A stretch of DNA of 64,000 bases. Source: Brevundimonas naejangsanensis DSM 23858 (GTDB lineage: Bacteria; Pseudomonadota; Alphaproteobacteria; Caulobacterales; Caulobacteraceae). Both the position numbers and the translations under genes were made by a program. The notes under the pieces were generated by a model that was given only the letters and a program-made list of their open reading frames with translations, did not search any database and was not told where the DNA came from. Numbering within the stretch: position 1 is the first letter of the stretch; each line of letters opens with the position of its first letter. The stretch spans positions 868,001 to 932,000 of the forward strand of contig NZ_ATXN01000002.1 of assembly GCF_000421705.1 (NCBI RefSeq), given 5' to 3'. This document shows, in pieces, positions 1 through 64,000 of this stretch.

Positions 1-95
1 GGGACGCCAAGCTGGCTGATGCGCTCGGCATCGCCGTCAACCTGCCGCAGGTGGTGGCCGACGCCCCGATCGACCCGGACGAAGTGACGCCTTAA
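1..95 (+). CDS. 3' end of an unidentified protein (partial)
   Basis: The window opens inside a reading frame that begins at base 3 and stops at TAA 93-95. About 30 residues are visible, ending in ...DAPIDPDEVTP. The tail is acidic and proline-containing and shows no motif I recognise. Only 12 bases separate its stop from the convergent rcdA stop. The rest of the gene lies outside the window, so no function is given. Confidence 0.5.
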   Translation, partial: DAKLADALGIAVNLPQVVADAPIDPDEVTP

Positions 96-107
96 GGCGC
101 CGCTACC

Positions 108-614
108 TTATCCGAAGGCGGCGCGCAGCATGTCCATCTGGTTCTGCACCGGATTGGCGGGCGCCGTCGCGGGCTCGACATACATCTGACGATCCAGATG
201 CAGTACGCGGTCGTACAGCTTTTCGGCCCGCACGGCGTATTCGATCAGGGCGATGGGTAGGTCGCCGCGACGCGGTTCCGTCTCCATGCGGCGATCGGCC
301 AGGCGATAGCGGGGATCGCCCGCCGCCTCGGCGCTCATGTCCTGTTCACGCACGGCGCGCTGGACCAAAAGCCACGAGGCGATCTGCATCAGCCGCGTGG
401 TCAGCTTCATGCTCTCCCCCGCATAGGACAGGGCTGCCGCCCGCGACAGCAGGCGTGAATCCTGGCGCCCGTCCCCGTCCAGATAGGCGGCGGTCTCCTC
501 GACCAGTTCCATGCCTTCGCGGAAGGTGCGCTCAAACAACTCAGAGCGCGCGAAATCCAGCACCTCGGCGCCCGACAGGCCTGCCCGGCTCAGATTAGCT
601 TCAATGGCGGTCAC
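108..614 (-). CDS. rcdA: Regulator of CtrA degradation RcdA (DUF1465)
   Basis: This 168-residue protein matches the DUF1465/RcdA family in length and sequence: an all-helical body (LFERTFREGMELVEETAAYL, then SMKLTTRLMQIASWLLVQRAV) and a disordered tail ending MDMLRAAFG. In Caulobacter, RcdA is an adaptor in the CpdR-RcdA-PopA hierarchy that delivers clients, including CtrA and TacA, to the ClpXP protease. The assignment rests on family resemblance read from the sequence; the function is family knowledge. It is transcribed towards the left edge and lies near a DUF1192 gene on the same strand. A TacA-like protein is encoded about 57 kb away in this window. Confidence 0.88.
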   Translation of the reverse strand: MTAIEANLSRAGLSGAEVLDFARSELFERTFREGMELVEETAAYLDGDGRQDSRLLSRAAALSYAGESMKLTTRLMQIASWLLVQRAVREQDMSAEAAGDPRYRLADRRMETEPRRGDLPIALIEYAVRAEKLYDRVLHLDRQMYVEPATAPANPVQNQMDMLRAAFG

Positions 615-719
615 AGGCGTCCATCCAAGAATTTCATGTATCCGCTGGCTGCAATCGTCATGCCACGGAAGTCGCCTCTGTGGCAGAGCGCCGTCGAAAC
701 CATCCCCAGTCGCCGTCGC

Positions 720-923
720 TCAGCGGAAGTTGAACAGCGCATCGGCGGCGCTGCGCTGCGACGACTTGCCGTCGATGGCGGCCCTGGAGCGCGCGATCTC
801 GGCCTCAAGGGCGGCGATCCGCTCCTGAAGCTCGTCCACCGCATAGAGGTCGAGGTCTTCGCGGCCGAGGGCGCTGAGGGCCTCGCCTCGCTGCGGCCGG
901 GGCTCCAGATCTTCAAAACTCAT
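720..923 (-). CDS. DUF1192 family small protein
   Basis: This protein of about 67 residues starts MSFEDLEPRP. The centre, DLYAVDELQERIAALEAEIARSRAAID, is the conserved helical heptad stretch of DUF1192, a small alphaproteobacterial family of unknown function. The ATG at 923 is chosen over an upstream one because an AAGGAGG ribosome site lies 5 bases before it. It is probably a coiled-coil cytosolic protein. It sits just upstream of rcdA on the same strand and divergent from the oxidoreductase gene; the 105 bases between it and rcdA hold no gene. Confidence 0.75.
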   Translation of the reverse strand: MSFEDLEPRPQRGEALSALGREDLDLYAVDELQERIAALEAEIARSRAAIDGKSSQRSAADALFNFR

Positions 924-1005
924 CCTCGCCTCCTTGGCCATCGCAGACACGAACCCCTATGTGAACGCCGCATTGAACAGGAATGCAAGCAAGGGAGGCT
1001 TCACC

Positions 1006-1977
1006 ATGCAGGCCATTGAGATCGAAAACGGACGCGGCCCCGCCGACGCCCTGCGCCTGACCACCCGCCCCCTGCCCGACCCGGCGCCCGGCGAGATCCG
1101 CATCCGTGTGCGTGCGGCCGGGGTCAACCGCCCGGACATCGTCCAGCGCGAGGGCCGCTATCCGCCTCCGCCGGGCGCTTCGGACATTCTGGGGCTGGAG
1201 GTTGCAGGAGAGGTCGAGGCCGTCGGCGAAGGCGTGACGCGTTGGGCGATCGGCGACCGGGTCTGCGCCCTGCTGGGCGGCGGCGGATATGCCGAATACG
1301 CCGTGGTCGACGCCCGCCACGCCCTGCCGATCCCCGACAGCCTCGACTTCGTGCAGGCCGCCGCCCTGCCTGAAACCGCCTTCACCGTCTTCGCCAACGT
1401 GTTCGAAGGCGGCGGGCTGAAGGCAGGCAAGACCCTGCTGCTCCACGGCGCGACCAGCGGTATCGGCGTCATGGCCATTCAAATGGCCAAGGCGGCGGGC
1501 GCCCGCATCATCGCCACCTCGCGCGGGGCCGCCAAGGCCGAGGCCGCCCGCGCCTTGGGCGCCGACGTCAGTCTCGATGCGACGGCGCAGGACCTGGCGG
1601 TCGCCATTCAGGAAGAGGGCGGCGCTGACGTGGTCCTGGACATGGTCGGGGCCGCCTATGCCGAACTGAACCTCAACGCCCTGAAGCCCGGCGGACGCTG
1701 GGTGGTGATCGCCACCCTCACCGGCGCCAAGGCCGAGGTCGATCTGATGCGGATCATGCTGAAGCGGATCGTGCTGACCGGCTCGACCCTGCGCAGCCGC
1801 CCCGCCGATGAAAAGGCCCGGCTGGCCGCCGTCGTCGAGGCGACCGTCTGGCCGTGGGTCGCATCCGGCGCCGTCAAGGCGCAGGTCGAGGCGACATTCC
1901 CCCTGGCCGAGGCCGCCGCCGCCCACGCCCGCCTGGAAGCGGGCGCCCACGTCGGCAAAGTCGTGCTGCTGCCCTGA
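1006..1977 (+). CDS. NAD(P)H:quinone oxidoreductase, zinc-free MDR (PIG3/TIGR02824 type)
   Basis: This is a 323-residue cytosolic medium-chain dehydrogenase/reductase. The N-terminal GroES-like domain carries GVNRPDIVQREGRYP and GGYAEYAVV. The Rossmann part begins near residue 140 with LLHGATSGIGVMAIQMAKAAGA, the quinone-reductase form of the NADPH-binding loop, and the protein ends HVGKVVLLP. No structural-zinc cysteine cluster is seen, as expected for the quinone reductase branch. The family reduces quinones or enones with NADPH. The start is the ATG at 1006, 8 bases behind AAGGGAGG; an upstream in-frame ATG at 934 overlaps the divergent DUF1192 gene and is rejected. Confidence 0.85.
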   Translation: MQAIEIENGRGPADALRLTTRPLPDPAPGEIRIRVRAAGVNRPDIVQREGRYPPPPGASDILGLEVAGEVEAVGEGVTRWAIGDRVCALLGGGGYAEYAVVDARHALPIPDSLDFVQAAALPETAFTVFANVFEGGGLKAGKTLLLHGATSGIGVMAIQMAKAAGARIIATSRGAAKAEAARALGADVSLDATAQDLAVAIQEEGGADVVLDMVGAAYAELNLNALKPGGRWVVIATLTGAKAEVDLMRIMLKRIVLTGSTLRSRPADEKARLAAVVEATVWPWVASGAVKAQVEATFPLAEAAAAHARLEAGAHVGKVVLLP

Positions 1978-1986
1978 TCAAGGAAA

Positions 1987-2014
1987 AGGGCGGGAAGCCG
2001 AAGCTTCCCGCCCT
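1987..2014. terminator. Bidirectional hairpin terminator between convergent genes
   Basis: A perfect 11-bp stem, AGGGCGGGAAG at 1987-1997 pairing with 2004-2014, closes a 6-base loop. It lies between the stop of the oxidoreductase (1977) and the stop of the convergent crystallin-like gene (2038). An A-run precedes it, which gives a U-run for the minus strand. Confidence 0.7.
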
Positions 2015-2037
2015 ATCCGTCAAGCCGTCGCTACAGC

Positions 2038-2682
2038 TTACCAGCGACCGCCGCTGCGGGCCGGACGCAGGGACGAGATCTTGTCGTTCAGGCCCGTATT
2101 GCGCAGGTCGCGGATATCGCCGCGCACGACCTCGCAGCGCCCGCGATAGTTGGCGTCTTCGCAGACTTCCCAGCTTCCACGCGACAGGCGGATCGAGCTG
2201 ATCGCGTCGTTCATGCCCAGGTTGCGCAGGTTCGGAACCTCGTCACGGAAGCTCATCGACTGGCCGCGATAATTGGCGTCGCGATAGACAGTGATCGAGG
2301 ACTGGTTCCAGCCGCCGCCCTGACCGGGCCGATTGTTGTCCCAGCCGACGCCGGGACGGTTCGGCCGATTGGGACGGCCGGGGCGGTTGTCTTCATAGTC
2401 GCCGCGATGGTTGTAGCAGACCAGCAAGCCGTTATCGTTGCCGATGTCGCTGCTGGAGCACCGCGCCAACTCGATCGAGGTCTCGCGCACATTGCCGTTG
2501 CGGTCGCGACAATCCGCGTACAGCCGGCCCTGATTCACATAGGAGCCGGTGCAGCTCTGCGCATAGGAGCCGCGCGGCGCGCCACGGGCCTGAACCTGCG
2601 CTTCAGCCGTCCCGACGTTGACGACGGAGAAGCCGCCCGCCGCCATGACCAAACCTGCCGCTGCAACCACGAACTTCTTCAT
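2038..2682 (-). CDS. Secreted CVNH (cyanovirin-N-like) plus beta/gamma-crystallin protein
   Basis: This 214-residue exported protein has a Sec signal peptide at residues 1-28 (cut after TAEA). Residues about 38-90 (SYAQSCTGSYV...LYADCRDRNGN...GLLVC) look like a CVNH lectin fold with its paired cysteines. A Pro/Gly/Asn-rich linker covers about 92-125. Two Greek-key crystallin motifs follow: ITVYRDANYRGQSMSF and WEVCEDANYRGRCEVV, each closed by a DxISSxR strand. CVNH domains bind glycans and microbial beta/gamma-crystallins often bind calcium, so a periplasmic or secreted glycan-binding role is inferred. It stands alone, with its own promoter region at 2683-2892. Confidence 0.75.
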   Translation of the reverse strand: MKKFVVAAAGLVMAAGGFSVVNVGTAEAQVQARGAPRGSYAQSCTGSYVNQGRLYADCRDRNGNVRETSIELARCSSSDIGNDNGLLVCYNHRGDYEDNRPGRPNRPNRPGVGWDNNRPGQGGGWNQSSITVYRDANYRGQSMSFRDEVPNLRNLGMNDAISSIRLSRGSWEVCEDANYRGRCEVVRGDIRDLRNTGLNDKISSLRPARSGGRW

Positions 2683-2892
2683 GACACGGTCTCCTTAGAG
2701 GTCTCTTCCGGCGCACAACGCGCCCTGGCCCTGAATGTTCATCATCACAGATGAACCTTTGCTGTATGGCGACGACAGACGACGTTTTCATTTCGGCCGA
2801 AATCACCTATAAAGGGTCTCTCGCGCCCGGCCGAAAAGGTCGGGCGCCGTTGATTCAAACGCCCGTTTTTCGGGCCGCAACCGCCGGGATCC

Positions 2893-3564
2893 ATGCCCAT
2901 GACCGACATCCTGATGCCCAAGGCCACCGCGGTCTGGCTAGTGGACAACACCTCGCTCTCGTTCGAGCAGATCGCCGACTTCTGCGGCCTGCACCCGCTG
3001 GAGGTGCGCGGCATCGCCGATGGCGACGTGGCGCGCGACATTCGCGGCGCCGACCCCATCGTCAACGGCCAACTGACCCGCGAAGAGCTGGACAAGGCCC
3101 AGAACGATGAAAACTACCGCATGAAGGCCGTGGTCAGCCGCCACGCCGAACTGCTGAAGCCCGCCAAGTCAGGTCCGAAGTACACGCCTGTGTCGCGCCG
3201 TCAGGACCGTCCGGACGCCATCATGTGGTTCGTCCGCAACCACCCCGAAGTGACCGACGCCCAGATCGCCAAGCTGCTTGGGACGACCAAGGCCACGATC
3301 GAGAGCGTGCGCAACCGCACCCACTGGAACTCGGCCAATATCAAGCCGGTCGACCCTGTGACGCTGGGCCTGACCGGTCAGCTGCAACTGGACGAAGTGG
3401 TCCGCAAGGCTGCTGACAAGAAGGCCAAGGACGACGCCAAGAACGGCGTCCTGCAACCCATCGAGGCCGAACCCGAACCGGAAGCCGCCGTCGAAGACGC
3501 CGAAGAAGAATATGGCATGGGCGCCGAGCCCACTGCCGAATCGGTGTTCGGCCCGCGCGACTGA
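2893..3564 (+). CDS. trcR: Cell-cycle transcriptional regulator TrcR (DUF1013)
   Basis: This 223-residue protein has the DUF1013 signature near its start: LMPKATAVWLVDNTSLSFEQ and IADFCGLHPLEVRGIADG. A second helix-turn-helix-like part, DAQIAKLLGTTKATIESVRNRTHW, lies near residues 128-151. The last 45 residues are acidic and low in complexity. The family is restricted to alphaproteobacteria and includes TrcR, reported as a transcription factor acting with RNA polymerase in cell-cycle control. GTG/ATG choices at the N-terminus differ by two codons only; MTDILMPKA at 2899 is the alternative. It is a monocistronic gene closed by a strong terminator. Confidence 0.85.
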   Translation: MPMTDILMPKATAVWLVDNTSLSFEQIADFCGLHPLEVRGIADGDVARDIRGADPIVNGQLTREELDKAQNDENYRMKAVVSRHAELLKPAKSGPKYTPVSRRQDRPDAIMWFVRNHPEVTDAQIAKLLGTTKATIESVRNRTHWNSANIKPVDPVTLGLTGQLQLDEVVRKAADKKAKDDAKNGVLQPIEAEPEPEAAVEDAEEEYGMGAEPTAESVFGPRD

Positions 3565-3591
3565 TCCCTTCGATCCGCCGAACGATACAAA

Positions 3592-3623
3592 ACGGCCCCG
3601 GAAGAGCGATCTTCCGGGGCCGT
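3592..3623. terminator. Rho-independent terminator after trcR
   Basis: A stem of about 14 bp (3592-3605 with 3610-3623) closes a 4-base GCGA loop and is followed by CGTCATTTT. It is preceded by an A-rich stretch, so it can also stop the convergent YdcH gene. Confidence 0.8.
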
Positions 3624-3648
3624 CGTCATTTTCAGATGGGAAGCGGCG

Positions 3649-3822
3649 TCAGTGGGCGCGGGCTTCCAGACTGTTGATCTCTTCCTTAAGTCGCAGCTTT
3701 CGCTGCTTCATCTCCCTGAGGTGTATCGGGTCCGCGGAGGGGCGGCGCATCTCCTGCTGGATGGTGTCATCCAGCGACCGATGCCGATTACCCAGTTCGC
3801 GAATACGAGCCTCGATGGTCAT
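3649..3822 (-). CDS. YdcH family (DUF465) small protein
   Basis: This 57-residue protein reads MTIEARIRELGNRHRSLDDT and then HLREMKQRKLRLKEEINSLE, the two-helix coiled-coil hairpin of DUF465/YdcH. Its function is unknown. The start at 3822 is preferred because GGAGG sits 8 bases upstream; longer readings to 3888 would run into the ubiX leader. It is divergent from ubiX, and a second YdcH-type gene (5058-5285) lies on the far side of the ubiX pair. Confidence 0.8.
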   Translation of the reverse strand: MTIEARIRELGNRHRSLDDTIQQEMRRPSADPIHLREMKQRKLRLKEEINSLEARAH

Positions 3823-3936
3823 GGCTTGCGCCTCCATGTGTAAGGGACCACTACACTGAACGCCCGGTTCGGCGGGGTGTGGAATCACATTGCAGTGACC
3901 CTCGCCGCTCCGGACACGGACAGGTTGGAGGCGAAT

Positions 3937-4554
3937 TTGGCCGATGTTGTGAACTCGACCGTTCGGGCGCCGACGCCCTCTCGGCTAGTCGTTGGAATCT
4001 CTGGCGCTTCCGGCGTCATCTATGGCGCGCGCGTGCTGGACGCCCTTCGCGAACTGGGCGTCGAGAGCCATCTGGTCGTCACCCGCGCCGCCCTGCTCAC
4101 ATTGTCGCAGGAGACGGATCTCACCCCCGACGAACTGACGGCCAAGGCCGATGTGGTTCATCGGCTGAACGACGTGGGAGCGACCATCTCATCCGGTTCC
4201 TTCCGCACCCTGGGCATGATCGTCGCGCCCTGTTCTGTGCGGACGATGAGCGAGATCGCCACTGGCGTCACCTCGACACTGCTGACCCGCGCCGCCGATG
4301 TGACATTGAAGGAGCGCCGTCCGCTGGTGCTGATGGTGCGCGAGACGCCGCTGCATCTGGGTCACCTGCGCACCATGACGGCCCTTGCCGAGATGGGCGC
4401 CGTCATCGCCCCGCCCCTGCCCGCCTTCTACGCCCGGCCGGAAAGTCTGGAGCAGATGATCGATCAGTCGGTCGGCCGGGCGCTGGACGTCTTTGGTCTG
4501 GACTGGGCGCCGGTGCGCCGCTGGGAAGGGCTGAAGGGCGGGGTCGAGGCATGA
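3937..4554 (+). CDS. ubiX: UbiX flavin prenyltransferase
   Basis: UbiX joins dimethylallyl phosphate to FMN, making the prenyl-FMN cofactor used by UbiD-type decarboxylases in ubiquinone synthesis. The sequence shows the family start LVVGISGASGVIYGARVLDAL, the central FRTLGMIVAPCSVRTMSEIATG and the C-terminal RPLVLMVRETPLHLGHLRTM. The start is set at TTG 3937 because GGAGG (3927-3931) lies 5 bases ahead and the resulting 205 residues fit the family. The GTG at 3877 is the longer alternative. Its TGA overlaps the ATG of the next gene (ATGA), so the two are translationally coupled. Confidence 0.9.
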   Translation: MADVVNSTVRAPTPSRLVVGISGASGVIYGARVLDALRELGVESHLVVTRAALLTLSQETDLTPDELTAKADVVHRLNDVGATISSGSFRTLGMIVAPCSVRTMSEIATGVTSTLLTRAADVTLKERRPLVLMVRETPLHLGHLRTMTALAEMGAVIAPPLPAFYARPESLEQMIDQSVGRALDVFGLDWAPVRRWEGLKGGVEA

Positions 4555-5021
4555 GCGACGACCTGTGGACCTGGGCCTGCGCCGCCTATGCCGCGCCGGG
4601 CGTGAGCGAGGCCTGCCTGTCGCTGCAGGACTATCACGAACAGAACGTGCCCCTGCTGCTGTGGGCGGCCTGGACCGCAGCCACCGGCCGTCTTCCGGAC
4701 GAAGAGACGATCGAGGCGGCCTGCGACACGGCGCGCGCCTGGCAGACGACGACCATCGCGCCGCTGCGCGCGGTGCGGCGCACGCTCAAGACGCCTGTTC
4801 CGGACCTCGAAACCGAAGCCCGTCTGGCGGTGCGCGAGCAGGTGAAGGCCGCCGAACTGGCCGCCGAGCGGCATCTGCTGGAAGGGCTTCAGGCGCTATC
4901 TCCCGCCGCCCCAGGCGCCCCGCGCCCGGCCGTCGACGCGATGGCCGAGGCCGCGCGGCTATGGGACAGGGTCGTGCCACGGCCGGGGCTTAGAACCCTA
5001 GCCGACCTGTTTCCGACCTGA
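4551..5021 (+). CDS. TIGR02444 family protein (DUF2390)
   Basis: This 156-residue cytosolic, largely helical protein starts MSDDLWTWACAAYAAPGVSEA. It contains NVPLLLWAAWTA and, later, ARAWQTTTIAPLRAVRRTLK, the recognisable core of the TIGR02444 family, whose function is unknown. It starts within the ubiX stop codon (ATGA overlap). The coupling to ubiX is clear here; a functional link is inference only. A second frame opening at 3879 is a shadow of ubiX and not the real start. Confidence 0.8.
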   Translation: MSDDLWTWACAAYAAPGVSEACLSLQDYHEQNVPLLLWAAWTAATGRLPDEETIEAACDTARAWQTTTIAPLRAVRRTLKTPVPDLETEARLAVREQVKAAELAAERHLLEGLQALSPAAPGAPRPAVDAMAEAARLWDRVVPRPGLRTLADLFPT

Positions 5022-5057
5022 CCCTGGCTCAGCTATAATCGCCCGGTCCGGGGCCTG

Positions 5058-5285
5058 ATGATGAACGACGACGAACCTTACCTGTCCGAAGAAGACGAGG
5101 CGCTGCGCGCCGAGCTGACCTGCCTGCTGCAGGAGCACGCCGACCTGGACGCCTCGATCGTGGCGTTGGGCCATATGCCTGCGCCCGATCAGCTGATGAT
5201 CGCCCGACTCAAGCGCAAGAAGCTGGCTCTGCGCGATGACATCGTGAAGCTGCAAGACCGCATCCTGCCTGACATCATCGCCTGA
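5058..5285 (+). CDS. YdcH family (DUF465) small protein
   Basis: This 75-residue protein has an acidic N-terminus (MMNDDEPYLSEEDEAL), then ELTCLLQEHADLDASIVALG and IARLKRKKLALRDDIVKLQDR, the YdcH/DUF465 coiled-coil hairpin. It follows the TIGR02444 gene by 36 bases on the same strand and is probably the last gene of the ubiX unit. Function is unknown. It is a diverged paralogue of the gene at 3649-3822. Confidence 0.8.
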   Translation: MMNDDEPYLSEEDEALRAELTCLLQEHADLDASIVALGHMPAPDQLMIARLKRKKLALRDDIVKLQDRILPDIIA

Positions 5286-5293
5286 TAATTTCC

Positions 5294-5342
5294 GGGCCTG
5301 GCAGCTTCCCTCTCCCGGCGAGAGAGGGAAGCTGCCAGGCCC
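5294..5342. terminator. Long perfect hairpin between convergent genes
   Basis: A 21-bp perfect stem, 5294-5314 with 5322-5342, closes a 7-base loop between the YdcH gene and the convergent Lrp gene. The inner part, CCCTCTC/GAGAGGG, resembles other palindromes in this window. It has no clear U-run, so it may act as a processing or REP-type element as much as a terminator. Confidence 0.65.
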
Positions 5343-5349
5343 GCACGCG

Positions 5350-5823
5350 CTACAGCGGCAGGACCGAGGTGTCCTTGACTTCTTCCATCACCGCATAGGT
5401 GCGTGTTTCGCGCACGCCCGGCATGGTGATCAGGGTGTCGGCCAGGAAGACGCGATAGGCGGCCATGTCTTTCATCCGCACCTTGACCAGATAGTCAAAG
5501 CCGCCGGCGACCATGTGGCACTCCAGCACCTCCGGCGAGCGCCGGATGCGGTCTGCAAACTGGTCGAAAATGTCCGAGGTCGTGCGATCCAGCAGCACCT
5601 CGATGAAGATCAGCAGTTCCCGCTCGGCGAACTTCGGATCAATCAGCGCCGTATAGCCGACGATCACGCCCCGCTCCCGCAGGCGGCGCACCCGTTCAAA
5701 GCACGATGACGCCGACATGTTGCAGGCGGACGCCAAGTCCTGATTGGTGATGCGCCCATCCTGCTGCAACACCCTCAGGATTCGGCGATCCGCGTCATCC
5801 AACTTGTAATCCGCTGTGTTCAT
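5350..5823 (-). CDS. Lrp/AsnC family transcriptional regulator
   Basis: This is a 157-residue regulator. An N-terminal winged helix-turn-helix (LDDADRRILRVLQQDGRITNQDLAS, then SASSCFERVRRLRERGVI) is followed by an Lrp ligand-binding RAM domain (HMVAGGFDYLVKVRMKDMAAY, LPGVRETRTYAVMEEVK-like end). Such proteins sense amino acids and bind DNA as octamers. The start is ATG 5823, with AAGGGGGAG 6 bases ahead. It lies beside a peptide-use cluster (5966-14342), so regulation of amino-acid or peptide genes is a reasonable inference; the sequence does not show its targets. Confidence 0.88.
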   Translation of the reverse strand: MNTADYKLDDADRRILRVLQQDGRITNQDLASACNMSASSCFERVRRLRERGVIVGYTALIDPKFAERELLIFIEVLLDRTTSDIFDQFADRIRRSPEVLECHMVAGGFDYLVKVRMKDMAAYRVFLADTLITMPGVRETRTYAVMEEVKDTSVLPL

Positions 5824-5965
5824 GCGCGGCTCCCCCTTACGCATCTACCCTACTCCAACTTTGTCAAACCGCCTGCTGATCCGCAATGGATCAGCAGGCG
5901 GTGGAGACCAACGACCTGGGAGAAAATCGTCGGCCAGAAAGATCGCCTGTCAGAAAAACGGCCGC

Positions 5966-7756
5966 CTATTCGGCGCGGCGCGTCCCCGCTGCCTGTTTGC
6001 TCTGCGCGATAAAGGCCTCCATTTCGGCGGTCATGGCCGGAATGGTGGCGACGCCCAGAGCCAGCAGATGGTCGTGGAAGGCCCTGATATCGAAGTCGGC
6101 GCCCAGCTCGGCCTCAGCCTTGCGACGCAGGCGGACGATTTCAATCTCGCCCAGCTTGTAGGCCAGGGCCTGCCCGGGCCAGGTGATGTAGCGGTCGATC
6201 TCGGTGCCGACCTCATGATCCGACAGGGCCGTATTTTCGCTCAGGAAGGCGACGGCCTGATCGCGGGTCCAGCCCTTGGAGTGGACGCCAGTGTCGATCA
6301 CCAGACGGGCCGCGCGCCACATCTCATAGTTCAGACGCCCGAAATCCTCATAGGCGTCTTCATAAATGCCCATCTCGACGGCCAGTTTTTCCGTGTAGAG
6401 CGCCCAGCCCTCCCCGAAGGCGGAGATCCCCGCCTGCGCGCGCCATTCCGGCAGGGCGGCGTGCTCGCGACGCAGCACGCCGTGCCAAGCGTGACCGGGG
6501 TTGCACTCATGCACCGTCAGCGCAGGGATGTTGTATCGCGGACGCGACGGCAGGTCATAGGTGTTCAACAAGCACGCCCCGTTGCCGCCGCGTCCCGCCG
6601 TATAGAAGGGCGCGATGGCCGGCGGCACCGGAACCAGGCTGAAGGTGTCGCGCGGCTTCAGGTTGAAATACTGCCCCATCTTACCGTCGACCTTCTTGAT
6701 CACCCAGGCGCCGTGCCAGAGCAGATGCTCGGGCTTGTCGTACTGGAACTGGCGATCGGTCTTCAGGAAGGTGAGGAAGTCGGCGAAGCTGCCCGTCCAT
6801 CCAGTGCTGCGCATGACCGCTTCCATTTCGGCGCGGACGCGGGCCACCTCGGCGCGGCCGATCTGGTGAATCTGATCCGGCGTCAGGTTGACGCTCGTGT
6901 ATTGACGGATCTGCGTCTGATAGAAGTCGTCGCCGTCCGGCAGGCGGTTGGCGCCCAGGGTGTCGCGCGCGCCTGGCACATACTCATCGCGGATGAAGCT
7001 GAGCAGGGTGCGATGCGCAGGCACGACCTGCTGTTGGATCACCTGAACAGCCTCGGCGCGCAGGCGCTGTTTGTCTGCCTCCGGAATCGTCGACGGCATG
7101 TCGATGAAGGGCTTGTAGATCGGGTTGGCCTGCGGATCCGTCGGCTCGGTCACCGCCAGGATGGAGACGTCTCGTCCGACCAGAGAAGCCTTGGGCTGGG
7201 TGAAGCCGCGCGCCAGTCCGGCGCGCATATTGGCGATCTGCTGGTCGAAATAGCGCGGCGTATCGCGCAGTTGGGACAGGTAGCGGTCATAGTCCTCCAC
7301 CGAGGTGAAGGTCTGGTTCGCCATGCCCGAAATCGACGACCAGAACGAGCTGTCCGAGTTGAAGGGCATTTCATACAGGCGATGACGGCCGTCATCGACG
7401 AAGTTGTCGATCTGGTGCTTGTAGACGGCGTAGTTGGTGCGCTCGGACGGCGACAGCTGGTCCGGCGAAATGGCGTTCAGGCGGCGCTGGATCTCGGTCC
7501 AATAGGCCAGGCGGCGCTGCTGGGTGGCGACGCTGACGTCCGGCAGATGGGTCGGCTTGGACGCTCGCGAAGGAATCTCGTTCCGGCGCCAGGCGTATTC
7601 TTCGTCGGCGATAGCGCGGAACTGGGCGTCAACGGCGCTGGCCGTCGTCGCCATGGCCGTGGCAGGCGCCGAGGCCGACGCAGCCGGCGGCAGGGCGGCG
7701 AAAGCCAGCACGCCGGCGGCGACGGCGATGGCGCTGTATGCGGTCAGGGTCTTCAT
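5966..7756 (-). CDS. Secreted DUF885 family metallopeptidase-like protein
   Basis: This protein of about 596 residues has a Sec signal peptide (MKTLTAYSAIAVAAGVLAFA...). The C-terminal half holds the DUF885 core: ALTVHECNPGHAWHGV with an HExxxxH-like motif, and GEGWALYTEKLA, which supplies the downstream acidic residue. Other members have been proposed as zinc peptidases; cleavage of peptides in the periplasm is inferred. The start at 7756 has GGGGGAG 6 bases upstream. It follows the TonB receptor gene on the same strand, separated by a terminator, and belongs in context with an amidohydrolase and an amino-acid permease. Confidence 0.82.
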   Translation of the reverse strand: MKTLTAYSAIAVAAGVLAFAALPPAASASAPATAMATTASAVDAQFRAIADEEYAWRRNEIPSRASKPTHLPDVSVATQQRRLAYWTEIQRRLNAISPDQLSPSERTNYAVYKHQIDNFVDDGRHRLYEMPFNSDSSFWSSISGMANQTFTSVEDYDRYLSQLRDTPRYFDQQIANMRAGLARGFTQPKASLVGRDVSILAVTEPTDPQANPIYKPFIDMPSTIPEADKQRLRAEAVQVIQQQVVPAHRTLLSFIRDEYVPGARDTLGANRLPDGDDFYQTQIRQYTSVNLTPDQIHQIGRAEVARVRAEMEAVMRSTGWTGSFADFLTFLKTDRQFQYDKPEHLLWHGAWVIKKVDGKMGQYFNLKPRDTFSLVPVPPAIAPFYTAGRGGNGACLLNTYDLPSRPRYNIPALTVHECNPGHAWHGVLRREHAALPEWRAQAGISAFGEGWALYTEKLAVEMGIYEDAYEDFGRLNYEMWRAARLVIDTGVHSKGWTRDQAVAFLSENTALSDHEVGTEIDRYITWPGQALAYKLGEIEIVRLRRKAEAELGADFDIRAFHDHLLALGVATIPAMTAEMEAFIAQSKQAAGTRRAE

Positions 7757-7807
7757 CAGTTTCTCCCCCATAGTCATGCGGACGCCCGCTTAGGCCGCCC
7801 CGTGTGA

Positions 7808-7833
7808 AAAGCCGCCCGTCGCCGGGCGGCTTT
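7808..7833 (-). terminator. Terminator after the TonB-dependent receptor
   Basis: A perfect 11-bp GC-rich stem (7808-7818 with 7823-7833) with a TCGC loop ends in TTT on either strand. It lies 14 bases past the receptor stop codon. Confidence 0.8.
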
Positions 7834-7846
7834 CCCTGTTTGCGGA

Positions 7847-10792
7847 TCAGAAGCGCGCGTTCACGCCGATGTAGGCGTAGCGGCCCAGGTTGTTGTAGAT
7901 GCTGGCGTTGAACCCGGTGTTCAGCGACGTGCCGGTCCAGGTGAACGGCGTCTGCGGCGGCTCCTCATTGGTGAAGTTGTTCACCCCGGCGAAGACCGAG
8001 AACTTGTCGAACCGATACTCCGCCCGGATGTCGTGGGTCAGCCAGGACGGCGCCTTGTAAGGCTCATAGGCCCCTGCCGGATCCTGATTGCTGCGCACCA
8101 TGCTGCTCAGATACTGGTTGGCGTAGGACAGCGAGACGCGGTCATAATCCCAGGTGACGCGGAAGTTCATCCGGCGCTTGGGATTGGGCAGTTCGCCCGC
8201 CTGTTCATCCCGCACGCTGGGGTCGCCCGGCACCGGATCATAGGTCAGGTCTTCCAGGAAACCCGCCGCCGCATTGAACGACAGCGAGCCGTAGTCCGGC
8301 AGCCCCAGCTTGGCCAGATCGGTGCGATACGACGCGGTGACGTCCCAGCCCGAGTTGGTGTACTCGGCCACGTTCAGAACCTGGTTCAGCACGCGGCCGA
8401 CGTTGCCGTCCGAGGTGCGGGTCATGCTACCGCAGAACGGGTTGTCCAGCGTCGGGCTGTCGACGCAGTTATTGATCACATTGCGCCAGCCCAGCGATGC
8501 GATGACATCGCTGATCTTGATGTCGTAGTGATCGACCGTGATCGCCAGACCCGGCAGGAAGGATGGGGTCAGAACCACGCCCAGCGTCAGGGTCTCGCCC
8601 TCTTCCGGCTTCAGATCAGGATTACCTCTGCTGACAACCGCCTTCGTCCCCGAGGATTGCACGAAATCCGGCGACAGTCCCAGCGCCGCGCAGTTCGCCT
8701 TGCGGTTGGCCGGGAAATTGCCGAGGTTGACCCGCGTGGCGTCACAGGGATCTTCAACCTGGCTGAAGCCTTCACTCTCGCCGCCAAACAGTTCGTTGAT
8801 ATTGGGCGAGCGAACGGCCTTCGCATAGTTGCCACGGAAGCGGATGTCGCGGTTGATCGTCCATTCCAGACCCACGCCATAGCTGCTGTCGCCGCCCGTG
8901 GTGGTGTAGTCCTGGTAACGATAGGCCGCCGTCAGATCCAGGTATTGCACGAACGGGACATCGGCCATCAGCGGCAGGTTCAGTTCGCCGAAGACCTCCT
9001 TGGATTCATAGTTGCCCTCGGTGATCTGCTGCGAGTTCTGGAAGATCCGCGCATCCTGGGACAGCTTGTCCGGCACGGAACGAGCGTACTCTTTACGCCA
9101 CTCCACGCCCGCCGCGAAGGCGACCGGCAGACTCGTCCCGCTGAACAGCGAAGGATAGGAGAACAGTTCGCCATTGACAGTTGCGACCGCATTCCACTGG
9201 CGGGTAACGTCATTGCGCACCGTGTGCAGGTAGGAATAGTCGATGGCCTCCTGCGAAGCCACGCCGGCGCCGAACAGGTTCAGCGGCTTACAGCCATTGG
9301 CCTGGGCCTCTTTGCTGCGGCATACGATCTGGCCGTTCTGATAGACGGCGTCGATCGAGTCGTAGAACTCCTGCTGCAGGCGGTCGAAGTTGGTGAACTG
9401 CGACTTGGTCTGCCCGTAGTTGAAATAGGTCTCGAAGCGCCAGCCGTTGCTGAAGGCGCCGTCGAAGCCCGTTACGAAACGGATGGTGTCGTAGGCGCTC
9501 TCATAGGTGCGGATGCCGAAATCACGATCATTCCGCGTGATGTCGAACTCCTTCACCCCCGCAGCGGTCAGCATGGCGCGCAGGTCGGACGGCAGGAAGG
9601 CGTTGTCGGCGTGGATGTGATAGGCGCTCCCCACGGCCATACCCGGCACATCGTGGGCGAAGGTCCCGTTGGTGTTCTGGCTGGACGCTTCAGTGTGGAA
9701 ATACTTGCCCTCGGCGAACAGGTTCAGCTCGGTGATGTAATCGTTCATCGGCTGGAACTGGTGACGCAATTGCAGTTCGCCGCCGTAACGCTCCACCGGC
9801 GTGCGCAGGGAGTCTTCGCTAGGCTTGAAGCCGGCGCCGCCGATCGACAGCTTCTGCTCACGGCCTGCGCCATCCACCACGATCTGACCGCGATCGAACG
9901 GGATCAGCTTGCCATCCGGCGAGAAGGTCAAGCTGTAGCCCGCCGCGCCGCCGATCGGCGTGACGATCACCGGCGTGTAGGTGTTGTTGGTGATGTTGGT
10001 ATAGACGTCCCGCGCCATGATGAAGGATGGCAGGCCGTCGTCCGGGCTCTTCTTGTTCGGGTTCGGGATGTAGTTGATGGCGTCCATCGCATAGTCGCGC
10101 TGATGCCGGTACAGACCCTCGCTCTTGTCGTAGGTAGCGGCCCCCATGATGTTGGTGCGGCCGTCGTTGAAGTTCCGGCCCACGGCCACCGAGCCGTAGT
10201 AGGTGCTCGGGCCATCGGCCGAGCCATACTGGGCCTGGGCGGCGATGCCGTCGAAATCCTGCTTGGTGATGAAGTTGACCACCCCGGCGACGGCGTCGGC
10301 GCCATAGACCGCCGAAGAGCCGCCCGTCACCGTATCGACGCGGGCGATCGTGGTCTTGGAGATGGTGTTGACGTCCACGGCGCTGGTGCCGCTGGACCCG
10401 GCCACATGGCGGCGGCCATTGACCAGAACCAGGGTGCGGCTGGCGCCCAGATTGCGCAGGTTCAGCGTGGCCAGACCCTGACCGGCGATCGTATTGGTGG
10501 TGCTGGCGGCCGAACTGCCCAGGCCGACCTGCGGCTGGCGGGCCATGGCGTCGATCAGGTTGGTGACGCCGATGTTCTCGATTTCCTGAGCGTCGACGAC
10601 GTTGACCGGGGTCGAGGCTTCGACGTTCGGGCGGCGGATACGCGAGCCGGTCACTACGATGTCGGCGACGGCGCTGGCCTCCGGGTCGGTCCCCGAGCTT
10701 TCGGATTGCGCCCAGGCGGGCTGGGCGGCGGCGGCCGTGACGGCCAGACCGGCGATCATGGTGCCGGTCTTCAGATACGCAGACAGTCTCAT
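7847..10792 (-). CDS. TonB-dependent receptor
   Basis: This is a 981-residue outer-membrane transporter. The signal peptide runs to AQPAWAQ. A plug domain follows, with IVVTGSRIRRPNVEASTPVNVV, the NLRNLGASRTLVLVNGRRH strand and GADAVAGVVNFITK. A beta-barrel then ends in an aromatic YAYIGVNARF. The 'oar-like' plug and the NIxNLG motif are common in Caulobacterales and sphingomonad receptors for peptides or glycans. A longer reading to 10984 exists, but the ATG at 10792 has GAGGGGTGATTCA before it and starts the signal peptide. It lies 80 bases after the amidohydrolase gene and could be co-transcribed with it. Confidence 0.93.
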   Translation of the reverse strand: MRLSAYLKTGTMIAGLAVTAAAAQPAWAQSESSGTDPEASAVADIVVTGSRIRRPNVEASTPVNVVDAQEIENIGVTNLIDAMARQPQVGLGSSAASTTNTIAGQGLATLNLRNLGASRTLVLVNGRRHVAGSSGTSAVDVNTISKTTIARVDTVTGGSSAVYGADAVAGVVNFITKQDFDGIAAQAQYGSADGPSTYYGSVAVGRNFNDGRTNIMGAATYDKSEGLYRHQRDYAMDAINYIPNPNKKSPDDGLPSFIMARDVYTNITNNTYTPVIVTPIGGAAGYSLTFSPDGKLIPFDRGQIVVDGAGREQKLSIGGAGFKPSEDSLRTPVERYGGELQLRHQFQPMNDYITELNLFAEGKYFHTEASSQNTNGTFAHDVPGMAVGSAYHIHADNAFLPSDLRAMLTAAGVKEFDITRNDRDFGIRTYESAYDTIRFVTGFDGAFSNGWRFETYFNYGQTKSQFTNFDRLQQEFYDSIDAVYQNGQIVCRSKEAQANGCKPLNLFGAGVASQEAIDYSYLHTVRNDVTRQWNAVATVNGELFSYPSLFSGTSLPVAFAAGVEWRKEYARSVPDKLSQDARIFQNSQQITEGNYESKEVFGELNLPLMADVPFVQYLDLTAAYRYQDYTTTGGDSSYGVGLEWTINRDIRFRGNYAKAVRSPNINELFGGESEGFSQVEDPCDATRVNLGNFPANRKANCAALGLSPDFVQSSGTKAVVSRGNPDLKPEEGETLTLGVVLTPSFLPGLAITVDHYDIKISDVIASLGWRNVINNCVDSPTLDNPFCGSMTRTSDGNVGRVLNQVLNVAEYTNSGWDVTASYRTDLAKLGLPDYGSLSFNAAAGFLEDLTYDPVPGDPSVRDEQAGELPNPKRRMNFRVTWDYDRVSLSYANQYLSSMVRSNQDPAGAYEPYKAPSWLTHDIRAEYRFDKFSVFAGVNNFTNEEPPQTPFTWTGTSLNTGFNASIYNNLGRYAYIGVNARF

Positions 10793-10872
10793 TGAATCAC
10801 CCCTCGTTTTTTTGATGTTAAGCACGGGCGCGCCCTCCCCATTAGGCGGCGCCCGGCTCGTCCGTTGTTGGA

Positions 10873-12543
10873 TCAGCGCCCTCCTTGCGCCTCTCCTCGT
10901 TCGGCTTTTTGCCGATCGACCATGGCCCGCACGTCGGCCAGCAGGGCCGGCGCGTCGTAGGCGACGCCGCGCGCCACCGTCCAACGCACCCCGCCCACCG
11001 TCTCGATGCGGTTTTCAGGGCTCAAGCGTTCATGCCCTGTGCCGTAAAGCGTCTTGAAGTTGGCCAGAGGGTTCTCGGTCGTGATGACCAGATCCGCACT
11101 CATGCCCGGCCGCACGATGCCGAAGGTCGGCGCCTTGCCGGTCGGCTCGGCCAGGGTCATGGCCCCGTCCATCGTGGCGGCGCGAACGATCTCCAACGGA
11201 TGGAAACCGGCTTCCTGCAGCAGTTCCAGCTCTTCGACGTAGCCGAAGCCGTACAGCTTCCAGATGAAGCCCGAGTCCGACCCGACCGTGACCCGGCCGC
11301 CGACCTTCTTGTAGTCGTTCAGCAACAGCATGAACCGCTCATAGAAGCGGCGCCACGCCACCTCGTTCGACGTCGTCCAGTCGAAGAAGTAGCTGCCGTG
11401 ATTGTCGCGCGTGGACTGGAAATAGTCCGCCAGCGTCGGGAGGGTATAGATCTGGTGCCAGGGTGCATTACGCGCCCGCATCAGGTCGCGCGAGGCGGCA
11501 TAGATGGTCATCGTCGGGTCAAAGACGACGCCCGTCTCCTTTTGAGCCTCAAGATAGGCGTACCATTGCGGCGAGCCAGGCTCGACTTCGTCCCAGATCT
11601 CCGCCGCTTCGCCGAACCGCTTCTGCTCATCATAGAAGTTGTAGTCGGTCGGATAGTTCTGGATCGTCCGCCCGCCCAGCAGAGATTCGAAATGGCCGTA
11701 GAAATGGGTGATGGTGCCCAGGCCCGCCGCCGCCAGTTGTTCGGCGTTCAACTGGGCCACGCCCGGCTGGGCGATATGGGCGACCGTTCCCATATGGTTT
11801 TTCTTGGCTTCGTCGATGGCGGCAAGGACCACCTCGGGCGTCTCGTCGCCGCGCAGGAAGAACTTGATGCCGTCCACGCCGTTGGCCGCGCCCCAGCGCA
11901 CCCATTCGCGCGCCATCTCAGGGCTGCGGATGCGGCCCCGCGACCAGCCGGAACCGATGGTCTGATAGTTGTAGATGCGCGGGGCGACGATCTCGCCCCG
12001 GGCCGAGCGGGCCTTTTCCGACACGGCGATGTCGTGCGGCGCCAGGCTGACGCCGCGCACCGTCGTCACCCCGTGGGCGAGCCACAGCTTGTAGACATAC
12101 TCAAGGTCCGGCGCCTTCTGCGGGCTGCCGCCGTGGGCGTGGGCGTCGACGAAGCCCGGCATGACGTACATCCCGCGCGCGTCGATCTCGTGCGCTGCAT
12201 TCAGCGGCGGGCGGCCTTCGCGCTCCGGCAGGCCCGGCCAGCCGGCCTGAATGATGTCCGTGATCTTGTCATTCTCGATGACGATGTCGACCGGCCCCAT
12301 CGGCGGCGCGCCCGTGCCGTCGATCAGCATGGCGCCGCGCACCACCATCAGGGGATAAGGCCCGTATCCCTCGCCCGCCCGACGCGCCGGCGCCGGATTC
12401 AGGCTCGCACGCGTCGGCGCCGCCTGAGCCTGAGCCTGAGTTTGAGCTGAAACTGCGCTCGGCGCCGTGGTCAGCATAAGCGCGGCCGCACACGCCGCGC
12501 CGGCGCCCCTGAACATGGACTTTTTCTCTAAACGAGTCCGCAA
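10873..12543 (-). CDS. Secreted amidohydrolase family protein
   Basis: This 556-residue protein has a signal peptide (MRTRLEKKSMFRGAGAACAAALM...SAVSAQ). The metal-dependent hydrolase fold shows VMPGFVDAHAHGG (HxH), TVAHIAQPG, ITHFYGHFES and VTVGSDSGFIWK (late Asp), and the C-terminal composite sheet GIVRPGMSADLVI. Related exported enzymes act on dipeptides or small amides; the true substrate is unknown. The TTG start at 12543 is preferred because GGGAGGG lies 8 bases ahead, while the ATG at 12516 has no good ribosome site. It lies upstream of the TonB receptor and is divergent from the permease. Confidence 0.85.
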   Translation of the reverse strand: MRTRLEKKSMFRGAGAACAAALMLTTAPSAVSAQTQAQAQAAPTRASLNPAPARRAGEGYGPYPLMVVRGAMLIDGTGAPPMGPVDIVIENDKITDIIQAGWPGLPEREGRPPLNAAHEIDARGMYVMPGFVDAHAHGGSPQKAPDLEYVYKLWLAHGVTTVRGVSLAPHDIAVSEKARSARGEIVAPRIYNYQTIGSGWSRGRIRSPEMAREWVRWGAANGVDGIKFFLRGDETPEVVLAAIDEAKKNHMGTVAHIAQPGVAQLNAEQLAAAGLGTITHFYGHFESLLGGRTIQNYPTDYNFYDEQKRFGEAAEIWDEVEPGSPQWYAYLEAQKETGVVFDPTMTIYAASRDLMRARNAPWHQIYTLPTLADYFQSTRDNHGSYFFDWTTSNEVAWRRFYERFMLLLNDYKKVGGRVTVGSDSGFIWKLYGFGYVEELELLQEAGFHPLEIVRAATMDGAMTLAEPTGKAPTFGIVRPGMSADLVITTENPLANFKTLYGTGHERLSPENRIETVGGVRWTVARGVAYDAPALLADVRAMVDRQKAERGEAQGGR

Positions 12544-12938
12544 GCTGCAATCCCTCCCAAGATCGAGGGTCTTTCAGACCCCTGCCAGCGCATGCCGGGC
12601 CCCTCAGCCAGACCTCCAATTCGCTAGCACCCCGCGACGGGCAAGAGTTTCGGATATTTTCCGCCTTTCGAAATAAAATTCCCGAAAAACCCCATAACCG
12701 TACGCGTTCTTCGAAATATGAGTTTTTGTGCCAGGTGAGCGAAAGAAGCGTTGTTTATGCGGCAATTCTGATTTTATGATCTAAGGATAGCGATTAAAAA
12801 CGGTGTCTTGGGGTCGTTTTTTTTCGGCAATGCCCTGGACGCACCTCAAGGGCGATCTAAGAATGCTGCGCCATATCGCCGCTAATCCGAATATTCTCAT
12901 TTCATAAATTGGCATTATCCAATGTCTGGGGGAGACGC
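12544..12938. other. AT-rich divergent control region, 395 bases without a gene
   Basis: This intergenic region separates the amidohydrolase and permease genes. It is visibly richer in A/T than its surroundings, with an 8-T run near 12820 and two TTCGAAAT words about 45 bases apart near 12667 and 12711. I see no credible reading frame. It probably holds both divergent promoters; a GapR-type AT-rich DNA protein could bind it, but that is speculation. Confidence 0.55.
12908..12923 (+). promoter_or_regulatory. Dyad ATTGG-N6-CCAAT just before the permease start
   Basis: A perfect 5-bp inverted repeat with a 6-base spacer ends 15 bases before the permease ATG, overlapping the likely leader. It is a candidate operator or small RNA hairpin; no protein can be named from the sequence. 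Confidence 0.35.
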
Positions 12939-14342
12939 ATGAGTTTCTTGACACGCCGCAAGGCCTTGCCTGCGCTGGGAGGCGCAGCGCCCAGGGCTCA
13001 TGGACTGAAGCCCACCCTGTCGTGGCCTCACCTCGTGGCGTTGGGCGTCGGCGCCATCGTGGGAACCGGCATCTACACCCTGATCGGCGTGGGCGCCGAG
13101 CGGGCGGGCCCGGCGGTCATGCTGGCCTTCGTCATCGCAGGCATCGTCTGCGTATGCGCCGCCCTGGCCTATGCCGAACTGGCGACCATGATCCCAGAGT
13201 CGGGGTCCGCCTACACCTACTCCTACACCACGCTGGGCGAAGGCGCGGCCTGGATGGTCGGTTGGAGCCTGATCCTGGAATACACCGTCGTCTGCTCTGC
13301 CGTGGCCGTCGGCTGGGCAGGATATTTTTCGGGCATGATGGAAGGCATCGGCATGGGCCTGCCCGCCGTACTGACCTCGGCGCCGTCCCAGGGCGGCATC
13401 GTCAACCTGCCCGCCGTCGTCATCGTCGCCGCCGTGGCGGGACTGCTGGTCGCCGGTACCAAGGAAAGCGCCTCGATCAACGCGGCCCTGGTGGTGGTCA
13501 AGATCGTCGCCCTGATCGCCTTCGTGGCCATCGCCCTACCCCACTTCAATCCGGAGAACCTCAAGCCCTTCATGCCCTACGGCTTCTCGCACGGGGTCGG
13601 GGCTCAGACCGGCGTGATGGCGGCGGCGGCCATCATCTTCTTCGCCTTTTACGGCTTCGACGCGGTGGCGACGGCGGCGGAAGAGACCCGCAACCCCGCC
13701 CGCGACCTGACCATCGGCATTATCGGCTCGATGGTGGCCTGCGTCGCCATCTATATGGCCGTCGCCATCGCCGCCCTGGGCGCCATGCCCTTCACCGAAT
13801 TCATGAAGTCGCCCGAGCCGCTGTCGCACATCATCCGCACCGTCGGTTCGGACCTGTGGGCCACCCTGATCGCGGGCGCGGCGGTCGTCGCCCTGCCTAC
13901 CGTCATCCTGGCCTTCATGTTCGGCCAGAGCCGCATCTTCTTCGTCATGGCGCGCGACGGCCTGCTGCCGCGCAGCCTGGCCCACGTGTCGAAGCGGTCG
14001 GGCGGCCCGGTCCGTGTCACGGCGGGAACGGCCGTCCTGATGGCGATCATCGCGGGCTTCATCCCGCTGGGCGATCTGGCGGCCCTGGCCAACGCCGGGA
14101 CGCTAGCGGCCTTCGCCTCGGTCGGCCTGTGCCTGATCGTACTGCGACGCCGCGAGCCGAGCCGCCCGCGCGTGTTCCGCGCCCCGGTCTGGTGGCTGGT
14201 GGGACCGATCGCCATCGCGGGCTGCGTCTATCTGTTCTTCAGCCTGCCCGCCTCGACCCAGATCAACTTCGTCATCTGGAACGTGATCGGGGTGGCCGTC
14301 TATTTGCTGTACAGCCGCCGCAACAGCCTGCTGAACGGCTAA
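12939..14342 (+). CDS. APC family amino-acid permease
   Basis: This is a 467-residue inner-membrane transporter with about 12 hydrophobic spans. The first span carries the APC signature LVALGVGAIVGTGIYTLIGVG, and a later one carries FFAFYGFDAVATAAEETRNPARD, the conserved cationic/neutral amino-acid transporter loop. Substrate choice cannot be read. The ATG at 12939 has GGGGGAGACGC ahead; a TTG at 12909 lies inside the upstream dyad and is rejected. Together with the secreted hydrolases and the TonB receptor this suggests import of amino acids released from peptides. Confidence 0.9.
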   Translation: MSFLTRRKALPALGGAAPRAHGLKPTLSWPHLVALGVGAIVGTGIYTLIGVGAERAGPAVMLAFVIAGIVCVCAALAYAELATMIPESGSAYTYSYTTLGEGAAWMVGWSLILEYTVVCSAVAVGWAGYFSGMMEGIGMGLPAVLTSAPSQGGIVNLPAVVIVAAVAGLLVAGTKESASINAALVVVKIVALIAFVAIALPHFNPENLKPFMPYGFSHGVGAQTGVMAAAAIIFFAFYGFDAVATAAEETRNPARDLTIGIIGSMVACVAIYMAVAIAALGAMPFTEFMKSPEPLSHIIRTVGSDLWATLIAGAAVVALPTVILAFMFGQSRIFFVMARDGLLPRSLAHVSKRSGGPVRVTAGTAVLMAIIAGFIPLGDLAALANAGTLAAFASVGLCLIVLRRREPSRPRVFRAPVWWLVGPIAIAGCVYLFFSLPASTQINFVIWNVIGVAVYLLYSRRNSLLNG

Positions 14343-14354
14343 GAAAAGCAGGGT

Positions 14355-14380
14355 GCCGAGGCTGACCTCGGCGTCCTTTT
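14355..14380 (+). terminator. Terminator after the permease
   Basis: A perfect 7-bp stem, GCCGAGG with CCTCGGC (14355-14361, 14366-14372), has a CTGA loop and is followed by GTCCTTTT. It lies between the permease and the convergent GGDEF gene. Confidence 0.75.
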
Positions 14381-14387
14381 CAATTCG

Positions 14388-14990
14388 TCAGCGCGTCGCT
14401 TCCGGACGCGCCTTCTTCCGCAGCCACATGGCCGCGTCCGCCTCGGCCAGCCAGACCTCGGCATCCGCCTGTCCGGCGAAGGCGCGCACGCCGAACGAGC
14501 CGCCCAGAGGCAGGCGCTGGCCCTCCCAGACAAAACCGTCGCGGTTCAGCGCCTCGCTCAGCCGCCGCGCTTTCTCGCGGCCTTCCTCAGCGCCTGCGTT
14601 CATCAGCACCACGGTGAACTCATCCCCGCCCATCCGGCCGACAGCGTCAGATTCGCGCACATTGGCGAGCAACAACTCCGCCACGGCGATCAGGGCCGCA
14701 TCGCCCGCCGCATGGCCCAGACCGTCGTTGACGCCCTTGAACCCGTCCAGATCAAGATACAGCAGCGCCGCCTCGACCCCGTGACGACGGCAATAGGCCA
14801 GATTGCGCGCCAGCACCGTCATGAAGCCGCGCCTGTTCAGCGCAGGCGTCAGCACGTCATGATCAGCCAGAGCCTCGGCCCGCTCGGCCCGCTCGGTCAG
14901 CGCCGCCACCTCGGCGCGCAGGCGGGCGATCTCGGCCTGCAAATCGGCATCGGCGCCCGCAGCGGTCGTCTGTTCGGCCAGGTGGTTCAA
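14388..14990 (-). CDS. GGDEF domain diguanylate cyclase
   Basis: The GGDEF domain carries a full active site, RMGGDEF. An RxxD inhibitory site (RESD) lies exactly five residues before GGDEF, so product inhibition by cyclic di-GMP is expected. A short coiled coil ([27 protein letters not shown]) precedes the domain; no sensor domain or membrane span is visible. The start is uncertain. TTG 14990 with GGAG 6 bases ahead gives about 200 residues and stays clear of purE. An ATG at 15119 would overlap the purE start on the other strand and give about 240 residues. Confidence 0.8.
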
Positions 14991-15117
14991 AGCGGGCTCC
15001 GGCGTCGCATTTCCGGCCGACTCAGGGCCCAGCGACGGTGATGAGTCTAGCGTCCTCGGTTGCGGGCGCAACGCGGGTGCTGTAACGGGCCGCTTTCCGC
15101 ATGGGGAGCCTTTGCGC

Positions 15118-15615
15118 ATGACCGCCTCCACGCCGCCCGTTTCCGTCGCCATCATCATGGGCAGCCGCTCGGACTGGCCCACGATGAAGCTGGCCGCCGA
15201 CCGCCTGGACCAACTGGGCGTCGCCTGGGAGGCCAAGGTCGTCAGCGCCCACCGTACGCCCCAGCGCCTGTATGACTTCGCCACCACGGCCAAGGACAAG
15301 GGCTTCAAGGTCATCATCGCCGGCGCCGGCGGGGCGGCTCACCTGCCCGGCATGGCCGCCTCCATGACCGACCTGCCTGTGCTGGGGGTGCCGGTCCAGT
15401 CCAAGGCGCTGAAGGGCCTCGATAGCCTGCTGTCGATCGTCCAGATGCCCGGTGGCGTGCCGGTCGCCACCCTGGCCATCGGCGAAGCGGGCGCCGCCAA
15501 CGCCGGGATTCTGGCGGCGCAGATTCTGGCCCTGTCCGATCCCGCGATCGCCGAGCGCCTGTCCGCCTTCCGCGCCGCCCAGACCGAATCCGTCGCCGAA
15601 AGCGTCGAGGACTGA
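15118..15615 (+). CDS. purE: N5-carboxyaminoimidazole ribonucleotide mutase PurE
   Basis: PurE converts N5-CAIR to CAIR in purine synthesis. The 165-residue sequence shows [32 protein letters not shown] and [27 protein letters not shown], all typical of the class I enzyme that partners PurK. The ATG at 15118 has GGGGAG about 9 bases upstream. Its stop overlaps the purK start (TGATG), so the two are translationally coupled. Confidence 0.95.
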
Positions 15616-16700
15616 TGCGCCCGTTGCCCGAGAAACTGCCTTTGGCCCCCGGTTCGACCCTCGGCATTCTCGGCGGGGGCCAGTTGGGCCGGATGCTGAG
15701 CCAGGCCGCCTCGCGCCTTGGCTTCGACGTGGTGATCCTCGATCCCCAGCCGGATTGCCCGGCCGCCCGCGTCTCGCGCGCCCAGATCACCGCCCCTTAT
15801 GACGATCCTGACGCGCTTCAGGCGCTGGGCCGCCTGTGCGACGTCGTCACCTTTGAGTTCGAAAACGTCCCCGCCGCCTCGGTCGAGACCCTGGCCGAAG
15901 CGGGCGCCCTTGTCGCACCGGGGCCGACGGCGCTGGCCGTGGCTCAGGACCGGGTGGACGAGAAGACCTATCTGAACGCCGTGGGCGCCCCGACCGTGGC
16001 CTTCGCCGCCGTGACCACGCTGGACGACCTGACCGCCGCCATCGACGCACTGGGCCTGCCCGCCCTGCTGAAGACCCGGCGCGAGGGCTATGACGGCAAG
16101 GGCCAAGCCTGGATCCGCGACGCCGCCGACGCCGAAGCCGCCTTCGACGCCATCGGCCGCCGCCCCGCCGTGCTGGAGGCCGCCGCCGTCTTCCAGCGCG
16201 AACTGTCGGTCATCGCCGCGCGCGGCCGCGACGGCGCCGTCGCCGTCTACCCTCTGGGCGAAAACGTCCACCAGAACGGGGTGCTGAAGACCACCACCGC
16301 CCCCGCCGCCGTCGATCCGGCCACACAAGGACGCGCCGAACAGATCGCCGCCGCCGTTCTGGACGGCCTCGACTACATCGGCGTCATGGGCATCGAACTG
16401 TTCGACATGGGCAGCGGAGAGCTGCTGGTGAACGAGGTCGCCCCGCGCGTCCACAACACCGGCCACTGGACCCAGGACGGCTGTATCTGCGACCAGTTCG
16501 AACAGCACGTCCGCGCCGTCGTCGGCTGGCCGCTGGGCCCGACGCAGGCCCACGCCCGCGTCGAGATGACCAACCTGCTGGGCGACGAAGTCGAGCAGTG
16601 GCGCACCCTGGCCGCCGAGCCGAACGCGCGCCCGCACCTCTACGGCAAGCACGACGCCCGGCCGGGGCGGAAGATGGCGCACGTAAACCGCATCCTCTAA
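15615..16700 (+). CDS. purK: N5-carboxyaminoimidazole ribonucleotide synthase PurK
   Basis: PurK uses ATP and bicarbonate to make N5-CAIR, the PurE substrate. The 361 residues show the ATP-grasp enzyme N-terminus LGILGGGQLGRMLSQAASRLG, the P-loop-like region KTRREGYDGKGQ and the metal-binding VNEVAPRVHNTGHWT. Its start shares a base with the purE stop. Its TAA overlaps the stop codon of the convergent coq9 gene by three bases inside the edge of a palindrome. Confidence 0.95.
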   Translation: MRPLPEKLPLAPGSTLGILGGGQLGRMLSQAASRLGFDVVILDPQPDCPAARVSRAQITAPYDDPDALQALGRLCDVVTFEFENVPAASVETLAEAGALVAPGPTALAVAQDRVDEKTYLNAVGAPTVAFAAVTTLDDLTAAIDALGLPALLKTRREGYDGKGQAWIRDAADAEAAFDAIGRRPAVLEAAAVFQRELSVIAARGRDGAVAVYPLGENVHQNGVLKTTTAPAAVDPATQGRAEQIAAAVLDGLDYIGVMGIELFDMGSGELLVNEVAPRVHNTGHWTQDGCICDQFEQHVRAVVGWPLGPTQAHARVEMTNLLGDEVEQWRTLAAEPNARPHLYGKHDARPGRKMAHVNRIL

Positions 16701-17389
16701 CCCTCTCCCGATGGGAGAGGGCGTTGCGCCTTGGCGCCGTATCTCAACCGCCCTAGCGCCTCGGTGATCGTGCGGACTGGCGCGTCGAAATCCTTGCCCG
16801 CCTTCCACTTCTCGAAGGCCATGACGTTTTCGATGCGGCGAGCGACAAAAGCTTCCGCCGCCTCGCGCCCATCGAACCAGCGCATGGTCAGGGCGGGAAT
16901 CAGGATACCGCCCAGAATCGCCCGCTTGGAGTAGTGATTCTGGTCCGTCGCCGTATCCCCGGCCCAGCGCCAGAGATGATCCGCCGTCTCCCACGCCAGC
17001 TTGAAGCCCAGGTCGACATTGGTCGGCAGGCTGAGGAAACCCGCGCAGCGTTTGGCCGCCTCGAGGTCCTGCGCTCCCGCCTCCATCCGCGCCGAGACGG
17101 CGGCGGCGATTCGTTCGCGAATCTTCATCGTGGCCGCAGGCGTGGCCTCCAAAGCTTTCAGAGCCCGCGCGTCATGGCGGCGCGACAGCAGGACCGCCAG
17201 GTCGCGCGGACCGTTCGGCAGCAGCAACTCCTGATCGCCCAGTGACAGGCCGCACGCCTCGCACGCGGCGCGCGTCATGCGCGTGTTCCAGCCCAGCGCG
17301 GGCGCGCGTTCTATGGCCGCGTCCAGAACGGCCTGTTCTGTGCGGTCGGCCCAATCGCCTTTCGAAGCGGTCTCGGCTGTCTCGGTCAT
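16697..17389 (-). CDS. COQ9 family ubiquinone biosynthesis protein (rpsU-divergent, TIGR02396)
   Basis: This protein of about 230 residues has a TetR-like N-terminal region ([27 protein letters not shown]) and a lipid-binding C-terminal part with [24 protein letters not shown], the conserved stretch of the COQ9/TIGR02396 family. COQ9 binds lipid and helps Coq7 hydroxylation in ubiquinone synthesis. The bacterial family is known for standing divergent from rpsU, as here. ATG 17389 starts [11 protein letters not shown]; longer readings enter the rpsU leader. The last eight residues (RPLPSGEG) are encoded by a GC palindrome. Confidence 0.85.
16701..16721. repeat. Palindrome CCCTCTCCC-GAT-GGGAGAGGG
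   Basis: This is a perfect 9-bp inverted repeat with a 3-base loop at the purK/coq9 junction. It is of the same general type as palindromes near 5294, 27958, 55738 and 62914. It supplies the last codons of coq9 and may stop purK transcription. Confidence 0.65.
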
Positions 17390-17565
17390 GGACGGCACGA
17401 TACGCCCATACGGCGGGCGTTTCGACCCATCACGATTAGGCGCGACGATCTGGACACGCCCCCCCCGATCATGTATCAGCGCGCCTTCACTTGAGAGGCC
17501 TTCCTCTCGAGCGTGGTTTTGTTTTGTCTGCCCGTCTCCCTTGGAAAGGACGCGGCGGGCGGCCA

Positions 17566-17571
17566 AAGGAG
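17566..17571 (+). promoter_or_regulatory. Ribosome binding site that sets a CTG start for rpsU
   Basis: AAGGAG at 17566-17571 is followed by 8 bases and then CTG 17580. The next codons read VQIFVRDNN, the universal S21 N-terminus in this order. No ATG, GTG or TTG is placed correctly. Confidence 0.65.
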
Positions 17572-17579
17572 AGAGACCC

Positions 17580-17813
17580 CTGGTTCAGATTTTTGTCCGC
17601 GACAACAATGTCGATCAGGCGCTGAAAGCCCTGAAGAAAAAGATGCAGCGCGAAGGCAGCTTCCGCGAAATGAAGCGTCACGTTCACTTTGAAAAGCCGT
17701 CGGAAAAGCGCGCTCGCCAAAAGGCTGAAGCCGTCCGTCGCGCCCGCAAGCTGGCCCGCAAGCGCGCTCAGCGCGAAGGCCTGCTGCCGGCCCCGAAGGG
17801 TCGCGGTCGCTAA
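17580..17813 (+). CDS. rpsU: Small ribosomal subunit protein bS21
   Basis: This basic protein of 77 residues reads (M)[20 protein letters not shown] and ends [16 protein letters not shown], an alphaproteobacterial bS21. bS21 sits near the anti-Shine-Dalgarno region of the 30S subunit. The start seems to be CTG 17580: it aligns with the normal N-terminus and has a perfect AAGGAG at 8 bases. The frame stays open upstream to 17277, but nothing there resembles S21. Starting at the internal ATG (MQREG) would remove a conserved part. It is divergent from coq9 and followed by a strong terminator. Confidence 0.93.
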
Positions 17814-17836
17814 GACCTGCTGACGCCTGAAAGATC

Positions 17837-17870
17837 AAAGGCCGCCCCGGATCGCCGGGGCGGCCTTTTT
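17837..17870 (+). terminator. Rho-independent terminator after rpsU
   Basis: A 14-bp stem (17837-17850 with 17855-17868) with an ATCG loop runs into TTTTT at 17866-17870. Confidence 0.92.
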
Positions 17871-17925
17871 CTTTGCCTTTCGACAGGCACGTTGCGTAGC
17901 CTGCCTCAGAGAGGAGTGAACGGCT

Positions 17926-18255
17926 ATGACCGATCAGCGCACCCGGGGCCTGCCGCAACGCCTCATGTATGTGGAGAATCGCAACGGCGGCCTGATCGAC
18001 GGCTCCCCGGCCCGCATCGGCTGGGTGTCGTTCTCCAAGACCGGCAAGACCGTCTATTATCGCGGCCGTGAACTCGCCAGCATTGGCGGCTCCGGCATAA
18101 GCGGTAACTTCATGGATGCAGAGACCCGCGAGGAATACTGGGTCTCAGGCGTCAAGAAACGCGGCTCGAACAACCACCCCAAAGAAAGAAGCGTCCGCAC
18201 CGAAATCGATACGGACGCTCTGGACGCCTATCAGTCCTTGCGAGCGGACAGTTAG
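17926..18255 (+). CDS. Conserved hypothetical protein
   Basis: This 109-residue basic protein has no signal peptide or membrane span. It contains LMYVENRNGGLIDGSPARIGWVSFSKTGKTVYYRGREL and GNFMDAETREEYWVSG. The alternating pattern suggests a small beta-barrel or SH3-like fold, but I cannot assign a family. It has GAGAGGAG ahead of the ATG and is monocistronic, with its 3' end converging on the ABC permease gene 20 bases away. No function is offered. Confidence 0.7.
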   Translation: MTDQRTRGLPQRLMYVENRNGGLIDGSPARIGWVSFSKTGKTVYYRGRELASIGGSGISGNFMDAETREEYWVSGVKKRGSNNHPKERSVRTEIDTDALDAYQSLRADS

Positions 18256-18274
18256 GGCGCGCTGTTAAAGAAGA

Positions 18275-19717
18275 TCACCGCCCCGTCACGGCGCCCATAA
18301 AGCTCTTCCAACTCAGCTTCACATCCGACAGGGCGCCGGCGCGGAAGGCGCGGCCCGCCGCCCAGACCATCAGGGCGGCGAACAGGAACATGCCGAGCAG
18401 GCCGCCGATCAGTTCGATCAACGGCGGTCCGCTGGGCGCGCGGGCGGCCATGACGAAGGGGGTGAAGGGCGGGATCAGGCTGATCACCTTCACCACCATC
18501 GCGTCCGGGGTGCGGATGGCCATCTGCATGACCAGGATCGGCACGACCAGCACCATCATGATCGGCCCCATCAGGGTCTGGGCGTCGCGCGGCGTGTCGC
18601 AGAAGGCGCCGATGGCGGCGAACAGCACCGCATACATCAGATAGCCGCCGACCAGGAACAGCAGGAACCAGACGAACAGGCCGTCGGTCAGCAACACCGA
18701 ACCGATGTCGCGCGCCACGTCCGGCACGCTCGCCATCAGGCCGATGGCGCCGATCCCGCCCCATGCGCCCAGCACGGCCAGGGTCAGCAGGGCCACCCCC
18801 AGCACCTTGCCGGTCAGGATCTCAGTCGCCGAGGCCGAGGACAGCAGCACCTCGAGGATCTTGTTCGACTTCTCCTCCATCACGCTGTTCAGCAGGATGG
18901 AGGCGCCGGTGATGATCAACGACCACAGGATAAAGCCCACCGCCATGCCGACGATGACCGGCAGCTTGTCGCGGAACGACACCTCGCCCCCCGACGCGGC
19001 GCGCGGCGAGAAGACCGAGACCTCGGGCCGGAAGCGCTCGGTCTGCGCCACCACCGAAGGGTCGATGCCGCTGGACACGAAGACGCGGCTGCGGTTGGCG
19101 GACTTCAGGGCGTCGCGCACGGCGTCTTCCACGACATCGTCGGTGGCGCGGCCGGTCCAGACGCGTGCGCCGGGCTGGCCGTCCTTTTCGGTCAGGAAGA
19201 CCACGGCGTTCAGACGCTCGCCCTCAGGCGCATCCTTGTCGACATAGCGACGGGCCAGGGCGTCGCGCGCCTCGCCCGGCGCGGCGGCCATCAGTTCAGC
19301 AGGCGCCTCGACCAGCTCAAAGGAGCGCTTGGGCGTCTTGAAGCCCGCGGCGGCGCGCGGCGCCTCCTTCTTCAGCGCCTCAAGCCCGGCGTCGAAACCG
19401 CCCTTCTCGGCGGCCTCGCGCACCCGGTCGCCCCCAGCCGTCCCCGACTCGGGCACGGCGGCCATACGCAGGGCGGCGATATCGGCGCGTCCGCGCTCTG
19501 TCTCCAGCGCCTGACGCACCGCGGCGGCCAGGCCGGACCCGGCCGGGGTCTCGTCGACGATGACGGCTTCGCGCACCGGTTCGGCGTGCTTCATCAGCAT
19601 CGGAACGGCGCCGCCCAGAACGGCGAACAGCGGAAAGGCCAGCAGGGACAACCAGAAGCCGACCGTCTTGGCGTAAGCCAGGAACTCGCGGCGCGCGATC
19701 AGAAGAATGCGGCTCAT
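18275..19717 (-). CDS. ABC transporter permease, NatB/ABC-2 type
   Basis: This 480-residue inner-membrane protein has one span near residues 20-40, a large periplasmic region of about 190 residues, and five to six spans in the C-terminal 230 residues (VGMAVGFILWSLIITGASILL onward). MEEKSNKILEVLLSSASATEILTGK is the conserved cytoplasmic loop of the NatB-type ABC-2 permeases. Export of sodium or a drug-like compound is typical for the family; the substrate here is unknown. Its ATG overlaps the stop of the ATPase gene. Confidence 0.88.
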   Translation of the reverse strand: MSRILLIARREFLAYAKTVGFWLSLLAFPLFAVLGGAVPMLMKHAEPVREAVIVDETPAGSGLAAAVRQALETERGRADIAALRMAAVPESGTAGGDRVREAAEKGGFDAGLEALKKEAPRAAAGFKTPKRSFELVEAPAELMAAAPGEARDALARRYVDKDAPEGERLNAVVFLTEKDGQPGARVWTGRATDDVVEDAVRDALKSANRSRVFVSSGIDPSVVAQTERFRPEVSVFSPRAASGGEVSFRDKLPVIVGMAVGFILWSLIITGASILLNSVMEEKSNKILEVLLSSASATEILTGKVLGVALLTLAVLGAWGGIGAIGLMASVPDVARDIGSVLLTDGLFVWFLLFLVGGYLMYAVLFAAIGAFCDTPRDAQTLMGPIMMVLVVPILVMQMAIRTPDAMVVKVISLIPPFTPFVMAARAPSGPPLIELIGGLLGMFLFAALMVWAAGRAFRAGALSDVKLSWKSFMGAVTGR

Positions 19718-20679
19718 CGCGCGGCCTCCATCTTGTCAGTCTTGGCGACGGACTGATCTTCGTCCGGGTGGTCGCCGGTCAGGGCGATGAAGGCGTCGTG
19801 CAGGGTCGGCTCCTTCATCTGGAAGCGCCGCACGTCCAGTCCGCCCAGGAAGGCGGCGCGTAGGGCGGATTGCGCCTCGGCGCCCGGCGTCAGGCCGACA
19901 CGCAGGGTGCTGACGGCGCCGTCTTCCGCCAGGGTCTCGATGCCGCTGACGCCCGGCAGGGCGGCGACCGCGTTGCGGTCCAGCGCCCCTTCCAGCTCCA
20001 GAAAGCGCGGCGAGGTGGCGCGCGCCTCGTCCACCGTGCCTTCGAACGCCTTGCGCCCTCGGGCCAGCAGCACGACCTTGTCGCACAGGCGCTCTGCGTG
20101 CTGCATGACGTGGGTCGAGAACAGCACCGTCGCCCCATCGGCGGCCAGGGCGCGGATCATGGCTTCCAGCCCCTGCTGGTTCATCGGATCCAGCCCCGAG
20201 AACGGCTCGTCCAGGATCACGAACTCCGGCTGATGCACCACCGAGGCGATCAACTGGACCTTCTGGGCCATCCCCTTGGACAGCTCCTTCATCTTCTTCT
20301 TGCTGGCCTCGCCCAGGCCCATCTGCTCCAGCATCTCGCGGCCGCGACGACGCCCCTCGGGCAGGGGCAGCCCCTTCAGGCCGCCGAAGAAGGCGATAGC
20401 GTCCACCGGCGTCATCTTCTTGTAGAGGCCACGCTCCTCGGGGAGGAAGCCGATCCGGTCGCGCACCTTGCGGCCGTCGTCGGCGCCTAGGATGTCGATG
20501 CGCCCGCTGGTCGCCGGTTGCAGGCCCAGGATCATCCGCAGGGTCGAGGTCTTGCCCGCCCCGTTCGGCCCCAAAAAGCCGCAGATCGAGCCTTTCTCGA
20601 CCTGGAAGCTCAGGTCGGAAACCGCCTGGAAGCCTCCGTACCTCTTGCTGATTCCGTCCAGCGTCAGCGCCGCGACCAT
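19714..20679 (-). CDS. ABC transporter ATP-binding protein, NatA type
   Basis: This ATPase of about 321 residues shows Walker A GPNGAGKTS, an unusual signature ELSKGMAQKVQ in place of LSGGQ, Walker B FVILDEPFSGLD and the H-loop STHVM. The KGMAQK form is typical of the NatA branch with a C-terminal DUF4162-like extension. The start is ATG 20679 (MVAALTLDGISKRYGG). It forms a two-gene unit with the permease through a 4-base overlap and energises that exporter. Confidence 0.92.
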   Translation of the reverse strand: MVAALTLDGISKRYGGFQAVSDLSFQVEKGSICGFLGPNGAGKTSTLRMILGLQPATSGRIDILGADDGRKVRDRIGFLPEERGLYKKMTPVDAIAFFGGLKGLPLPEGRRRGREMLEQMGLGEASKKKMKELSKGMAQKVQLIASVVHQPEFVILDEPFSGLDPMNQQGLEAMIRALAADGATVLFSTHVMQHAERLCDKVVLLARGRKAFEGTVDEARATSPRFLELEGALDRNAVAALPGVSGIETLAEDGAVSTLRVGLTPGAEAQSALRAAFLGGLDVRRFQMKEPTLHDAFIALTGDHPDEDQSVAKTDKMEAAR

Positions 20680-20787
20680 TCGGTTCCCCTGCGATAATTC
20701 GAGGATCGAAGGTAAGGGCGCGAGCCGCCCCGAGTAAAGCAACTTTTACATTACGGTTTGGTCATGATGCCGCGCCGCCTGATGCGG

Positions 20788-21414
20788 TCAGACCGGCGCC
20801 TTCACCCGGATGTCGAAGCTCTGGCCGACGATCTTGGCGGGGTCGACCTGGCCGCCGTTGCGCCGCACCTCGAAATGCAGGTGCGGGCCGGTCGAATAGC
20901 CGGTCGAGCCGACCAGGCCGATGCGCTCGCCCGCCGTCACCGGCTTGCCCGAGTGGACGTCGATGCGGCTGAGGTGTCCGTACAGGCTGGTCATGCCGTT
21001 GGGATGCTGAACCTCGATGAAGTTGCCGTAGCCCCCCGCATCATAGCCCGCGCGCAGAACCTTGCCCTCGGTGGTGGCGAAGACGCTGGTGCCGGTCGGC
21101 GCGGCGATGTCCACGCCCTTGTGCGCCCGCGCCTTGGCCTCGATCGCCAGCTTGCGCAGGCCGAAGGGCGAGTTGATGCGATAGCCTTTCAGCGGCGCCT
21201 CGAAAACGATCTTGCGGGTGACAGGACCGGCGGGTTCGGCCACGGCCTTGACCGGCGGCGCAGTGGGGACGGACACTTCAATGACCTTTTCCGGCGCGCC
21301 GGAGATCATGCCGACGGGCGCCGCCGCCATAGCCAGAACAGCCAGGCCGACCATGGCCCCGGTCTGGCCGAAACGGATCACATGCGGCCGCACGGCCGTG
21401 GGAACTAAACGCAT
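20788..21414 (-). CDS. M23 family peptidase (LytM-type)
   Basis: This 208-residue protein has an N-terminal membrane segment or signal (TGAMVGLAVLAMAAAPVG). The C-terminal M23 domain shows HKGVDIAAPTGTSVFATTEGKV (HxxxD), YGHLSRIDVHSGKPVTAG and TGPHLHFEVRRNG (HxH), so all four zinc ligands are present and the enzyme should be active. Such enzymes cut peptidoglycan cross-bridges in the periplasm. It stands alone; 195 bases to its 5' side hold no gene. Confidence 0.9.
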   Translation of the reverse strand: MRLVPTAVRPHVIRFGQTGAMVGLAVLAMAAAPVGMISGAPEKVIEVSVPTAPPVKAVAEPAGPVTRKIVFEAPLKGYRINSPFGLRKLAIEAKARAHKGVDIAAPTGTSVFATTEGKVLRAGYDAGGYGNFIEVQHPNGMTSLYGHLSRIDVHSGKPVTAGERIGLVGSTGYSTGPHLHFEVRRNGGQVDPAKIVGQSFDIRVKAPV

Positions 21415-21609
21415 ACTCTAACGACTCATTCTGAGCGCTTCGTCAGCGCGGGGAGCCGTCAGAAGGGCGCGCGAAACACGCACGCAGACAGCGAGATGGA
21501 CACTCGCCGACGGCTGGACTTGACTGTCTTTTGCAATTTCACCGGGACATGAATGGGGCGCCCCGAGGGCGACACGGCGTCGCACCTCGGGAACCTGCGT
21601 TTTCCAGCT

Positions 21610-23412
21610 CTACAGCGGCAGACTGAGCTTCACCGCCGCCATATGGCTGTCGGCATGGTCGCCGAAGCGACCCTTGTAGCCGATCGACACCTTCAGCCGC
21701 TCCATGATGGTGCCTTCGATCCCGGCGGCGGCCAGCACCTGCCCGCCGAACGGCAGATCCACGTCGCGGGCCAGAATCTTGGCCGGATTGCCGAGGATGC
21801 CGGTGCGCACCGCGTCGCTGTCGTCGCTCAGGCTGTCGCGATAACCGCCTTCGGCATAGAAGCGCACCCGCTCGGTCCCGCCCTCGGCGCGCAGAGCGAT
21901 CTCGGCCGTCGTCGCCTGCACCGAACGGTCGGCATAGGCGTATTGCGCCGCCGGACCCTGCTCGCTGAAGCCGTCCACGTCGGCCTTGATCCAGGCCACA
22001 GCCGCACGCGGCGACAGGGCGAAGCCGCCCATGTCGAACCACATCCCGCCCTGCAGCCGCGCCCCGGTTGAGACGCCCCGCGTCGAGCCGCTGTGAACGA
22101 TCGGCGCCAGGCTGGTCAGGCGGTTGATGTCGTTGAAGTCGTCCTGAGCCACGCCCGCCGCCGCATTGACGAAGACGTCGCCCGAGCGCCAGCCGCCGTA
22201 GAGGTCCAGCCCGAAGCTGTCGATGTCGGCGCGCAGGGCGCCCGCATCCACATCGGCGTTGCGATAGGATCCGGCCACGCCAAAACGCAGGGTCTCGGTA
22301 CCGGACTCCAGGGCGATGCGCACGCCATAACCGTCGGAGGTCGCCTTGCCGATGGCGCCGCGGGCGTCCGTCTCAGTCTTGTCAGCCAGCGCGCCGACCG
22401 AGATGGAGGTCCCGCTCTCCCACGCCTCACGCCCCGACAGGGCCGCGGTCGATCCGTCCAGCGCGTCCTCGCGATGCCGCCACGCCGTCTCGCCCAGCAC
22501 GGCCGTCTGGCTGCCCAGGTCGCCGTAGTAGAGGTAGTCGTTGCTCAGACGTGCGATCACCTCATGCCCCTTGGCCGTCGGGTGCACCCCGTCGAAATAG
22601 AAGTAGTCGTCCGGGTTGGAGCACAGGGTCACGCCGTTGAAGCAGGCCTGCGTCACGTTCGACACGCCGAAGGCGCTGGGGTTGGCGGCCACCACGTCGC
22701 CGACCTTGAACAGATCCATCAGGATAATGTTGGTCCCCGGCCGCGCCGCCGCCGTCGCGTTCAACCCGGTCAGCAGGGCGCCGTTGAAGGTGGTGACGGC
22801 GAAGTCGGCCAGCGGCGCGGCGGGCGTACCGCGAAACTGCGGCGTGATGCTCAGTTTGGGCAGGTTTGTGACCAATACGGTCCCCGCTCCGGCCTGGGCT
22901 ATCCCGTTGACGATGAAGTTGATGTCCGCCGCCGCGCTGAGGGCTACGGGCGTGATGGCGCCGGTCGGATTGGTCGAGGCCCCGGCTGTGGGCAGACCCT
23001 GGAAAATGTTGTTCGCCCCGCCCAGGACGCTGACCAGATCGTTCGCGCCGAAGGTTCCGCCGCGCTGCTGATACTGGGCCAGTTGCACACGCATCCCCAG
23101 CGGCATGGCCTCGGCGTCGGTGCGCGCCCCGCCGAAGGCATAGTTGATGCTGCCCGTCACCGGCCCCATGAAGTTGGCGGCGTCAAAGCCCAGCCGCTCG
23201 GTAAACACCGGCCCGTTGGAGAATCGCCCGGCGCCATAGGGAGGCGAGGCCGGGGTCGATCCGCCCGTCGCCAGATACAGGTTGCCGTTGTCCGACAGGC
23301 TGTCGCCGAACACCACCAGACGGTTGTAGCTCTGGGCCGAGGCGGCCCCGGCGACAGACACGGCGGCCAGGCTCAGGGCGGCCAGCGCCGCTCCGCGAAG
23401 AAGACGAGACAT
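21610..23412 (-). CDS. Autotransporter esterase with GDSL passenger domain
   Basis: This 600-residue protein has a signal peptide to ASAQ. A GDSL hydrolase passenger (residues about 28-300) shows block I VVFGDSLSDNGNLYL, block III GANDLVS/GGANNIF and block V FDGVHPTAKGHEV, giving a full Ser-Asp-His triad. An autotransporter beta-barrel covers residues about 330-600. The plan is that of EstA-type outer-membrane esterases acting on lipids or acyl esters at the cell surface. The last residue is Leu (KLSLPL) rather than the usual Phe or Trp. The gene is monocistronic. Confidence 0.88.
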   Translation of the reverse strand: MSRLLRGAALAALSLAAVSVAGAASAQSYNRLVVFGDSLSDNGNLYLATGGSTPASPPYGAGRFSNGPVFTERLGFDAANFMGPVTGSINYAFGGARTDAEAMPLGMRVQLAQYQQRGGTFGANDLVSVLGGANNIFQGLPTAGASTNPTGAITPVALSAAADINFIVNGIAQAGAGTVLVTNLPKLSITPQFRGTPAAPLADFAVTTFNGALLTGLNATAAARPGTNIILMDLFKVGDVVAANPSAFGVSNVTQACFNGVTLCSNPDDYFYFDGVHPTAKGHEVIARLSNDYLYYGDLGSQTAVLGETAWRHREDALDGSTAALSGREAWESGTSISVGALADKTETDARGAIGKATSDGYGVRIALESGTETLRFGVAGSYRNADVDAGALRADIDSFGLDLYGGWRSGDVFVNAAAGVAQDDFNDINRLTSLAPIVHSGSTRGVSTGARLQGGMWFDMGGFALSPRAAVAWIKADVDGFSEQGPAAQYAYADRSVQATTAEIALRAEGGTERVRFYAEGGYRDSLSDDSDAVRTGILGNPAKILARDVDLPFGGQVLAAAGIEGTIMERLKVSIGYKGRFGDHADSHMAAVKLSLPL

Positions 23413-23511
23413 CCTATTCCCTCCGATCGACCGTCAGTATGCGGTCGTTAAACGGCACTCTGCGCCGCTTTTCACAGGACGCAAGATGCCCCTGGGGAAG
23501 GTAATCGGCGA

Positions 23512-25401
23512 TCAGTGCAGGCGCCGGAAGCGGATCGTGCCCGGAAGCTGCTTCAGCGCCGTCAGCGCTTCGCGGTCATAGTCGCGGTCCACGTCGGTGA
23601 TGACATAGCCGGTGCGCTCGTCCGTCTTCAGGTGCTGGCCCAGAATGTTGAGCCCCGCATCGGACAGGGCGCGGTTCAGTTCGGCGAGCACGCCCGGCTG
23701 GTTGCGGTGGATGTGCAGCAGACGGTGCGCGCGCGTCACCTCAGCCAGCTGCACGTTCGGCAGGTTGACGCAGAAGGTGGTGTCGCCCCGGTTCAGATAG
23801 CCCAGCAGACGCTCGGCCGCGAACTCGGCGATGGCTTCCTGCGCCTCCTCGGTCGAGCCGCCGATGTGCGGGGTCAGGATGGTCTTGTCCAGACCGACCA
23901 GCGGGCTGTCGAACGGGTCGGCGTTGGTGCGCGGCTCTTCTGGGAAGACGTCGACCGCCGCTCCGCCCAGACGGCCGGACTTCAGCGCCGCCGCCATCGC
24001 GTCCACATCGACCACATGGCCGCGCGACAGGTTCAGGAACAGGGCGCCCGGCTTCATCTTGGCGAATTGGTCGGCGCCGATGATGGCGGTGTTGTCCTTG
24101 CGGCCGTCGACGTGCATCGTCACCACATCCGCCTCGGCCAGCAGGGCGTCCAGCGAGCGCATCCGCCGGGCGTTGCCCAGCGCCAGCCGCTCGGACAGGT
24201 CGTAAAACAGCACTCTCATGCCCAGGTTCTCGGCCAGCACCGAAAGCTGGCTGCCGATGGCGCCGTAGCCGACGATGCCCAGCGTCTTGCCGCGCACTTC
24301 GCGCGACCCGGTCGCCGACTTGTTCCACCTGCCCTTGTGCATCTCGCGCGACTTGTCCGCCACGTCGCGCATCAGGACGATCATCATGCCGATGGCCAGT
24401 TCGACCACCGAGCGGGTGTTGGAATAGGGAGCATTGAAGACCGCCACGCCCTTGTCCGCCGCCGCATCCAGATCGACCTGATTGGTGCCGATGCAGAAGG
24501 CCGCCACGGCCATCAGCCGGTCCGCCGCGTCCAGCACCCTGCGGCTGACGTTGGTCTTGGAGCGGATGCCCAGAACGTGCACGCCCTTGATCGCCTCGAT
24601 CAGGTCGTCCTCGTCCAGCGCGCCCTTCATCGTCTCGACAGTATAGCCCGCCTCCTCCAGCCGCTCGACGGCGGCGGGGTGGACGTTCTCCAGCAGCAGC
24701 ATACGGATGCGGTTGCGCGGATAGGACCAGCGCCCGGCCACGCCCTCGGCGTAGAGCACCTCGTCCAGCGAGGCGGCGACGGCGTCGGCGGCCTCGACCA
24801 CCTTGGGACGGCTGACGATCTCGGTGAAGGCGTAGAAGCGGTCGGCCGCGCCGTTAAGCTTGACCTCGGCGTCGGTCCAGCCGTCGCCGACCATGACCAC
24901 GGGGCCTTCAAGGTTCAGAGCGCGGATGACCTCGGGCTTGCCGTTCTCGCGCGACAGGGGGTTGGCCGTGTCCACGCCCGTGACGCGGCCTTCGTCATCA
25001 TAGATCAGGTCGTTGGCCAGGACATGGTCGGCCGCCAGACCCAGCCGCTCGGCCAGGGGCGCGATCACCTCGCGAAAACCGCCGGACAGGATGTAGATGC
25101 GCTCGGCGTTGCGCTGGAAGAAGTCGACGTTGCGGCGGATGGAGACGGTCGCCTCGTCCAGAATCCGGTCGGTCAGGGCCTCGACATGTTCACGGCGCAG
25201 CGCCAACAGATCCAGTCGCTGCTTCAACGCCTCGCCGAAACCGATGCGGCCGTTCATGGCGTCGTCGGTCAGGGCGGCGATCCGGGCCTTGCGCTCGGCG
25301 GCGTCCGGGGCGTCCTTGAGCGCGAGGTCGGCCAGAGCCTCCAGCGTCTCGATGCGAACCAGGGTGGAATCGAAGTCGAAGATGAAGACAGGCGAGATCA
25401 T
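23512..25401 (-). CDS. Fused phosphoserine phosphatase (SerB) and phosphoglycerate dehydrogenase (SerA) with ACT domain
   Basis: This 629-residue protein joins two serine-pathway enzymes. Residues 1 to about 215 form a HAD phosphatase: motif I FDFDSTLV, motif II ILSGGF, motif III VVMVGDGWTDAEVKL. Residues about 230-540 are phosphoglycerate dehydrogenase: GTNQVDLDAA, NAD site LGIVGYGAIGSQLSVLAE, LNLSRGHVVD, catalytic TPHIGGSTEEAQ. The last 80 residues (HIHRNQPGVLAELNRALSDAG) form an ACT domain that usually binds serine. The frame is continuous and the joint clean. It would catalyse steps one and three; SerC is not in this window. Residues needed for both activities are visible. Confidence 0.92.
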   Translation of the reverse strand: MISPVFIFDFDSTLVRIETLEALADLALKDAPDAAERKARIAALTDDAMNGRIGFGEALKQRLDLLALRREHVEALTDRILDEATVSIRRNVDFFQRNAERIYILSGGFREVIAPLAERLGLAADHVLANDLIYDDEGRVTGVDTANPLSRENGKPEVIRALNLEGPVVMVGDGWTDAEVKLNGAADRFYAFTEIVSRPKVVEAADAVAASLDEVLYAEGVAGRWSYPRNRIRMLLLENVHPAAVERLEEAGYTVETMKGALDEDDLIEAIKGVHVLGIRSKTNVSRRVLDAADRLMAVAAFCIGTNQVDLDAAADKGVAVFNAPYSNTRSVVELAIGMMIVLMRDVADKSREMHKGRWNKSATGSREVRGKTLGIVGYGAIGSQLSVLAENLGMRVLFYDLSERLALGNARRMRSLDALLAEADVVTMHVDGRKDNTAIIGADQFAKMKPGALFLNLSRGHVVDVDAMAAALKSGRLGGAAVDVFPEEPRTNADPFDSPLVGLDKTILTPHIGGSTEEAQEAIAEFAAERLLGYLNRGDTTFCVNLPNVQLAEVTRAHRLLHIHRNQPGVLAELNRALSDAGLNILGQHLKTDERTGYVITDVDRDYDREALTALKQLPGTIRFRRLH

Positions 25402-25440
25402 GCGCGGGCTCTAGCCCCTCTTCGCACACGCAGCAATAAA

Positions 25441-25462
25441 AAGGGGCGTCGAAACGCCCCTT
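25441..25462. terminator. Hairpin between the SerB-SerA gene and the next gene
   Basis: An AAGGGGCG/CGCCCCTT 8-bp stem with a 6-base loop is preceded by AATAAA on the plus strand. It lies upstream of the fusion gene and 3' of the minus-strand gene 25514-26029, which it probably terminates. Confidence 0.65.
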
Positions 25463-25513
25463 TCCGCATGATTTTTCCATCCGAGGATGAAAACCCGCTC
25501 GGCGACCGCCGTT

Positions 25514-26029
25514 TTAACCCCGTCGACGGCTTTCCAGCGCCGCCGCGCCGATCAGAGCGGCGATGGTCGCCACGGCCAGAAGGGCGCCGCCCTCCTTGGC
25601 GTGATCGCGGGCGAAGTCGCCGGCGTCCTCGGCGTAGCGACGCGCCTGCTTGGTGTAGCGGCGCATCGGGCGACGAGATTTCTTCTTGGCGCGGCGATAC
25701 CAGGCGTCGGCGCGATCACGAGCGTCCTCGCTGAAGCGGCCGACGCGTTCGCCCGCATGGTCGCCGAAATCGGCGGCGCGCTGGCCCAGGTCATCAGCGC
25801 TGTCACGGACGCCGCGCGCGATGTCGTCGAAGCGGTGGCGCAGGGCCTCGGCGTCGAACCAGCCGCGCGGATCCATGCGCGTCTTGATCCGCTCATAGCG
25901 GGTCGGGCCCGTCCGCTGGTTCAGCAGAATGGTCGCCAGCCCCACGCCCGCCAGCACGGCGACGACGCCCGCCACGATACCGGGATGTTTGCGGACCTCG
26001 TCCACGACGTTGAACTCAGGATCCATCAT
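25514..26029 (-). CDS. Hypothetical membrane protein with charged helical centre
   Basis: This 171-residue protein has a hydrophobic segment at about 18-36 (IVAGVVAVLAGVGLATILL), a long Arg/Asp-rich helical stretch (RHRFDDIARGVRDSADDLGQRA...), and a second hydrophobic segment at about 147-164 (GALLAVATIAALIGAAAL) with a basic tail. The pattern recalls YtxH/DUF883-like stress proteins that sit at membranes, but I cannot assign a family. Stops and flanks support a real gene. Confidence 0.65.
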   Translation of the reverse strand: MMDPEFNVVDEVRKHPGIVAGVVAVLAGVGLATILLNQRTGPTRYERIKTRMDPRGWFDAEALRHRFDDIARGVRDSADDLGQRAADFGDHAGERVGRFSEDARDRADAWYRRAKKKSRRPMRRYTKQARRYAEDAGDFARDHAKEGGALLAVATIAALIGAAALESRRRG

Positions 26030-26219
26030 GTCTGACCTCTTGCATTAGAAAACGGGTTTTCAGCTAAGGGAGCGAGCTTCAGCACAAAGAGTTCCCCGGT
26101 TGCGGTCAAGCTTGTCGAACAGAGCGCGGTCGTGGCGCAGGCGACACGCCCTGCCCTTACCAAGCGGCCGTCGGCTCCCTATGTTGCGCCGCTTCCGACA
26201 GTTTTCAGGATTTCACGCC

Positions 26220-27152
26220 GTGACCGATCACGCGCCCGCCGCTCCCATCGCCGCCCCGACGGACGACTTCGCCGCCGCCTTCCAGATCGAAGGCTGGCCG
26301 GTGCGCGGCCGCCTGGTCCGTCTCGGCGAGGCGATCGACAAGGTGCTGTCAGCCCACGCCTATCCCGAGCCGGTCGCCGCCCTGCTGGGCGAAGCCTGTG
26401 TGCTGGCCGCCATCGTCGGCTCGGCGCTGAAGTTCGACGGCCGCCTGATCGTTCAGGCCCAGGGCGACGGCCCGGTGCGCTATGTCGTCGCCGATTACGG
26501 CACCGACGGGCATCTGCGCGGCTTTTGCCGCTTCGATCCTGAAGAAGTGGCCAAGGCGTCGGAAGGCTTCGCCCGTCCGGGCGCCAAGACCTTGTTGGGC
26601 GGCGGCGTCTTCATCATGACGGTGGATCGCGGCGCCGACTTCGAACGCACCCAGGGCGTGACGCCGATCGAAGGCGAAAGCCTGTCGCTGTGCGCCGAAC
26701 ACTATTTCACCCAGTCCGAACAGGTGCCGACCAAGGTGCGCCTGGCCGTCGGCGAGGTCGAAACCGAAACCGGCCGTACCTGGCGCGCAGGCGGGGCGAT
26801 GATCCAGGTCATCGCCGGCGACGAATCGCGCGGCTCGACCGAGGAAGTGTGGGAGCGCACCCGCGCCCTGTTCAACACTCTGGGCGACGACGAACTGATC
26901 GACCCGACCATCAGCGCCGAGACCCTGCTGTATCGCCTGTTCCACGAGGACGGCGTGCGGCTGGAAGGCGCGAAGTCGCTGGCCGCCGTCTGCCGCTGCT
27001 CGAAGGAGCGCATCGCCACCGTGCTGCAATCCTTCCCGACGGAAGAACGCGCCGAGATGGTCGAAGTCGACGGCAAGATCCGCGTGACATGCGAATACTG
27101 CTCGACCGCCTATGAGATCGACCCGGCCGAGTTGGAGACGGCTGAGGCCTGA
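26220..27152 (+). CDS. hslO: Redox-regulated chaperone Hsp33
   Basis: This protein of about 310 residues has the Hsp33 core (FQIEGWPVRGRLVRLGEAIDKVL, VQAQGDGPVRYVVADYGTDG, GGGVFIMTVDRG). The C-terminal zinc switch has CxC (AAVCRCSKERI) and CxxC (TCEYCSTAYEI). Oxidation releases zinc and turns it into a holdase. The start is set at GTG 26220, 9 bases behind AGGA; ATG 26181 is the longer alternative. It converges on a CPBP protease gene, with only 4 bases between the stop codons. Confidence 0.92.
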   Translation: MTDHAPAAPIAAPTDDFAAAFQIEGWPVRGRLVRLGEAIDKVLSAHAYPEPVAALLGEACVLAAIVGSALKFDGRLIVQAQGDGPVRYVVADYGTDGHLRGFCRFDPEEVAKASEGFARPGAKTLLGGGVFIMTVDRGADFERTQGVTPIEGESLSLCAEHYFTQSEQVPTKVRLAVGEVETETGRTWRAGGAMIQVIAGDESRGSTEEVWERTRALFNTLGDDELIDPTISAETLLYRLFHEDGVRLEGAKSLAAVCRCSKERIATVLQSFPTEERAEMVEVDGKIRVTCEYCSTAYEIDPAELETAEA

Positions 27153-27156
27153 TCCT

Positions 27157-27876
27157 TCAGACCAGCATGAAGACGGCGTTGCCGTAGTTATGCAGCAGGA
27201 CCGGCAGCAGCACGCTGCCGGTCTTTTCACGCAGCCAGACCAGCAGCAGGCCCGCCAGTCCCGTCGTCGCCATCGGCGCCCAGTCGAAGGTGAAGGCGCC
27301 GTCCCGATAGCCCAGGGCGTGAGTCAGGCCGAACGCCAGCGCGGTCAGCATCGCGCCCCAGCCCATCTGCGCGCCCAGCACGCGGACCGGCCGCCCGAAC
27401 GCCTCGTTCAACATCAGCAGCAGCACGCCGCGATAGAAGATCTCCTCGTCCAGCCCCGGCATGGTCAGTTGGAAGGCCAGGCTGTCGGCGTCGAACCCCT
27501 CGCCCGGCGCCCAGATCGCCAGACCGAGGAACAGCAGAACCAGCAGGCCGGACAGGATCAGCGCCCCCTTCAGCCCTTGCCGGTCCTGATGCAGGGTCAG
27601 GCCGCTGCGCCTCCATCCGACGATGGGCAGGCTGGCGACGGCCAGTGAAAGCATGACGGCCAGCGTCTTGCCCTCCCAGTTCCAGCGCGAAGGTCCGAAA
27701 TCCAGCGGGATATGCCCATAGCCGCGTGTCAACACAGCGTCATAGACGGCCATCAGCAGCAGGGCTGCGACCAGCCAACCCCAGCGCACTCTGCCGCGCG
27801 ACAGCATTGCAGCCGCCAGGCCCGCCAGCGCGACGGCTCCCACCCAGCCCAGCATGGCGATGACTGCGTCCGGCAT
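27157..27876 (-). CDS. CPBP family intramembrane metalloprotease (Abi/CAAX type)
   Basis: This is a 239-residue membrane protein with about 7-8 spans. Motif 1 is LDEEIFYRGVLLLML (EExxxR), motif 2 AFGLTHAL (FxxxH), and motif 4 is VLLHNYGNAVF (H...N). These are the catalytic parts of the Rce1-like fold. Bacterial members act in protein maturation or self-immunity; the target is unknown. The start at 27876 has GGGGGAGG 6 bases ahead. It is on the minus strand downstream of the pst-pho genes but set off from them by phoB's own hairpin. Confidence 0.85.
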   Translation of the reverse strand: MPDAVIAMLGWVGAVALAGLAAAMLSRGRVRWGWLVAALLLMAVYDAVLTRGYGHIPLDFGPSRWNWEGKTLAVMLSLAVASLPIVGWRRSGLTLHQDRQGLKGALILSGLLVLLFLGLAIWAPGEGFDADSLAFQLTMPGLDEEIFYRGVLLLMLNEAFGRPVRVLGAQMGWGAMLTALAFGLTHALGYRDGAFTFDWAPMATTGLAGLLLVWLREKTGSVLLPVLLHNYGNAVFMLV

Positions 27877-27957
27877 GACCTGCCTCCCCCGATGCAATGT
27901 CGGCGTTCAGAGGTGGCCGGACGGGCCTGCGGATGCAAATGAAGAAAACTTAAGCTT

Positions 27958-27981
27958 CCTTCTCCCCCGAGGGGGAGAAGG
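27958..27981 (-). terminator. Palindrome/terminator after phoB
   Basis: A perfect 11-bp stem, CCTTCTCCCCC with GGGGGAGAAGG, has a 2-base loop as written, so fewer pairs form in RNA. It lies just past the phoB stop and is followed on the minus strand by a stretch ending in TTTTC. It belongs to the GC-palindrome family seen in several intergenic spots here. Confidence 0.65.
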
Positions 27982-27983
27982 GT

Positions 27984-28673
27984 CTAATTATTCAGGTCCA
28001 GCGAATAGCCCGCAGAACGCACCGTGCGGATAGGGTTGACCGTGCCTTCGACGTTCAGCGCCTTGCGCAGACGGCCGACGTGGACGTCCACGGTGCGGGC
28101 CTCAACATAGACGTCCGAGCCCCAGACCGCATCCAGCAGCTGCTCACGGCTGAACACCCGGCCCGGATGCTTCAGGAAGTGGTCCAGCAGGCGGAACTCG
28201 GTCGGGCCCAGGTGGACCTCCTTGCCCGCGCGGCTGACGCGGTGGGCGACGCGGTCCATGATGATGTCGGCGTGGTTGACCCGGTCGTCGGCCAGACCCG
28301 GGCGGATGCGGCGCAGAACGGCGCGGATGCGCGCGGTCAGTTCCGTCATCGAGAAGGGCTTGGTCATATAGTCGTCGGCGCCGGTGTCCAGGCCGCGCAC
28401 GCGATCCGTCTCCTCGCCGCGCGCGGTCAGCATGATGATCGGCAGGTTGCGCGTCTCGGCCCGGCCGCGGATGCGGCGGCAGACCTCGATGCCCGACAGC
28501 TTGGGCAGCATCCAGTCCAGCAGGATCAGGTCGGGGGTGCGTTCCTCGACCTGCAGCATCCCTTCCTCGCCGTCAGAGGCGACGGCCACGTCATAGCCTT
28601 CCTTCTCCAGATTATACTGAAGCAGGGTGGCCAGGGCGTCCTCGTCTTCCATCACCAGGATATAGGGTTGCAC
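27984..28673 (-). CDS. phoB: Phosphate response regulator PhoB
   Basis: This 229-residue response regulator has a receiver domain with MEDEDAL, the phospho-acceptor LILLDWMLP (Asp about 55) and the Lys of YMTKPFSM. The OmpR-type winged helix follows: VHLGPTEFRLLDHFLKHPGRVFSREQLLDAVWG and RTVDVHVGRLRKALN. It binds PHO boxes to induce phosphate-starvation genes. It lies last in a phoR-pstCAB-phoU-phoB row, 44 bases after phoU. Confidence 0.95.
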   Translation of the reverse strand: MQPYILVMEDEDALATLLQYNLEKEGYDVAVASDGEEGMLQVEERTPDLILLDWMLPKLSGIEVCRRIRGRAETRNLPIIMLTARGEETDRVRGLDTGADDYMTKPFSMTELTARIRAVLRRIRPGLADDRVNHADIIMDRVAHRVSRAGKEVHLGPTEFRLLDHFLKHPGRVFSREQLLDAVWGSDVYVEARTVDVHVGRLRKALNVEGTVNPIRTVRSAGYSLDLNN

Positions 28674-28717
28674 GTCAGCCTCTCCGGTTCGTCGAAGTCG
28701 TCAGCGATGTAGGGGTG

Positions 28718-29464
28718 TCAGTCGTCCGCTGCGTCGGGAGACGCAGACAGATGCGGGGTCGGCGTCGGCTCTTCGCCGGGACCGGGCACGGCCTTGGGCC
28801 GCTCGCCCAGCATTTCCTCGCCCGTGATCTCATAGTGGACCGTCTCGGCGATATTGGTCGCGTGGTCGCCGATCCGCTCCAGGTTCTTGGCCATGAACAG
28901 CAGGTGAGTGCAGGCCGTGATCGTGCGCGGGTCGCCCATCATATAGGTGAGCAGTTCGCGGAACAGGGCGTTGTAGTGCTCGTCCACCTCGTCGTCGGTC
29001 TGCCAGACCGACAGGGCGCGCTCGATCTCTGACGCCGTATAGGCGTCCAGCACGTCGCGCAGGCGGTTCGACACCAGCCGCCCCATACGCTCGATCGAGC
29101 GCGTCAGCGGCTGCATCGGCTCGGCCTCGGCCAGGATCAGCGCCCGCTTGGCGATGTTCTTGGCCAGATCGCCGGTCCGCTCGAGGTCCGAGGCCAGCTT
29201 CATCGCCCCCAGCGTCCGGCGCAGGTCGCTGGCGACCGGTTGGCGCAGGGCGATCAGGCGGATCGCCTTCTTCTCGATGTCGCGGTGCAGGGCGTCCAGG
29301 CGGTTGTCGCGCTCGACCACCGCCCTGGCCAGCGCCACGTCGCGGCGGGCGACGGATTCGATGGCGTCCGCCACCTGGGCCTCGGCCAGACCGCCCATGC
29401 GCACGACCTCCGCCGTCAACTGGTTCAGCTCGTCGCCGTAAGCCTTGACCGTATGCTGGTTCAT
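28718..29464 (-). CDS. phoU: Phosphate signalling protein PhoU
   Basis: This 248-residue protein has tandem PhoU three-helix bundles. Each holds the metal-binding ExxxD-type segment: LASDLERTGDLAKNIAKRA in the first and MAKNLERIGDHATNIAETV in the second. PhoU ties Pst transporter activity to PhoR and keeps the regulon off when phosphate is plentiful. The start is ATG 29464 (MNQHTVKAYG), 10 bases after the pstB stop. The Pro/Glu-rich tail after residue 220 is an extra compared with short relatives. Confidence 0.93.
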   Translation of the reverse strand: MNQHTVKAYGDELNQLTAEVVRMGGLAEAQVADAIESVARRDVALARAVVERDNRLDALHRDIEKKAIRLIALRQPVASDLRRTLGAMKLASDLERTGDLAKNIAKRALILAEAEPMQPLTRSIERMGRLVSNRLRDVLDAYTASEIERALSVWQTDDEVDEHYNALFRELLTYMMGDPRTITACTHLLFMAKNLERIGDHATNIAETVHYEITGEEMLGERPKAVPGPGEEPTPTPHLSASPDAADD

Positions 29465-29474
29465 CGTCGCGTCC

Positions 29475-30344
29475 TCAGCCGAAGCGGCCGGTGATGTAGT
29501 CGAGCGTGCGCCGCTCGCGCGGATTGGTGAAGATCTCTTCGGTGTCGCCCGTCTCGACCAGCTTGCCCATGTGGAAGAAGGCCGTGCGCTGCGACACACG
29601 GGCCGCCTGCGCCATCGAGTGGGTGACGATGACGATGCAGTAACGCTCGCGCAGTTCGTCGATCAGTTCCTCGATCTTGGCTGTGGCGATCGGGTCCAGC
29701 GCCGAGCAGGGTTCGTCCATCAGGATGACTTCGGGCTCGACCGCAATGGCGCGGGCGATGACCAGACGCTGTTGCTGGCCGCCCGACAGGCCGGTGCCCG
29801 GCGAATGCAGGCGGTCGGCGACCTCGTCCCACAAACCGGCGCGCTTCAGCGACTTCTGGACGATCTCGTCCATCTCGCCCTTGCTGGAGGCCAGACCGTG
29901 GATTTTCGGGCCATAGGCCACGTTCTCATAGATCGACTTGGGGAAGGGGTTCGGCTTTTGAAACACCATGCCGACCTGGGCGCGCAGCAGCACCGGGTCG
30001 ATCTTGCGGTCGTTGATGTCGCCGCCGTCCATCTCGATCCGGCCGGTCACACGGGTGCCGGGGATGGTGTCGTTCATGCGGTTCATCGTCCGCAGGAAGG
30101 TGGATTTGCCGCAACCTGAGGGGCCGATCAGCGCCGTCACCGTCTTGTCCGGGATGTCCAGCGACACGTCGAACAGCGCCTGTTTGTCGCCGTAGAAGAC
30201 ACTGACGTCGCGCGCAGCGATCTTGATCGGGCCCAGCGGCGCCGAAGCGTGGGCGCCGACCGTCGGAACTGTCGTCAGCGTAGCGGCCTCGGAGGCGCCG
30301 CCGTTCGACGTACCTTCAGGAGCGCGGAGGATGCGGGACTTCAT
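29475..30344 (-). CDS. pstB: Phosphate ABC transporter ATP-binding protein PstB
   Basis: This protein of about 289 residues shows Walker [20 protein letters not shown], the PstB-specific [21 protein letters not shown], signature [16 protein letters not shown], Walker [17 protein letters not shown] and the switch [11 protein letters not shown]. It powers the PstCA phosphate channel. About 35 residues at the N-terminus are low-complexity. The start could also be GTG 30356, which overlaps the pstA stop; ATG 30344 is preferred for its GGTGG ribosome site. Confidence 0.96.
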
Positions 30345-30349
30345 AGGAT

Positions 30350-31645
30350 TTACCACCGGCGTTCGAAGCGACGGCGCAGCAGGACTGCGGCGGCGTTCAT
30401 GACGATCATGAAGGCGAGAAGGACAAGAATGGCGGCCGCCGTCCGTTCGTGGAAGGCGCGCTCGGACGCGTTCTCCCAGATGTAGATCAGCGACGGCAGG
30501 GCGCCGACGGGCTCATCAATGGCGTGCGGGACGCCCGGCACGAAGCTGATCATGCCGATCAGCAGCAGGGGCGCCGTCTCGCCGAGCGCGTGGGCCATGG
30601 AGATGATGGCCCCGGTCATCACGCCGGGCATGGCCAGCGGCAGGACATGGCCGAACACCGTCTGGGTGCGGCTGGCGCCCATGGCCAGAGCCGCCTCGCG
30701 GATCGACGGCGGCACCGCCTTCAGCGATGAGCGGGTGGCGATGATGATGGTCGGCAGGGCCATCAGCGCCAGCACCAGACCCCCGACCAGCGGACTGGCG
30801 CGCGGCAGGTGCAGGAAGTTGATGAACAGGGCCAGACCCAGCAGGCCGTAAACGATGGACGGCACGGCGGCCAGGTTGTTGATGTTGACCTCGATGATCG
30901 CCGTAATGCGGTTGCGCGGAGAGTATTCCTCCAGCCAGACGGCGGCGCCGACACCGACGGGAATGGCGATCAGGGCCGTCACCATCAGCATCAGGGCCGA
31001 ACCGACCACGGCGCCCAGCAGGCCCGCCAGCTCCGGCTGGGTCGAGTCGCCCTTGGTGAACAGGGCCGCGTTGAAGTGGGCGCGGATGGCGCCCGAGGCC
31101 TTCATCTTGTCCAGCCAGTCCATCTGCGCATTGGAGACGCGGCGCTGGTCCTCGGGCTGATCGCGGGTGATCTTGCCCTTCAGATACATTTCGGCGTCGT
31201 CGGACAGGGGCGCGGCGATCGGCACGGTCTGACCCAGCAGGCTGGGCTGGCGCGCGACCATCTTGGCGGCCTGGAACTTCAGTTCCGAGGACAGCAGGGC
31301 CTTCATGGCCGAGGCTTTGCTTCCCTGCTCGTCGTCCTGCACGCCCAGGCGGCGGACCTGCTGCTCGGCGACGATCTGCTCAAAGTTGGCGCCCTGCGGA
31401 TAGGAACGGTCGATCCGCGCCGGATCCATATAGACCGGCAGGGTCACGGTGTGGGCGTAGAAGGCCGTGTAGCCCTGGGTGATGATGCTGCCGAGCAGGA
31501 TCACCAGGAAGGCCAGCGCCACGCCGATGGCCGCACGGCCGTACCAGCGGAAGCGGGTCTCGCGCGCATAGCGGGCGCGCAGGCGGGCCTTCAGGCGCTG
31601 GGTGCGAGGGCTGACGCCGGTCATGGGGGAGGCCGCGTCAGTCAT
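30350..31645 (-). CDS. pstA: Phosphate ABC transporter permease PstA
   Basis: This 431-residue inner-membrane protein is longer than E. coli PstA owing to a periplasmic insertion between the first and second spans (residues about 65-205), seen in alphaproteobacterial members. The permease core has [43 protein letters not shown] and the EAA loop [28 protein letters not shown]. It overlaps pstC by 8 bases. Confidence 0.93.
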
Positions 31646-33068
31646 ACTGTTCCCGATAGGCTTGCACGATACGCATGGCGACGATGTTCAGCAGCAGGGT
31701 GACGACGAACAGCGTCAGGCCCAGACCGAAGGCGGCCAGGGTCTTGGGGCTGTTGAACTCCTGGTCGCCGGTCAGCAGGGTGACGATCTGGACGGTGACG
31801 GTCGTGACCGTCTCCAGCGGGTTCAGGGTCAGCTTGGCGGCAAGACCCGCCGCCATCGTCACGATCATGGTCTCGCCGATAGCGCGCGACACGGCCAGCA
31901 GCAGGGCGCCAGCGATGCCCGGCAGGGCGGCGGGCAGAAGCACCTTCTTGACCGTCTCGGACTTGGTCGCGCCCATCGCATAGGAGCCGTCGCGCAGGGA
32001 CTGCGGCACGGCGTTCAGGATGTCGTCGGACAGGGAGCTGACGAAGGGAATCAGCATGATCCCCATGACCGCCCCCGCCACCAGAGCCATCTGGTTCTGC
32101 ACCAGAGACAGGTATAGCCCCAGATCGTTCAGCGGCCCGCCGATCAGCATGTCGCCGATGCTGTTGAAGAAGACGCGCAGAGCCGGCCCCACGGTCAGGG
32201 CGGCGAAGAAGCCGTAGACCACGGTCGGCACGCCCGCGAGAACCTCAAGCGCAGGCTTGACCAGGGCGCGGGTCTTGCGGCCCGAATATTCCGACAGATA
32301 GACGGCCGAGAACAGGCCGATCGGCGCCGCCACCGCCATCGCGATCAACATGATCAGGAAGGTGCCTGCGAACAGGGGCACAGCCCCGAAGGCGCCCGAC
32401 GAGCCCACCTGATCGGCACGAATGGCGATCTGCGGGCTCCACTTGGTCCCGAACAGGAACTCGGTGATCGGCACCATGCTGAAGAAGCGCAGCGAATCGA
32501 TCACCAGCGAGAAGATGATGCCCAGCGTCGTCAGCACCGCCACCGCCGAACAGGCGAACAGGAGGCCCGTGATCCAGCCCTCGACCTTGTTGCGCGCACG
32601 CAGGTCCGGGCGGATGCGAGTGAAGACGAACAGGCCGCCCAGCACTGCGGCGATCAGGGCGGCGACGCCCCCGCCCCAGTTCAGGGTCGAGGCGATGCGG
32701 TGGGCGCGGCGGCCCTCGGCGGGCAACTCCTCGGCGTAGGGGGCGGGCCAGATTTGGCGCGCCTCCTGCCCGGCGCCGACCAGACGGGCGTCGGCAAAGA
32801 AGGCCTCGCGGCGGAAGGGCTCAAGCGCGGCGACGCTGTCCGGCGCGCCCGCCCGCATCATCTGCTGTTCGATCGAGGTCGAGAAGACCGAGGCGGCGAT
32901 CAGCATGGCCAGGGCCGGCGCTCCAACCCAGATCAGGGCGTAGAGTCCATGTTGGCCGGGTCGCGAATGCGACTTCGCGCCTCGGCTCCGACGCACGGCC
33001 AGCGTCCGCCCGGCCACATAGGCCATGACGACGAAGGCGATCAGCAGCAGCAGGAAAATCCAGATCAT
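31638..33068 (-). CDS. pstC: Phosphate ABC transporter permease PstC
   Basis: This is a 476-residue inner-membrane protein, extended at the N-terminus with extra spans (MIWIFLLLLIAFVVMAYVAG and GLYALIWVGAPALAMLIAA). The core has IGLFSAVYLSEYSGRKTRALVKPALEVLAGVPTVVYGFFA and the EAA loop SLRDGSYAMGATKSETVKKVLLPAALPG. It is the first transporter gene of the cluster. The PHO box at 33165-33182 lies about 100 bases upstream. A phosphate-binding PstS gene is not in this window. Confidence 0.93.
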   Translation of the reverse strand: MIWIFLLLLIAFVVMAYVAGRTLAVRRSRGAKSHSRPGQHGLYALIWVGAPALAMLIAASVFSTSIEQQMMRAGAPDSVAALEPFRREAFFADARLVGAGQEARQIWPAPYAEELPAEGRRAHRIASTLNWGGGVAALIAAVLGGLFVFTRIRPDLRARNKVEGWITGLLFACSAVAVLTTLGIIFSLVIDSLRFFSMVPITEFLFGTKWSPQIAIRADQVGSSGAFGAVPLFAGTFLIMLIAMAVAAPIGLFSAVYLSEYSGRKTRALVKPALEVLAGVPTVVYGFFAALTVGPALRVFFNSIGDMLIGGPLNDLGLYLSLVQNQMALVAGAVMGIMLIPFVSSLSDDILNAVPQSLRDGSYAMGATKSETVKKVLLPAALPGIAGALLLAVSRAIGETMIVTMAAGLAAKLTLNPLETVTTVTVQIVTLLTGDQEFNSPKTLAAFGLGLTLFVVTLLLNIVAMRIVQAYREQYD

Positions 33069-33150
33069 CCGGTCCGATCAGCGCAGGAATCGATGAACGC
33101 GCCGGGTGCGGTGCGTTTCGGCCGGGAAACTGCCTGCGATACGTCAGCGG

Positions 33151-33182
33151 ATTAAGACGGCTGGATGACAGTTATGTTACGG
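33151..33182 (-). promoter_or_regulatory. PHO box and likely -10 element upstream of pstC
   Basis: On the minus strand 33182-33165 reads CCGTAACATAACTGTCAT, matching 15 of 18 positions of the enteric PHO-box consensus, with the second half-site perfect. A TTAAT core at 33155-33151 lies about 9 bases past the box, where PhoB-dependent -10 elements stand. This suggests that pstC onward has its own phosphate-starvation promoter separate from phoR. Confidence 0.72.
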
Positions 33183-33249
33183 CGCAGGTCCGTCATGTCG
33201 CAGTCCTGTGACGGTGAATCCGCAAACGCCCGGATTTCCTTCGCTTCCG

Positions 33250-34647
33250 TCAGCTTTCAGAGGTCGGAGCCAGCGGGAAACAGGCCGCAAAGATAGCCCC
33301 CTGCCCCGGCGCGCTGTCTACCGACAGGCCGCCTCGGTGGCGGATGATGATGTGCCGAACAATGGCCAGGCCCAGACCCGTGCCCTGACGATCGCCGCTC
33401 TTCTGTCCCTCGACACGATAGAAGCGCTCGGTCAGGCGCGGCAGATGCTCGCGCGCCATCCCCGGCCCGTGATCACGTACGGTGACCACGGCGTAGCGCT
33501 GCCCCGCCTCGCGGTCCGGCGTGGCCAGCGACAGGCGGTTGCCCTCGGCCATCCGGCTCGACATGGCCTCGTCCAGCGTGCGGTCGATCTCGATGCCGAC
33601 CTCAATGGTGCCGCCCGCGCTGGAGTATTTCAGCGCATTGTCGATCAGGTTCTGCACCACCTGGGCGATCTCGTCCCGGTCGCCGGTCACGGCGGACCCG
33701 CCGTGCGGCAGTTCCGCCTTGATCGTCACCTGACGCTCGCGCGAGATGACGCTGACCGCATCGACCACGTCGGCCGTCGCCCGCGCCAGATTAACCCGGC
33801 CCAGCGGCGCGATGTGTTCGTTCAGTTCGATCCGGCTCAGAGACAGCAGGTCGGCCACCAGACGCCGCATCCGGTCGGCCTGCACCGCCATGATGTCGAG
33901 GAATTTGTCGCGCGCCTTGGGGTCGTCCCTGGCGTGGCCCTTCAGCGTCTCGATGAAGCCGGACAGCGAGGCCAGCGGCGTGCGCAGTTCATGGCTGGCG
34001 TTGGCCAGGAAGTCGACGCGCATCTTCTCCATGCGCCGCACGTCCGTCTCGTCGCGCAACGCCAGCAGGGCCAGGGCGCCGCCGCCCCAGTCGTTCGCCT
34101 CGCGCGCGGGAAGCGGGCGGATCAGGGCGCGCCAGTGGCGTTCCTGCGCGCCGCCGCCGACATATTCCACCGCCCCCGCCAATCCCTCGAACAGGGCCTC
34201 GTCCACGGCCTCAAGCACGCGCGGCTCACGGATCACCGAGACCAGCAGCCCCGCGCCGGTCCCGCCCAGCCGAAACAGTTCGCGCGCCGAGGCATTGGCC
34301 AGGGCGATGCGGCGCCCGGCGATATCGTCCGCCTCGCCGCCGCTGATGATGAACAGCGGGTCGTCCAGCGCTTCGAACACATCGCCCAGCAGGGCCGCAT
34401 CCGGCCCCAGGTCCACGGCGCCGCCGTCCAGATCTGAAATATCCACCGGCGCCGGGGGCGTGCGGTTGACCAGCCAGGTCGCCAGGATCACCGCAGCCGC
34501 GCCAGCCGCCAGCCACCCGGCCAGTTCCGGCTTCATCACCGCCAGCACCGCCATGACCAGGACCGCCACGCCGCCGCTGGCGCCCGCCGTCCAGAGCCGG
34601 GAGGTCGCCGTAGGGGCTACGGGTGATGGCGGATGCTCATAAGGCAT
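33250..34647 (-). CDS. phoR: Phosphate sensor histidine kinase PhoR
   Basis: This is a 465-residue membrane kinase with two N-terminal spans (GGVAVLVMAVLAVMKPELAG, WLAAGAAAVILATWLV), a PAS-like region (residues about 65-200) and HisKA with phospho-acceptor FLANASHELRTPLASL. HATPase follows with VVQNLIDNALKYS, VRDHGPGM and GTGLGLAIVRHI. It phosphorylates PhoB when phosphate is low. It lies 181 bases upstream of pstC, with the PHO box between them. Confidence 0.92.
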   Translation of the reverse strand: MPYEHPPSPVAPTATSRLWTAGASGGVAVLVMAVLAVMKPELAGWLAAGAAAVILATWLVNRTPPAPVDISDLDGGAVDLGPDAALLGDVFEALDDPLFIISGGEADDIAGRRIALANASARELFRLGGTGAGLLVSVIREPRVLEAVDEALFEGLAGAVEYVGGGAQERHWRALIRPLPAREANDWGGGALALLALRDETDVRRMEKMRVDFLANASHELRTPLASLSGFIETLKGHARDDPKARDKFLDIMAVQADRMRRLVADLLSLSRIELNEHIAPLGRVNLARATADVVDAVSVISRERQVTIKAELPHGGSAVTGDRDEIAQVVQNLIDNALKYSSAGGTIEVGIEIDRTLDEAMSSRMAEGNRLSLATPDREAGQRYAVVTVRDHGPGMAREHLPRLTERFYRVEGQKSGDRQGTGLGLAIVRHIIIRHRGGLSVDSAPGQGAIFAACFPLAPTSES

Positions 34648-34801
34648 GGTGATCGACGTTATCTCATTCTTCAGCAGACCGGCGTTAGGCTGCTGGACTT
34701 GGGGGCGCCGAGTCGCACGACGTCGAACGACACTAAGGGCGTTTCTTCACGGATTTACGGCGGATTTTTCAACAGTTTTCGGAGCAAGCGGAACACAGGC
34801 C

Positions 34802-37144
34802 ATGAGGACCGTCATCAGTTGCCTCGTCAATGATCACGACTGGCGCCTGCTCCCGGTCGCCATACTGGTCTGCCTGTTCAGTCTGGCCACCGCCTTCGTA
34901 CTGACCGACCGGGCGCGGCGCGTGGCGCGGCGGTCGCGCCTGCCCTATATGGCGGCGGCGCCGCTGGTAGGCGGGCTGGGAGTGTGGAGCACCCATTTCA
35001 TCGCCATGCAGGCCTATGACGCAGGCGTGCCGGTGCGCTACGACCCGGCCGAAACCCTGTTGTCGCTGGCCATCATCATTCTGGCTCTGGGCGCCAGCAT
35101 CAGCCTGGGTTTCGCAGCCCTTGGTCCGCGCCACCGTTCAATCGTCACCCTGGGGCGCAGAGCGCCGGGCGGCCTCCTTCCTGCGGTGACCGCAGGTTTC
35201 GGCGTCACAGCCATGCATTTCGTGGGCATGGACGCCGTACGCCTGTCCGGCGCCGTCATTGTCTGGAACCTGCCTCTGGCGATGGCGGCCGTCGCCGGCG
35301 GCGTCGCCATTTTCGCCTCCATCGCCTTCCTTCCCTCATGGCGCGACTGGCGGGCGCTGGCGGGCGGAACCGTCATTGCGGCGTTGGGCGTCTGCTGGCT
35401 GCATTTCGTCGGCATGAGCGCCGCCTCCGTCATCCCGGCGCCCGGCGTACTGCTGCCGGAAGCCGCCGCCTCGGCCCGGCTCATCGGCCTGTGGACGATG
35501 ATCGGGGTCAGCCTGACGGTGCTGATCGCCGCCTTCCTGACCGGGATGATCTGGTGGTCACGGCGCAGCGTCCTGGGGCAGGTGTTGGAGGCGATCCACG
35601 CCATGCCTGACGGTCTGGGCGTCTATGACGCCGACGACCGGCTGCAAATCTGGAACGAGCGGTACCTGGATATCAGCCCCCATCTGGCCAGCGCCCTGAA
35701 GGTCGGCGTGTCGTTTGAAGAACTTCTCGACATCGGCCTGAAGGCGGGCGCCTACCCCGAAGCCGTCGGCCGCGAACGCGACTGGGCCGCCGAACGACTG
35801 GCCCAACGCCGCCATCCCCATGGCCCGCGCGAGCTTCAGGTCGGCGATCGATGGCTGCGCGTCCAGGACCGTCGCACCACCGGCGGCGGTCTGGTCACCG
35901 TCTGTTCGGACATCACCGACATGATCCGCAGCGCTGAAGCCCTGGCCGAGGCTCGCGACGCCGCCGAAACCGCCAACCGCGCCAAGAGCCGCTTCCTGGC
36001 CAATATGAGCCACGAGATCCGCACGCCCCTGAACGGCGTCATCGGCGTCGCCCAGGCGCTGGCGCGAACCGAGCTCAACCCCAGCCAGCATGAGATGCTG
36101 GACCTGATCCAGTCGTCCAGCCGCACCCTGCAGACCCTGCTCAGCGACATTCTGGACCTAGCCCGGATCGAGTCCGGACGGCTGGACCTGAAGGAGGAAG
36201 CCTTCGATCTGGCCCGCGTCGTCGAAGAAGCCGCCCTGCTCTACGCCGCCGCCGCGCGCGACAAGGGCCTGCAGTTCATCGTCGAGGTAGCGCCCGAAGC
36301 CCGCGCCTGGGTCATAGGAGACCCCGTTCGACTGAAACAGGTGCTGACCAATCTGGTCTCCAACGCGGTCAAGTTCACGTCCTCCGGCTTCGTCAGCCTG
36401 ACCGTCGACGCCGCCCCGGCGCAGAGGCCCGAGACCCTTCGCTTCGTCGTGCAGGACACCGGCATCGGCTTCGACGCCCCCACTCGCGACCGCCTGTTCA
36501 CACGGTTCGAACAGGCCGACGGCGACATCACCCGCCACTACGGCGGGTCCGGCCTGGGTCTGGCGATCTCGCGCGATCTGGCGGCCATGATGGGCGGCGA
36601 CCTGGACTGCGAGAGCGAACCGGGCGCGGGCGCCGCCTTCATCCTGACCCTGCCGTGGCGTGAGGTCGCCGCGCCCGATACCGCTGCGCCTGCCACCCTG
36701 TCGCAGACCTGTGAGCCGCAGGCTTGCGACCCGGCCCCACGCCGCCTGCGCATCCTCGCCGCCGACGATCACCCCACGAACCGCAGGGTGGTCGAACTGA
36801 TCCTCGACCCGTCCCTGTTCGACCTGGTCTCGGTCGAGAACGGCGCCGAAGCGGTCGAGACCTATCGCGCCCAGGCTTTCGATCTGGTGCTGATGGACAT
36901 GCAGATGCCCGTCATGGACGGCGTGACCGCCGTGCGTGAAATCCGGCTGCATGAGGCGGTCCTTGGCCTTGCGCCCACGCCCATCGTCATGCTGACCGCC
37001 AACGCCCTGCCCGAACATCTGCAACAGGCTCTGGTCGCCGGGGCCGACCGCCATATGGCCAAGCCGTTCAGCGTCGAGGCCCTGCTGGCCGCTGTCGCTG
37101 AACTGACCGCACAAACGCCTCAGGCCGCGGAAGCCGCGGCCTGA
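34802..37144 (+). CDS. MHYT-domain hybrid sensor histidine kinase/response regulator
   Basis: This is a 780-residue inner-membrane sensor. An MHYT domain (residues about 10-230) shows three repeats, STHFIAM, AMHFVGM and WLHFVGM, thought to bind copper and sense a diatomic gas or redox state. A PAS-7-like domain (VLEAIHAMPDGLGVYDADDRL) follows, then HisKA (FLANMSHEIRTPLNGV), HATPase (LVSNAVKFTS, GSGLGLAISRDL) and a C-terminal receiver with VLMDMQMPVMDG and MAKPFS. The start is ATG 34802. It stands alone, divergent from phoR; no output partner is adjacent. Confidence 0.88.
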   Translation: MRTVISCLVNDHDWRLLPVAILVCLFSLATAFVLTDRARRVARRSRLPYMAAAPLVGGLGVWSTHFIAMQAYDAGVPVRYDPAETLLSLAIIILALGASISLGFAALGPRHRSIVTLGRRAPGGLLPAVTAGFGVTAMHFVGMDAVRLSGAVIVWNLPLAMAAVAGGVAIFASIAFLPSWRDWRALAGGTVIAALGVCWLHFVGMSAASVIPAPGVLLPEAAASARLIGLWTMIGVSLTVLIAAFLTGMIWWSRRSVLGQVLEAIHAMPDGLGVYDADDRLQIWNERYLDISPHLASALKVGVSFEELLDIGLKAGAYPEAVGRERDWAAERLAQRRHPHGPRELQVGDRWLRVQDRRTTGGGLVTVCSDITDMIRSAEALAEARDAAETANRAKSRFLANMSHEIRTPLNGVIGVAQALARTELNPSQHEMLDLIQSSSRTLQTLLSDILDLARIESGRLDLKEEAFDLARVVEEAALLYAAAARDKGLQFIVEVAPEARAWVIGDPVRLKQVLTNLVSNAVKFTSSGFVSLTVDAAPAQRPETLRFVVQDTGIGFDAPTRDRLFTRFEQADGDITRHYGGSGLGLAISRDLAAMMGGDLDCESEPGAGAAFILTLPWREVAAPDTAAPATLSQTCEPQACDPAPRRLRILAADDHPTNRRVVELILDPSLFDLVSVENGAEAVETYRAQAFDLVLMDMQMPVMDGVTAVREIRLHEAVLGLAPTPIVMLTANALPEHLQQALVAGADRHMAKPFSVEALLAAVAELTAQTPQAAEAAA

Positions 37145-37172
37145 GATCGCCTTCATTCAACCGCGGCCGAGC

Positions 37173-37382
37173 CTATTCGTAGCCGTGCGCTGCTTCGTTG
37201 ATGACCTGGCTGGGCATGGATGAGAAGTCCACGCTCAGCGGCCGGGCGGCCTTGGACTGGAACGTCCTGATGACGTGCTCCAGGCGGCGGCGGGCCTCCC
37301 GCTCGCCCTCTCCTGATCCGTCGAGCCCCAGCGGCGCCAGACAGAAGTCGATGATGGCCTGTGGTCTGCTCAGCGGTTCCAT
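37173..37382 (-). CDS. Small conserved hypothetical protein downstream of aceA
   Basis: This 69-residue protein reads MEPLSRPQAIIDFCLAPLGL and then EREARRRLEHVIRTFQSKAARPLSVDFSSMPSQVI. It starts 30 bases after the isocitrate lyase stop on the same strand, with AAAGGAAACCCT before the ATG, so it probably shares the aceA transcript. No family is recognised. Confidence 0.65.
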   Translation of the reverse strand: MEPLSRPQAIIDFCLAPLGLDGSGEGEREARRRLEHVIRTFQSKAARPLSVDFSSMPSQVINEAAHGYE

Positions 37383-37411
37383 AGGGTTTCCTTTCCTGTG
37401 AAGTCTGGAAC

Positions 37412-38689
37412 TCAGGCGGCGTGGAACTGGGCGGTTTCGGTGGAGTCCTTCAGGGCCGTCGTCGAGGACTGGCCCGAAGAGATGACCGTGGCGACGTCGT
37501 CGAAGTAGCCGGTGCCGACTTCGCGCTGATGACGGGTGGCGGTGTAGCCCGTCGCCTCATTGGCGAACTCGCGCTGTTGCAGCTCCGAATAGGCCGCCAT
37601 GCCGCGATCCCGATAGCCGCTGGCCAGCTCGAACATCCCGTTGTTCAGGCTGTGGAAGCCCGCCAGCGTCACGAACTGGAACTTGTAGCCCATGGCCCCC
37701 AGCTCGCGCTGGAACTTGGCGATGGTGTCCTTGTCCAGCTTGGCTTCCCAGTTGAACGAGGGCGAGCAGTTGTAGGCCATCAGCTTGCCCGGATGCTCCT
37801 TCTGGATCGCCTCGGCGAACTTCTTGGCGTCGTCCAGATCGGGGTGCGAGGTCTCCCACCACAGCAGGTCGGCGTATTTGGCGTAGGACAGGCCGCGCGC
37901 GATGCAGTGGTCCAGACCCGTGCCCGGCTTGAGGCGATAGAAGCCCTCCGGCGTGCGGTTCTCGCGGTCGATGAAGGGGTGGTCCCGCTCGTCGATGTCC
38001 GAGGTGATCAGTTGGGCCGACTCGGCGTCGGTGCGCGCCACCGTCAGGGTCGGCGTGCCGCAGACGTCGGCCGCCAGACGCGCCGCGATCAGGTTCCTTT
38101 CGTGGGCCTGGGTCGGGATCAGCACCTTGCCGCCCAGGTGGCCGCACTTCTTCTCGCTGGCCAGCTGGTCCTCGAAATGGACGCCTGCGGCGCCCGCCTC
38201 GATGAAGGCCTTCATGATCTCGAAGCTGTTCAGCGGCCCGCCGAAACCGGCCTCGGCGTCGGCGACGATGGGGGCGAACCAGTCGCGCTTGGCGCCGCCC
38301 TCGGCGTGCTCGATCTGGTCGGCGCGCTGCAGGGTGCGGTTGATGCGGCGGCACAGTTCCGGCGCGGCGTTGGCCGGATACAGCGACTGGTCCGGATACA
38401 TGGCGCTGGCCGTGTTGGCGTCGGCCGCGACCTGCCAGCCCGACAGATAGATGGCCTTCAGACCCGCGCGGACCATCTGCATCGCCTGATTGCCGGTCAC
38501 GGCGCCCAGGGCGTTGATGTAGGACTCGCTGTGCAGCAGCTCCCACAGGCGGTTGGCGCCGCGCTCGGCCAAGGTGTGGGTGACCGGCACCGAACCGCGC
38601 AGACGCAGGACGTCTTCCGGCGAATAGGGGCGCTCGATGCCGTCGAAACGGCCCGCGGGCGAAGGAACCAGATCGGCGAAGGTCGTCAT
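37412..38689 (-). CDS. aceA: Isocitrate lyase
   Basis: This 425-residue enzyme cleaves isocitrate to glyoxylate and succinate, the first step of the glyoxylate shunt used on acetate and fatty acids. The active-site loop [17 protein letters not shown] carries the KKCGH signature; [15 protein letters not shown] and [13 protein letters not shown] are also typical. ATG 38689 starts [13 protein letters not shown]; the longer reading enters the control region. It is divergent from an ScfR/RamB-like regulator with a shared operator between them, and followed closely by a small gene. Confidence 0.96.
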
Positions 38690-38795
38690 GTTCGTCTCGG
38701 TCTCGATAAGGCGCGGCCGCAGCCGCCGTCCCGGAAACCTGAACACGCCGCCGTCACGATTGACACAGCTAAAGCCACATCATTCAAGTCAAACA

Positions 38796-38833
38796 GTCAC
38801 ATCATGACACTTGCTATGAAGTCATGATGTGAC
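38796..38833. promoter_or_regulatory. Operator: perfect 13-bp inverted repeat between aceA and its regulator
   Basis: GTCACATCATGAC at 38796-38808 is the exact reverse complement of GTCATGATGTGAC at 38821-38833, with 12 bases between. An extra CACATCAT occurs at 38776-38783. The right arm lies between the -35 and -10 elements of the regulator promoter, so autorepression is likely; the left arms face aceA. Confidence 0.75.
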
Positions 38834-38838
38834 ATAAT
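38811..38838 (+). promoter_or_regulatory. Promoter of the short-chain fatty-acid regulator gene
   Basis: TTGCTA (38811-38816) and CATAAT (38833-38838) are 16 bases apart. The ATG at 38845 falls where transcription should begin, and no ribosome site is visible, so the mRNA may be leaderless. Confidence 0.6.
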
Positions 38839-38844
38839 CGCACT

Positions 38845-40275
38845 ATGAACGCCGCCGCTGACCGCAAGCTGTTCCTGGGCGGCCGCCTCAAGCGGCTGCG
38901 GCGCGAGCTTGACCTGTCGCAGACGGCGATGGCGGCGGATCTAGGCGTCTCGCCCTCCTATCTGAACCATATCGAGCGCAACCAACGCCCCGTCTCGGCG
39001 CAGCTGCTGCTGCGTCTGGCCGAGACCTATGACGTCGATCTGCGCAATCTGGGCCACTCCGGCGGCCCGGCGTCCGAGGCGGAACTGTCCGAAGTCTTCG
39101 CCGACCCTCTGTTTCGGGGTCTGGCCGTGCCGCGTCACGAGATCATGCAACTGGCAGAGGATCAGCCCGCCGCCGCTGACGCCGTGCTGCGCCTCTATCG
39201 CGCCTTCACCGACCGCCGCGTGCGCGACCGGGCCGAGGTCGAGGCGGGCGGCGGCGCAGCCCCGACCGACAGCCCGTCCGAATGGGTGCGTGAATACGTC
39301 CAGTCCCGCCACAACCACTTCCCCAACCTCGACGCGCTGGGAGAGGCCCTGCATGACGCCCTGCGCGCCGAAGCCACCGGCCCCGACGAAGGCTTTGAGG
39401 CGCTGGCCCGCGCGCGCCTGTTCGCCCGCCACGGCCTGACCGTCCGCACCCTGCCCGTTGAGGTCATGGTCGAATGGACCCGCCGCTTCGACCCGCACCG
39501 GGGACGGCTGCTGCTGTCCGATGCGCTGGGCCCGTCGTCGCGCGCCTTCGCCGTCGCCAACCAACTGGCCCTGATGGAGCATGGCGCCGAACTTCAGGCC
39601 CTGACCGAAGCGGCGAACGCGCCCGACCTGCCGACCCGAAATCTGCTGAAGACCTCGCTGACCAACACCCTGGCCGCCGCCGTGCTGATGCCCTACGCCG
39701 CCTTCCAGCGCGCGGCCGAGGAAACCGGCTATGATCTGGCCCGGCTGCAGGCCCGATTCGGCGTCGGCTTCGAGCAGGCGGCGCACCGGCTGACCACCCT
39801 GTCGCGGCCCACGGCGCGCGGCGTGCCCTTCTTCCTGATGCGGGTGGATCAGGCGGGAAATGTGTCGAAGCGATACGCCTCCGGCGCCTTCCCCTTCTCG
39901 CGCTTCGGCGGCGCCTGCCCGCGCTGGCGGCTGCATTCGGCCTTCCGTACGCCGGGCCGCATCGTCACCCAGATCATCGAGACTCCGGATGGCGGCCGCT
40001 GGTTCACCCTGGCGCGCACAGTGGATCGTCAGGGGCAGGACGCCTTCACCGAAGGGCATGACCTCGCCATCGGCCTGGGCTGCGAACTGAAACACGCCCA
40101 CCGTCTGATCTATGCGCGCGGTCTGGACCTTCAGAAGCCGGAGGTCACGCCCATCGGCCCAGCCTGCCGCCTGTGCGAGCGCCACCCCTGCGCCGAACGC
40201 GCCGCCCCACCGGTCGGACGAGCGCTGACGGTCGATGACTGGTCCAAGTCCGTCAGCCCCTATCCGTTTGCCTGA
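38845..40275 (+). CDS. XRE-family short-chain fatty acyl regulator (ScfR/RamB type)
   Basis: This 476-residue regulator has an N-terminal helix-turn-helix (GGRLKRLRRELDLSQTAMAADLGVSPSYLNHIERNQR), a central IrrE/ImmA-like region without a full HExxH, and a C-terminal DUF2083 part with conserved cysteines (PACRLCERHPCAE). RamB and ScfR relatives control glyoxylate-shunt and propionate genes in response to acyl signals. Divergence from aceA and the shared inverted repeat make aceA the likely target. The closely spaced promoter suggests a leaderless message. Confidence 0.87.
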   Translation: MNAAADRKLFLGGRLKRLRRELDLSQTAMAADLGVSPSYLNHIERNQRPVSAQLLLRLAETYDVDLRNLGHSGGPASEAELSEVFADPLFRGLAVPRHEIMQLAEDQPAAADAVLRLYRAFTDRRVRDRAEVEAGGGAAPTDSPSEWVREYVQSRHNHFPNLDALGEALHDALRAEATGPDEGFEALARARLFARHGLTVRTLPVEVMVEWTRRFDPHRGRLLLSDALGPSSRAFAVANQLALMEHGAELQALTEAANAPDLPTRNLLKTSLTNTLAAAVLMPYAAFQRAAEETGYDLARLQARFGVGFEQAAHRLTTLSRPTARGVPFFLMRVDQAGNVSKRYASGAFPFSRFGGACPRWRLHSAFRTPGRIVTQIIETPDGGRWFTLARTVDRQGQDAFTEGHDLAIGLGCELKHAHRLIYARGLDLQKPEVTPIGPACRLCERHPCAERAAPPVGRALTVDDWSKSVSPYPFA

Positions 40276-40281
40276 CGCGTT

Positions 40282-41115
40282 TCAGTGCGCCAGCATCAAG
40301 GTCACGGGCGCTTCGGTCAGCAGGGTCTGCGTCACCCCGCCGAAGATCCATTGCCGCATCCGCGCATGGCCCCAGGCGCCGGCGACGATCAGCCCGGCTC
40401 CCATTTCCTCGGCGCAGTCGATCAGGCGTCGCCCGCCTGAGCGGTCGTCGTGTGCGCGGGCGTCGGGCTCAGCGGCGACGCCATGTCCGGCCAGCCACCG
40501 AACGACGTCCTGCGTCCTGATCCGCGCCCCGTCGATATCTTCGGGGTCGCACAGTTCGACCACCCGCACGCTGTCGGCGCGCTTCAGCAGCGGCAGGGCC
40601 GCCTGCGCCGCCAATCGGCTCTCACGCGTGTCGGTCCAGGCCAGCAGCGCCGCCGCATCCACCATCGACCGGATCGGGTTAGGCGGCAGGACCACGACCG
40701 GCCGCCCCGCACGCATGGCCAGATCAGCCGGATGCGGCGCGCGCCAGGCGCTGAGCCCGCCCGCGTCGCGCCCGACCAGGGCTGCATCCGCCGCCCGCAG
40801 ATGGCGCAGGGTCAGAGCCGTGGGATCGCCCACATCGCCCCGCCATTCGCCCTCGACCCCCGCCGTCTCGACGGCGGTGCGGAACCTCTGCTCGGCGGAT
40901 TTCAGCGTGGTCTCGTTGCGCGCCTGTTGGGCCGCCATCACCTCGCCCAGCAGTATGCCCGCGCCATAGGCGTCGGCCACAGGCGTCTCGGGCGCGCAGC
41001 CCGAAACCCCGATCAGCCGCGCTCCATAAGCGCGGGCCAAGGTGCAGGCCTCGATCAGGCGGGCGGGGTTGTCGGCTTCGTCATCGACGTAAACGATCAG
41101 ACTGGTCCAGGGCAT
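40282..41115 (-). CDS. Tandem universal stress protein (UspA family)
   Basis: This protein of about 277 residues has two Usp folds: residues 1-145 (MPWTSLIVYVDDEADNPARLIEACTLARAYGARLIGV) and about 150-277. The second ends GAGLIVAGAWGHARMRQWIFGGVTQTLLTEAPVTLMLAH, which holds the ATP-binding G-x2-G-x9-G-S/T-type loop in a varied form. A stress-related nucleotide-binding role is inferred. The start at 41115 has CAGGAGG 6 bases before it. It converges on the regulator gene, with 6 bases between stops. Confidence 0.88.
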   Translation of the reverse strand: MPWTSLIVYVDDEADNPARLIEACTLARAYGARLIGVSGCAPETPVADAYGAGILLGEVMAAQQARNETTLKSAEQRFRTAVETAGVEGEWRGDVGDPTALTLRHLRAADAALVGRDAGGLSAWRAPHPADLAMRAGRPVVVLPPNPIRSMVDAAALLAWTDTRESRLAAQAALPLLKRADSVRVVELCDPEDIDGARIRTQDVVRWLAGHGVAAEPDARAHDDRSGGRRLIDCAEEMGAGLIVAGAWGHARMRQWIFGGVTQTLLTEAPVTLMLAH

Positions 41116-41186
41116 GGCGGCCTCCTGTTTCAGGACACGCCCTATCAACGCACCAAACGCCGTTCCGCGCCTTGAGCAGGATCAAT

Positions 41187-42620
41187 TCACGTCAGGAGGA
41201 TGCGCGCGCCTTCGGCCCGATGCGGCACGCCCGCGCGGCGGAACAGGCTGGCGATCTCCGCCGCCGGATCGGCTGCCCCCTGATCCAGCATCCGCCCGAT
41301 GTCGGCCGCTAGCGTCGGATCGCCCGACACGCGCGTCAGAGCGTTCAGCCATTCGTCGCGGGACAGCACTCCATCCCTGCGGTTGGCGTCCAGCAAGGGG
41401 CGCAGGAAGCCGAACCAGTCGCCCCCGTCGCGCCGCTTTTGCGCCCCCTCGGCCGTCATGGCGAAGACGGCGCCGCAGGCGTAATAGGCGCGGTGCTCGC
41501 CCCGCTCCGCCGCTCCGGCCACGCCGCGCCCCTGACTCAGGGTCACGCAGTCGTCGACCTCTTCCTGCAGGGCCTTGCGGTCGTCGTAGGCCGGATCCAG
41601 CGCCTTCAGCGCCCGCACCGCCATCAGGTCGGCGCCACCCTCGGTGATCCAGGCGTCGCGCGCGAACTCGTAACGCACCGTCTGGCCCAGCCAGAAGTGA
41701 GCGCTTTCATGGGCGATGAACCAGCGGGCGACCCGCTCCATCTCCGCCGTCGGCCGGGTGACGCCCGTCCCCTCGAACGACATGACGATCAGGCCGGGCA
41801 GGACGCTGCCCCCCATGCTGGTCATCCGTTCAGTCGGGCCGTTCCACGACACCATGACGACCGGCTTGTCGCCGCCCGCGCCGGGACGGCCCAGCCGCTG
41901 CATGTAGAACTGGCCCACGTGCGGGGCGAAGTCGCGGATTTTTTCGCCGATCCACGGCGGAAGATTGGGGTCCATGACCGTGGTCAGTCCCTCGCCCGGC
42001 GTCACCCGCGCCTGGCCCAGCAGGACATAGGACCGCTCGCCTGTCGTCGTCAGTTCGGCGTGACGCTCGCCGTTGAACAGCACAAGGCCGTCCAGATCGC
42101 GCCAGGTCACGCGCGAGGGTCCGCCGTCCAGATTGAGCCCGTTCAGATCGGCCGGAACCGCCGCCGCCGCCTCGGGCGAGCCCAGGGCGAAGACATCCAT
42201 CTGTCGCGTCGGCAGGGCCACGGCCCCGTCCGAGAAGACCAGAGTCTTGTACTCCGCCTCCAGCTCGACCGCCTGCGGCCGGACGCTGAAGCGGACATGA
42301 CGCGGCACGGGACCACCGTCTGCGCTGCGGATGATGTCGTAGTGGCCGCGCCGCTCCATCACCACGCCGGGCGTCTCGACCGTCCACTGGCGCGGCCTCC
42401 ACGGCTCGCGCACGTCGGAGATCAACGCCGAGTCCATGAAGGCCCAGACCACGGCGTCGCGGTTGAAGGCGTAGTCGACCGTCAACCGTCCGTCCGCGCG
42501 CGTCACCGTCACCTGCGGCGCCGCCTCGGCGTTCCAGCGAGCGGGCGCCGGAGTCGCGGCGCAGGCAGTCAACAGGGCGACGACGGACAGGGCGGTTGCA
42601 GACAGGACTTTCAGACGCAC
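41187..42620 (-). CDS. Lipoprotein with HExxH metallopeptidase-like domain
   Basis: This is a predicted lipoprotein of about 477 residues: the N-terminus ends in lipobox LLTAC. An N-terminal beta-rich part is followed by a gluzincin-like region with RWFIAHESAHFWLGQTV (HExxH) and, about 20 residues later, DAWITEGGADLMAVRAL, whose Glu could be the third zinc ligand. The plan recalls M1/M61 aminopeptidases without the GAMEN motif, so the substrate is open. The GTG start at 42620 lies behind TAGGAG by 10 bases. Confidence 0.72.
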   Translation of the reverse strand: MRLKVLSATALSVVALLTACAATPAPARWNAEAAPQVTVTRADGRLTVDYAFNRDAVVWAFMDSALISDVREPWRPRQWTVETPGVVMERRGHYDIIRSADGGPVPRHVRFSVRPQAVELEAEYKTLVFSDGAVALPTRQMDVFALGSPEAAAAVPADLNGLNLDGGPSRVTWRDLDGLVLFNGERHAELTTTGERSYVLLGQARVTPGEGLTTVMDPNLPPWIGEKIRDFAPHVGQFYMQRLGRPGAGGDKPVVMVSWNGPTERMTSMGGSVLPGLIVMSFEGTGVTRPTAEMERVARWFIAHESAHFWLGQTVRYEFARDAWITEGGADLMAVRALKALDPAYDDRKALQEEVDDCVTLSQGRGVAGAAERGEHRAYYACGAVFAMTAEGAQKRRDGGDWFGFLRPLLDANRRDGVLSRDEWLNALTRVSGDPTLAADIGRMLDQGAADPAAEIASLFRRAGVPHRAEGARILLT

Positions 42621-42697
42621 GAAGAGCAGTCTCCTAGAGGGAACGGCGCAGCTTAGGGCTCTCAAACACCGCCCGTCACCTTACGGTTTCCTCAGCA

Positions 42698-43681
42698 TTA
42701 CGCCCCTTCGAGGGCGCGCCCCGCCGCGTCCAGCGCCTCGGCCATCGCCGCCTTCAGCCGTTCCGGCCCCAGGATGGTGGCCTGCTCGCCCCAGGTGAAC
42801 AGGTGCCAGGCCAGTTCGCGCATCCCTGAGGCGCGGAACCGCACCACGACCGCGCCGTCGGCCTGATCCTCGATCGTCTGGGTCGGATGCCAGCGCCAGC
42901 CGCGCGCCTCACTGGCGCCTTCGGGCGCGATGCGGACGGCGACCTCTTCGATCTCGTCCTGATAGATGCCGAAGGACTGGCTGGCGAAGGCGCCGAGGTC
43001 GAAGTCCTCAGGCGGGCGAGCCGTGCCTTCGCCCGCCTCGACTGCGCTCATCCGGTCCAGCCGGAAGGTCTGGATACGCCCGCTTTCGCGGTCGGCCGCC
43101 ACCAGATAGTTGGCGCGCCCGAACATCAGGCCGCAGGGCGTCATGGTGCGGGTGCGCGCCTCGGCCCCCGGCCGGGCGTAGATGAAGTTCAACGGCCGCT
43201 CGGCCAGCACCGCCCCGCGAATCTCGGCCAGCACCGTCTCGTCGGCGCTGGGGCGCGGCCCGGCCTGGACAGCGATAGTCTCGGCCCGGACCAGAGCCTC
43301 CAGATCGGGCGCCATGCGGTTCAGGGTGGTCGAGCGCATCGCCGCCTTCACCTTGCGCTCAAGGCTTTCCAGCGCCGCCGCCCGCGCCGGTTCGCCCGCC
43401 GCGCGCAGAGCCGCCGCCGCCTTGGTCAGTTCCAGCATTTCGGTCGCCGTCGGCGCCTGTTCAAAGGCCGACAGACCGCCGCGGATGCGCCAGCGTTTGG
43501 TCGGCGGGTCGGACACCTCCTCTACCTGCGGAAACAGCATCAGCACGGCGTCGCGCATCCGTTCGGCCGTGCGGCGCCCGACGTTCAGTTGAGCGGCCAT
43601 CTCATTCAGCGTCAGCCCCTCGGCGCTGGCCGCCATGCCCCGCGCCAGATCGATGACCATGGCCGCCTTGTCGTGCCGCAA
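42698..43681 (-). CDS. WYL-domain transcriptional regulator (YafY type)
   Basis: This protein of about 327 residues has an N-terminal helix-turn-helix (LTLNEMAAQLNVGRRTAERMRDAVLMLFPQ), a central WYL fold (RPLNFIYARPG...PCGLMFGRANYLVAADR..IQTFRLDRM) and a C-terminal WCX extension (MRELAWHLFTWGEQATILGPERLK). WYL regulators bind nucleic-acid ligands and often act in DNA-damage or defence control; no defence genes adjoin it. TTG 43681 with GGAG 8 bases ahead is preferred; a TTG at 43720 is the longer choice. Confidence 0.82.
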   Translation of the reverse strand: MRHDKAAMVIDLARGMAASAEGLTLNEMAAQLNVGRRTAERMRDAVLMLFPQVEEVSDPPTKRWRIRGGLSAFEQAPTATEMLELTKAAAALRAAGEPARAAALESLERKVKAAMRSTTLNRMAPDLEALVRAETIAVQAGPRPSADETVLAEIRGAVLAERPLNFIYARPGAEARTRTMTPCGLMFGRANYLVAADRESGRIQTFRLDRMSAVEAGEGTARPPEDFDLGAFASQSFGIYQDEIEEVAVRIAPEGASEARGWRWHPTQTIEDQADGAVVVRFRASGMRELAWHLFTWGEQATILGPERLKAAMAEALDAAGRALEGA

Positions 43682-43780
43682 GATATCTTCTCCACAGAGA
43701 TACGTCCGAAACTGGCGCAATGCTGTCTCATATTCATCCTGTCAGCAAGAGGCGACGCCTTTCGCATCAGGAGTTTTCAC

Positions 43781-44020
43781 ATGGCCTTCGTCCGCACCCC
43801 CTCCGTCCAGAAGCCCGCCCGCAAGACCTTCGCCGACCGCTACATGATCGTGCCTTGCGAAACCGAGAGCGATCTGGCCGTCATCTGGGACCGTCAGGAA
43901 GAACAGGTCGTGGACGTCATCAGCGCCTCGACCAGCCGCTACACCAACGAGGACGCCCTGTGGGACGAGTTCCACACCCCGCCGTTCAACGCCCGCTCGG
44001 ACTGGCGCGCGGCGGCCTGA
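43781..44020 (+). CDS. Small hypothetical protein, 79 residues
   Basis: The frame begins MAFVRTPSVQKPARKTFADR and contains YMIVPCETESDLAVIWDRQE and SASTSRYTNEDALWDEFH. An in-frame CAGGAG ribosome site lies 7 bases before ATG 43781. It is easily missed because the same frame stays open far upstream through the WYL gene. No family is recognised; it is probably a soluble cytosolic protein. It is divergent from the WYL regulator, 99 bases away. Confidence 0.65.
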   Translation: MAFVRTPSVQKPARKTFADRYMIVPCETESDLAVIWDRQEEQVVDVISASTSRYTNEDALWDEFHTPPFNARSDWRAAA

Positions 44021-44105
44021 GCCAGCAAGGGTTGCGGAACCCTCCCCACGGCCCAACGTTGCGCCAGCGTGGCAGTTTGAAGGCCACGGGCTGGGAGCCG
44101 AACTC

Positions 44106-44681
44106 ATGACTTCGTCCAATGCCGCGCCTTCGCTGGAAGGCTTTGTCAAATCCGCCCTGCATCGGTCGTGGTGGCTGCTGCTGTTGCGCGGGATCGCCGC
44201 CGTGGCCTTCGGCGTCCTGACCTTTGTGTGGCCGCAGATCAGCCTGCTGACGCTCATCATGGTCTATGGGATCTACGCCCTGGCCGACGGGATTCTGGCC
44301 CTGATCGCAGCGATCCGCGGCGGCGGCATGGTTCCACGTTGGTGGCTGGCGTTGGCCGGGGTGGTCAGCGTCCTGACCGCCGTCATCGTCTTCGCCTGGC
44401 CGGGCCTGACGGCTCTGGTCCTGGTCTATCTGATCGGATTCTGGTCGATCCTGCGCGGCGTGCTCGAAATCGTCGGCGCCATCCGTCTGCGCAACGAGAT
44501 CGCCAATGAATGGAGCCTGGGCGCCGCCGGGGCCCTGTCGGTGATCTTCGGCCTGATCCTGGTCTTCATGCCGGGGGCGGGCGCCCTGGGCCTGCTATGG
44601 TTGATCGCGACGTGGGCCGTGCTGTTCGGCCTGTTGCTGATCTGGGTCGCCTTCAAGGTCAGGGCGCTGGCGAAGGCGTAA
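44106..44681 (+). CDS. HdeD family membrane protein (DUF308)
   Basis: This 191-residue protein has six hydrophobic spans in three pairs (WWLLLLRGIAAVAFGVLTFVWP, LLTLIMVYGIYALADGILAL, ...LIATWAVLFGLLLIWVAFKV). The GIYALADG and GFWSILRGVLEI repeats are typical of HdeD/DUF308, a family linked with acid or stress resistance in enterics; its role here is unproven. The 3' end overlaps the convergent amidohydrolase by 23 bases. Confidence 0.87.
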   Translation: MTSSNAAPSLEGFVKSALHRSWWLLLLRGIAAVAFGVLTFVWPQISLLTLIMVYGIYALADGILALIAAIRGGGMVPRWWLALAGVVSVLTAVIVFAWPGLTALVLVYLIGFWSILRGVLEIVGAIRLRNEIANEWSLGAAGALSVIFGLILVFMPGAGALGLLWLIATWAVLFGLLLIWVAFKVRALAKA

Positions 44682-46125
44682 ACGCAGCATTGCGCGCCGC
44701 GACCCGAGCGCGGATTTCGGCGCGCATCCGCTCCAGTTCGGCCGCATCGATCAGGCGGCCGCGCAGCACCACCGCCTCGGCGCCGCGGGTGGCGCTGACG
44801 TCCTTCAGAGGGTCAGCCTCCAGAATCAGCAGATCCGCCGACTTGTCCGCCGCCACGGCGCCGTAGCGTTCGCCCTGGTTCAGGAAGCGCGGCCCGTCCA
44901 CGACCGAACCCATCAGCGCTTCGCGCGGAGTCAGGCCCAGCTCCACATAGAGCTCCAGCTCATCGTGCAGCGAGAAGCCCGGATAGTTGAACGAGTTCAG
45001 GAAGCCCGCGTCCGTCCCGGTCAGGATGGTCACGCCCGCATCGCGCAGCATGGGCAGGGTTCGCGCGGTGACGTCCTTGACGAAATGACGGTCCTCGACC
45101 TGCTGCGGCGTGGCCTGCGCCGCGCGCTGGATGCGCCAGTCATAGGTCGCCCGGATACCCGGCCCGACATAGGCCAGACCCTCGTCATGCGAGTGGTCGT
45201 CAAGGTCCAGATTAGCCAGCGTGGTCGAGCCGTAGAGGGTCGGCGACACCGCCGTGCCCAGCTCCCTCAGCCGCGCATAGACCCGCCGCGCCGTCTCCAC
45301 GTCAAACGTGTCGGCATAGCGCCGCATCGTCTCGGCATAGGTGTATTTGCCCGCCAGATAATCGGCGGCGATAGCCGCCTCATCGCGCGAGCCCGCCTTC
45401 ATGGCGTAGTCGAGGTGTTCGATCGACGACAGGCCCGCCTCGGCGGCCTCCAGCACGGTGATGCTGGCGGGAATGTGGGCCGAGGTCTTCATGCCCCGCT
45501 TCTTCGCCTCGCGCACGGCGTAGAGGAAAAGCTCGGGCTTCAGGGTGTTGTCGGTGATCTTGACGAAGTCGACGCGCAGGGCCTGCAGTCGGTCCAGGGC
45601 GGCGTCCACGTCCGCCTCGCTGCCCGTCTCGATCACGCCCTTCCAGACGGGGGCTATGCCCTCGATCTTGGGGCCGGAGGTGAAGATGCGCGGGCTGTCC
45701 GGGCTTGGCGGCGTGTCACGCCAGTCCAGCACCTGCTGCGCCAGATCGCCCGCCGCGTCGCGCACCGCCACCACGCCGTTGATGACGAACAGCGGCATCA
45801 GCTCGGCGTTCTCCTCGATCAGGGCCTCGCCGCCGCCGAAGTGGACGTGCATGTCCCACAGGCCCGGCATGACGTAGCGGTCGCCCAGATCCTGTGTCCG
45901 CGCGGCCTGATAGCGGCCCGCCTCGCCCTCCGGGCCCACAGCCACGATGTCGCCGCCGCGCACGGCCACCAGTTGATCCGGCGTCGTCGTCCCCTTCTCG
46001 ACATCGACCACAGTGGCCGAGGTCAGCAGCAAATCGACTGGCTGAACCGGCGTCTGAGCAGCGGCCAAAGGCGCCAGGGCGCAGGCGGACAAGAGGGCGG
46101 AGGCGGCGATCAAAAAGGTGCGCAT
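44659..46125 (-). CDS. Exported amidohydrolase family protein
   Basis: This 488-residue protein has the N-terminus MRTFLIAASALLSACALAPLAAAQ, which contains both an LSAC lipobox and an AAA-Q signal-peptidase site. Metal-binding motifs in order are MPGLWDMHVHFGG (HxH), MKTSAHIPAS (His), LSSIEHLDYA (His) and ILTGTDAGFLN (Asp), followed by VVDGPRFL...KSADLLILEADPL, the C-terminal sheet. It is a distant relative of the enzyme at 10873. The substrate is unknown; imidazolonepropionase-like or peptide-amide hydrolysis are options. Confidence 0.85.
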   Translation of the reverse strand: MRTFLIAASALLSACALAPLAAAQTPVQPVDLLLTSATVVDVEKGTTTPDQLVAVRGGDIVAVGPEGEAGRYQAARTQDLGDRYVMPGLWDMHVHFGGGEALIEENAELMPLFVINGVVAVRDAAGDLAQQVLDWRDTPPSPDSPRIFTSGPKIEGIAPVWKGVIETGSEADVDAALDRLQALRVDFVKITDNTLKPELFLYAVREAKKRGMKTSAHIPASITVLEAAEAGLSSIEHLDYAMKAGSRDEAAIAADYLAGKYTYAETMRRYADTFDVETARRVYARLRELGTAVSPTLYGSTTLANLDLDDHSHDEGLAYVGPGIRATYDWRIQRAAQATPQQVEDRHFVKDVTARTLPMLRDAGVTILTGTDAGFLNSFNYPGFSLHDELELYVELGLTPREALMGSVVDGPRFLNQGERYGAVAADKSADLLILEADPLKDVSATRGAEAVVLRGRLIDAAELERMRAEIRARVAARNAAFTPSPAP

Positions 46126-46192
46126 GAATCCGCTATAGGCATGGAAAAAGCTTGGTAAAAGCCATTTTTTTCAGTTGAGGGGAGTGCCAAGC

Positions 46193-46690
46193 GTGAGCGT
46201 AAACAGGATCACCGTTAGGCAAATTTCCGTCGCTTGCAGACATTATCGCGAGCTTAGGGCGGTTGGCGTTACCGAAAACCTCGGCATACGTATTCTCGAG
46301 CATCTTGTTGATGTTTACGCCAAATTGCTCACGGGCGCTTCAGCAACCCCCCACCATGTCAGGCAAGTCGATCCGTCACAGTGGTCCGTCGCTGCCCTGG
46401 CGCTTCATGCCCGCGATCCCAACGCCCAGCTACGCGTAGAACACGGCACGCCAAGACGAGCCTTGGCACGCCTGGTCCTCGAATTGTGGGAGCAGAATCG
46501 ACTGTCAGAAGCGGAACTTGATCCTTTGATACAGAAGCGTTGGAAACTGGCGGTTATCACGCTCGAAGAAGATCGACGCCTGAACCGAATGGCGCGATCA
46601 AGCCTTTTCGATACCCCCGACGAGCGATGGACAGCCGCAGGCATATCGTTCCCCGACAGGCCCGGCACAGACCGACAGTTGGACCTGTAG
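46193..46690 (+). CDS. Hypothetical protein with foreign codon use
   Basis: This protein of about 165 residues reads MSVNRITVRQISVACRHYREL, then ILEHLVDVYAKLLTGASATP, LRVEHGTPRRALARLVLELW and PLIQKRWKLAVITLEEDRRLNR. It is helical, with no signal or membrane span. GTG 46193 has AGGGGAG 8 bases upstream, a near-perfect site. Unlike every neighbour, the gene uses AGG four times plus AGA and ATA codons and is visibly richer in A/T, which suggests recent gain. It abuts a shortened DUF985 gene. I cannot name a family. Confidence 0.68.
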   Translation: MSVNRITVRQISVACRHYRELRAVGVTENLGIRILEHLVDVYAKLLTGASATPHHVRQVDPSQWSVAALALHARDPNAQLRVEHGTPRRALARLVLELWEQNRLSEAELDPLIQKRWKLAVITLEEDRRLNRMARSSLFDTPDERWTAAGISFPDRPGTDRQLDL

Positions 46691-46705
46691 TCGTCCCCGA
46701 TTTTA

Positions 46706-47077
46706 CTAGCGGATATTCAAGCCGATCCGCCCCGCCAGACACCACCCGCCGACCGACCGGGTTCGCAGCCAGCCGCCCGGCAGGATGGAGAGCCACCGGC
46801 CCGATCCGGCGTGTAGTGCTTCGCGCCGTACGCCTGCCTCGGTGGCCAGTTCGACCTCCAGCGTCGCGCCCATATAGACGGTCCAGAGTTCCTCAGCCTC
46901 GACCGCGCGCCAGTCGGACGGCGCATCGGGGGTCAGCAGACGATAGACGCCGACCGGCGTTCCGGGCGCAGCCTCGTCCGCTCCCGCCATGGGGCGCCCC
47001 CAGCCGCCCTCGCCCAGAGGCCGCAGCCCCAGGTTCTCGACGACCTCAGCCAGAGTGAAATCCGCCTCGCCTTCCAT
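46706..47077 (-). CDS. DUF985 cupin-like protein, C-terminus shortened
   Basis: This protein of about 123 residues has the DUF985/cupin_5 core: LAEVVENLGLRPLGEGGWGRP, VGVYRLLTPDAPSDWRAVEAEELWTVYMG and LSILPGGWLRTRSV. The family normally ends in a strand like VAPGFDFxDF; here the sequence stops at WCLAGRIGLNIR, 16 bases from the foreign-looking gene. It overlaps the preceding lipoprotein gene by 32 bases. It may be a truncated, perhaps still folded, sugar-isomerase-like cupin. Confidence 0.6.
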   Translation of the reverse strand: MEGEADFTLAEVVENLGLRPLGEGGWGRPMAGADEAAPGTPVGVYRLLTPDAPSDWRAVEAEELWTVYMGATLEVELATEAGVRREALHAGSGRWLSILPGGWLRTRSVGGWCLAGRIGLNIR

Positions 47078-47585
47078 TCGGCCGCTGGTGAGGTGTTTCG
47101 TCGCCTGCGTCCACGCGCAGGCCGCGCTCCTGCGCCGTGACCGGACGCCACTGACCGCTCTCGAACACCACCTCGTCGCCGCCGCGCCAGGGCAGGCGGC
47201 CCAGCGGACCGCCGGTCCGGCCGTAGCCAAAGACGCTGTAGCGCACGCCGGGTTTCAGAGGGGCGGCCTCCACCGTCGCGTCGAACCCGTCGGGCGTCTG
47301 GCCATAGACGACCTGTCTCAGGCTCCGGCAATTGCGGCCTCGCGCCTCAATCGACCAGATCGGCCGCATCATGGCGTTCGACCGCTCATGCACGGCGATG
47401 CCGCCCAGACAGGCCTTCTCGGGCTTTGCCGGATCCAAGCCGAAGGTCGCGATCGGCTGCTCCAGGCTGCCGCTGATCCGCACCGGGATCATCGCCGAAC
47501 AGGCGGCCAGCATGGCGGCCGCCGCCGCCAGCGTCGTCCCGGCGCGCAGAACCGCACCGCGCCTCACCGCCCTGTCTCTCAGCAC
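47046..47585 (-). CDS. Putative lipoprotein, unknown function
   Basis: This 179-residue protein ends its signal in LAAAAAMLAACSAM, with lipobox LAAC. The mature part contains GSLEQPIATFGLDPAKPEKACLGGIAVHERS and LKPGVRYSVFGYGRTGGPLGRLPWRGGDEVVFESGQW, a beta-rich domain with no family I know. GTG 47585 overlaps the stop of the upstream lipoprotein gene, so the two are coupled. The tail overlaps the DUF985 gene. Confidence 0.6.
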   Translation of the reverse strand: MLRDRAVRRGAVLRAGTTLAAAAAMLAACSAMIPVRISGSLEQPIATFGLDPAKPEKACLGGIAVHERSNAMMRPIWSIEARGRNCRSLRQVVYGQTPDGFDATVEAAPLKPGVRYSVFGYGRTGGPLGRLPWRGGDEVVFESGQWRPVTAQERGLRVDAGDETPHQRPNGRRGGFHSG

Positions 47586-48295
47586 CCGCCGTAAGGGACG
47601 TAGCCGACCTCGATCTCGTCGATGCGGACGGTCTTCAGTTCTCGGATCGCCAGCTGGTCGAAGTCGGCGCTACAGTTGAAGGTCGTGTCGATGACGTAGT
47701 CCTCGCCCTTGGCCGCCTTGATGGCGTCGCGGATGCGGAAGGAGGCGTCAATGGTGGCGTCGCTGACCATAACGGCCGAAGCGCGGATGCCTGGGAAAGC
47801 GCGCGGGCCAGGGCTCTCCAGATAGACCCACGGATCGGCCGCATTGCCACACAGCGTCAGGCAGTCGGCCTTGAAGTCGACGTTGCCGCGCGCCGCCGCG
47901 AACTCGCCCATGGTCAGGTCGATCTTCTGCGGCAGGTCATAGTCCTTCAGCGCCGCCAGGGCCTGGGTCGAACAGACCGGCGTCATCGGCACGGCGTAGC
48001 CGACGACCTCGCCGCCATCAGCGCTGACGCGGACCGTGCAGCCGCCGATCTCATAGGTGCGCTCCTTGTCCTGAACCGTGCGGGCCGGGCCCAGCTTGGA
48101 TTCCAGATAGGCGACCTGTACTCCCATCATCTGAGCGATCATCGGCGCGCCGCTGGCAGCAGGCGCGGCTGCTGGGGCGGGCGTCTCGGCCGGGCCTTCG
48201 GCTTTCGCAGGCGCCTTATCCGCCTGACCGCAGGCGGCCAGCCCCGCCAGTGCGCCGATCATGGCGACGATCTTCAGTCCCTGGAATGCAGTCAT
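47579..48295 (-). CDS. Putative lipoprotein with cysteine-rich periplasmic domain
   Basis: This protein of about 238 residues has the signal MTAFQGLKIVAMIGALAGLAAC with a good lipobox. An Ala/Pro-rich linker follows, then a domain with GVQVAYLESKLGPARTVQDKERTYEIGGCTVRV and paired cysteines (DCLTLCG, C-terminal GGC). It could be a periplasmic binding or envelope protein; function is unknown. Two adjacent ATGs are possible; GGAGAG fits the second at 48295. Confidence 0.65.
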   Translation of the reverse strand: MTAFQGLKIVAMIGALAGLAACGQADKAPAKAEGPAETPAPAAAPAASGAPMIAQMMGVQVAYLESKLGPARTVQDKERTYEIGGCTVRVSADGGEVVGYAVPMTPVCSTQALAALKDYDLPQKIDLTMGEFAAARGNVDFKADCLTLCGNAADPWVYLESPGPRAFPGIRASAVMVSDATIDASFRIRDAIKAAKGEDYVIDTTFNCSADFDQLAIRELKTVRIDEIEVGYVPYGGC

Positions 48296-48365
48296 CATCT
48301 CTCCACGGCTCAGGTTGAGCGTCGCAACCAACGCACCACGGCGCGATGGGTTCTCGGGCGCGAAC

Positions 48366-49784
48366 TCAAAGGGCCTTCACGATCCCCTCGACCATCTTCT
48401 TGGCGTCGGCGAACAGCATCATGGTGTTGTCGCGGAAGAAGAGCTCGTTCTCGACCCCGGCGTAGCCGCTGCCCATCGACCGCTTGATGAACAGGACAGT
48501 GCCCGCCTTCTCCACGTCCAGCACCGGCATGCCGTAGATGGGCGACTGCGGGTCGGTCTTCGCCGCCGGATTGGTCACGTCGTTGGCGCCGATGACGAAA
48601 GCGACGTCGGCCGAGGCGAATTCGCTGTTGATGTCCTCCAGCTCGAACACCTCGTCATAGGGGACGTTCGCCTCGGCCAGCAGGACGTTCATGTGGCCCG
48701 GCATTCGGCCCGCGACGGGGTGGATGGCGTATTTCACCTCGACGCCTTCTTCTTTCAGCTTGTCGGCCATCTCGCGAAGGGCGTGCTGCGCCTGGGCCAC
48801 CGCCATGCCGTAGCCCGGCACGATGATGACCTTGGAGGCGTTCTTCATGATGAAGGCGGCGTCCTCGGCCGAGCCCTGCTTGACCGGTCGCGTCTCGACC
48901 GCCCCGCCGCCCGACGCCGCGCCCGCCTCGGCGCCGAAGCCGCCCAGGATGACGCTGACGAAGCTGCGGTTCATCCCCTTGCACATGATGTAGCTCAGGA
49001 TCGCGCCCGACGACCCGACCAGGGCGCCGGTGATGATCAGGGCGATATTCTCCAACGTGAAGCCCAGCGCGGCCGCCGCCCAGCCGGAATAGGAGTTCAG
49101 CATGGACACCACCACCGGCATGTCCGCCCCGCCGATGGGGATGATCAGGGTCGCGCCCAGGATCAGGGCGATGGCGAACACGCCCCAAAAGGCCCAGACC
49201 GCCGTGCCGCCCGTCCCGATCAGGATGCCGATCAGGAAGACCAGGGCCAGAGCCAGCGCAATGTTGATCAGGTGCCGCGCGGGCAGCAGGATAGGCGCCC
49301 CGCTCATCCGCCCATCCAGCTTGGCGAAGGCGATGACCGAGCCGGTGAAGGTGACGGCCCCGATGGCGACGCCCAGGCTCAGCTCGACGATGGACAGAGT
49401 CTTGATCCCGCCGCTCGCGGTGACGATGCCGAAGGCGTCGGGCGCATAGACCGCCCCCACCGCCACCAGACAGGCCGCTAGGCCGACGAGGGAGTGAAAG
49501 GCCGCCACCAGCTGCGGCATGGCTGTCATCGGCACGCGGTTGGCGATCACCGCGCCCGCGCCGCCGCCGACCACGACCCCGCCCGCGATCAGGGCCAGCG
49601 TGAGCGGGTCCAGCGCGCCCGAGGCGCCCAGCGTCAACAGAGTGACGCCGACGGCCAGGGCCATGCCTACCATGCCCAGCGTATTGCCCCGTCGGCTGGT
49701 CTCGGGACTGGACAGCCCCCGGAGAGACAGGATGAACAGAACCCCCGCCGCCAGATAGGCCAGCGCCGCGATGGATGCGTTCAT
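48366..49784 (-). CDS. pntB: NAD(P) transhydrogenase subunit beta PntB
   Basis: This 472-residue subunit has nine or so membrane spans in the N-terminal half (domain II, e.g. LVGLAACLVAVGAVYAP, FTGSVIAFAKLDGRM). A soluble NADP-binding domain III follows, with VIIVPGYGMAVAQAQHALREM, AIHPVAGRMPGHMNVLLAEANVPYD and VIGANDVTNPAAKTDPQSPIYGMPV. The complex uses the proton gradient to make NADPH from NADH. It is separated from pntA parts by two small genes of the same operon. Confidence 0.95.
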   Translation of the reverse strand: MNASIAALAYLAAGVLFILSLRGLSSPETSRRGNTLGMVGMALAVGVTLLTLGASGALDPLTLALIAGGVVVGGGAGAVIANRVPMTAMPQLVAAFHSLVGLAACLVAVGAVYAPDAFGIVTASGGIKTLSIVELSLGVAIGAVTFTGSVIAFAKLDGRMSGAPILLPARHLINIALALALVFLIGILIGTGGTAVWAFWGVFAIALILGATLIIPIGGADMPVVVSMLNSYSGWAAAALGFTLENIALIITGALVGSSGAILSYIMCKGMNRSFVSVILGGFGAEAGAASGGGAVETRPVKQGSAEDAAFIMKNASKVIIVPGYGMAVAQAQHALREMADKLKEEGVEVKYAIHPVAGRMPGHMNVLLAEANVPYDEVFELEDINSEFASADVAFVIGANDVTNPAAKTDPQSPIYGMPVLDVEKAGTVLFIKRSMGSGYAGVENELFFRDNTMMLFADAKKMVEGIVKAL

Positions 49785-49810
49785 CCCCCTCCCCCCTCTT
49801 CAGTCCTGAA

Positions 49811-50185
49811 TCAGAAAACGTTGACGATGGCGGGCGCGCCGCCGTTGGTGCCCGCGGCCTTGGCCTCGCCGTCCTTGACCACCGCCAGGCCGACGGGCCC
49901 CTCGCCCCCGGTCTTGGTGACCTTGCAGCGGCCGTTGTCGCCCGGCAGGCGGCCGGCCATCCGGCCCGAGCCGGTGTGGTTGATGCGGTTCATGTGAATC
50001 CCCCGGATCGTCACCGGGGTGAAGCCGCACTCCAGCGCCCAGCTGGCGCCCTGAGGCGCGACCACCGACCAGTGCAGGCCGTTATAAGGGTTCTTGCCCA
50101 CCTCGCGGTCCGACTGGGCCGAGGCGGCGCCCGCGACGGCGACGACGGCCGACACGGCCAGGGCGGAAATCAGGGAAGCTTTCAT
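49811..50185 (-). CDS. Exported small protein inside the pnt operon
   Basis: This 124-residue protein has signal peptide MKASLISALAVSAVVAVAGAASAQ. The mature part has NPYNGLHWSVVAPQGASWALECGF and NHTGSGRMAGRLPGDNGRCKVTK, with two cysteines that could pair. It is probably periplasmic. It lies between the small membrane gene and pntB with spacings under 30 bases. No family is recognised. Confidence 0.62.
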   Translation of the reverse strand: MKASLISALAVSAVVAVAGAASAQSDREVGKNPYNGLHWSVVAPQGASWALECGFTPVTIRGIHMNRINHTGSGRMAGRLPGDNGRCKVTKTGGEGPVGLAVVKDGEAKAAGTNGGAPAIVNVF

Positions 50186-50203
50186 TACGCGATACTCGTT
50201 GGA

Positions 50204-50485
50204 TTAGCGTTTGACGGACTGAGTGCGCGACAGACGCCACAGCGCCGCCGCAATGAAAAGAGGGCCCAGCAACATCATCGCCCAGTCGAAGACCGTCATC
50301 TCCCGGTCCTGAATTATGATGCGCGTCAGCACGGCGGCGAACACCATGACCACGCCGCAGTCCTGGAACCGCAGCCGCCCGATGGGATCCTTGATCCGCA
50401 CCCAGCTGACGATCCACAGCGCCACGCCCAGACCAGTGACGGCCCAGGAAGCGTAAAACGCCAACAGATAGGGGGACAAGCTCAC
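50204..50485 (-). CDS. Small membrane protein inside the pnt operon
   Basis: This 93-residue protein has three hydrophobic spans (LLAFYASWAVTGLGVALWIVSW, FQDCGVVMVFAAVLTRIII, FDWAMMLLGPLFIAAALWRL). Its GTG start shares bases with the pntAB stop (GTGA overlap), so it is translationally tied to the transhydrogenase. Function is unknown; an accessory subunit is possible. Confidence 0.65.
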   Translation of the reverse strand: MSLSPYLLAFYASWAVTGLGVALWIVSWVRIKDPIGRLRFQDCGVVMVFAAVLTRIIIQDREMTVFDWAMMLLGPLFIAAALWRLSRTQSVKR

Positions 50486-50808
50486 GAGGCCTTGGGCCTT
50501 TCCTTCTTCTTGTACATGGCCAGCATCCGGCGCGTGACCATGAAGCCGCCGAAGATGTTGACGCTGGCCAGGGTCACGGCGGCCACGCCCGCCCCCTTGG
50601 CGATCCAGGCGTTCGGCCCGCCCGCCTGCGCGCTCATCGCAGCCGCCGCGATCAGGCCGCCGACGATGATGACGCTGGAAATAGCGTTGGTCACGGCCAT
50701 CAGCGGCGTATGCAAGGCCGGCGTCACGCTCCAGACGACATAGTAGCCGACGAAGATCGACAGGACGAAGATCGCCAGACGAAAGACGGTGGGATCGACG
50801 TGTTCCAT
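50482..50808 (-). CDS. pntAB: NAD(P) transhydrogenase subunit alpha part 2 (PntAB)
   Basis: This 108-residue membrane subunit has three to four spans (FRLAIFVLSIFVGYYVVWSVTP, LHTPLMAVTNAISSVIIVGGLIAA, VTLASVNIFGGFMVTRRMLAMYKKK). It is the transmembrane half of the alpha subunit, encoded apart from the NAD-binding half as in other alphaproteobacteria. TPLMAVTNAISSVIIVG is the family's conserved stretch. Its start touches the pntAA stop (TGATG). Confidence 0.93.
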   Translation of the reverse strand: MEHVDPTVFRLAIFVLSIFVGYYVVWSVTPALHTPLMAVTNAISSVIIVGGLIAAAAMSAQAGGPNAWIAKGAGVAAVTLASVNIFGGFMVTRRMLAMYKKKERPKAS

Positions 50809-51941
50809 CAGCCTCTCACTCCTTCATGCACCACAGCGCCGCCGTGGGTGACGACTGCGGCCTTGAGGATTTCCTCATCCAGATCGACCGCCAGGACGCC
50901 GTCCTTGATCATCAACCCCAGAAAGGCGACCAGATTGCGGGCGTAAAGGGCGCTGGCGTCCGCCGCGATGCGGCCGGGCATGTTGCTCCAGCCGACGATT
51001 TTCACGCCGTTGGCCGTGGTCACCACCTCGTTCGGTTTCGAGCCTTCGACATTGCCGCCCGCCTCGACCGCCAGATCGACGATGACCGAGCCCGGCTTCA
51101 TCGAGGCGACATGCGCCGCCGTCACCAGCTTCGGCGCCGGGCGACCGGGGATCAGGGCCGTGGTGATCACCACGTCCTGCTTGACGATATGGGCGGCGGT
51201 CAGATCGGCCTGCTTGGCCTGATACTCGGCCGACATGGCCTTGGCGTAGCCGCCTGCCGTCTCGGCCGCCTTGAACTCTTCGTCCTCGACGGCGACGAAT
51301 TTGGCGCCCAGGCTCTCGACCTGCTCCTTGGCGGCGGGGCGCACGTCAGTGGCCGTGACGACCGCGCCCAGACGCCGCGCCGTGGCGATGGCCTGAAGTC
51401 CCGCGACCCCCGCCCCCATGACGAAGGTCTTGGCGGCGGCCACCGTCCCGGCGGCCGTCATCATCATGGGAAAGCCCTTGCCATAGGCGTAGGCCGCCTC
51501 GATCACCGCCCGGTATCCGGCCAGATTGGCCTGGGACGACAGCACGTCCATGACCTGAGCGCGCGTGATGCGCGGCACGAACTCCATGGCGAAGGCGGTG
51601 GCGTTGGCGCCCCTCAACGCCTCGACCGTCGCCTTGTCGCGCCAGGCGTCCAGCAGGCTGACGACCACCGCGCCGGGCTTCAGGGCGCTGATCTCCGACG
51701 CCGTGGGTCCGCGCACCTTCAGCAGAACGTCCGCCCCGGCCAGAGCCGCCGACAAATCCGGCTTCACGCTGGCGCCCGCTTCGGCGTAGTCGGTATCGGT
51801 CAGGGAAGAGCCAAGGCCCGTCCCGGCCTCGACGCTGACCGTCGCGCCAAGCGCAATCAGCTTCTTCACCGTCTCCGGCGTTACGGCGCAGCGCGTTTCG
51901 CCTTCACGGCGTTCGCGGGTCACGGCGATGGCGACAGCCAA
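50808..51941 (-). CDS. pntAA: NAD(P) transhydrogenase subunit alpha part 1 (PntAA)
   Basis: This NAD-binding soluble subunit of about 377 residues reads AVTRERREGETRCAVTPETVKKL at the N-terminus, VMGAGVAGLQAIATARRLGAVVTATDVRP as dinucleotide-binding loop, and IPGRPAPKLVTAAHVASMKPGSVIVDLAVEAGGN, shared with alanine dehydrogenase. The TTG at 51941 has GGAGGG 6 to 7 bases ahead and gives the normal family start; a GTG at 51956 would add five residues. It is first gene of the pnt operon. Confidence 0.93.
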   Translation of the reverse strand: MAVAIAVTRERREGETRCAVTPETVKKLIALGATVSVEAGTGLGSSLTDTDYAEAGASVKPDLSAALAGADVLLKVRGPTASEISALKPGAVVVSLLDAWRDKATVEALRGANATAFAMEFVPRITRAQVMDVLSSQANLAGYRAVIEAAYAYGKGFPMMMTAAGTVAAAKTFVMGAGVAGLQAIATARRLGAVVTATDVRPAAKEQVESLGAKFVAVEDEEFKAAETAGGYAKAMSAEYQAKQADLTAAHIVKQDVVITTALIPGRPAPKLVTAAHVASMKPGSVIVDLAVEAGGNVEGSKPNEVVTTANGVKIVGWSNMPGRIAADASALYARNLVAFLGLMIKDGVLAVDLDEEILKAAVVTHGGAVVHEGVRG

Positions 51942-52103
51942 GCGAATCCCTCCCACTCCCCAGGGTCGAACCGACGTTAGGCCGAAGCCGAAGCGGGCGT
52001 CAAAGGCGCACCTGCGTCAACGGGCGATTTTCTTGCCGACTTGACCAGTCGCCTGCCCCACGGCGCAAATTTCAACCAAAGACCCAACCCTGACGCGCAA
52101 ACA

Positions 52104-52134
52104 AAAGGCCCGCCGGACGCGCCGACGGGCCTTT
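52104..52134 (-). terminator. Terminator after the cytochrome oxidase subunit gene
   Basis: AAAGGCCCG (52104-52112) pairs with CGGGCCTTT (52126-52134); on the minus strand it runs into TTTGTTT. Confidence 0.75.
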
Positions 52135-52161
52135 CAATCACATCAGTCCGAAAGACCGGGC

Positions 52162-52407
52162 TTAATGGGCCTTTTTGGTCTTCAGCATGAAGAAGCCGAT
52201 AACCGACACCACCACCGAGGCGATGAAGGCTGGCACGAAGCCGGCGCCGACGCCGAACCACACCGTCAGGAACAGGATCACCACCGCCGTGGCCAGCGAG
52301 ACCCACTTGGTCAGCCCCAGGAACAGAGCCCAGGTCCAGGCCTGTTCCGAGATGTTCATTTCCCCGTGGACGTGGGGGGCGGTCGCTTCAGCGTGCTGGT
52401 CGGCCAT
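52162..52407 (-). CDS. aa3-type cytochrome c oxidase subunit IV family protein
   Basis: This small membrane protein of 81 residues has HVHGEMNISEQAWTWALFLGLTKWVSL, the bacterial COX4 (COX4_pro_2) signature of a short N-terminus followed by one span. A second hydrophobic stretch (VPAFIASVVVSVIGFFML) makes it longer than the typical single-span subunit. It accompanies aa3 oxidase; the large subunits are not in this window. The start is ATG 52407, behind GGAAG. Confidence 0.82.
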   Translation of the reverse strand: MADQHAEATAPHVHGEMNISEQAWTWALFLGLTKWVSLATAVVILFLTVWFGVGAGFVPAFIASVVVSVIGFFMLKTKKAH

Positions 52408-52493
52408 GGGGTCTTCCAAAAAAAGAGTCGAGATTTCGACGGCTCTTATAGCGAGGCCTGCGCGCGGCTCAAGTCCGTGGGCCCGAACCGGCT

Positions 52494-53843
52494 TTAGTCG
52501 AGGCTTTCCAGCACCGCTCGGGCGAAGGCGGCGACGTCGAACGGCTTGCCCGCGGGGTCTTCGCCGCGCCTCACGATGACGATGTCGCGGCTGGGCGCGA
52601 TCACTACATACTGGCCCCGATTGCCGAAGGCGGCGAAGGTATCAGACGGCACGCCTTCGGAGCGGTTCATCAGCCAGAAGGTCGCGCCATAGCCGAAGTC
52701 GCCCGTCGGCGGCTGCGGGCCGGTCGGCGCCGTGACGTAATCGCGCCAGCCCTGCGGCAGGAGACGACGCCCCTCCCACACTCCGCCCTGCAGATACAGC
52801 TGGCCGAAGCGGGCCAGATCGCGCGCCGTGGTCCAGACCTGGCTCGACAGGATGTAGTTCCCGCGCCAGTCCGTCTCGGCCCAGGTGTGGGTCATGCCCA
52901 GCGCATCAAACAGTTCGGCGGGCGGATGGGCGGCGAAGCCCGGGGCCGCCGCCAGGGTCGCCAGAAGCGTGTCGTTGTTGGCGTAGCGATAGACCGTCCC
53001 CACCGGCGCCAACAGCGGCCAGCCCGGCGCCTGCTCATCGACCGCCACCCCGCCGAAATAGAGGCCGTCAGTGCGGTTGCCCGCCGTGTCGCTGGTCAGA
53101 CCCGAAGACATCCGCATCAGGGCGTCGAGCGTGATGGCCGCGCGCGGGTCGCCGGGCGTACGCCAGTTGGCGATGGCGGCGGGCGCCTTCACGTCCAGTT
53201 CGCCGCGCTGGACCGCAGCGCCGATGACGGTTCCGGCCAGGCTCTTGGCCACCGACCAGGTGCGCTGGGGCGTGTTCGGGCCGAAGTCGGCGGCATAGCG
53301 TTCCGCCACCCGCTTGCCGCCCTGCATCACCACCACGCCGGTCGTGTTGGTCCCCTCGCCGAAGCCCTGATCGAAGGCGCGGCCGACGGCAGCTTCCAGC
53401 GCGCGGGCGTTCCCCTTGGGCCGCGCGGTCGGCAGGTCGGGCGCCGAGGCCCGGCGCGCCAGCGGCGCCCGTTCAGGCGCGCCGCCCTGCACATAACCCA
53501 TCGGCTCGATGACGCAGCCGCGCCCATCGGTCCAGGTCGCGACGCGCGCCGGAGCGGCTTGATCCCAGGCGACGGTGACGGCGTTCCCCGTCATCTCAGC
53601 CTTCATGTCGCCGACCAGCGACTGAAGCTCAGGATAGATGCCGACCAGTTCGTTCGCCTCGACGCTGGCGACCGTCCGCTCAGCCCCCGCCGCCCGCGCC
53701 GAATGGACGGCGCTGCAAACCGTCAGCGCCTTGTATCCCGCCGCCAGAGCGCGGTGATTGGCCGTAGCCTCAGTCTGGGCGGAAACCGTCGTCGGCAGGG
53801 CGAGAACGGCGGCGATAACAAGAACACGTGACGCGATTTTCAT
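52494..53843 (-). CDS. Exported serine hydrolase (beta-lactamase class C/esterase fold)
   Basis: This 449-residue protein has signal peptide MKIASRVLVIAAVLALPTTVSAQ. After an N-terminal extension of about 130 residues with cysteines comes the hydrolase domain: RTWSVAKSLAGTVIG holds the SxxK motif, TVYRYANNDT the YxN motif, and the C-terminal RGQYVVIAPSRDIVIV strands close the fold. Family members are esterases, D-aminopeptidases or beta-lactamases; the substrate is not evident. ATG 53843 starts the signal peptide. Confidence 0.83.
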   Translation of the reverse strand: MKIASRVLVIAAVLALPTTVSAQTEATANHRALAAGYKALTVCSAVHSARAAGAERTVASVEANELVGIYPELQSLVGDMKAEMTGNAVTVAWDQAAPARVATWTDGRGCVIEPMGYVQGGAPERAPLARRASAPDLPTARPKGNARALEAAVGRAFDQGFGEGTNTTGVVVMQGGKRVAERYAADFGPNTPQRTWSVAKSLAGTVIGAAVQRGELDVKAPAAIANWRTPGDPRAAITLDALMRMSSGLTSDTAGNRTDGLYFGGVAVDEQAPGWPLLAPVGTVYRYANNDTLLATLAAAPGFAAHPPAELFDALGMTHTWAETDWRGNYILSSQVWTTARDLARFGQLYLQGGVWEGRRLLPQGWRDYVTAPTGPQPPTGDFGYGATFWLMNRSEGVPSDTFAAFGNRGQYVVIAPSRDIVIVRRGEDPAGKPFDVAAFARAVLESLD

Positions 53844-53903
53844 GCAGCCACGCTTCAACGCCGCACGCGCCCCTGTCAACGCATACCTGTCAACGCATAG
53901 TCG

Positions 53904-55694
53904 TCAGGCCAGCGCCTCGAACCGGTCGATCAGACCTTCCAGCCGCTTGGTCCCGATGGTCCAGAAGGCCGGGTCGCGCGGATTCAGGTCGAACGGCTTC
54001 AGCGCCTCGACATAGGTCCGCGCCCCGCCGCCCGACAGCAGTTCGCGATACAGCGGCGTGAAGCCCGCCGGATCCTTGGCCCGCGTCTCCATCAGCGCCG
54101 CGACCAGCAGGTCGCCGAACGCATAGGCGTAGACATAGAAGGGCGCATGGACGAAGTGGCTGACATAGGCCCACCAGTCCTCATAGCCGGTCAGGTCGAC
54201 AGACGGGCCGAGACTGGCGCCCAGTTCCTCCATCCAGATGTCGCGGATGCGCTCGACCGGAACCTCGCCCGCCGTCCGCTCGTCGTGGAAGCGCGTCTCG
54301 AAGCGGTGGAAGGCGATCTGGCGCACCACCGTGTTCAGCCCGTCCTCGATCCGGCCCGCCAGCAGGGCGCGCTGCTCGTCCGGCGTCGCCTCGGCCAGCA
54401 GGCGGTCGAAAGTCAGCCCCTCGGCGAAGATCGACGCCGTCTCGGCCAGCGTCAGCGGCGTGTCGGCCAACAGCGACCCCTGCCCCGCCGCCAGCGTCTG
54501 ATGCACGCCATGCCCCAGTTCGTGCGCCAGCGTCAGCACGTCGCGCCGCTCGCCCATCCAGTTCAGGAAGACATAGGGGTGCCGATCCGCCGTTACCGGG
54601 TGGGCGTAGGCGCCGGACTGCTTGCCTGCCCGCGCCCGTGCATCGATCCACGGCCGGTCGAAGAACCAGCCCGCCCGCTCGGCGAAGTCTCCGCCCAGAT
54701 CCGCAAAGCTGGACAACACCACCTCGCGCCCGCCCGCCCAGTCATAGGCGCGCGACGCCGCCGCCTCGATCGGGGCGTTGCGGTCCCAGTGGGCCAGCCG
54801 ATCCTTGCCCATCGCCCTGGCCTTCAGCGCGTAATAGCGGTGCGACAGGCGCGGATAAGCTTCGGCCACCGCCTCGGCCATGGCGTCCACGCTCTCGCCG
54901 TCGACCTCATTGCCCAGATGGCGGCTGTCGGCGGGGCGTTTAAAGCCGCGCTTGCGGTCTTCCAGCGCCTTCTCGGCGGCGACGGTGTTCAGCACCATGG
55001 CCATGGTCCGGGCGATGCCGGAAAAGGCCTTCGACAGGCCCTCGCCCGCCGCCTGACGCCGGGCGCCATCCGCATCGCTGAGACGGTTCAGGCCCTCGGC
55101 CAGAGTCAGTTCCTCATCCCCGACCGATGCGCGCAGCACGGCCAGGGTCTCGTCGAACAGGCGCGGCCACTGAGCCTGAATCGGTCCCCGCTCGGCGATG
55201 AAGGTCTCAAGTTCGGCCGACAATTCATGCGGCTTCATCGCACGCACCCGGCGCAGCCACGGGGCCCAGCGCGCGGCCGGAGCATGGGCGGTCAGCGCCG
55301 TCTCCACCGCCGCCTCGTCCAGCGCATTGATCTCCAGCGTCAGCCAGACGGTCGGGGTGGCGATGACCGTCAGCTTCTCGCGGACATCGGCCTCGAACGC
55401 TTGCGCTGCTGTATCCTCGCGGTTGGTGGAGGCGGCCAGGAAGGCGTAGGCGCCCAAGCCTCCCATCACGTCCGCCGCCTGTTCGTAAAGCCCGATCGCC
55501 TCGTCCAGCGCCCGGCCCAGCTCGGCGCCCGACAGCACGGCCAGCCGCCCCTGCCAGCCGTTCATCCTCTCCACCAGCGCCCTTGCACGCTCCAGATCGA
55601 CGGCGACGCGCGGGTCTTCGCGCGAGGCGTAGAGGTCGGACAGGTCCCACAAGGGAGCGTCGGCGAATTCGGTCGGTTTGGCGGGCGCGTTCAT
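53904..55694 (-). CDS. M3 family oligoendopeptidase F (PepF type)
   Basis: This cytosolic zinc peptidase of about 596 residues shows the M3 motif VLTLAHELGHGVHQTL (HExxH) and, 25 residues on, TLAETASIFAEGLTFDRLL for the third ligand. HAPFYVYAYAFGDLLVAAL near the end is also typical. It cuts oligopeptides. ATG 55694 (MNAPAKPTEFADAPLWDLSDLY) is the normal family start. A longer frame to 55898 would cross the palindrome at 55739 and the start of the divergent DUF4153 gene. Confidence 0.92.
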   Translation of the reverse strand: MNAPAKPTEFADAPLWDLSDLYASREDPRVAVDLERARALVERMNGWQGRLAVLSGAELGRALDEAIGLYEQAADVMGGLGAYAFLAASTNREDTAAQAFEADVREKLTVIATPTVWLTLEINALDEAAVETALTAHAPAARWAPWLRRVRAMKPHELSAELETFIAERGPIQAQWPRLFDETLAVLRASVGDEELTLAEGLNRLSDADGARRQAAGEGLSKAFSGIARTMAMVLNTVAAEKALEDRKRGFKRPADSRHLGNEVDGESVDAMAEAVAEAYPRLSHRYYALKARAMGKDRLAHWDRNAPIEAAASRAYDWAGGREVVLSSFADLGGDFAERAGWFFDRPWIDARARAGKQSGAYAHPVTADRHPYVFLNWMGERRDVLTLAHELGHGVHQTLAAGQGSLLADTPLTLAETASIFAEGLTFDRLLAEATPDEQRALLAGRIEDGLNTVVRQIAFHRFETRFHDERTAGEVPVERIRDIWMEELGASLGPSVDLTGYEDWWAYVSHFVHAPFYVYAYAFGDLLVAALMETRAKDPAGFTPLYRELLSGGGARTYVEALKPFDLNPRDPAFWTIGTKRLEGLIDRFEALA

Positions 55695-55738
55695 GCCCTT
55701 GGTTGTGGGGAGGCAGCCGCCGTGATGCAAGCCGCTTC

Positions 55739-55754
55739 CCCCTCGCTTGAGGGG
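55739..55754. repeat. Palindrome CCCCTC-GCTT-GAGGGG
   Basis: A 6-bp perfect stem lies in the divergent gap between the M3 peptidase and DUF4153 genes, flanked by CCTTCC-like and GAGAGGG sequence. It belongs to the palindrome family seen elsewhere in the window. Confidence 0.5.
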
Positions 55755-55818
55755 AGAGGGTGGACGCAGCGCCGTCTGTCGGTTCACCCTGCCTGCAAAG
55801 TTCAGGACAAAGCCCGAC

Positions 55819-57615
55819 ATGACCCACCCCGTCACCGACCTTACCGGCCGCGCCTCGCTGGACGGTGCGCGTGGGCTTGCCGCCATGCGTATCGGCATCG
55901 GTCTGGCGCAGGGCCTGATCCTCTATCTGCTCTATCGCTCGGCAGCGGACAGTGAGGCTCTGGCCTGGCCCGCGACCCAACCGCCGCTGTTCGCCGCCCT
56001 GGTTCTGGCGGCCCTGTTCGCGCCCGTGATGCTGCTGGCGGGCGTCGGGCGGATGGGGTGGAAGGCGCTGGCGCTGTGGGGCGCCGTGGCGGCGGCGGTG
56101 CTGGCGCTGATGGGCTGGCATGACGCGGCCCAGCAGACCAGGGACTATTTCCACCCGCCTTATCTGAACTTCCCGGTCCTGGCCTTCTCGGCGGCGGGCC
56201 TGTTCATCGCCCACCACCTGATCGTGCCCGCCGTCGCCGCGAGACGCTGGATCGCCGATTTCGACGACTATTTCGACACAGCTTGGAAGGCCGGGGTACA
56301 ACTGGTGCTGTCGCTGGGCTTCACCGGCGCCTTCTGGCTGCTGCTGTTCCTGGGCGCGGCCCTGTTTCGCGTCATCGAACTCAGGTTCCTGGCCGACCTG
56401 ATCGACGAGAAGTGGTTCTCCATCCCCGTCACCTGCCTGGTCTTCGCCGTGGCGGTGCAACTGACCGATGTGCGCGGCGGGCTGATCCGGGGCGTGCGGA
56501 CGGTGGCGTTGATGCTGTTGTCGTGGCTGCTGCTCGTCATCACCGTCCTGGTGGCGGGCTTTCTGGCCGCCCTGCCGTTCACCGGGCTTGATGGATTGTG
56601 GAAGACGGGCAGCGCTACGGCCCTGGTGCTGTCGGCGGCCGCCGCTCTGATCGTGCTGATCAACACCGCCTATCAGGACGGACGCGAGGACAATCTGCCG
56701 CCGGTCGCCTTGCGCCTGGGCGCGCGGGTCGCCTCGGTGCTGCTGACGCCGCTGATCCTGATCGCCATCTGGGGCCTGAGCCTTCGCATCGGTCAGCATG
56801 GCCTGACGCCCGACCGCATCATCGCCTCGGCCTGCGCCCTCGTGGGCGTCATCTATGCCGCCGGATACGGCTGGGCGGCGCTGTCGCCGCTGTGGCGCAG
56901 GACCGCGTGGATGAAGCCGCTGGAGCGGACCAATGTTCTGGCCGCCGTCCTGACGGTGCTGGTCATCCTGGCCCTGTTCAGCCCCCTGGCCGACCCGGCG
57001 CGCCTGTCGGTCAATGATCAGATGGCGCGGCTTAAGCGGGGCGGCGTCAGCGCGGCCCGGTTCGACTACGCCTTCCTGCGTTATGATGCCGGCAAGGCCG
57101 GGCGCGCCGCCCTCGCCGAGCTGGCGAAATCGTCCGACGCGGAAGTCGCCCGTCACGCCAAGGCCGCGCAGGCCTCGACCTCGCGCTATGAGCTGACGGA
57201 CACGACCACGCCCCCGCGCACGCCGACCATCGCCCCCTGGCCCGCGGACAGGCCTTTGCCCGCCGCCTTCCTGGCGCCGACAGCGCCCCCTGATCCGCGC
57301 TATGCCTGCAACAGCGACGACAACTGCCTCGCCGCTCAGCGCGACCTGAACGGCGACGGCCGCGATGAAATCCTGCTGGCGACCGCCTACAGGATCGCCC
57401 TGTTCGCTCAGGGCGCCGACGGCCGCTGGGTCCATCAGGGCGACTATCAGGTTCCGCATTGCCCCGGCCCCGGCGGGCGCGACCTGCGCGAGGCGCTCAA
57501 ACATCCCGATCTGAAGACCGCCGCCTCACCCTGGCCCGATCTGAACATGGGCTACTTGACCGGTCGACTACAGCCGGAAACCGTCTGCCCAAAATCCGCC
57601 GTCGTTAACCCCTGA
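55819..57615 (+). CDS. DUF4153-like membrane protein with calcium-loop-like tail
   Basis: This protein of about 598 residues has around 11 spans in residues 20-400 (e.g. LFAALVLAALFAPVMLLAG, LIVPAVAARRWIADFDDYFDTAWKAGVQL), resembling DUF4153. The rest is extracytoplasmic. Its RYACNSDDNCLAAQRDLNGDGRDEILLAT contains DxNxDGxxE, like an FG-GAP or EF-hand calcium loop. A role in envelope function is possible; nothing more can be read. A long frame opening at 55747 is extended by chance. Confidence 0.75.
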   Translation: MTHPVTDLTGRASLDGARGLAAMRIGIGLAQGLILYLLYRSAADSEALAWPATQPPLFAALVLAALFAPVMLLAGVGRMGWKALALWGAVAAAVLALMGWHDAAQQTRDYFHPPYLNFPVLAFSAAGLFIAHHLIVPAVAARRWIADFDDYFDTAWKAGVQLVLSLGFTGAFWLLLFLGAALFRVIELRFLADLIDEKWFSIPVTCLVFAVAVQLTDVRGGLIRGVRTVALMLLSWLLLVITVLVAGFLAALPFTGLDGLWKTGSATALVLSAAAALIVLINTAYQDGREDNLPPVALRLGARVASVLLTPLILIAIWGLSLRIGQHGLTPDRIIASACALVGVIYAAGYGWAALSPLWRRTAWMKPLERTNVLAAVLTVLVILALFSPLADPARLSVNDQMARLKRGGVSAARFDYAFLRYDAGKAGRAALAELAKSSDAEVARHAKAAQASTSRYELTDTTTPPRTPTIAPWPADRPLPAAFLAPTAPPDPRYACNSDDNCLAAQRDLNGDGRDEILLATAYRIALFAQGADGRWVHQGDYQVPHCPGPGGRDLREALKHPDLKTAASPWPDLNMGYLTGRLQPETVCPKSAVVNP

Positions 57616-57730
57616 CTCAGGTCTCCGAAACCCGATCTTCATTCCCTCCGTTCTAGGATTGTGTCGAAACGAGCCAGTCCCGAGCCAATGAGGACGGCCG
57701 TTCGATGGTGATGTTGAAGGGTGTGCTCAA

Positions 57731-59200
<1,470 letters not shown>

Positions 59201-59289
59201 CCAAGCCCGTCTTTTCTATTTCAGGGTTTCAACAGGGCATTTTTCACGCCACACCACCCCTTCCTGTTTACGGAGGGGAGCCTTCCATC

Positions 59290-59952
59290 TTGTTACGTCC
59301 CGTTGTTATCGCCCTGAGCCTGGCGTCCTTCGCCGCCCTGACCGCTGCCTGCTCCAACGGCGAGGCGTCGGCCAAAGCTGAAGCCGCCCCTTCCGCCGCG
59401 ACCAAGATCGCCCTGCCGCCCGAGTGCGAGAATCACCCCCTGCTGGCCGCCATGCCGACGGCCCAGACCATCGCCGGCAAGCCGCTGACCGAGGTAGAGT
59501 GCCAGGCCTTCTCCGTCGCGATGACCTATGGCGAACCGGGAACCAGCGCCAAGATTGTTCTGATCGACGCCAAGGCGCCGATTCCCGAGGACGCCGGCGC
59601 GCTGGGAGGTCTGCTCGCTACCGCCCAGAAGACGGCCTATGAGAGCGTCTCTCGCGGCGTCATCATGACCAAAGGCGTACGCGAAGCCGCCCTCACCTCC
59701 CCGACCGCCGTCGCCTCCGTCGGCGGCGAAAACTACCTTTCTGTCGTGATGGACGGCCCGACGGGCGAACCTGCCGTCATCAGCGTCGAGCCCAAGGACG
59801 CCGACGGCCGCGTCGGCGCCCTGATGAGCGTGCTCAAGGGCCGCTACGCCCTGAGCATCGGCATCGAACAGGACGACCTGTCCGGCGCAGACGCAGCGCG
59901 CGCGGCCTATCAGCCCTATTTCAACGCCATGCGCCTGAGCGCCCTGCCTTAA
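59290..59952 (+). CDS. Exported protein of unknown function, possible lipoprotein
   Basis: This 220-residue protein has a hydrophobic N-terminus MLRPVVIALSLASFAALTAACSNGE. The Cys could be lipidated although the lipobox (TAAC) is weak. The mature part has LPPECENHPLLAAMPTAQTIAGKPL and VLKGRYALSIGIEQDDLSGADAARAAYQPYF. No family is recognised. The TTG at 59290 has GGAGGGGAG about 9 bases upstream. It follows tacA by 89 bases. Confidence 0.65.
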   Translation: MLRPVVIALSLASFAALTAACSNGEASAKAEAAPSAATKIALPPECENHPLLAAMPTAQTIAGKPLTEVECQAFSVAMTYGEPGTSAKIVLIDAKAPIPEDAGALGGLLATAQKTAYESVSRGVIMTKGVREAALTSPTAVASVGGENYLSVVMDGPTGEPAVISVEPKDADGRVGALMSVLKGRYALSIGIEQDDLSGADAARAAYQPYFNAMRLSALP

Positions 59953-59960
59953 ATCCTGCC

Positions 59961-59989
59961 GTCACCCTCGGGCCTGGCCTGAGGGTGAC
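59961..59989. repeat. Palindrome GTCACCCTC-N11-GAGGGTGAC
   Basis: A perfect 9-bp inverted repeat lies 8 bases after the stop of the 59290-59952 gene. It resembles extragenic palindromes common in these genomes and may serve as a terminator although no U-run follows. Confidence 0.5.
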
Positions 59990-60071
59990 GAAGCCCCTCG
60001 CCGTCCTCCCGGAAGGGACCCATCCCCTATCCGGCGCCGCATCAAACGCCTGCGCCTGCGGCGGTTCCGGC

Positions 60072-60590
60072 TCAAGACCGGGAGGACGCTGGAGGCCGCT
60101 TCCGCCTCGCGGGTTTCTCGCCTTTGGCCTTGGCGGTGATCTCTTTCAGTTTGCGCCCCTGCATGGCCGACAGCGGCTGACCCGGCGCGCCCTTTTCCGG
60201 ATCGGCGAAGGCGCGGCCGTGTTCGCGAATCCGCTCCCCGACCGAATCGAGAAACTCGCCCTCCCAGTCGGACAGGGAAACGCCCGCCTTCTCAGCCGAG
60301 CGGCGGGCGCATTTCAGGGCGTGGAGCGCCGAGCGCTTGGCCGCCTCGCGCTGTTGATCCCAAGGGCTCAACAGCTTGGTTTTAAGGGCGCTGCCGTCCT
60401 TCGGACTACTTGAGCGGGTTTTAGTGGCGCTACCGTCCTTCGGACTACTTGAGCGCAGTTTAGAAGCGCTACCGTCCTTCGGGCTACTTGAGCGCGAGAA
60501 GCCGCTGGAGCGCAGCTTGCTCGAGTGGCCGCCCTTCAGGCTGCTGGAGCGTGAAGGGCCGTTGGAGGGCTTGAAGGGCGTGCGCTTCAG
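60072..60590 (-). CDS. Basic protein with 13-residue repeats, probable CTG start, downstream of gapR
   Basis: The C-terminal 99 residues (MSPWDQQREAAKRSALHALK..) form a helical, charged domain with basic tail KPARRKRPPASSRS. The frame continues open upstream through three 39-bp tandem repeats encoding RSSSPKDGSA-x-K-x units, then LKGGHSSKLRSSGF. No ATG, GTG or TTG occurs before residue 74. CTG 60590 gives MKRTPFKPSNGPSRSSS and has GGGAGG 5 bases before it, directly after the gapR stop. The product would be 172 residues. A shorter protein starting at TTG 60371 is the alternative. The repeated, basic N-terminus suggests DNA or RNA binding; this is inference. Confidence 0.55.
   Translation of the reverse strand: MKRTPFKPSNGPSRSSSLKGGHSSKLRSSGFSRSSSPKDGSASKLRSSSPKDGSATKTRSSSPKDGSALKTKLLSPWDQQREAAKRSALHALKCARRSAEKAGVSLSDWEGEFLDSVGERIREHGRAFADPEKGAPGQPLSAMQGRKLKEITAKAKGEKPARRKRPPASSRS
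60388..60504 (-). repeat. Three tandem 39-bp repeats, in frame
   Basis: Units at 60388-60426, 60427-60465 and 60466-60504 differ at a few bases. Each contains a 29-base palindromic core with GCGCT/AGCGC ends and a GTCC-GAA-GGAC centre. The length is a multiple of three, so reading frame is kept: 13 residues per unit. A fourth, more diverged unit may precede (60505-60560). Confidence 0.8.
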
Positions 60591-60601
60591 GCCCGCCTCC
60601 C

Positions 60602-60874
60602 TCAGATCTCGCCGAGGGCCGACAGATAGAGGTCTAGGATCGCTTCTTCTTCCTGACGCTTGGCCTTGTCCTGCTTGCGCAGGCGCAGAACCTTGCGCAG
60701 CACCTTGACGTCATAGCCTTCGCCCTTGGCCTCGGCGAAGACCTCCTTCATGTCGCCCATGACGGCCTGCTTGTCCTCTTCGAGGCGCTCCAGGCGCTCG
60801 ATGATGGAGCGCAGACGGCCCTGGGCCGTGGCGGTCAGGACGTCGGGGCTGGCGTCGAAGGAAGCGTCGTCCAT
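60602..60874 (-). CDS. gapR: Nucleoid-associated protein GapR (DUF2312)
   Basis: This 90-residue protein reads MDDASFDASPDVLTATAQGR, LRSIIERLERLEEDKQAVMG, FAEAKGEGYDVKVLRKVLRL and RKQDKAKRQEEEAILDLYLSA. It matches DUF2312/UPF0335 in full. GapR tetramers clamp overtwisted, AT-rich DNA ahead of replication and transcription and are essential or important in Caulobacter. The start at 60874 gives the normal length; longer readings have no support. A repeat-bearing gene follows 11 bases after its stop, so co-transcription is likely. Confidence 0.93.
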   Translation of the reverse strand: MDDASFDASPDVLTATAQGRLRSIIERLERLEEDKQAVMGDMKEVFAEAKGEGYDVKVLRKVLRLRKQDKAKRQEEEAILDLYLSALGEI

Positions 60875-60906
60875 GACTGAACTCCAGAACTCATAAACAG
60901 GCTGCG

Positions 60907-60978
60907 CCCTCAAACAGGCCAAGGGCCGTTAGGGCAAGAAGAAACCACGCGCTCAAGCAGGCCGAAGGCCGTTAGGGC
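60907..60978 (+). repeat. Two inverted, non-coding copies of the palindromic core upstream of gapR
   Basis: Copies at 60907-60935 and 60950-60978 are 29 bases long and agree with each other at 25 of 29 positions. The second agrees with the coding repeat core at 24 of 29, but on the opposite strand. Each can fold through a central GGCC-GAA-GGCC-type hairpin. They lie in the gapR 5' region. Confidence 0.7.
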
Positions 60979-61033
60979 GACTAAGTAAAGAATCACTAAT
61001 CACGCGCAGGCGCAGGGCTCAACGCCGGACGCG

Positions 61034-61060
61034 AAAAAGCCGCGGACAACGCCCGCGGCC
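61034..61060 (-). terminator. Rho-independent terminator after rpmJ
   Basis: GCCGCGG (61039-61045) pairs with CCGCGGC (61053-61059). On the minus strand the hairpin is followed by five U (61038-61034). Confidence 0.85.
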
Positions 61061-61139
61061 CTGTGGATAGTCATCCCATCCACCGACGATCGGCGCGCGC
61101 CTCGCCTTCAGCAGGCAGGGCGCGCCGGATCGCGCCTGA

Positions 61140-61265
61140 TCAGCCTTGCTTGGCTTTGAAGCGCGGGTCGGTCTTGTTGATGACGTACAGAACGCCCTTG
61201 CGACGAACGATCTTGCAGTCGCGGTGGCGACCCTTCAGCGATTTCAGCGAGCTACGGACCTTCAT
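61140..61265 (-). CDS. rpmJ: Large ribosomal subunit protein bL36
   Basis: This 41-residue basic protein reads [20 protein letters not shown] then [21 protein letters not shown]. It keeps one cysteine only, so it is the zinc-free (C-minus) form of L36. It starts at ATG 61265; the frame stays open to 61436 by chance. It lies between a tRNA-like gene upstream and gapR downstream, with its own terminator. Confidence 0.95.
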
Positions 61266-61394
61266 GGTCGGACGTCCCGGATTTGGAGGCCCGTGAGGGC
61301 GGGTAAAACAAAAGAGCCGCGGGCGAACCTGCGGCGGAGGCGGTCGTATAGAGAGGCCTTGGCCTTTCGTCAACATTCCGCGCGGGAAATCCGC

Positions 61395-61471
61395 TGGAGG
61401 CCTGGCCTCCGAGTCGAACGGAGGGTCTTCGGACATGCACGTCCGACGCGTCGCCCCTCCGCCACCAGGCC
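61395..61471 (-). tRNA. tRNA-like gene with atypical anticodon arm (possible pseudo-tRNA)
   Basis: Read on the minus strand, 77 bases fold as a tRNA: acceptor GGCCTGG with CCAGGCC, U8-G9, a D-arm with A14 and GG, a T-arm CTCCG-TTCGACT-CGGAG, discriminator U and an encoded CCA. Two features are odd. The anticodon stem TCGGA/TCCGA encloses 8 bases (CGTGCATG) instead of 7. One extra G lies between T-stem and acceptor, extending the T-stem or acceptor by a pair. The loop includes GCA after U, as in tRNA-Cys, and also GTG. Identity is uncertain; it may be a decayed gene or an unusual tRNA. Confidence 0.5.
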
Positions 61472-61622
61472 GTGCTCAGGGAACGACGCAATGTAAATTC
61501 CACTCCCTTAACCGCCTACTGCCGAAAAGGGTTAACGGCGCCTTCACCCTTATCACGGAAACTGATCCTGCCTTCGCGCGCTTGTGATTGGTCGTGGAAT
61601 TCGGGGGCGTTAGCCTGTGCTC

Positions 61623-62909
61623 ATGCGTATCGCTTATCGTCTTCTTTTGCTCGGGTCGGTCGCCGCCTGCACCCCCATGGTTCCCACGCCGCCGCAGCCC
61701 CAGCCTGCGCCGCCGCCCGTGGTCGAGCCTGCGCCCGCGACGCCTGCCCCCACGCCTCCCCCCGCCCAGACTGATCTGAGCGAGGCCTATGACCACGCCA
61801 GCTTCGACGCCTGGAAACAGAGCTTCCTGGAACGCCACGGCGGCGCGCATAAATGGGAATACGCCCGAGAACTGGAGGGCGTGACGCCCAACCCCAGCGT
61901 CGTGCGTCTGGACCGTAACCAGCCCGAATTCTCCCGCCCCGCCGGGGTCTACATCCAGAACGCCACCACCCCGGCGCGAATCGCCATGGCCCGCCAGCGC
62001 GTCGACCGCGTGCCGTGGGACGTGACCCAGAAATACGGCGTGCCGACCGAAATCCTGCTGGGCGTCTGGGCCCAGGAAAGCGCCTTCGGTCAGGTTCAGG
62101 GCGACTTCGACGTCATCCGCTCGCTGGCGACCCTGGCCTATGACGGCCGCCGTCGCGCCTGGGCCGAAGAGCAACTGAAGCACGCCCTGGACATCGTCGT
62201 CTCGGGCAAGCGCGACCGCGCGGGCCTGAAAGGCAGTTGGGCCGGGGCGATGGGCCAGACCCAGTTCATGCCCGACAACTATCTGAAGCTGGGCGTCGAT
62301 CAGAACGGCGACGGCAAGGTCGACATCTGGGGTTCGGACGCCGACGCCCTGGCCTCGGCGGCGAATCTGCTGGCTCAGGCGGGCTGGAAGCGCGGTCAGG
62401 GCTGGGCCTATGAGGTCACCCTGCCCTCCAACTTCGATTACAGTCAGGCCGAAGGGCCGAAACACCCCTGGTCCTATTGGGTCGCGCGCGGCGTGCGGCT
62501 GGCCGACGGCTCCTCCCCCAACAGCGCCGAGGCGGCCGAGGGTTCCGCTATCCTGCTGCCGCAGGGCGCCAAGGGGCCCGCCTTCCTGGCCCTTCCGAAC
62601 CACTATGTGATCCGCCGCTACAACAACTCGGTCAGCTATGCGCTGGCCATCGGCATGATCGCCGACGGGGTGGCGGGCAAGCCGGCGCTCAAGGCCTCCT
62701 GGCCCAACGACGGCCCCCTGACGCGGGATCAGAGAATCGGCGCCCAGCAGGCCCTGACGAGCATGGGCTTCGACACGCAAGGCGTCGACGGCGTCATCGG
62801 CTCCAACACCCGCGCCGCCCTGCGCCGCTGGCAACAGGCCAACGGGCGGACGGCGGACGGATACCTGACCGACGTGTTGGCGGATGAGTTGATCAGAAGA
62901 GCGCGCTGA
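61623..62909 (+). CDS. Lytic murein transglycosylase (MltB/SLT_2 type) lipoprotein
   Basis: This protein of about 428 residues has signal MRIAYRLLLLGSVAAC with lipobox VAAC, then a Pro-rich linker. The SLT_2 domain has PTEILLGVWAQESAFGQVQGDF (catalytic Glu in QES) and GSWAGAMGQTQFMPDNYLKLG, with DQNGDGKVDIWGSDADALASAANLL. The C-terminal peptidoglycan-binding domain is QQALTSMGFDTQGVDGVIGSNTRAALRRWQQ. It cleaves the glycan chain of murein from the outer membrane. A GTG at 61617 could add two residues. Confidence 0.92.
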   Translation: MRIAYRLLLLGSVAACTPMVPTPPQPQPAPPPVVEPAPATPAPTPPPAQTDLSEAYDHASFDAWKQSFLERHGGAHKWEYARELEGVTPNPSVVRLDRNQPEFSRPAGVYIQNATTPARIAMARQRVDRVPWDVTQKYGVPTEILLGVWAQESAFGQVQGDFDVIRSLATLAYDGRRRAWAEEQLKHALDIVVSGKRDRAGLKGSWAGAMGQTQFMPDNYLKLGVDQNGDGKVDIWGSDADALASAANLLAQAGWKRGQGWAYEVTLPSNFDYSQAEGPKHPWSYWVARGVRLADGSSPNSAEAAEGSAILLPQGAKGPAFLALPNHYVIRRYNNSVSYALAIGMIADGVAGKPALKASWPNDGPLTRDQRIGAQQALTSMGFDTQGVDGVIGSNTRAALRRWQQANGRTADGYLTDVLADELIRRAR

Positions 62910-62913
62910 GTCT

Positions 62914-63057
62914 CTCCCTCCCCTTCATGGGGAGGGTGGCTGAGGCGAAGCCGAAGTCGGGTGGGGGCGACGAGGCTATTTCAGCGCCGAGCCTAGCATC
63001 ACCTGGCCCTCCCCACCCGGTCGCTGCGCGACCACCCTCCCCATGAAGGGGAGGGAG
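62914..63057. repeat. Perfect 26-bp inverted repeat flanking 92 bases
   Basis: The arm 62914-62939 is the exact reverse complement of 63032-63057. Each arm holds a smaller CTCCCC-TTCAT-GGGGAG palindrome. Between them lies a shorter CGGGTGGGG/CCCCACCCG pair. It lies between the convergent transglycosylase and cysS genes; no reading frame is visible. It is a composite extragenic palindrome, possibly bidirectionally terminating. Confidence 0.8.
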
Positions 63058-63065
63058 GCGTCGCT

Positions 63066-64000
63066 TTAGCTCTTCATCCGCCAGGTCGCGCCCTGCGGGC
63101 CGTCCATGACGACGACATTCAACTCGTTCAGCCGATCGCGGATGCGGTCGGCCTCTGCCCAGTTCTTGGCCGTGCGGGCGGCCGCGCGCTGTTCCAGCAA
63201 GCCCTCGACCTCGGCCTTCAGCCCTTCGTCGACGCCCGAGAACCATTCCGCCGGATCGGCCTGCAGCACGCCCAGGATCGAAGCCGCCGCGATCAACTGC
63301 CCCTTGGCCGTCGCCACCGCCGCCTCGTCGCCCGCCGTCATGCCGCGCTCGATGTCGCTGGACAGGGCGAACAGGGTCGCCATGGCGCCCGGCGTGTTCA
63401 GGTCGTCCTCGATCGACTTCAGGAACTCGACCGGCGGCTCCACGTCCGCCGCCTCGACCCCGGCCGCGCGGTGCAGGGCGCCGTAGAGGCGGTCCAGGTT
63501 CTTGCGGCTCTGCTCCAGCAGGGTCTGGTTCCAGTCCAGCGGCTGACGATAGTGGGCGCTCAACAAGGCCCAGCGCACCACCTCGCCTGGCATGGCCTGC
63601 ACCAGATCGTGCAGCAGCAGGACGTTGCCGATCGACTTGGACATCTTCTCGGCGTCCACGGTCAGGAAGCCGTTGTGCATCCAGTAGCGGGCGTATTCGT
63701 CGTGCGCCGCGTCGCCGTGGGCGTGGCCGTGGGCGCAGACGCCCTGCGCGATCTCATTCTCATGGTGAGGAAAGACAAGGTCGATGCCGCCGCCGTGGAT
63801 GTCGATGGGCAGGCCCAGCGTCTCTTCGATCATGGCCGAGCATTCGATGTGCCAGCCGGGTCGCCCTTCGCCCCACGGCGACGGCCAGGACGGCTCGTCC
63901 GCCTTGGAGGGCTTCCACAGGACGAAGTCGTGCGGGTTCTTCTTGTAGGGAGCCACCTCGACGCGGGCGCCGGCGATCATGTCGTCCAGATTGCGCCCCG
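63066..64000 (-). CDS. cysS: Cysteinyl-tRNA synthetase (5' part outside the window)
   Basis: The visible 311 residues hold the C-terminal two thirds of a class I synthetase. The zinc-site and substrate region is [18 protein letters not shown] followed by [17 protein letters not shown]; the ATP loop is [19 protein letters not shown]; then come the anticodon-stem-contact helices and a short CysS tail. The N-terminal HIGH motif lies beyond base 64000. It charges tRNA-Cys; the odd tRNA-like gene lies about 1.6 kb away. Confidence 0.95.

Follow-up and report, generated by a model that had tools for sequence, protein, structure and literature searches.

We describe a gene of Brevundimonas naejangsanensis DSM 23858 in which a SerB-like phosphatase and a SerA-type dehydrogenase are joined in one reading frame. 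Judged from its sequence, the product is probably a bifunctional enzyme for steps one and three of serine synthesis. Far more speculatively, we consider the possibility that its one ACT domain gives serine allosteric control of two non-consecutive active sites, and that one Bacteroidota order has excised the NAD domain, leaving a phosphatase with an emptied dehydrogenase as its serine sensor; feedback would thereby have moved from the first enzyme, its textbook site in serine synthesis, to the last.

Gene and domain architecture

The fusion gene is a single minus-strand frame that runs from an ATG at 25401 to a stop at 23512 and encodes 629 amino acids. Positions are those of the window, that is, the whole 64,000-nucleotide stretch of DNA analysed. 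The features are:

23512–25401, minus strand: serB-serA fusion gene, 629 codons and stop (open reading frame, Pfam and NCBIfam matches)
24748–25401, minus strand: HAD-IB phosphatase domain of the phosphoserine-phosphatase type, residues 1–218 (D9, D11, E18, M49, R62, S106, K155, D173, D177)
24718–24747, minus strand: linker, residues 219–228 (alignment and model confidence)
24409–24717, minus strand: SerA substrate-binding domain, first part, residues 229–331 (Pfam, PDB alignment)
23830–24408, minus strand: SerA NAD-binding domain, residues 332–524 (Pfam 337–514; presumed catalytic R460, E489, H512)
23728–23829, minus strand: SerA substrate-binding domain, second part, residues 525–558 (Pfam, PDB alignment)
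23515–23727, minus strand: ACT domain, residues 559–629 (H565, N567, N585)
25438–25460, minus strand: terminator-like hairpin with a T-run, ending about 40 nt 5' of the fusion start codon

A first-pass annotation of this DNA had given the span exactly. The coding strand, however, is the minus strand, and translating the plus strand yields a shadow reading. The plus strand carries a 739-codon open frame (23515–25734) antisense to the entire fusion gene, and such shadow frames are usual in GC-rich coding DNA. Third-position GC is similar in the two halves of the fusion (0.89 and 0.91). The next gene downstream (21610–23412, minus strand) encodes a 600-aa protein that, as we take it, resembles a GDSL-type autotransporter esterase.

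The hairpin was found in the window and in three of 26 other upstream stretches, at the same distance in two of them (L059 and L061) and at 62 nt in the third (L060), and was not found in the other 23. It is therefore not a family-wide leader; probably, it is the terminator of the upstream gene. The promoter and terminator scan found nothing, and the Rfam search of the window gave no match.

That SerB and SerA, steps one and three, share a chain, as the first-pass annotation had proposed, is borne out by the single frame and by domains that all score above the Pfam cut-offs: HAD (PF12710, residues 7–178), 2-Hacid_dh (PF00389, 235–546), the NAD-binding domain nested within the latter (PF02826, 337–514) and ACT (PF22629, 561–624). 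The SerA model PRK11790 (NCBIfam) matches residues 224–628 over positions 4–409 of its 410, with 643 bits against a cut-off of 404, and E. coli-type SerA chains, to which this part is closest, match residues 226–628 by sequence, with 51% identity by fold alignment. The phosphatase part belongs to the HAD-IB family (TIGR01488, 68.7 bits, cut-off 45). Against the serB model TIGR00338 (NCBIfam), however, residues 5–208 reach 80.7 bits, under the cut-off of 144.15, which places it outside the SerB equivalog. A predicted model (41 aligned fusions) has a mean pLDDT of 87.9 and a pTM of 0.77, and is less certain in the linker (mean 67 at residues 221–230). In the PDB fold search, the best 50 of 1984 matches are all dehydrogenase-fold chains, none of them described with both parts.

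Conserved residues and integrity of the chain

The phosphatase had been described as complete, and the alignment agrees, its catalytic and substrate-site residues being near-invariant in 41 fusions. Thus, D9, D11, T13, E18, M49, R62, K155, D173 and D177 are the same in all 41, from two phyla; S106 is kept in 40 (T once), F55 is replaced by L in five, and G107 varies freely. The phosphoserine-phosphatase motifs DxDST, SxGF, K and GDGxxD are present, together with an E, an M and an R that align with those of solved phosphoserine phosphatases; we take these three to be substrate-site residues, and the roles of the motifs are likewise presumed. Equally invariant (41/41) are R280, N307, R460, E489 and H512 of the dehydrogenase, among which, in the alignment to 1psd, R460, E489 and H512 would be the catalytic Arg, Glu and His, and H565, N567 and N585 of the ACT domain, presumably its serine-site residues.

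These residues bear on another reading of the HAD domain, namely that it acts on a different phosphate ester, for example histidinol phosphate. The score below the serB cut-off would fit this, and one report proposes histidinol phosphate activity for SerB-like enzymes from four bacteria (PMC5764234). Furthermore, although 17 of the 18 solved chains matched by the phosphatase part bear the name phosphoserine phosphatase or phosphohydrolase(-like), the 18th is the algal PSP-GPDH protein (6iuy), which is reported to make glycerol with its PSP-like domain (PMC7468427). We nevertheless consider a different substrate improbable: the E, M and R aligned with solved phosphoserine phosphatases are invariant, the domain is fused to SerA, and among 119 Caulobacteraceae genomes it never occurs together with a standalone serB above the cut-off.

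Residues 205–240, which span the joint, are unchanged in length in 41/41 fusions, and in 35 Caulobacteraceae fusions the linker reads E-G-x-x-G-R-[WYF]-S-[YF]-P. An internal start at this place, a concern raised earlier, would yield free SerA beside the fusion and so two proteins. In-frame ATGs near the joint occur only at residues 234 and 258, and the former might serve as such a start. Yet no ribosome-binding site is visible upstream of the M234 codon, the residue sits inside the first strand of the model (233–237), and it is Met in just 22 of 35 fusions. There is hence no credible start at the joint, and we regard the making of two proteins as very improbable.

Separate serA, serB and serC in the genome

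The assembly searched comprises 3.16 Mb and is 99.99% complete. It holds no second serB above the TIGR00338 cut-off, the remaining matches being fragments in an 847-aa frame. The PF00389 search of the genome returned two further 2-hydroxyacid dehydrogenases. Their best matches are to glyoxylate reductase, at 292 and 178 bits under a cut-off of 455; with the long phosphoglycerate dehydrogenase model they score 240 and 170 bits, where the cut-off is 454, and neither is assigned to a family. No second SerA scores above the phosphoglycerate dehydrogenase cut-offs. Going by these scores, back-up phosphoglycerate dehydrogenase activity from the two appears unlikely. The separate full-length serA or serB for which the first-pass annotation had left room is therefore absent from the genome above the family cut-offs.

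SerC is encoded elsewhere, as had been expected, at C5:185874–186989 (TIGR01365), with the fusion on another contig (C2). The PF00266 candidates for SerC were rejected as other enzymes; of two tested, one is of the cystathionine gamma-synthase type and the other is family-less.

The place of serC matters for the idea that the fusion acts as a scaffold, docking SerC and relaying intermediates. The fused steps do flank the SerC step, as a metabolon would have it, but serC is adjacent to the fusion in none of the loci scanned, and we hold this arrangement to be improbable. Channelling is also unlikely to be the main point of the fusion because the fused steps are not consecutive.

Distribution of the fusion

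Beyond what the first-pass annotation had stated, the fusion is genus-wide and also occurs in Bacteroidota. In Brevundimonas, 35 of 37 genus genomes have the same single frame, well above any chance level; the exceptions are G005, a draft 66% complete in which the two halves lie in overlapping frames, and G023, whose copy is truncated by a contig end. The order-level search found the fusion in 51 of 398 genomes (46 of the 47 of the genus and five others of the family, going by the non-matching genomes listed, which are ordered by kinship), the class-level search in 3 of 385, all of the Brevundimonas genus, and the Bacteroidota search in 26 of 395, with the genome at the centre of that search counted. 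This last search also returned three genomes with an excised form, described below, and 48 matching the SerA part only. The order, class and Bacteroidota searches each scored three candidates per genome at E 1e-60 and could therefore have missed weaker fusions.

A scan of named genomes gave at least 80 homologous loci. Among the 80 listed, 78 carry both parts in a single frame with a gapless joint, two of these being cut later by a contig end, and the remaining two stop at a contig edge before SerA. The listed loci come from Brevundimonas, further Caulobacteraceae and Asticcacaulis, and those from Bacteroidota include Spirosoma, Hymenobacter, Dyadobacter, Chryseolinea, Algoriphagus and Echinicola. 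The plasmid search found no place covering 80% of the fusion or of the excised form.

In Caulobacteraceae, the fusion and a standalone serB exclude each other. Of 119 Caulobacteraceae genomes, 76 carry a serB above the cut-off and 35 the fusion (21 seen in the genus and order searches, 14 checked individually), while none carries both. The rest are two with split pairs (G1210 and G1219), five without a match and one with a contig-edge fragment that has no SerA beside it (G1203); three above-cut-off serB genes in long frames (L229–L231) have no SerA joined to them. The fusion is the sole serB-like match in four of five Bacteroidota genomes that bear it; the fifth contains a further, weak match within a frame of 901 aa. 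Given this exclusion and the lack of any rival above the cut-offs, the fusion seems to replace the separate serA and serB genes.

One of the five without a match, a 99%-complete Brevundimonas (G143), is without the fusion, a serB match or a near SerA and has kept serC, possibly through a true loss, which would make it a possible natural serine auxotroph, or possibly through an assembly gap. In other families of the order, 23 of 24 genomes match only via a distant SerA (32–40%) in a frame of 525–589 aa. In one other family of the order, the two genes converge from opposite strands at two loci, their ends overlapping by 4 bases:

L045, 2055–3919, opposite strands: tail-to-tail serB/serA
L052, 1846–3782, opposite strands: tail-to-tail serB/serA

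Excised relatives in Bacteroidota

The three Bacteroidota genomes just mentioned match residues 3–331 in frames of 436–453 aa and, as a second piece, residues 525–628. The excised forms are:

L165, 2581–3900: excised form
L166, 2501–3808: excised form
L167, 2760–4085: excised form
L194–L211: further excised forms

These proteins (435–441 aa) consist of the phosphatase, the first and last substrate-binding parts and the ACT domain, and lack the stretch equivalent to residues 332–524 of the window protein, which is the entire NAD-binding domain including the catalytic Arg, Glu and His. Because this domain sits inside the substrate-binding domain, its clean removal leaves an unbroken shell. Searching its own order with an excised form gave matches in 299 of 300 genomes, the best E-values being ≤1.2e-170; among the matches listed, each spans from query residue 1–12 to 439, and six carry a stop mark. 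All 21 excised sequences examined, one of which has a stop within the matched stretch, share the same boundary and keep all the phosphatase and ACT residues named above; each of the 21 has another residue in place of the substrate-loop R280.

In two genomes with the excised form (G1066 and G904), serC adjoins a SerA relative whose length, 320 and 316 aa, respectively, is too small for an ACT domain. With the phosphatase and ACT domain kept, the NAD domain gone and a short SerA relative beside serC, serine sensing may have been handed to the phosphatase; if function follows sequence, this is what the excised form suggests.

The SerA-derived ends indicate that the excised form descends from a full fusion. 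In the phosphatase tree, it is nested among living fusions (99/93). However, the AU test does not reject a topology in which the full fusions all form one clade (p 0.085), and long branches meet at the outgroup there; the excised form may thus be either nested in the full fusions or sister to them.

Origin, tandem and split forms

The fusions form a family defined by one frame, the same joint and common descent. In the SerA-part tree (62 rows), they make up one group (98/92) with one unfused row inside; the Caulobacteraceae fusions (100/99) stand beside the Bacteroidota fusions (97/95), and the nearest unfused rows are from Bacteroidota. The unfused row inside is L174 (2977–4206), a SerA that neighbours a Saprospiraceae fusion and may represent a loss of the phosphatase domain or a long-branch error.

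Independent fusion in the two phyla was considered and is rejected by the identical joint and the tree. With the same joint across phyla and such a tree, a single fusion event followed by transfer between phyla appears to be the simplest account. Likely, the fusion was born in or near Bacteroidota and passed to the ancestor of Brevundimonas and Asticcacaulis, though this direction is not proven because the Caulobacteraceae fusions branch beside the Bacteroidota fusions as a sister group and not from within them.

Two unfused arrangements stand close to the fusion. At L168 (3348–5224, Bacteroidota), one of the nearest unfused rows of the SerA tree, serB directly precedes serA with stop and start overlapping as ATGA, likely an image of the pre-fusion state; its phosphatase is a long branch in the phosphatase tree. 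In G1210 and G1219, from one Caulobacteraceae genus (L221 and L227), serB and serA are overlapping neighbours in different frames. With 69 rows, the SerA tree places this split pair inside the Caulobacteraceae fusions (99/94), although the AU test does not reject a tree that groups the 22 Caulobacteraceae fusions to its exclusion (p 0.078). The pair reads as a natural fission, in which a stop and a new TTG start would overlap as TTGA. A lineage with a split pair also means that the joint is not indispensable.

Both arrangements would suit a frozen accident, in which a translationally coupled serB-serA pair lost its stop and both parts stayed active, with the fusion and the ACT domain bringing neither joint control nor gain. 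The ATGA overlap of the tandem pair and the TTGA overlap of the pair split again inside the fusion clade favour it, as does the want of an adjacent serC. An accident of this kind sits poorly, however, with a joint of constant length in 41/41 fusions from two phyla, and with an excised form in which ACT has stayed with the phosphatase across an order (299 of 300 genomes) although the dehydrogenase is gone. On balance, we see in it a serious, if doubtful, possibility.

Proposed function

In the bifunctional reading, which we prefer, the C-terminal part would oxidise 3-phosphoglycerate (step one), free SerC would perform step two and the N-terminal part would dephosphorylate phosphoserine (step three), with the fusion standing in for separate serA and serB genes. 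E. coli SerA assembles through ACT, and the fusion may do so as well. Serine at the shared ACT domain would throttle both activities, and the entry and exit of the pathway would be tuned together at a fixed 1:1 dose. We regard this shared control through ACT as plausible rather than probable; it becomes likelier because relatives have lost the NAD domain yet keep the phosphatase and ACT.

Several facts count against the bifunctional reading: the 80.7 bits of the phosphatase against a serB cut-off of 144, the Brevundimonas genome without the fusion (G143), the unfused L174 inside the clade, the split pair within it, and the adjacency of serC in no locus scanned. The first-pass annotation had argued that the phosphatase would pull the first step forward. 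This is a weak argument, since the phosphatase drags the pathway fused or not, and SerC stands between, so that the dehydrogenase's product is not its substrate.

Should the proposal hold, one sensor seems to serve both ends of the pathway. The excised order amounts to a natural deletion experiment, the dehydrogenase domain being gone in nearly all sampled genomes while phosphatase and ACT stay, and the four forms (tandem, fused, split again and excised) make a hand-over of ACT control between enzymes directly testable. There is a practical side too, as best-hit annotation may label fusions SerA and report serB as missing.

Comparison with known systems

Full-text literature searches, with most subscription journals outside their range, found no paper on a SerB-SerA fusion. 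Relative to the literature searched, what is new is the pairing of SerB with SerA, how widely it occurs and, most of all, the excised form, although databases may list the architecture; fusion of pathway steps is a known kind, represented by oomycete SerA-SerC and algal PSP-GPDH.

The C-terminal 400 residues are like E. coli-type SerA (PRK11790; PDB 1psd, 1yba) in domains, catalytic R/E/H and ACT serine site, and differ by the in-frame N-terminal phosphatase. That phosphatase in turn resembles SerB (TIGR00338; PDB 1nnl, 1f5s) in its HAD-IB match, catalytic motifs and substrate-site residues, but scores under the equivalog cut-off and is joined to SerA. The oomycete SerA-SerC protein likewise carries two serine-pathway steps per chain; these are, however, steps one and two, in eukaryotes and with other partners (PMC2705460). 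In algal PSP-GPDH (PDB 6iuy), too, a PSP-like HAD domain precedes an NAD dehydrogenase, but the protein is reported to make glycerol, its phosphatase uses the dehydrogenase's own product, and the dehydrogenase is of another family (PMC7468427). The excised form compares with mycobacterial SerB2, which also combines a phosphatase with ACT and is reported to be inhibited by L-serine, partially and mainly competitively, a precedent for serine inhibition of a phosphatase that bears ACT; SerB2 differs in having two ACT domains, placed N-terminally, and no dehydrogenase remnant (PMC10564941).
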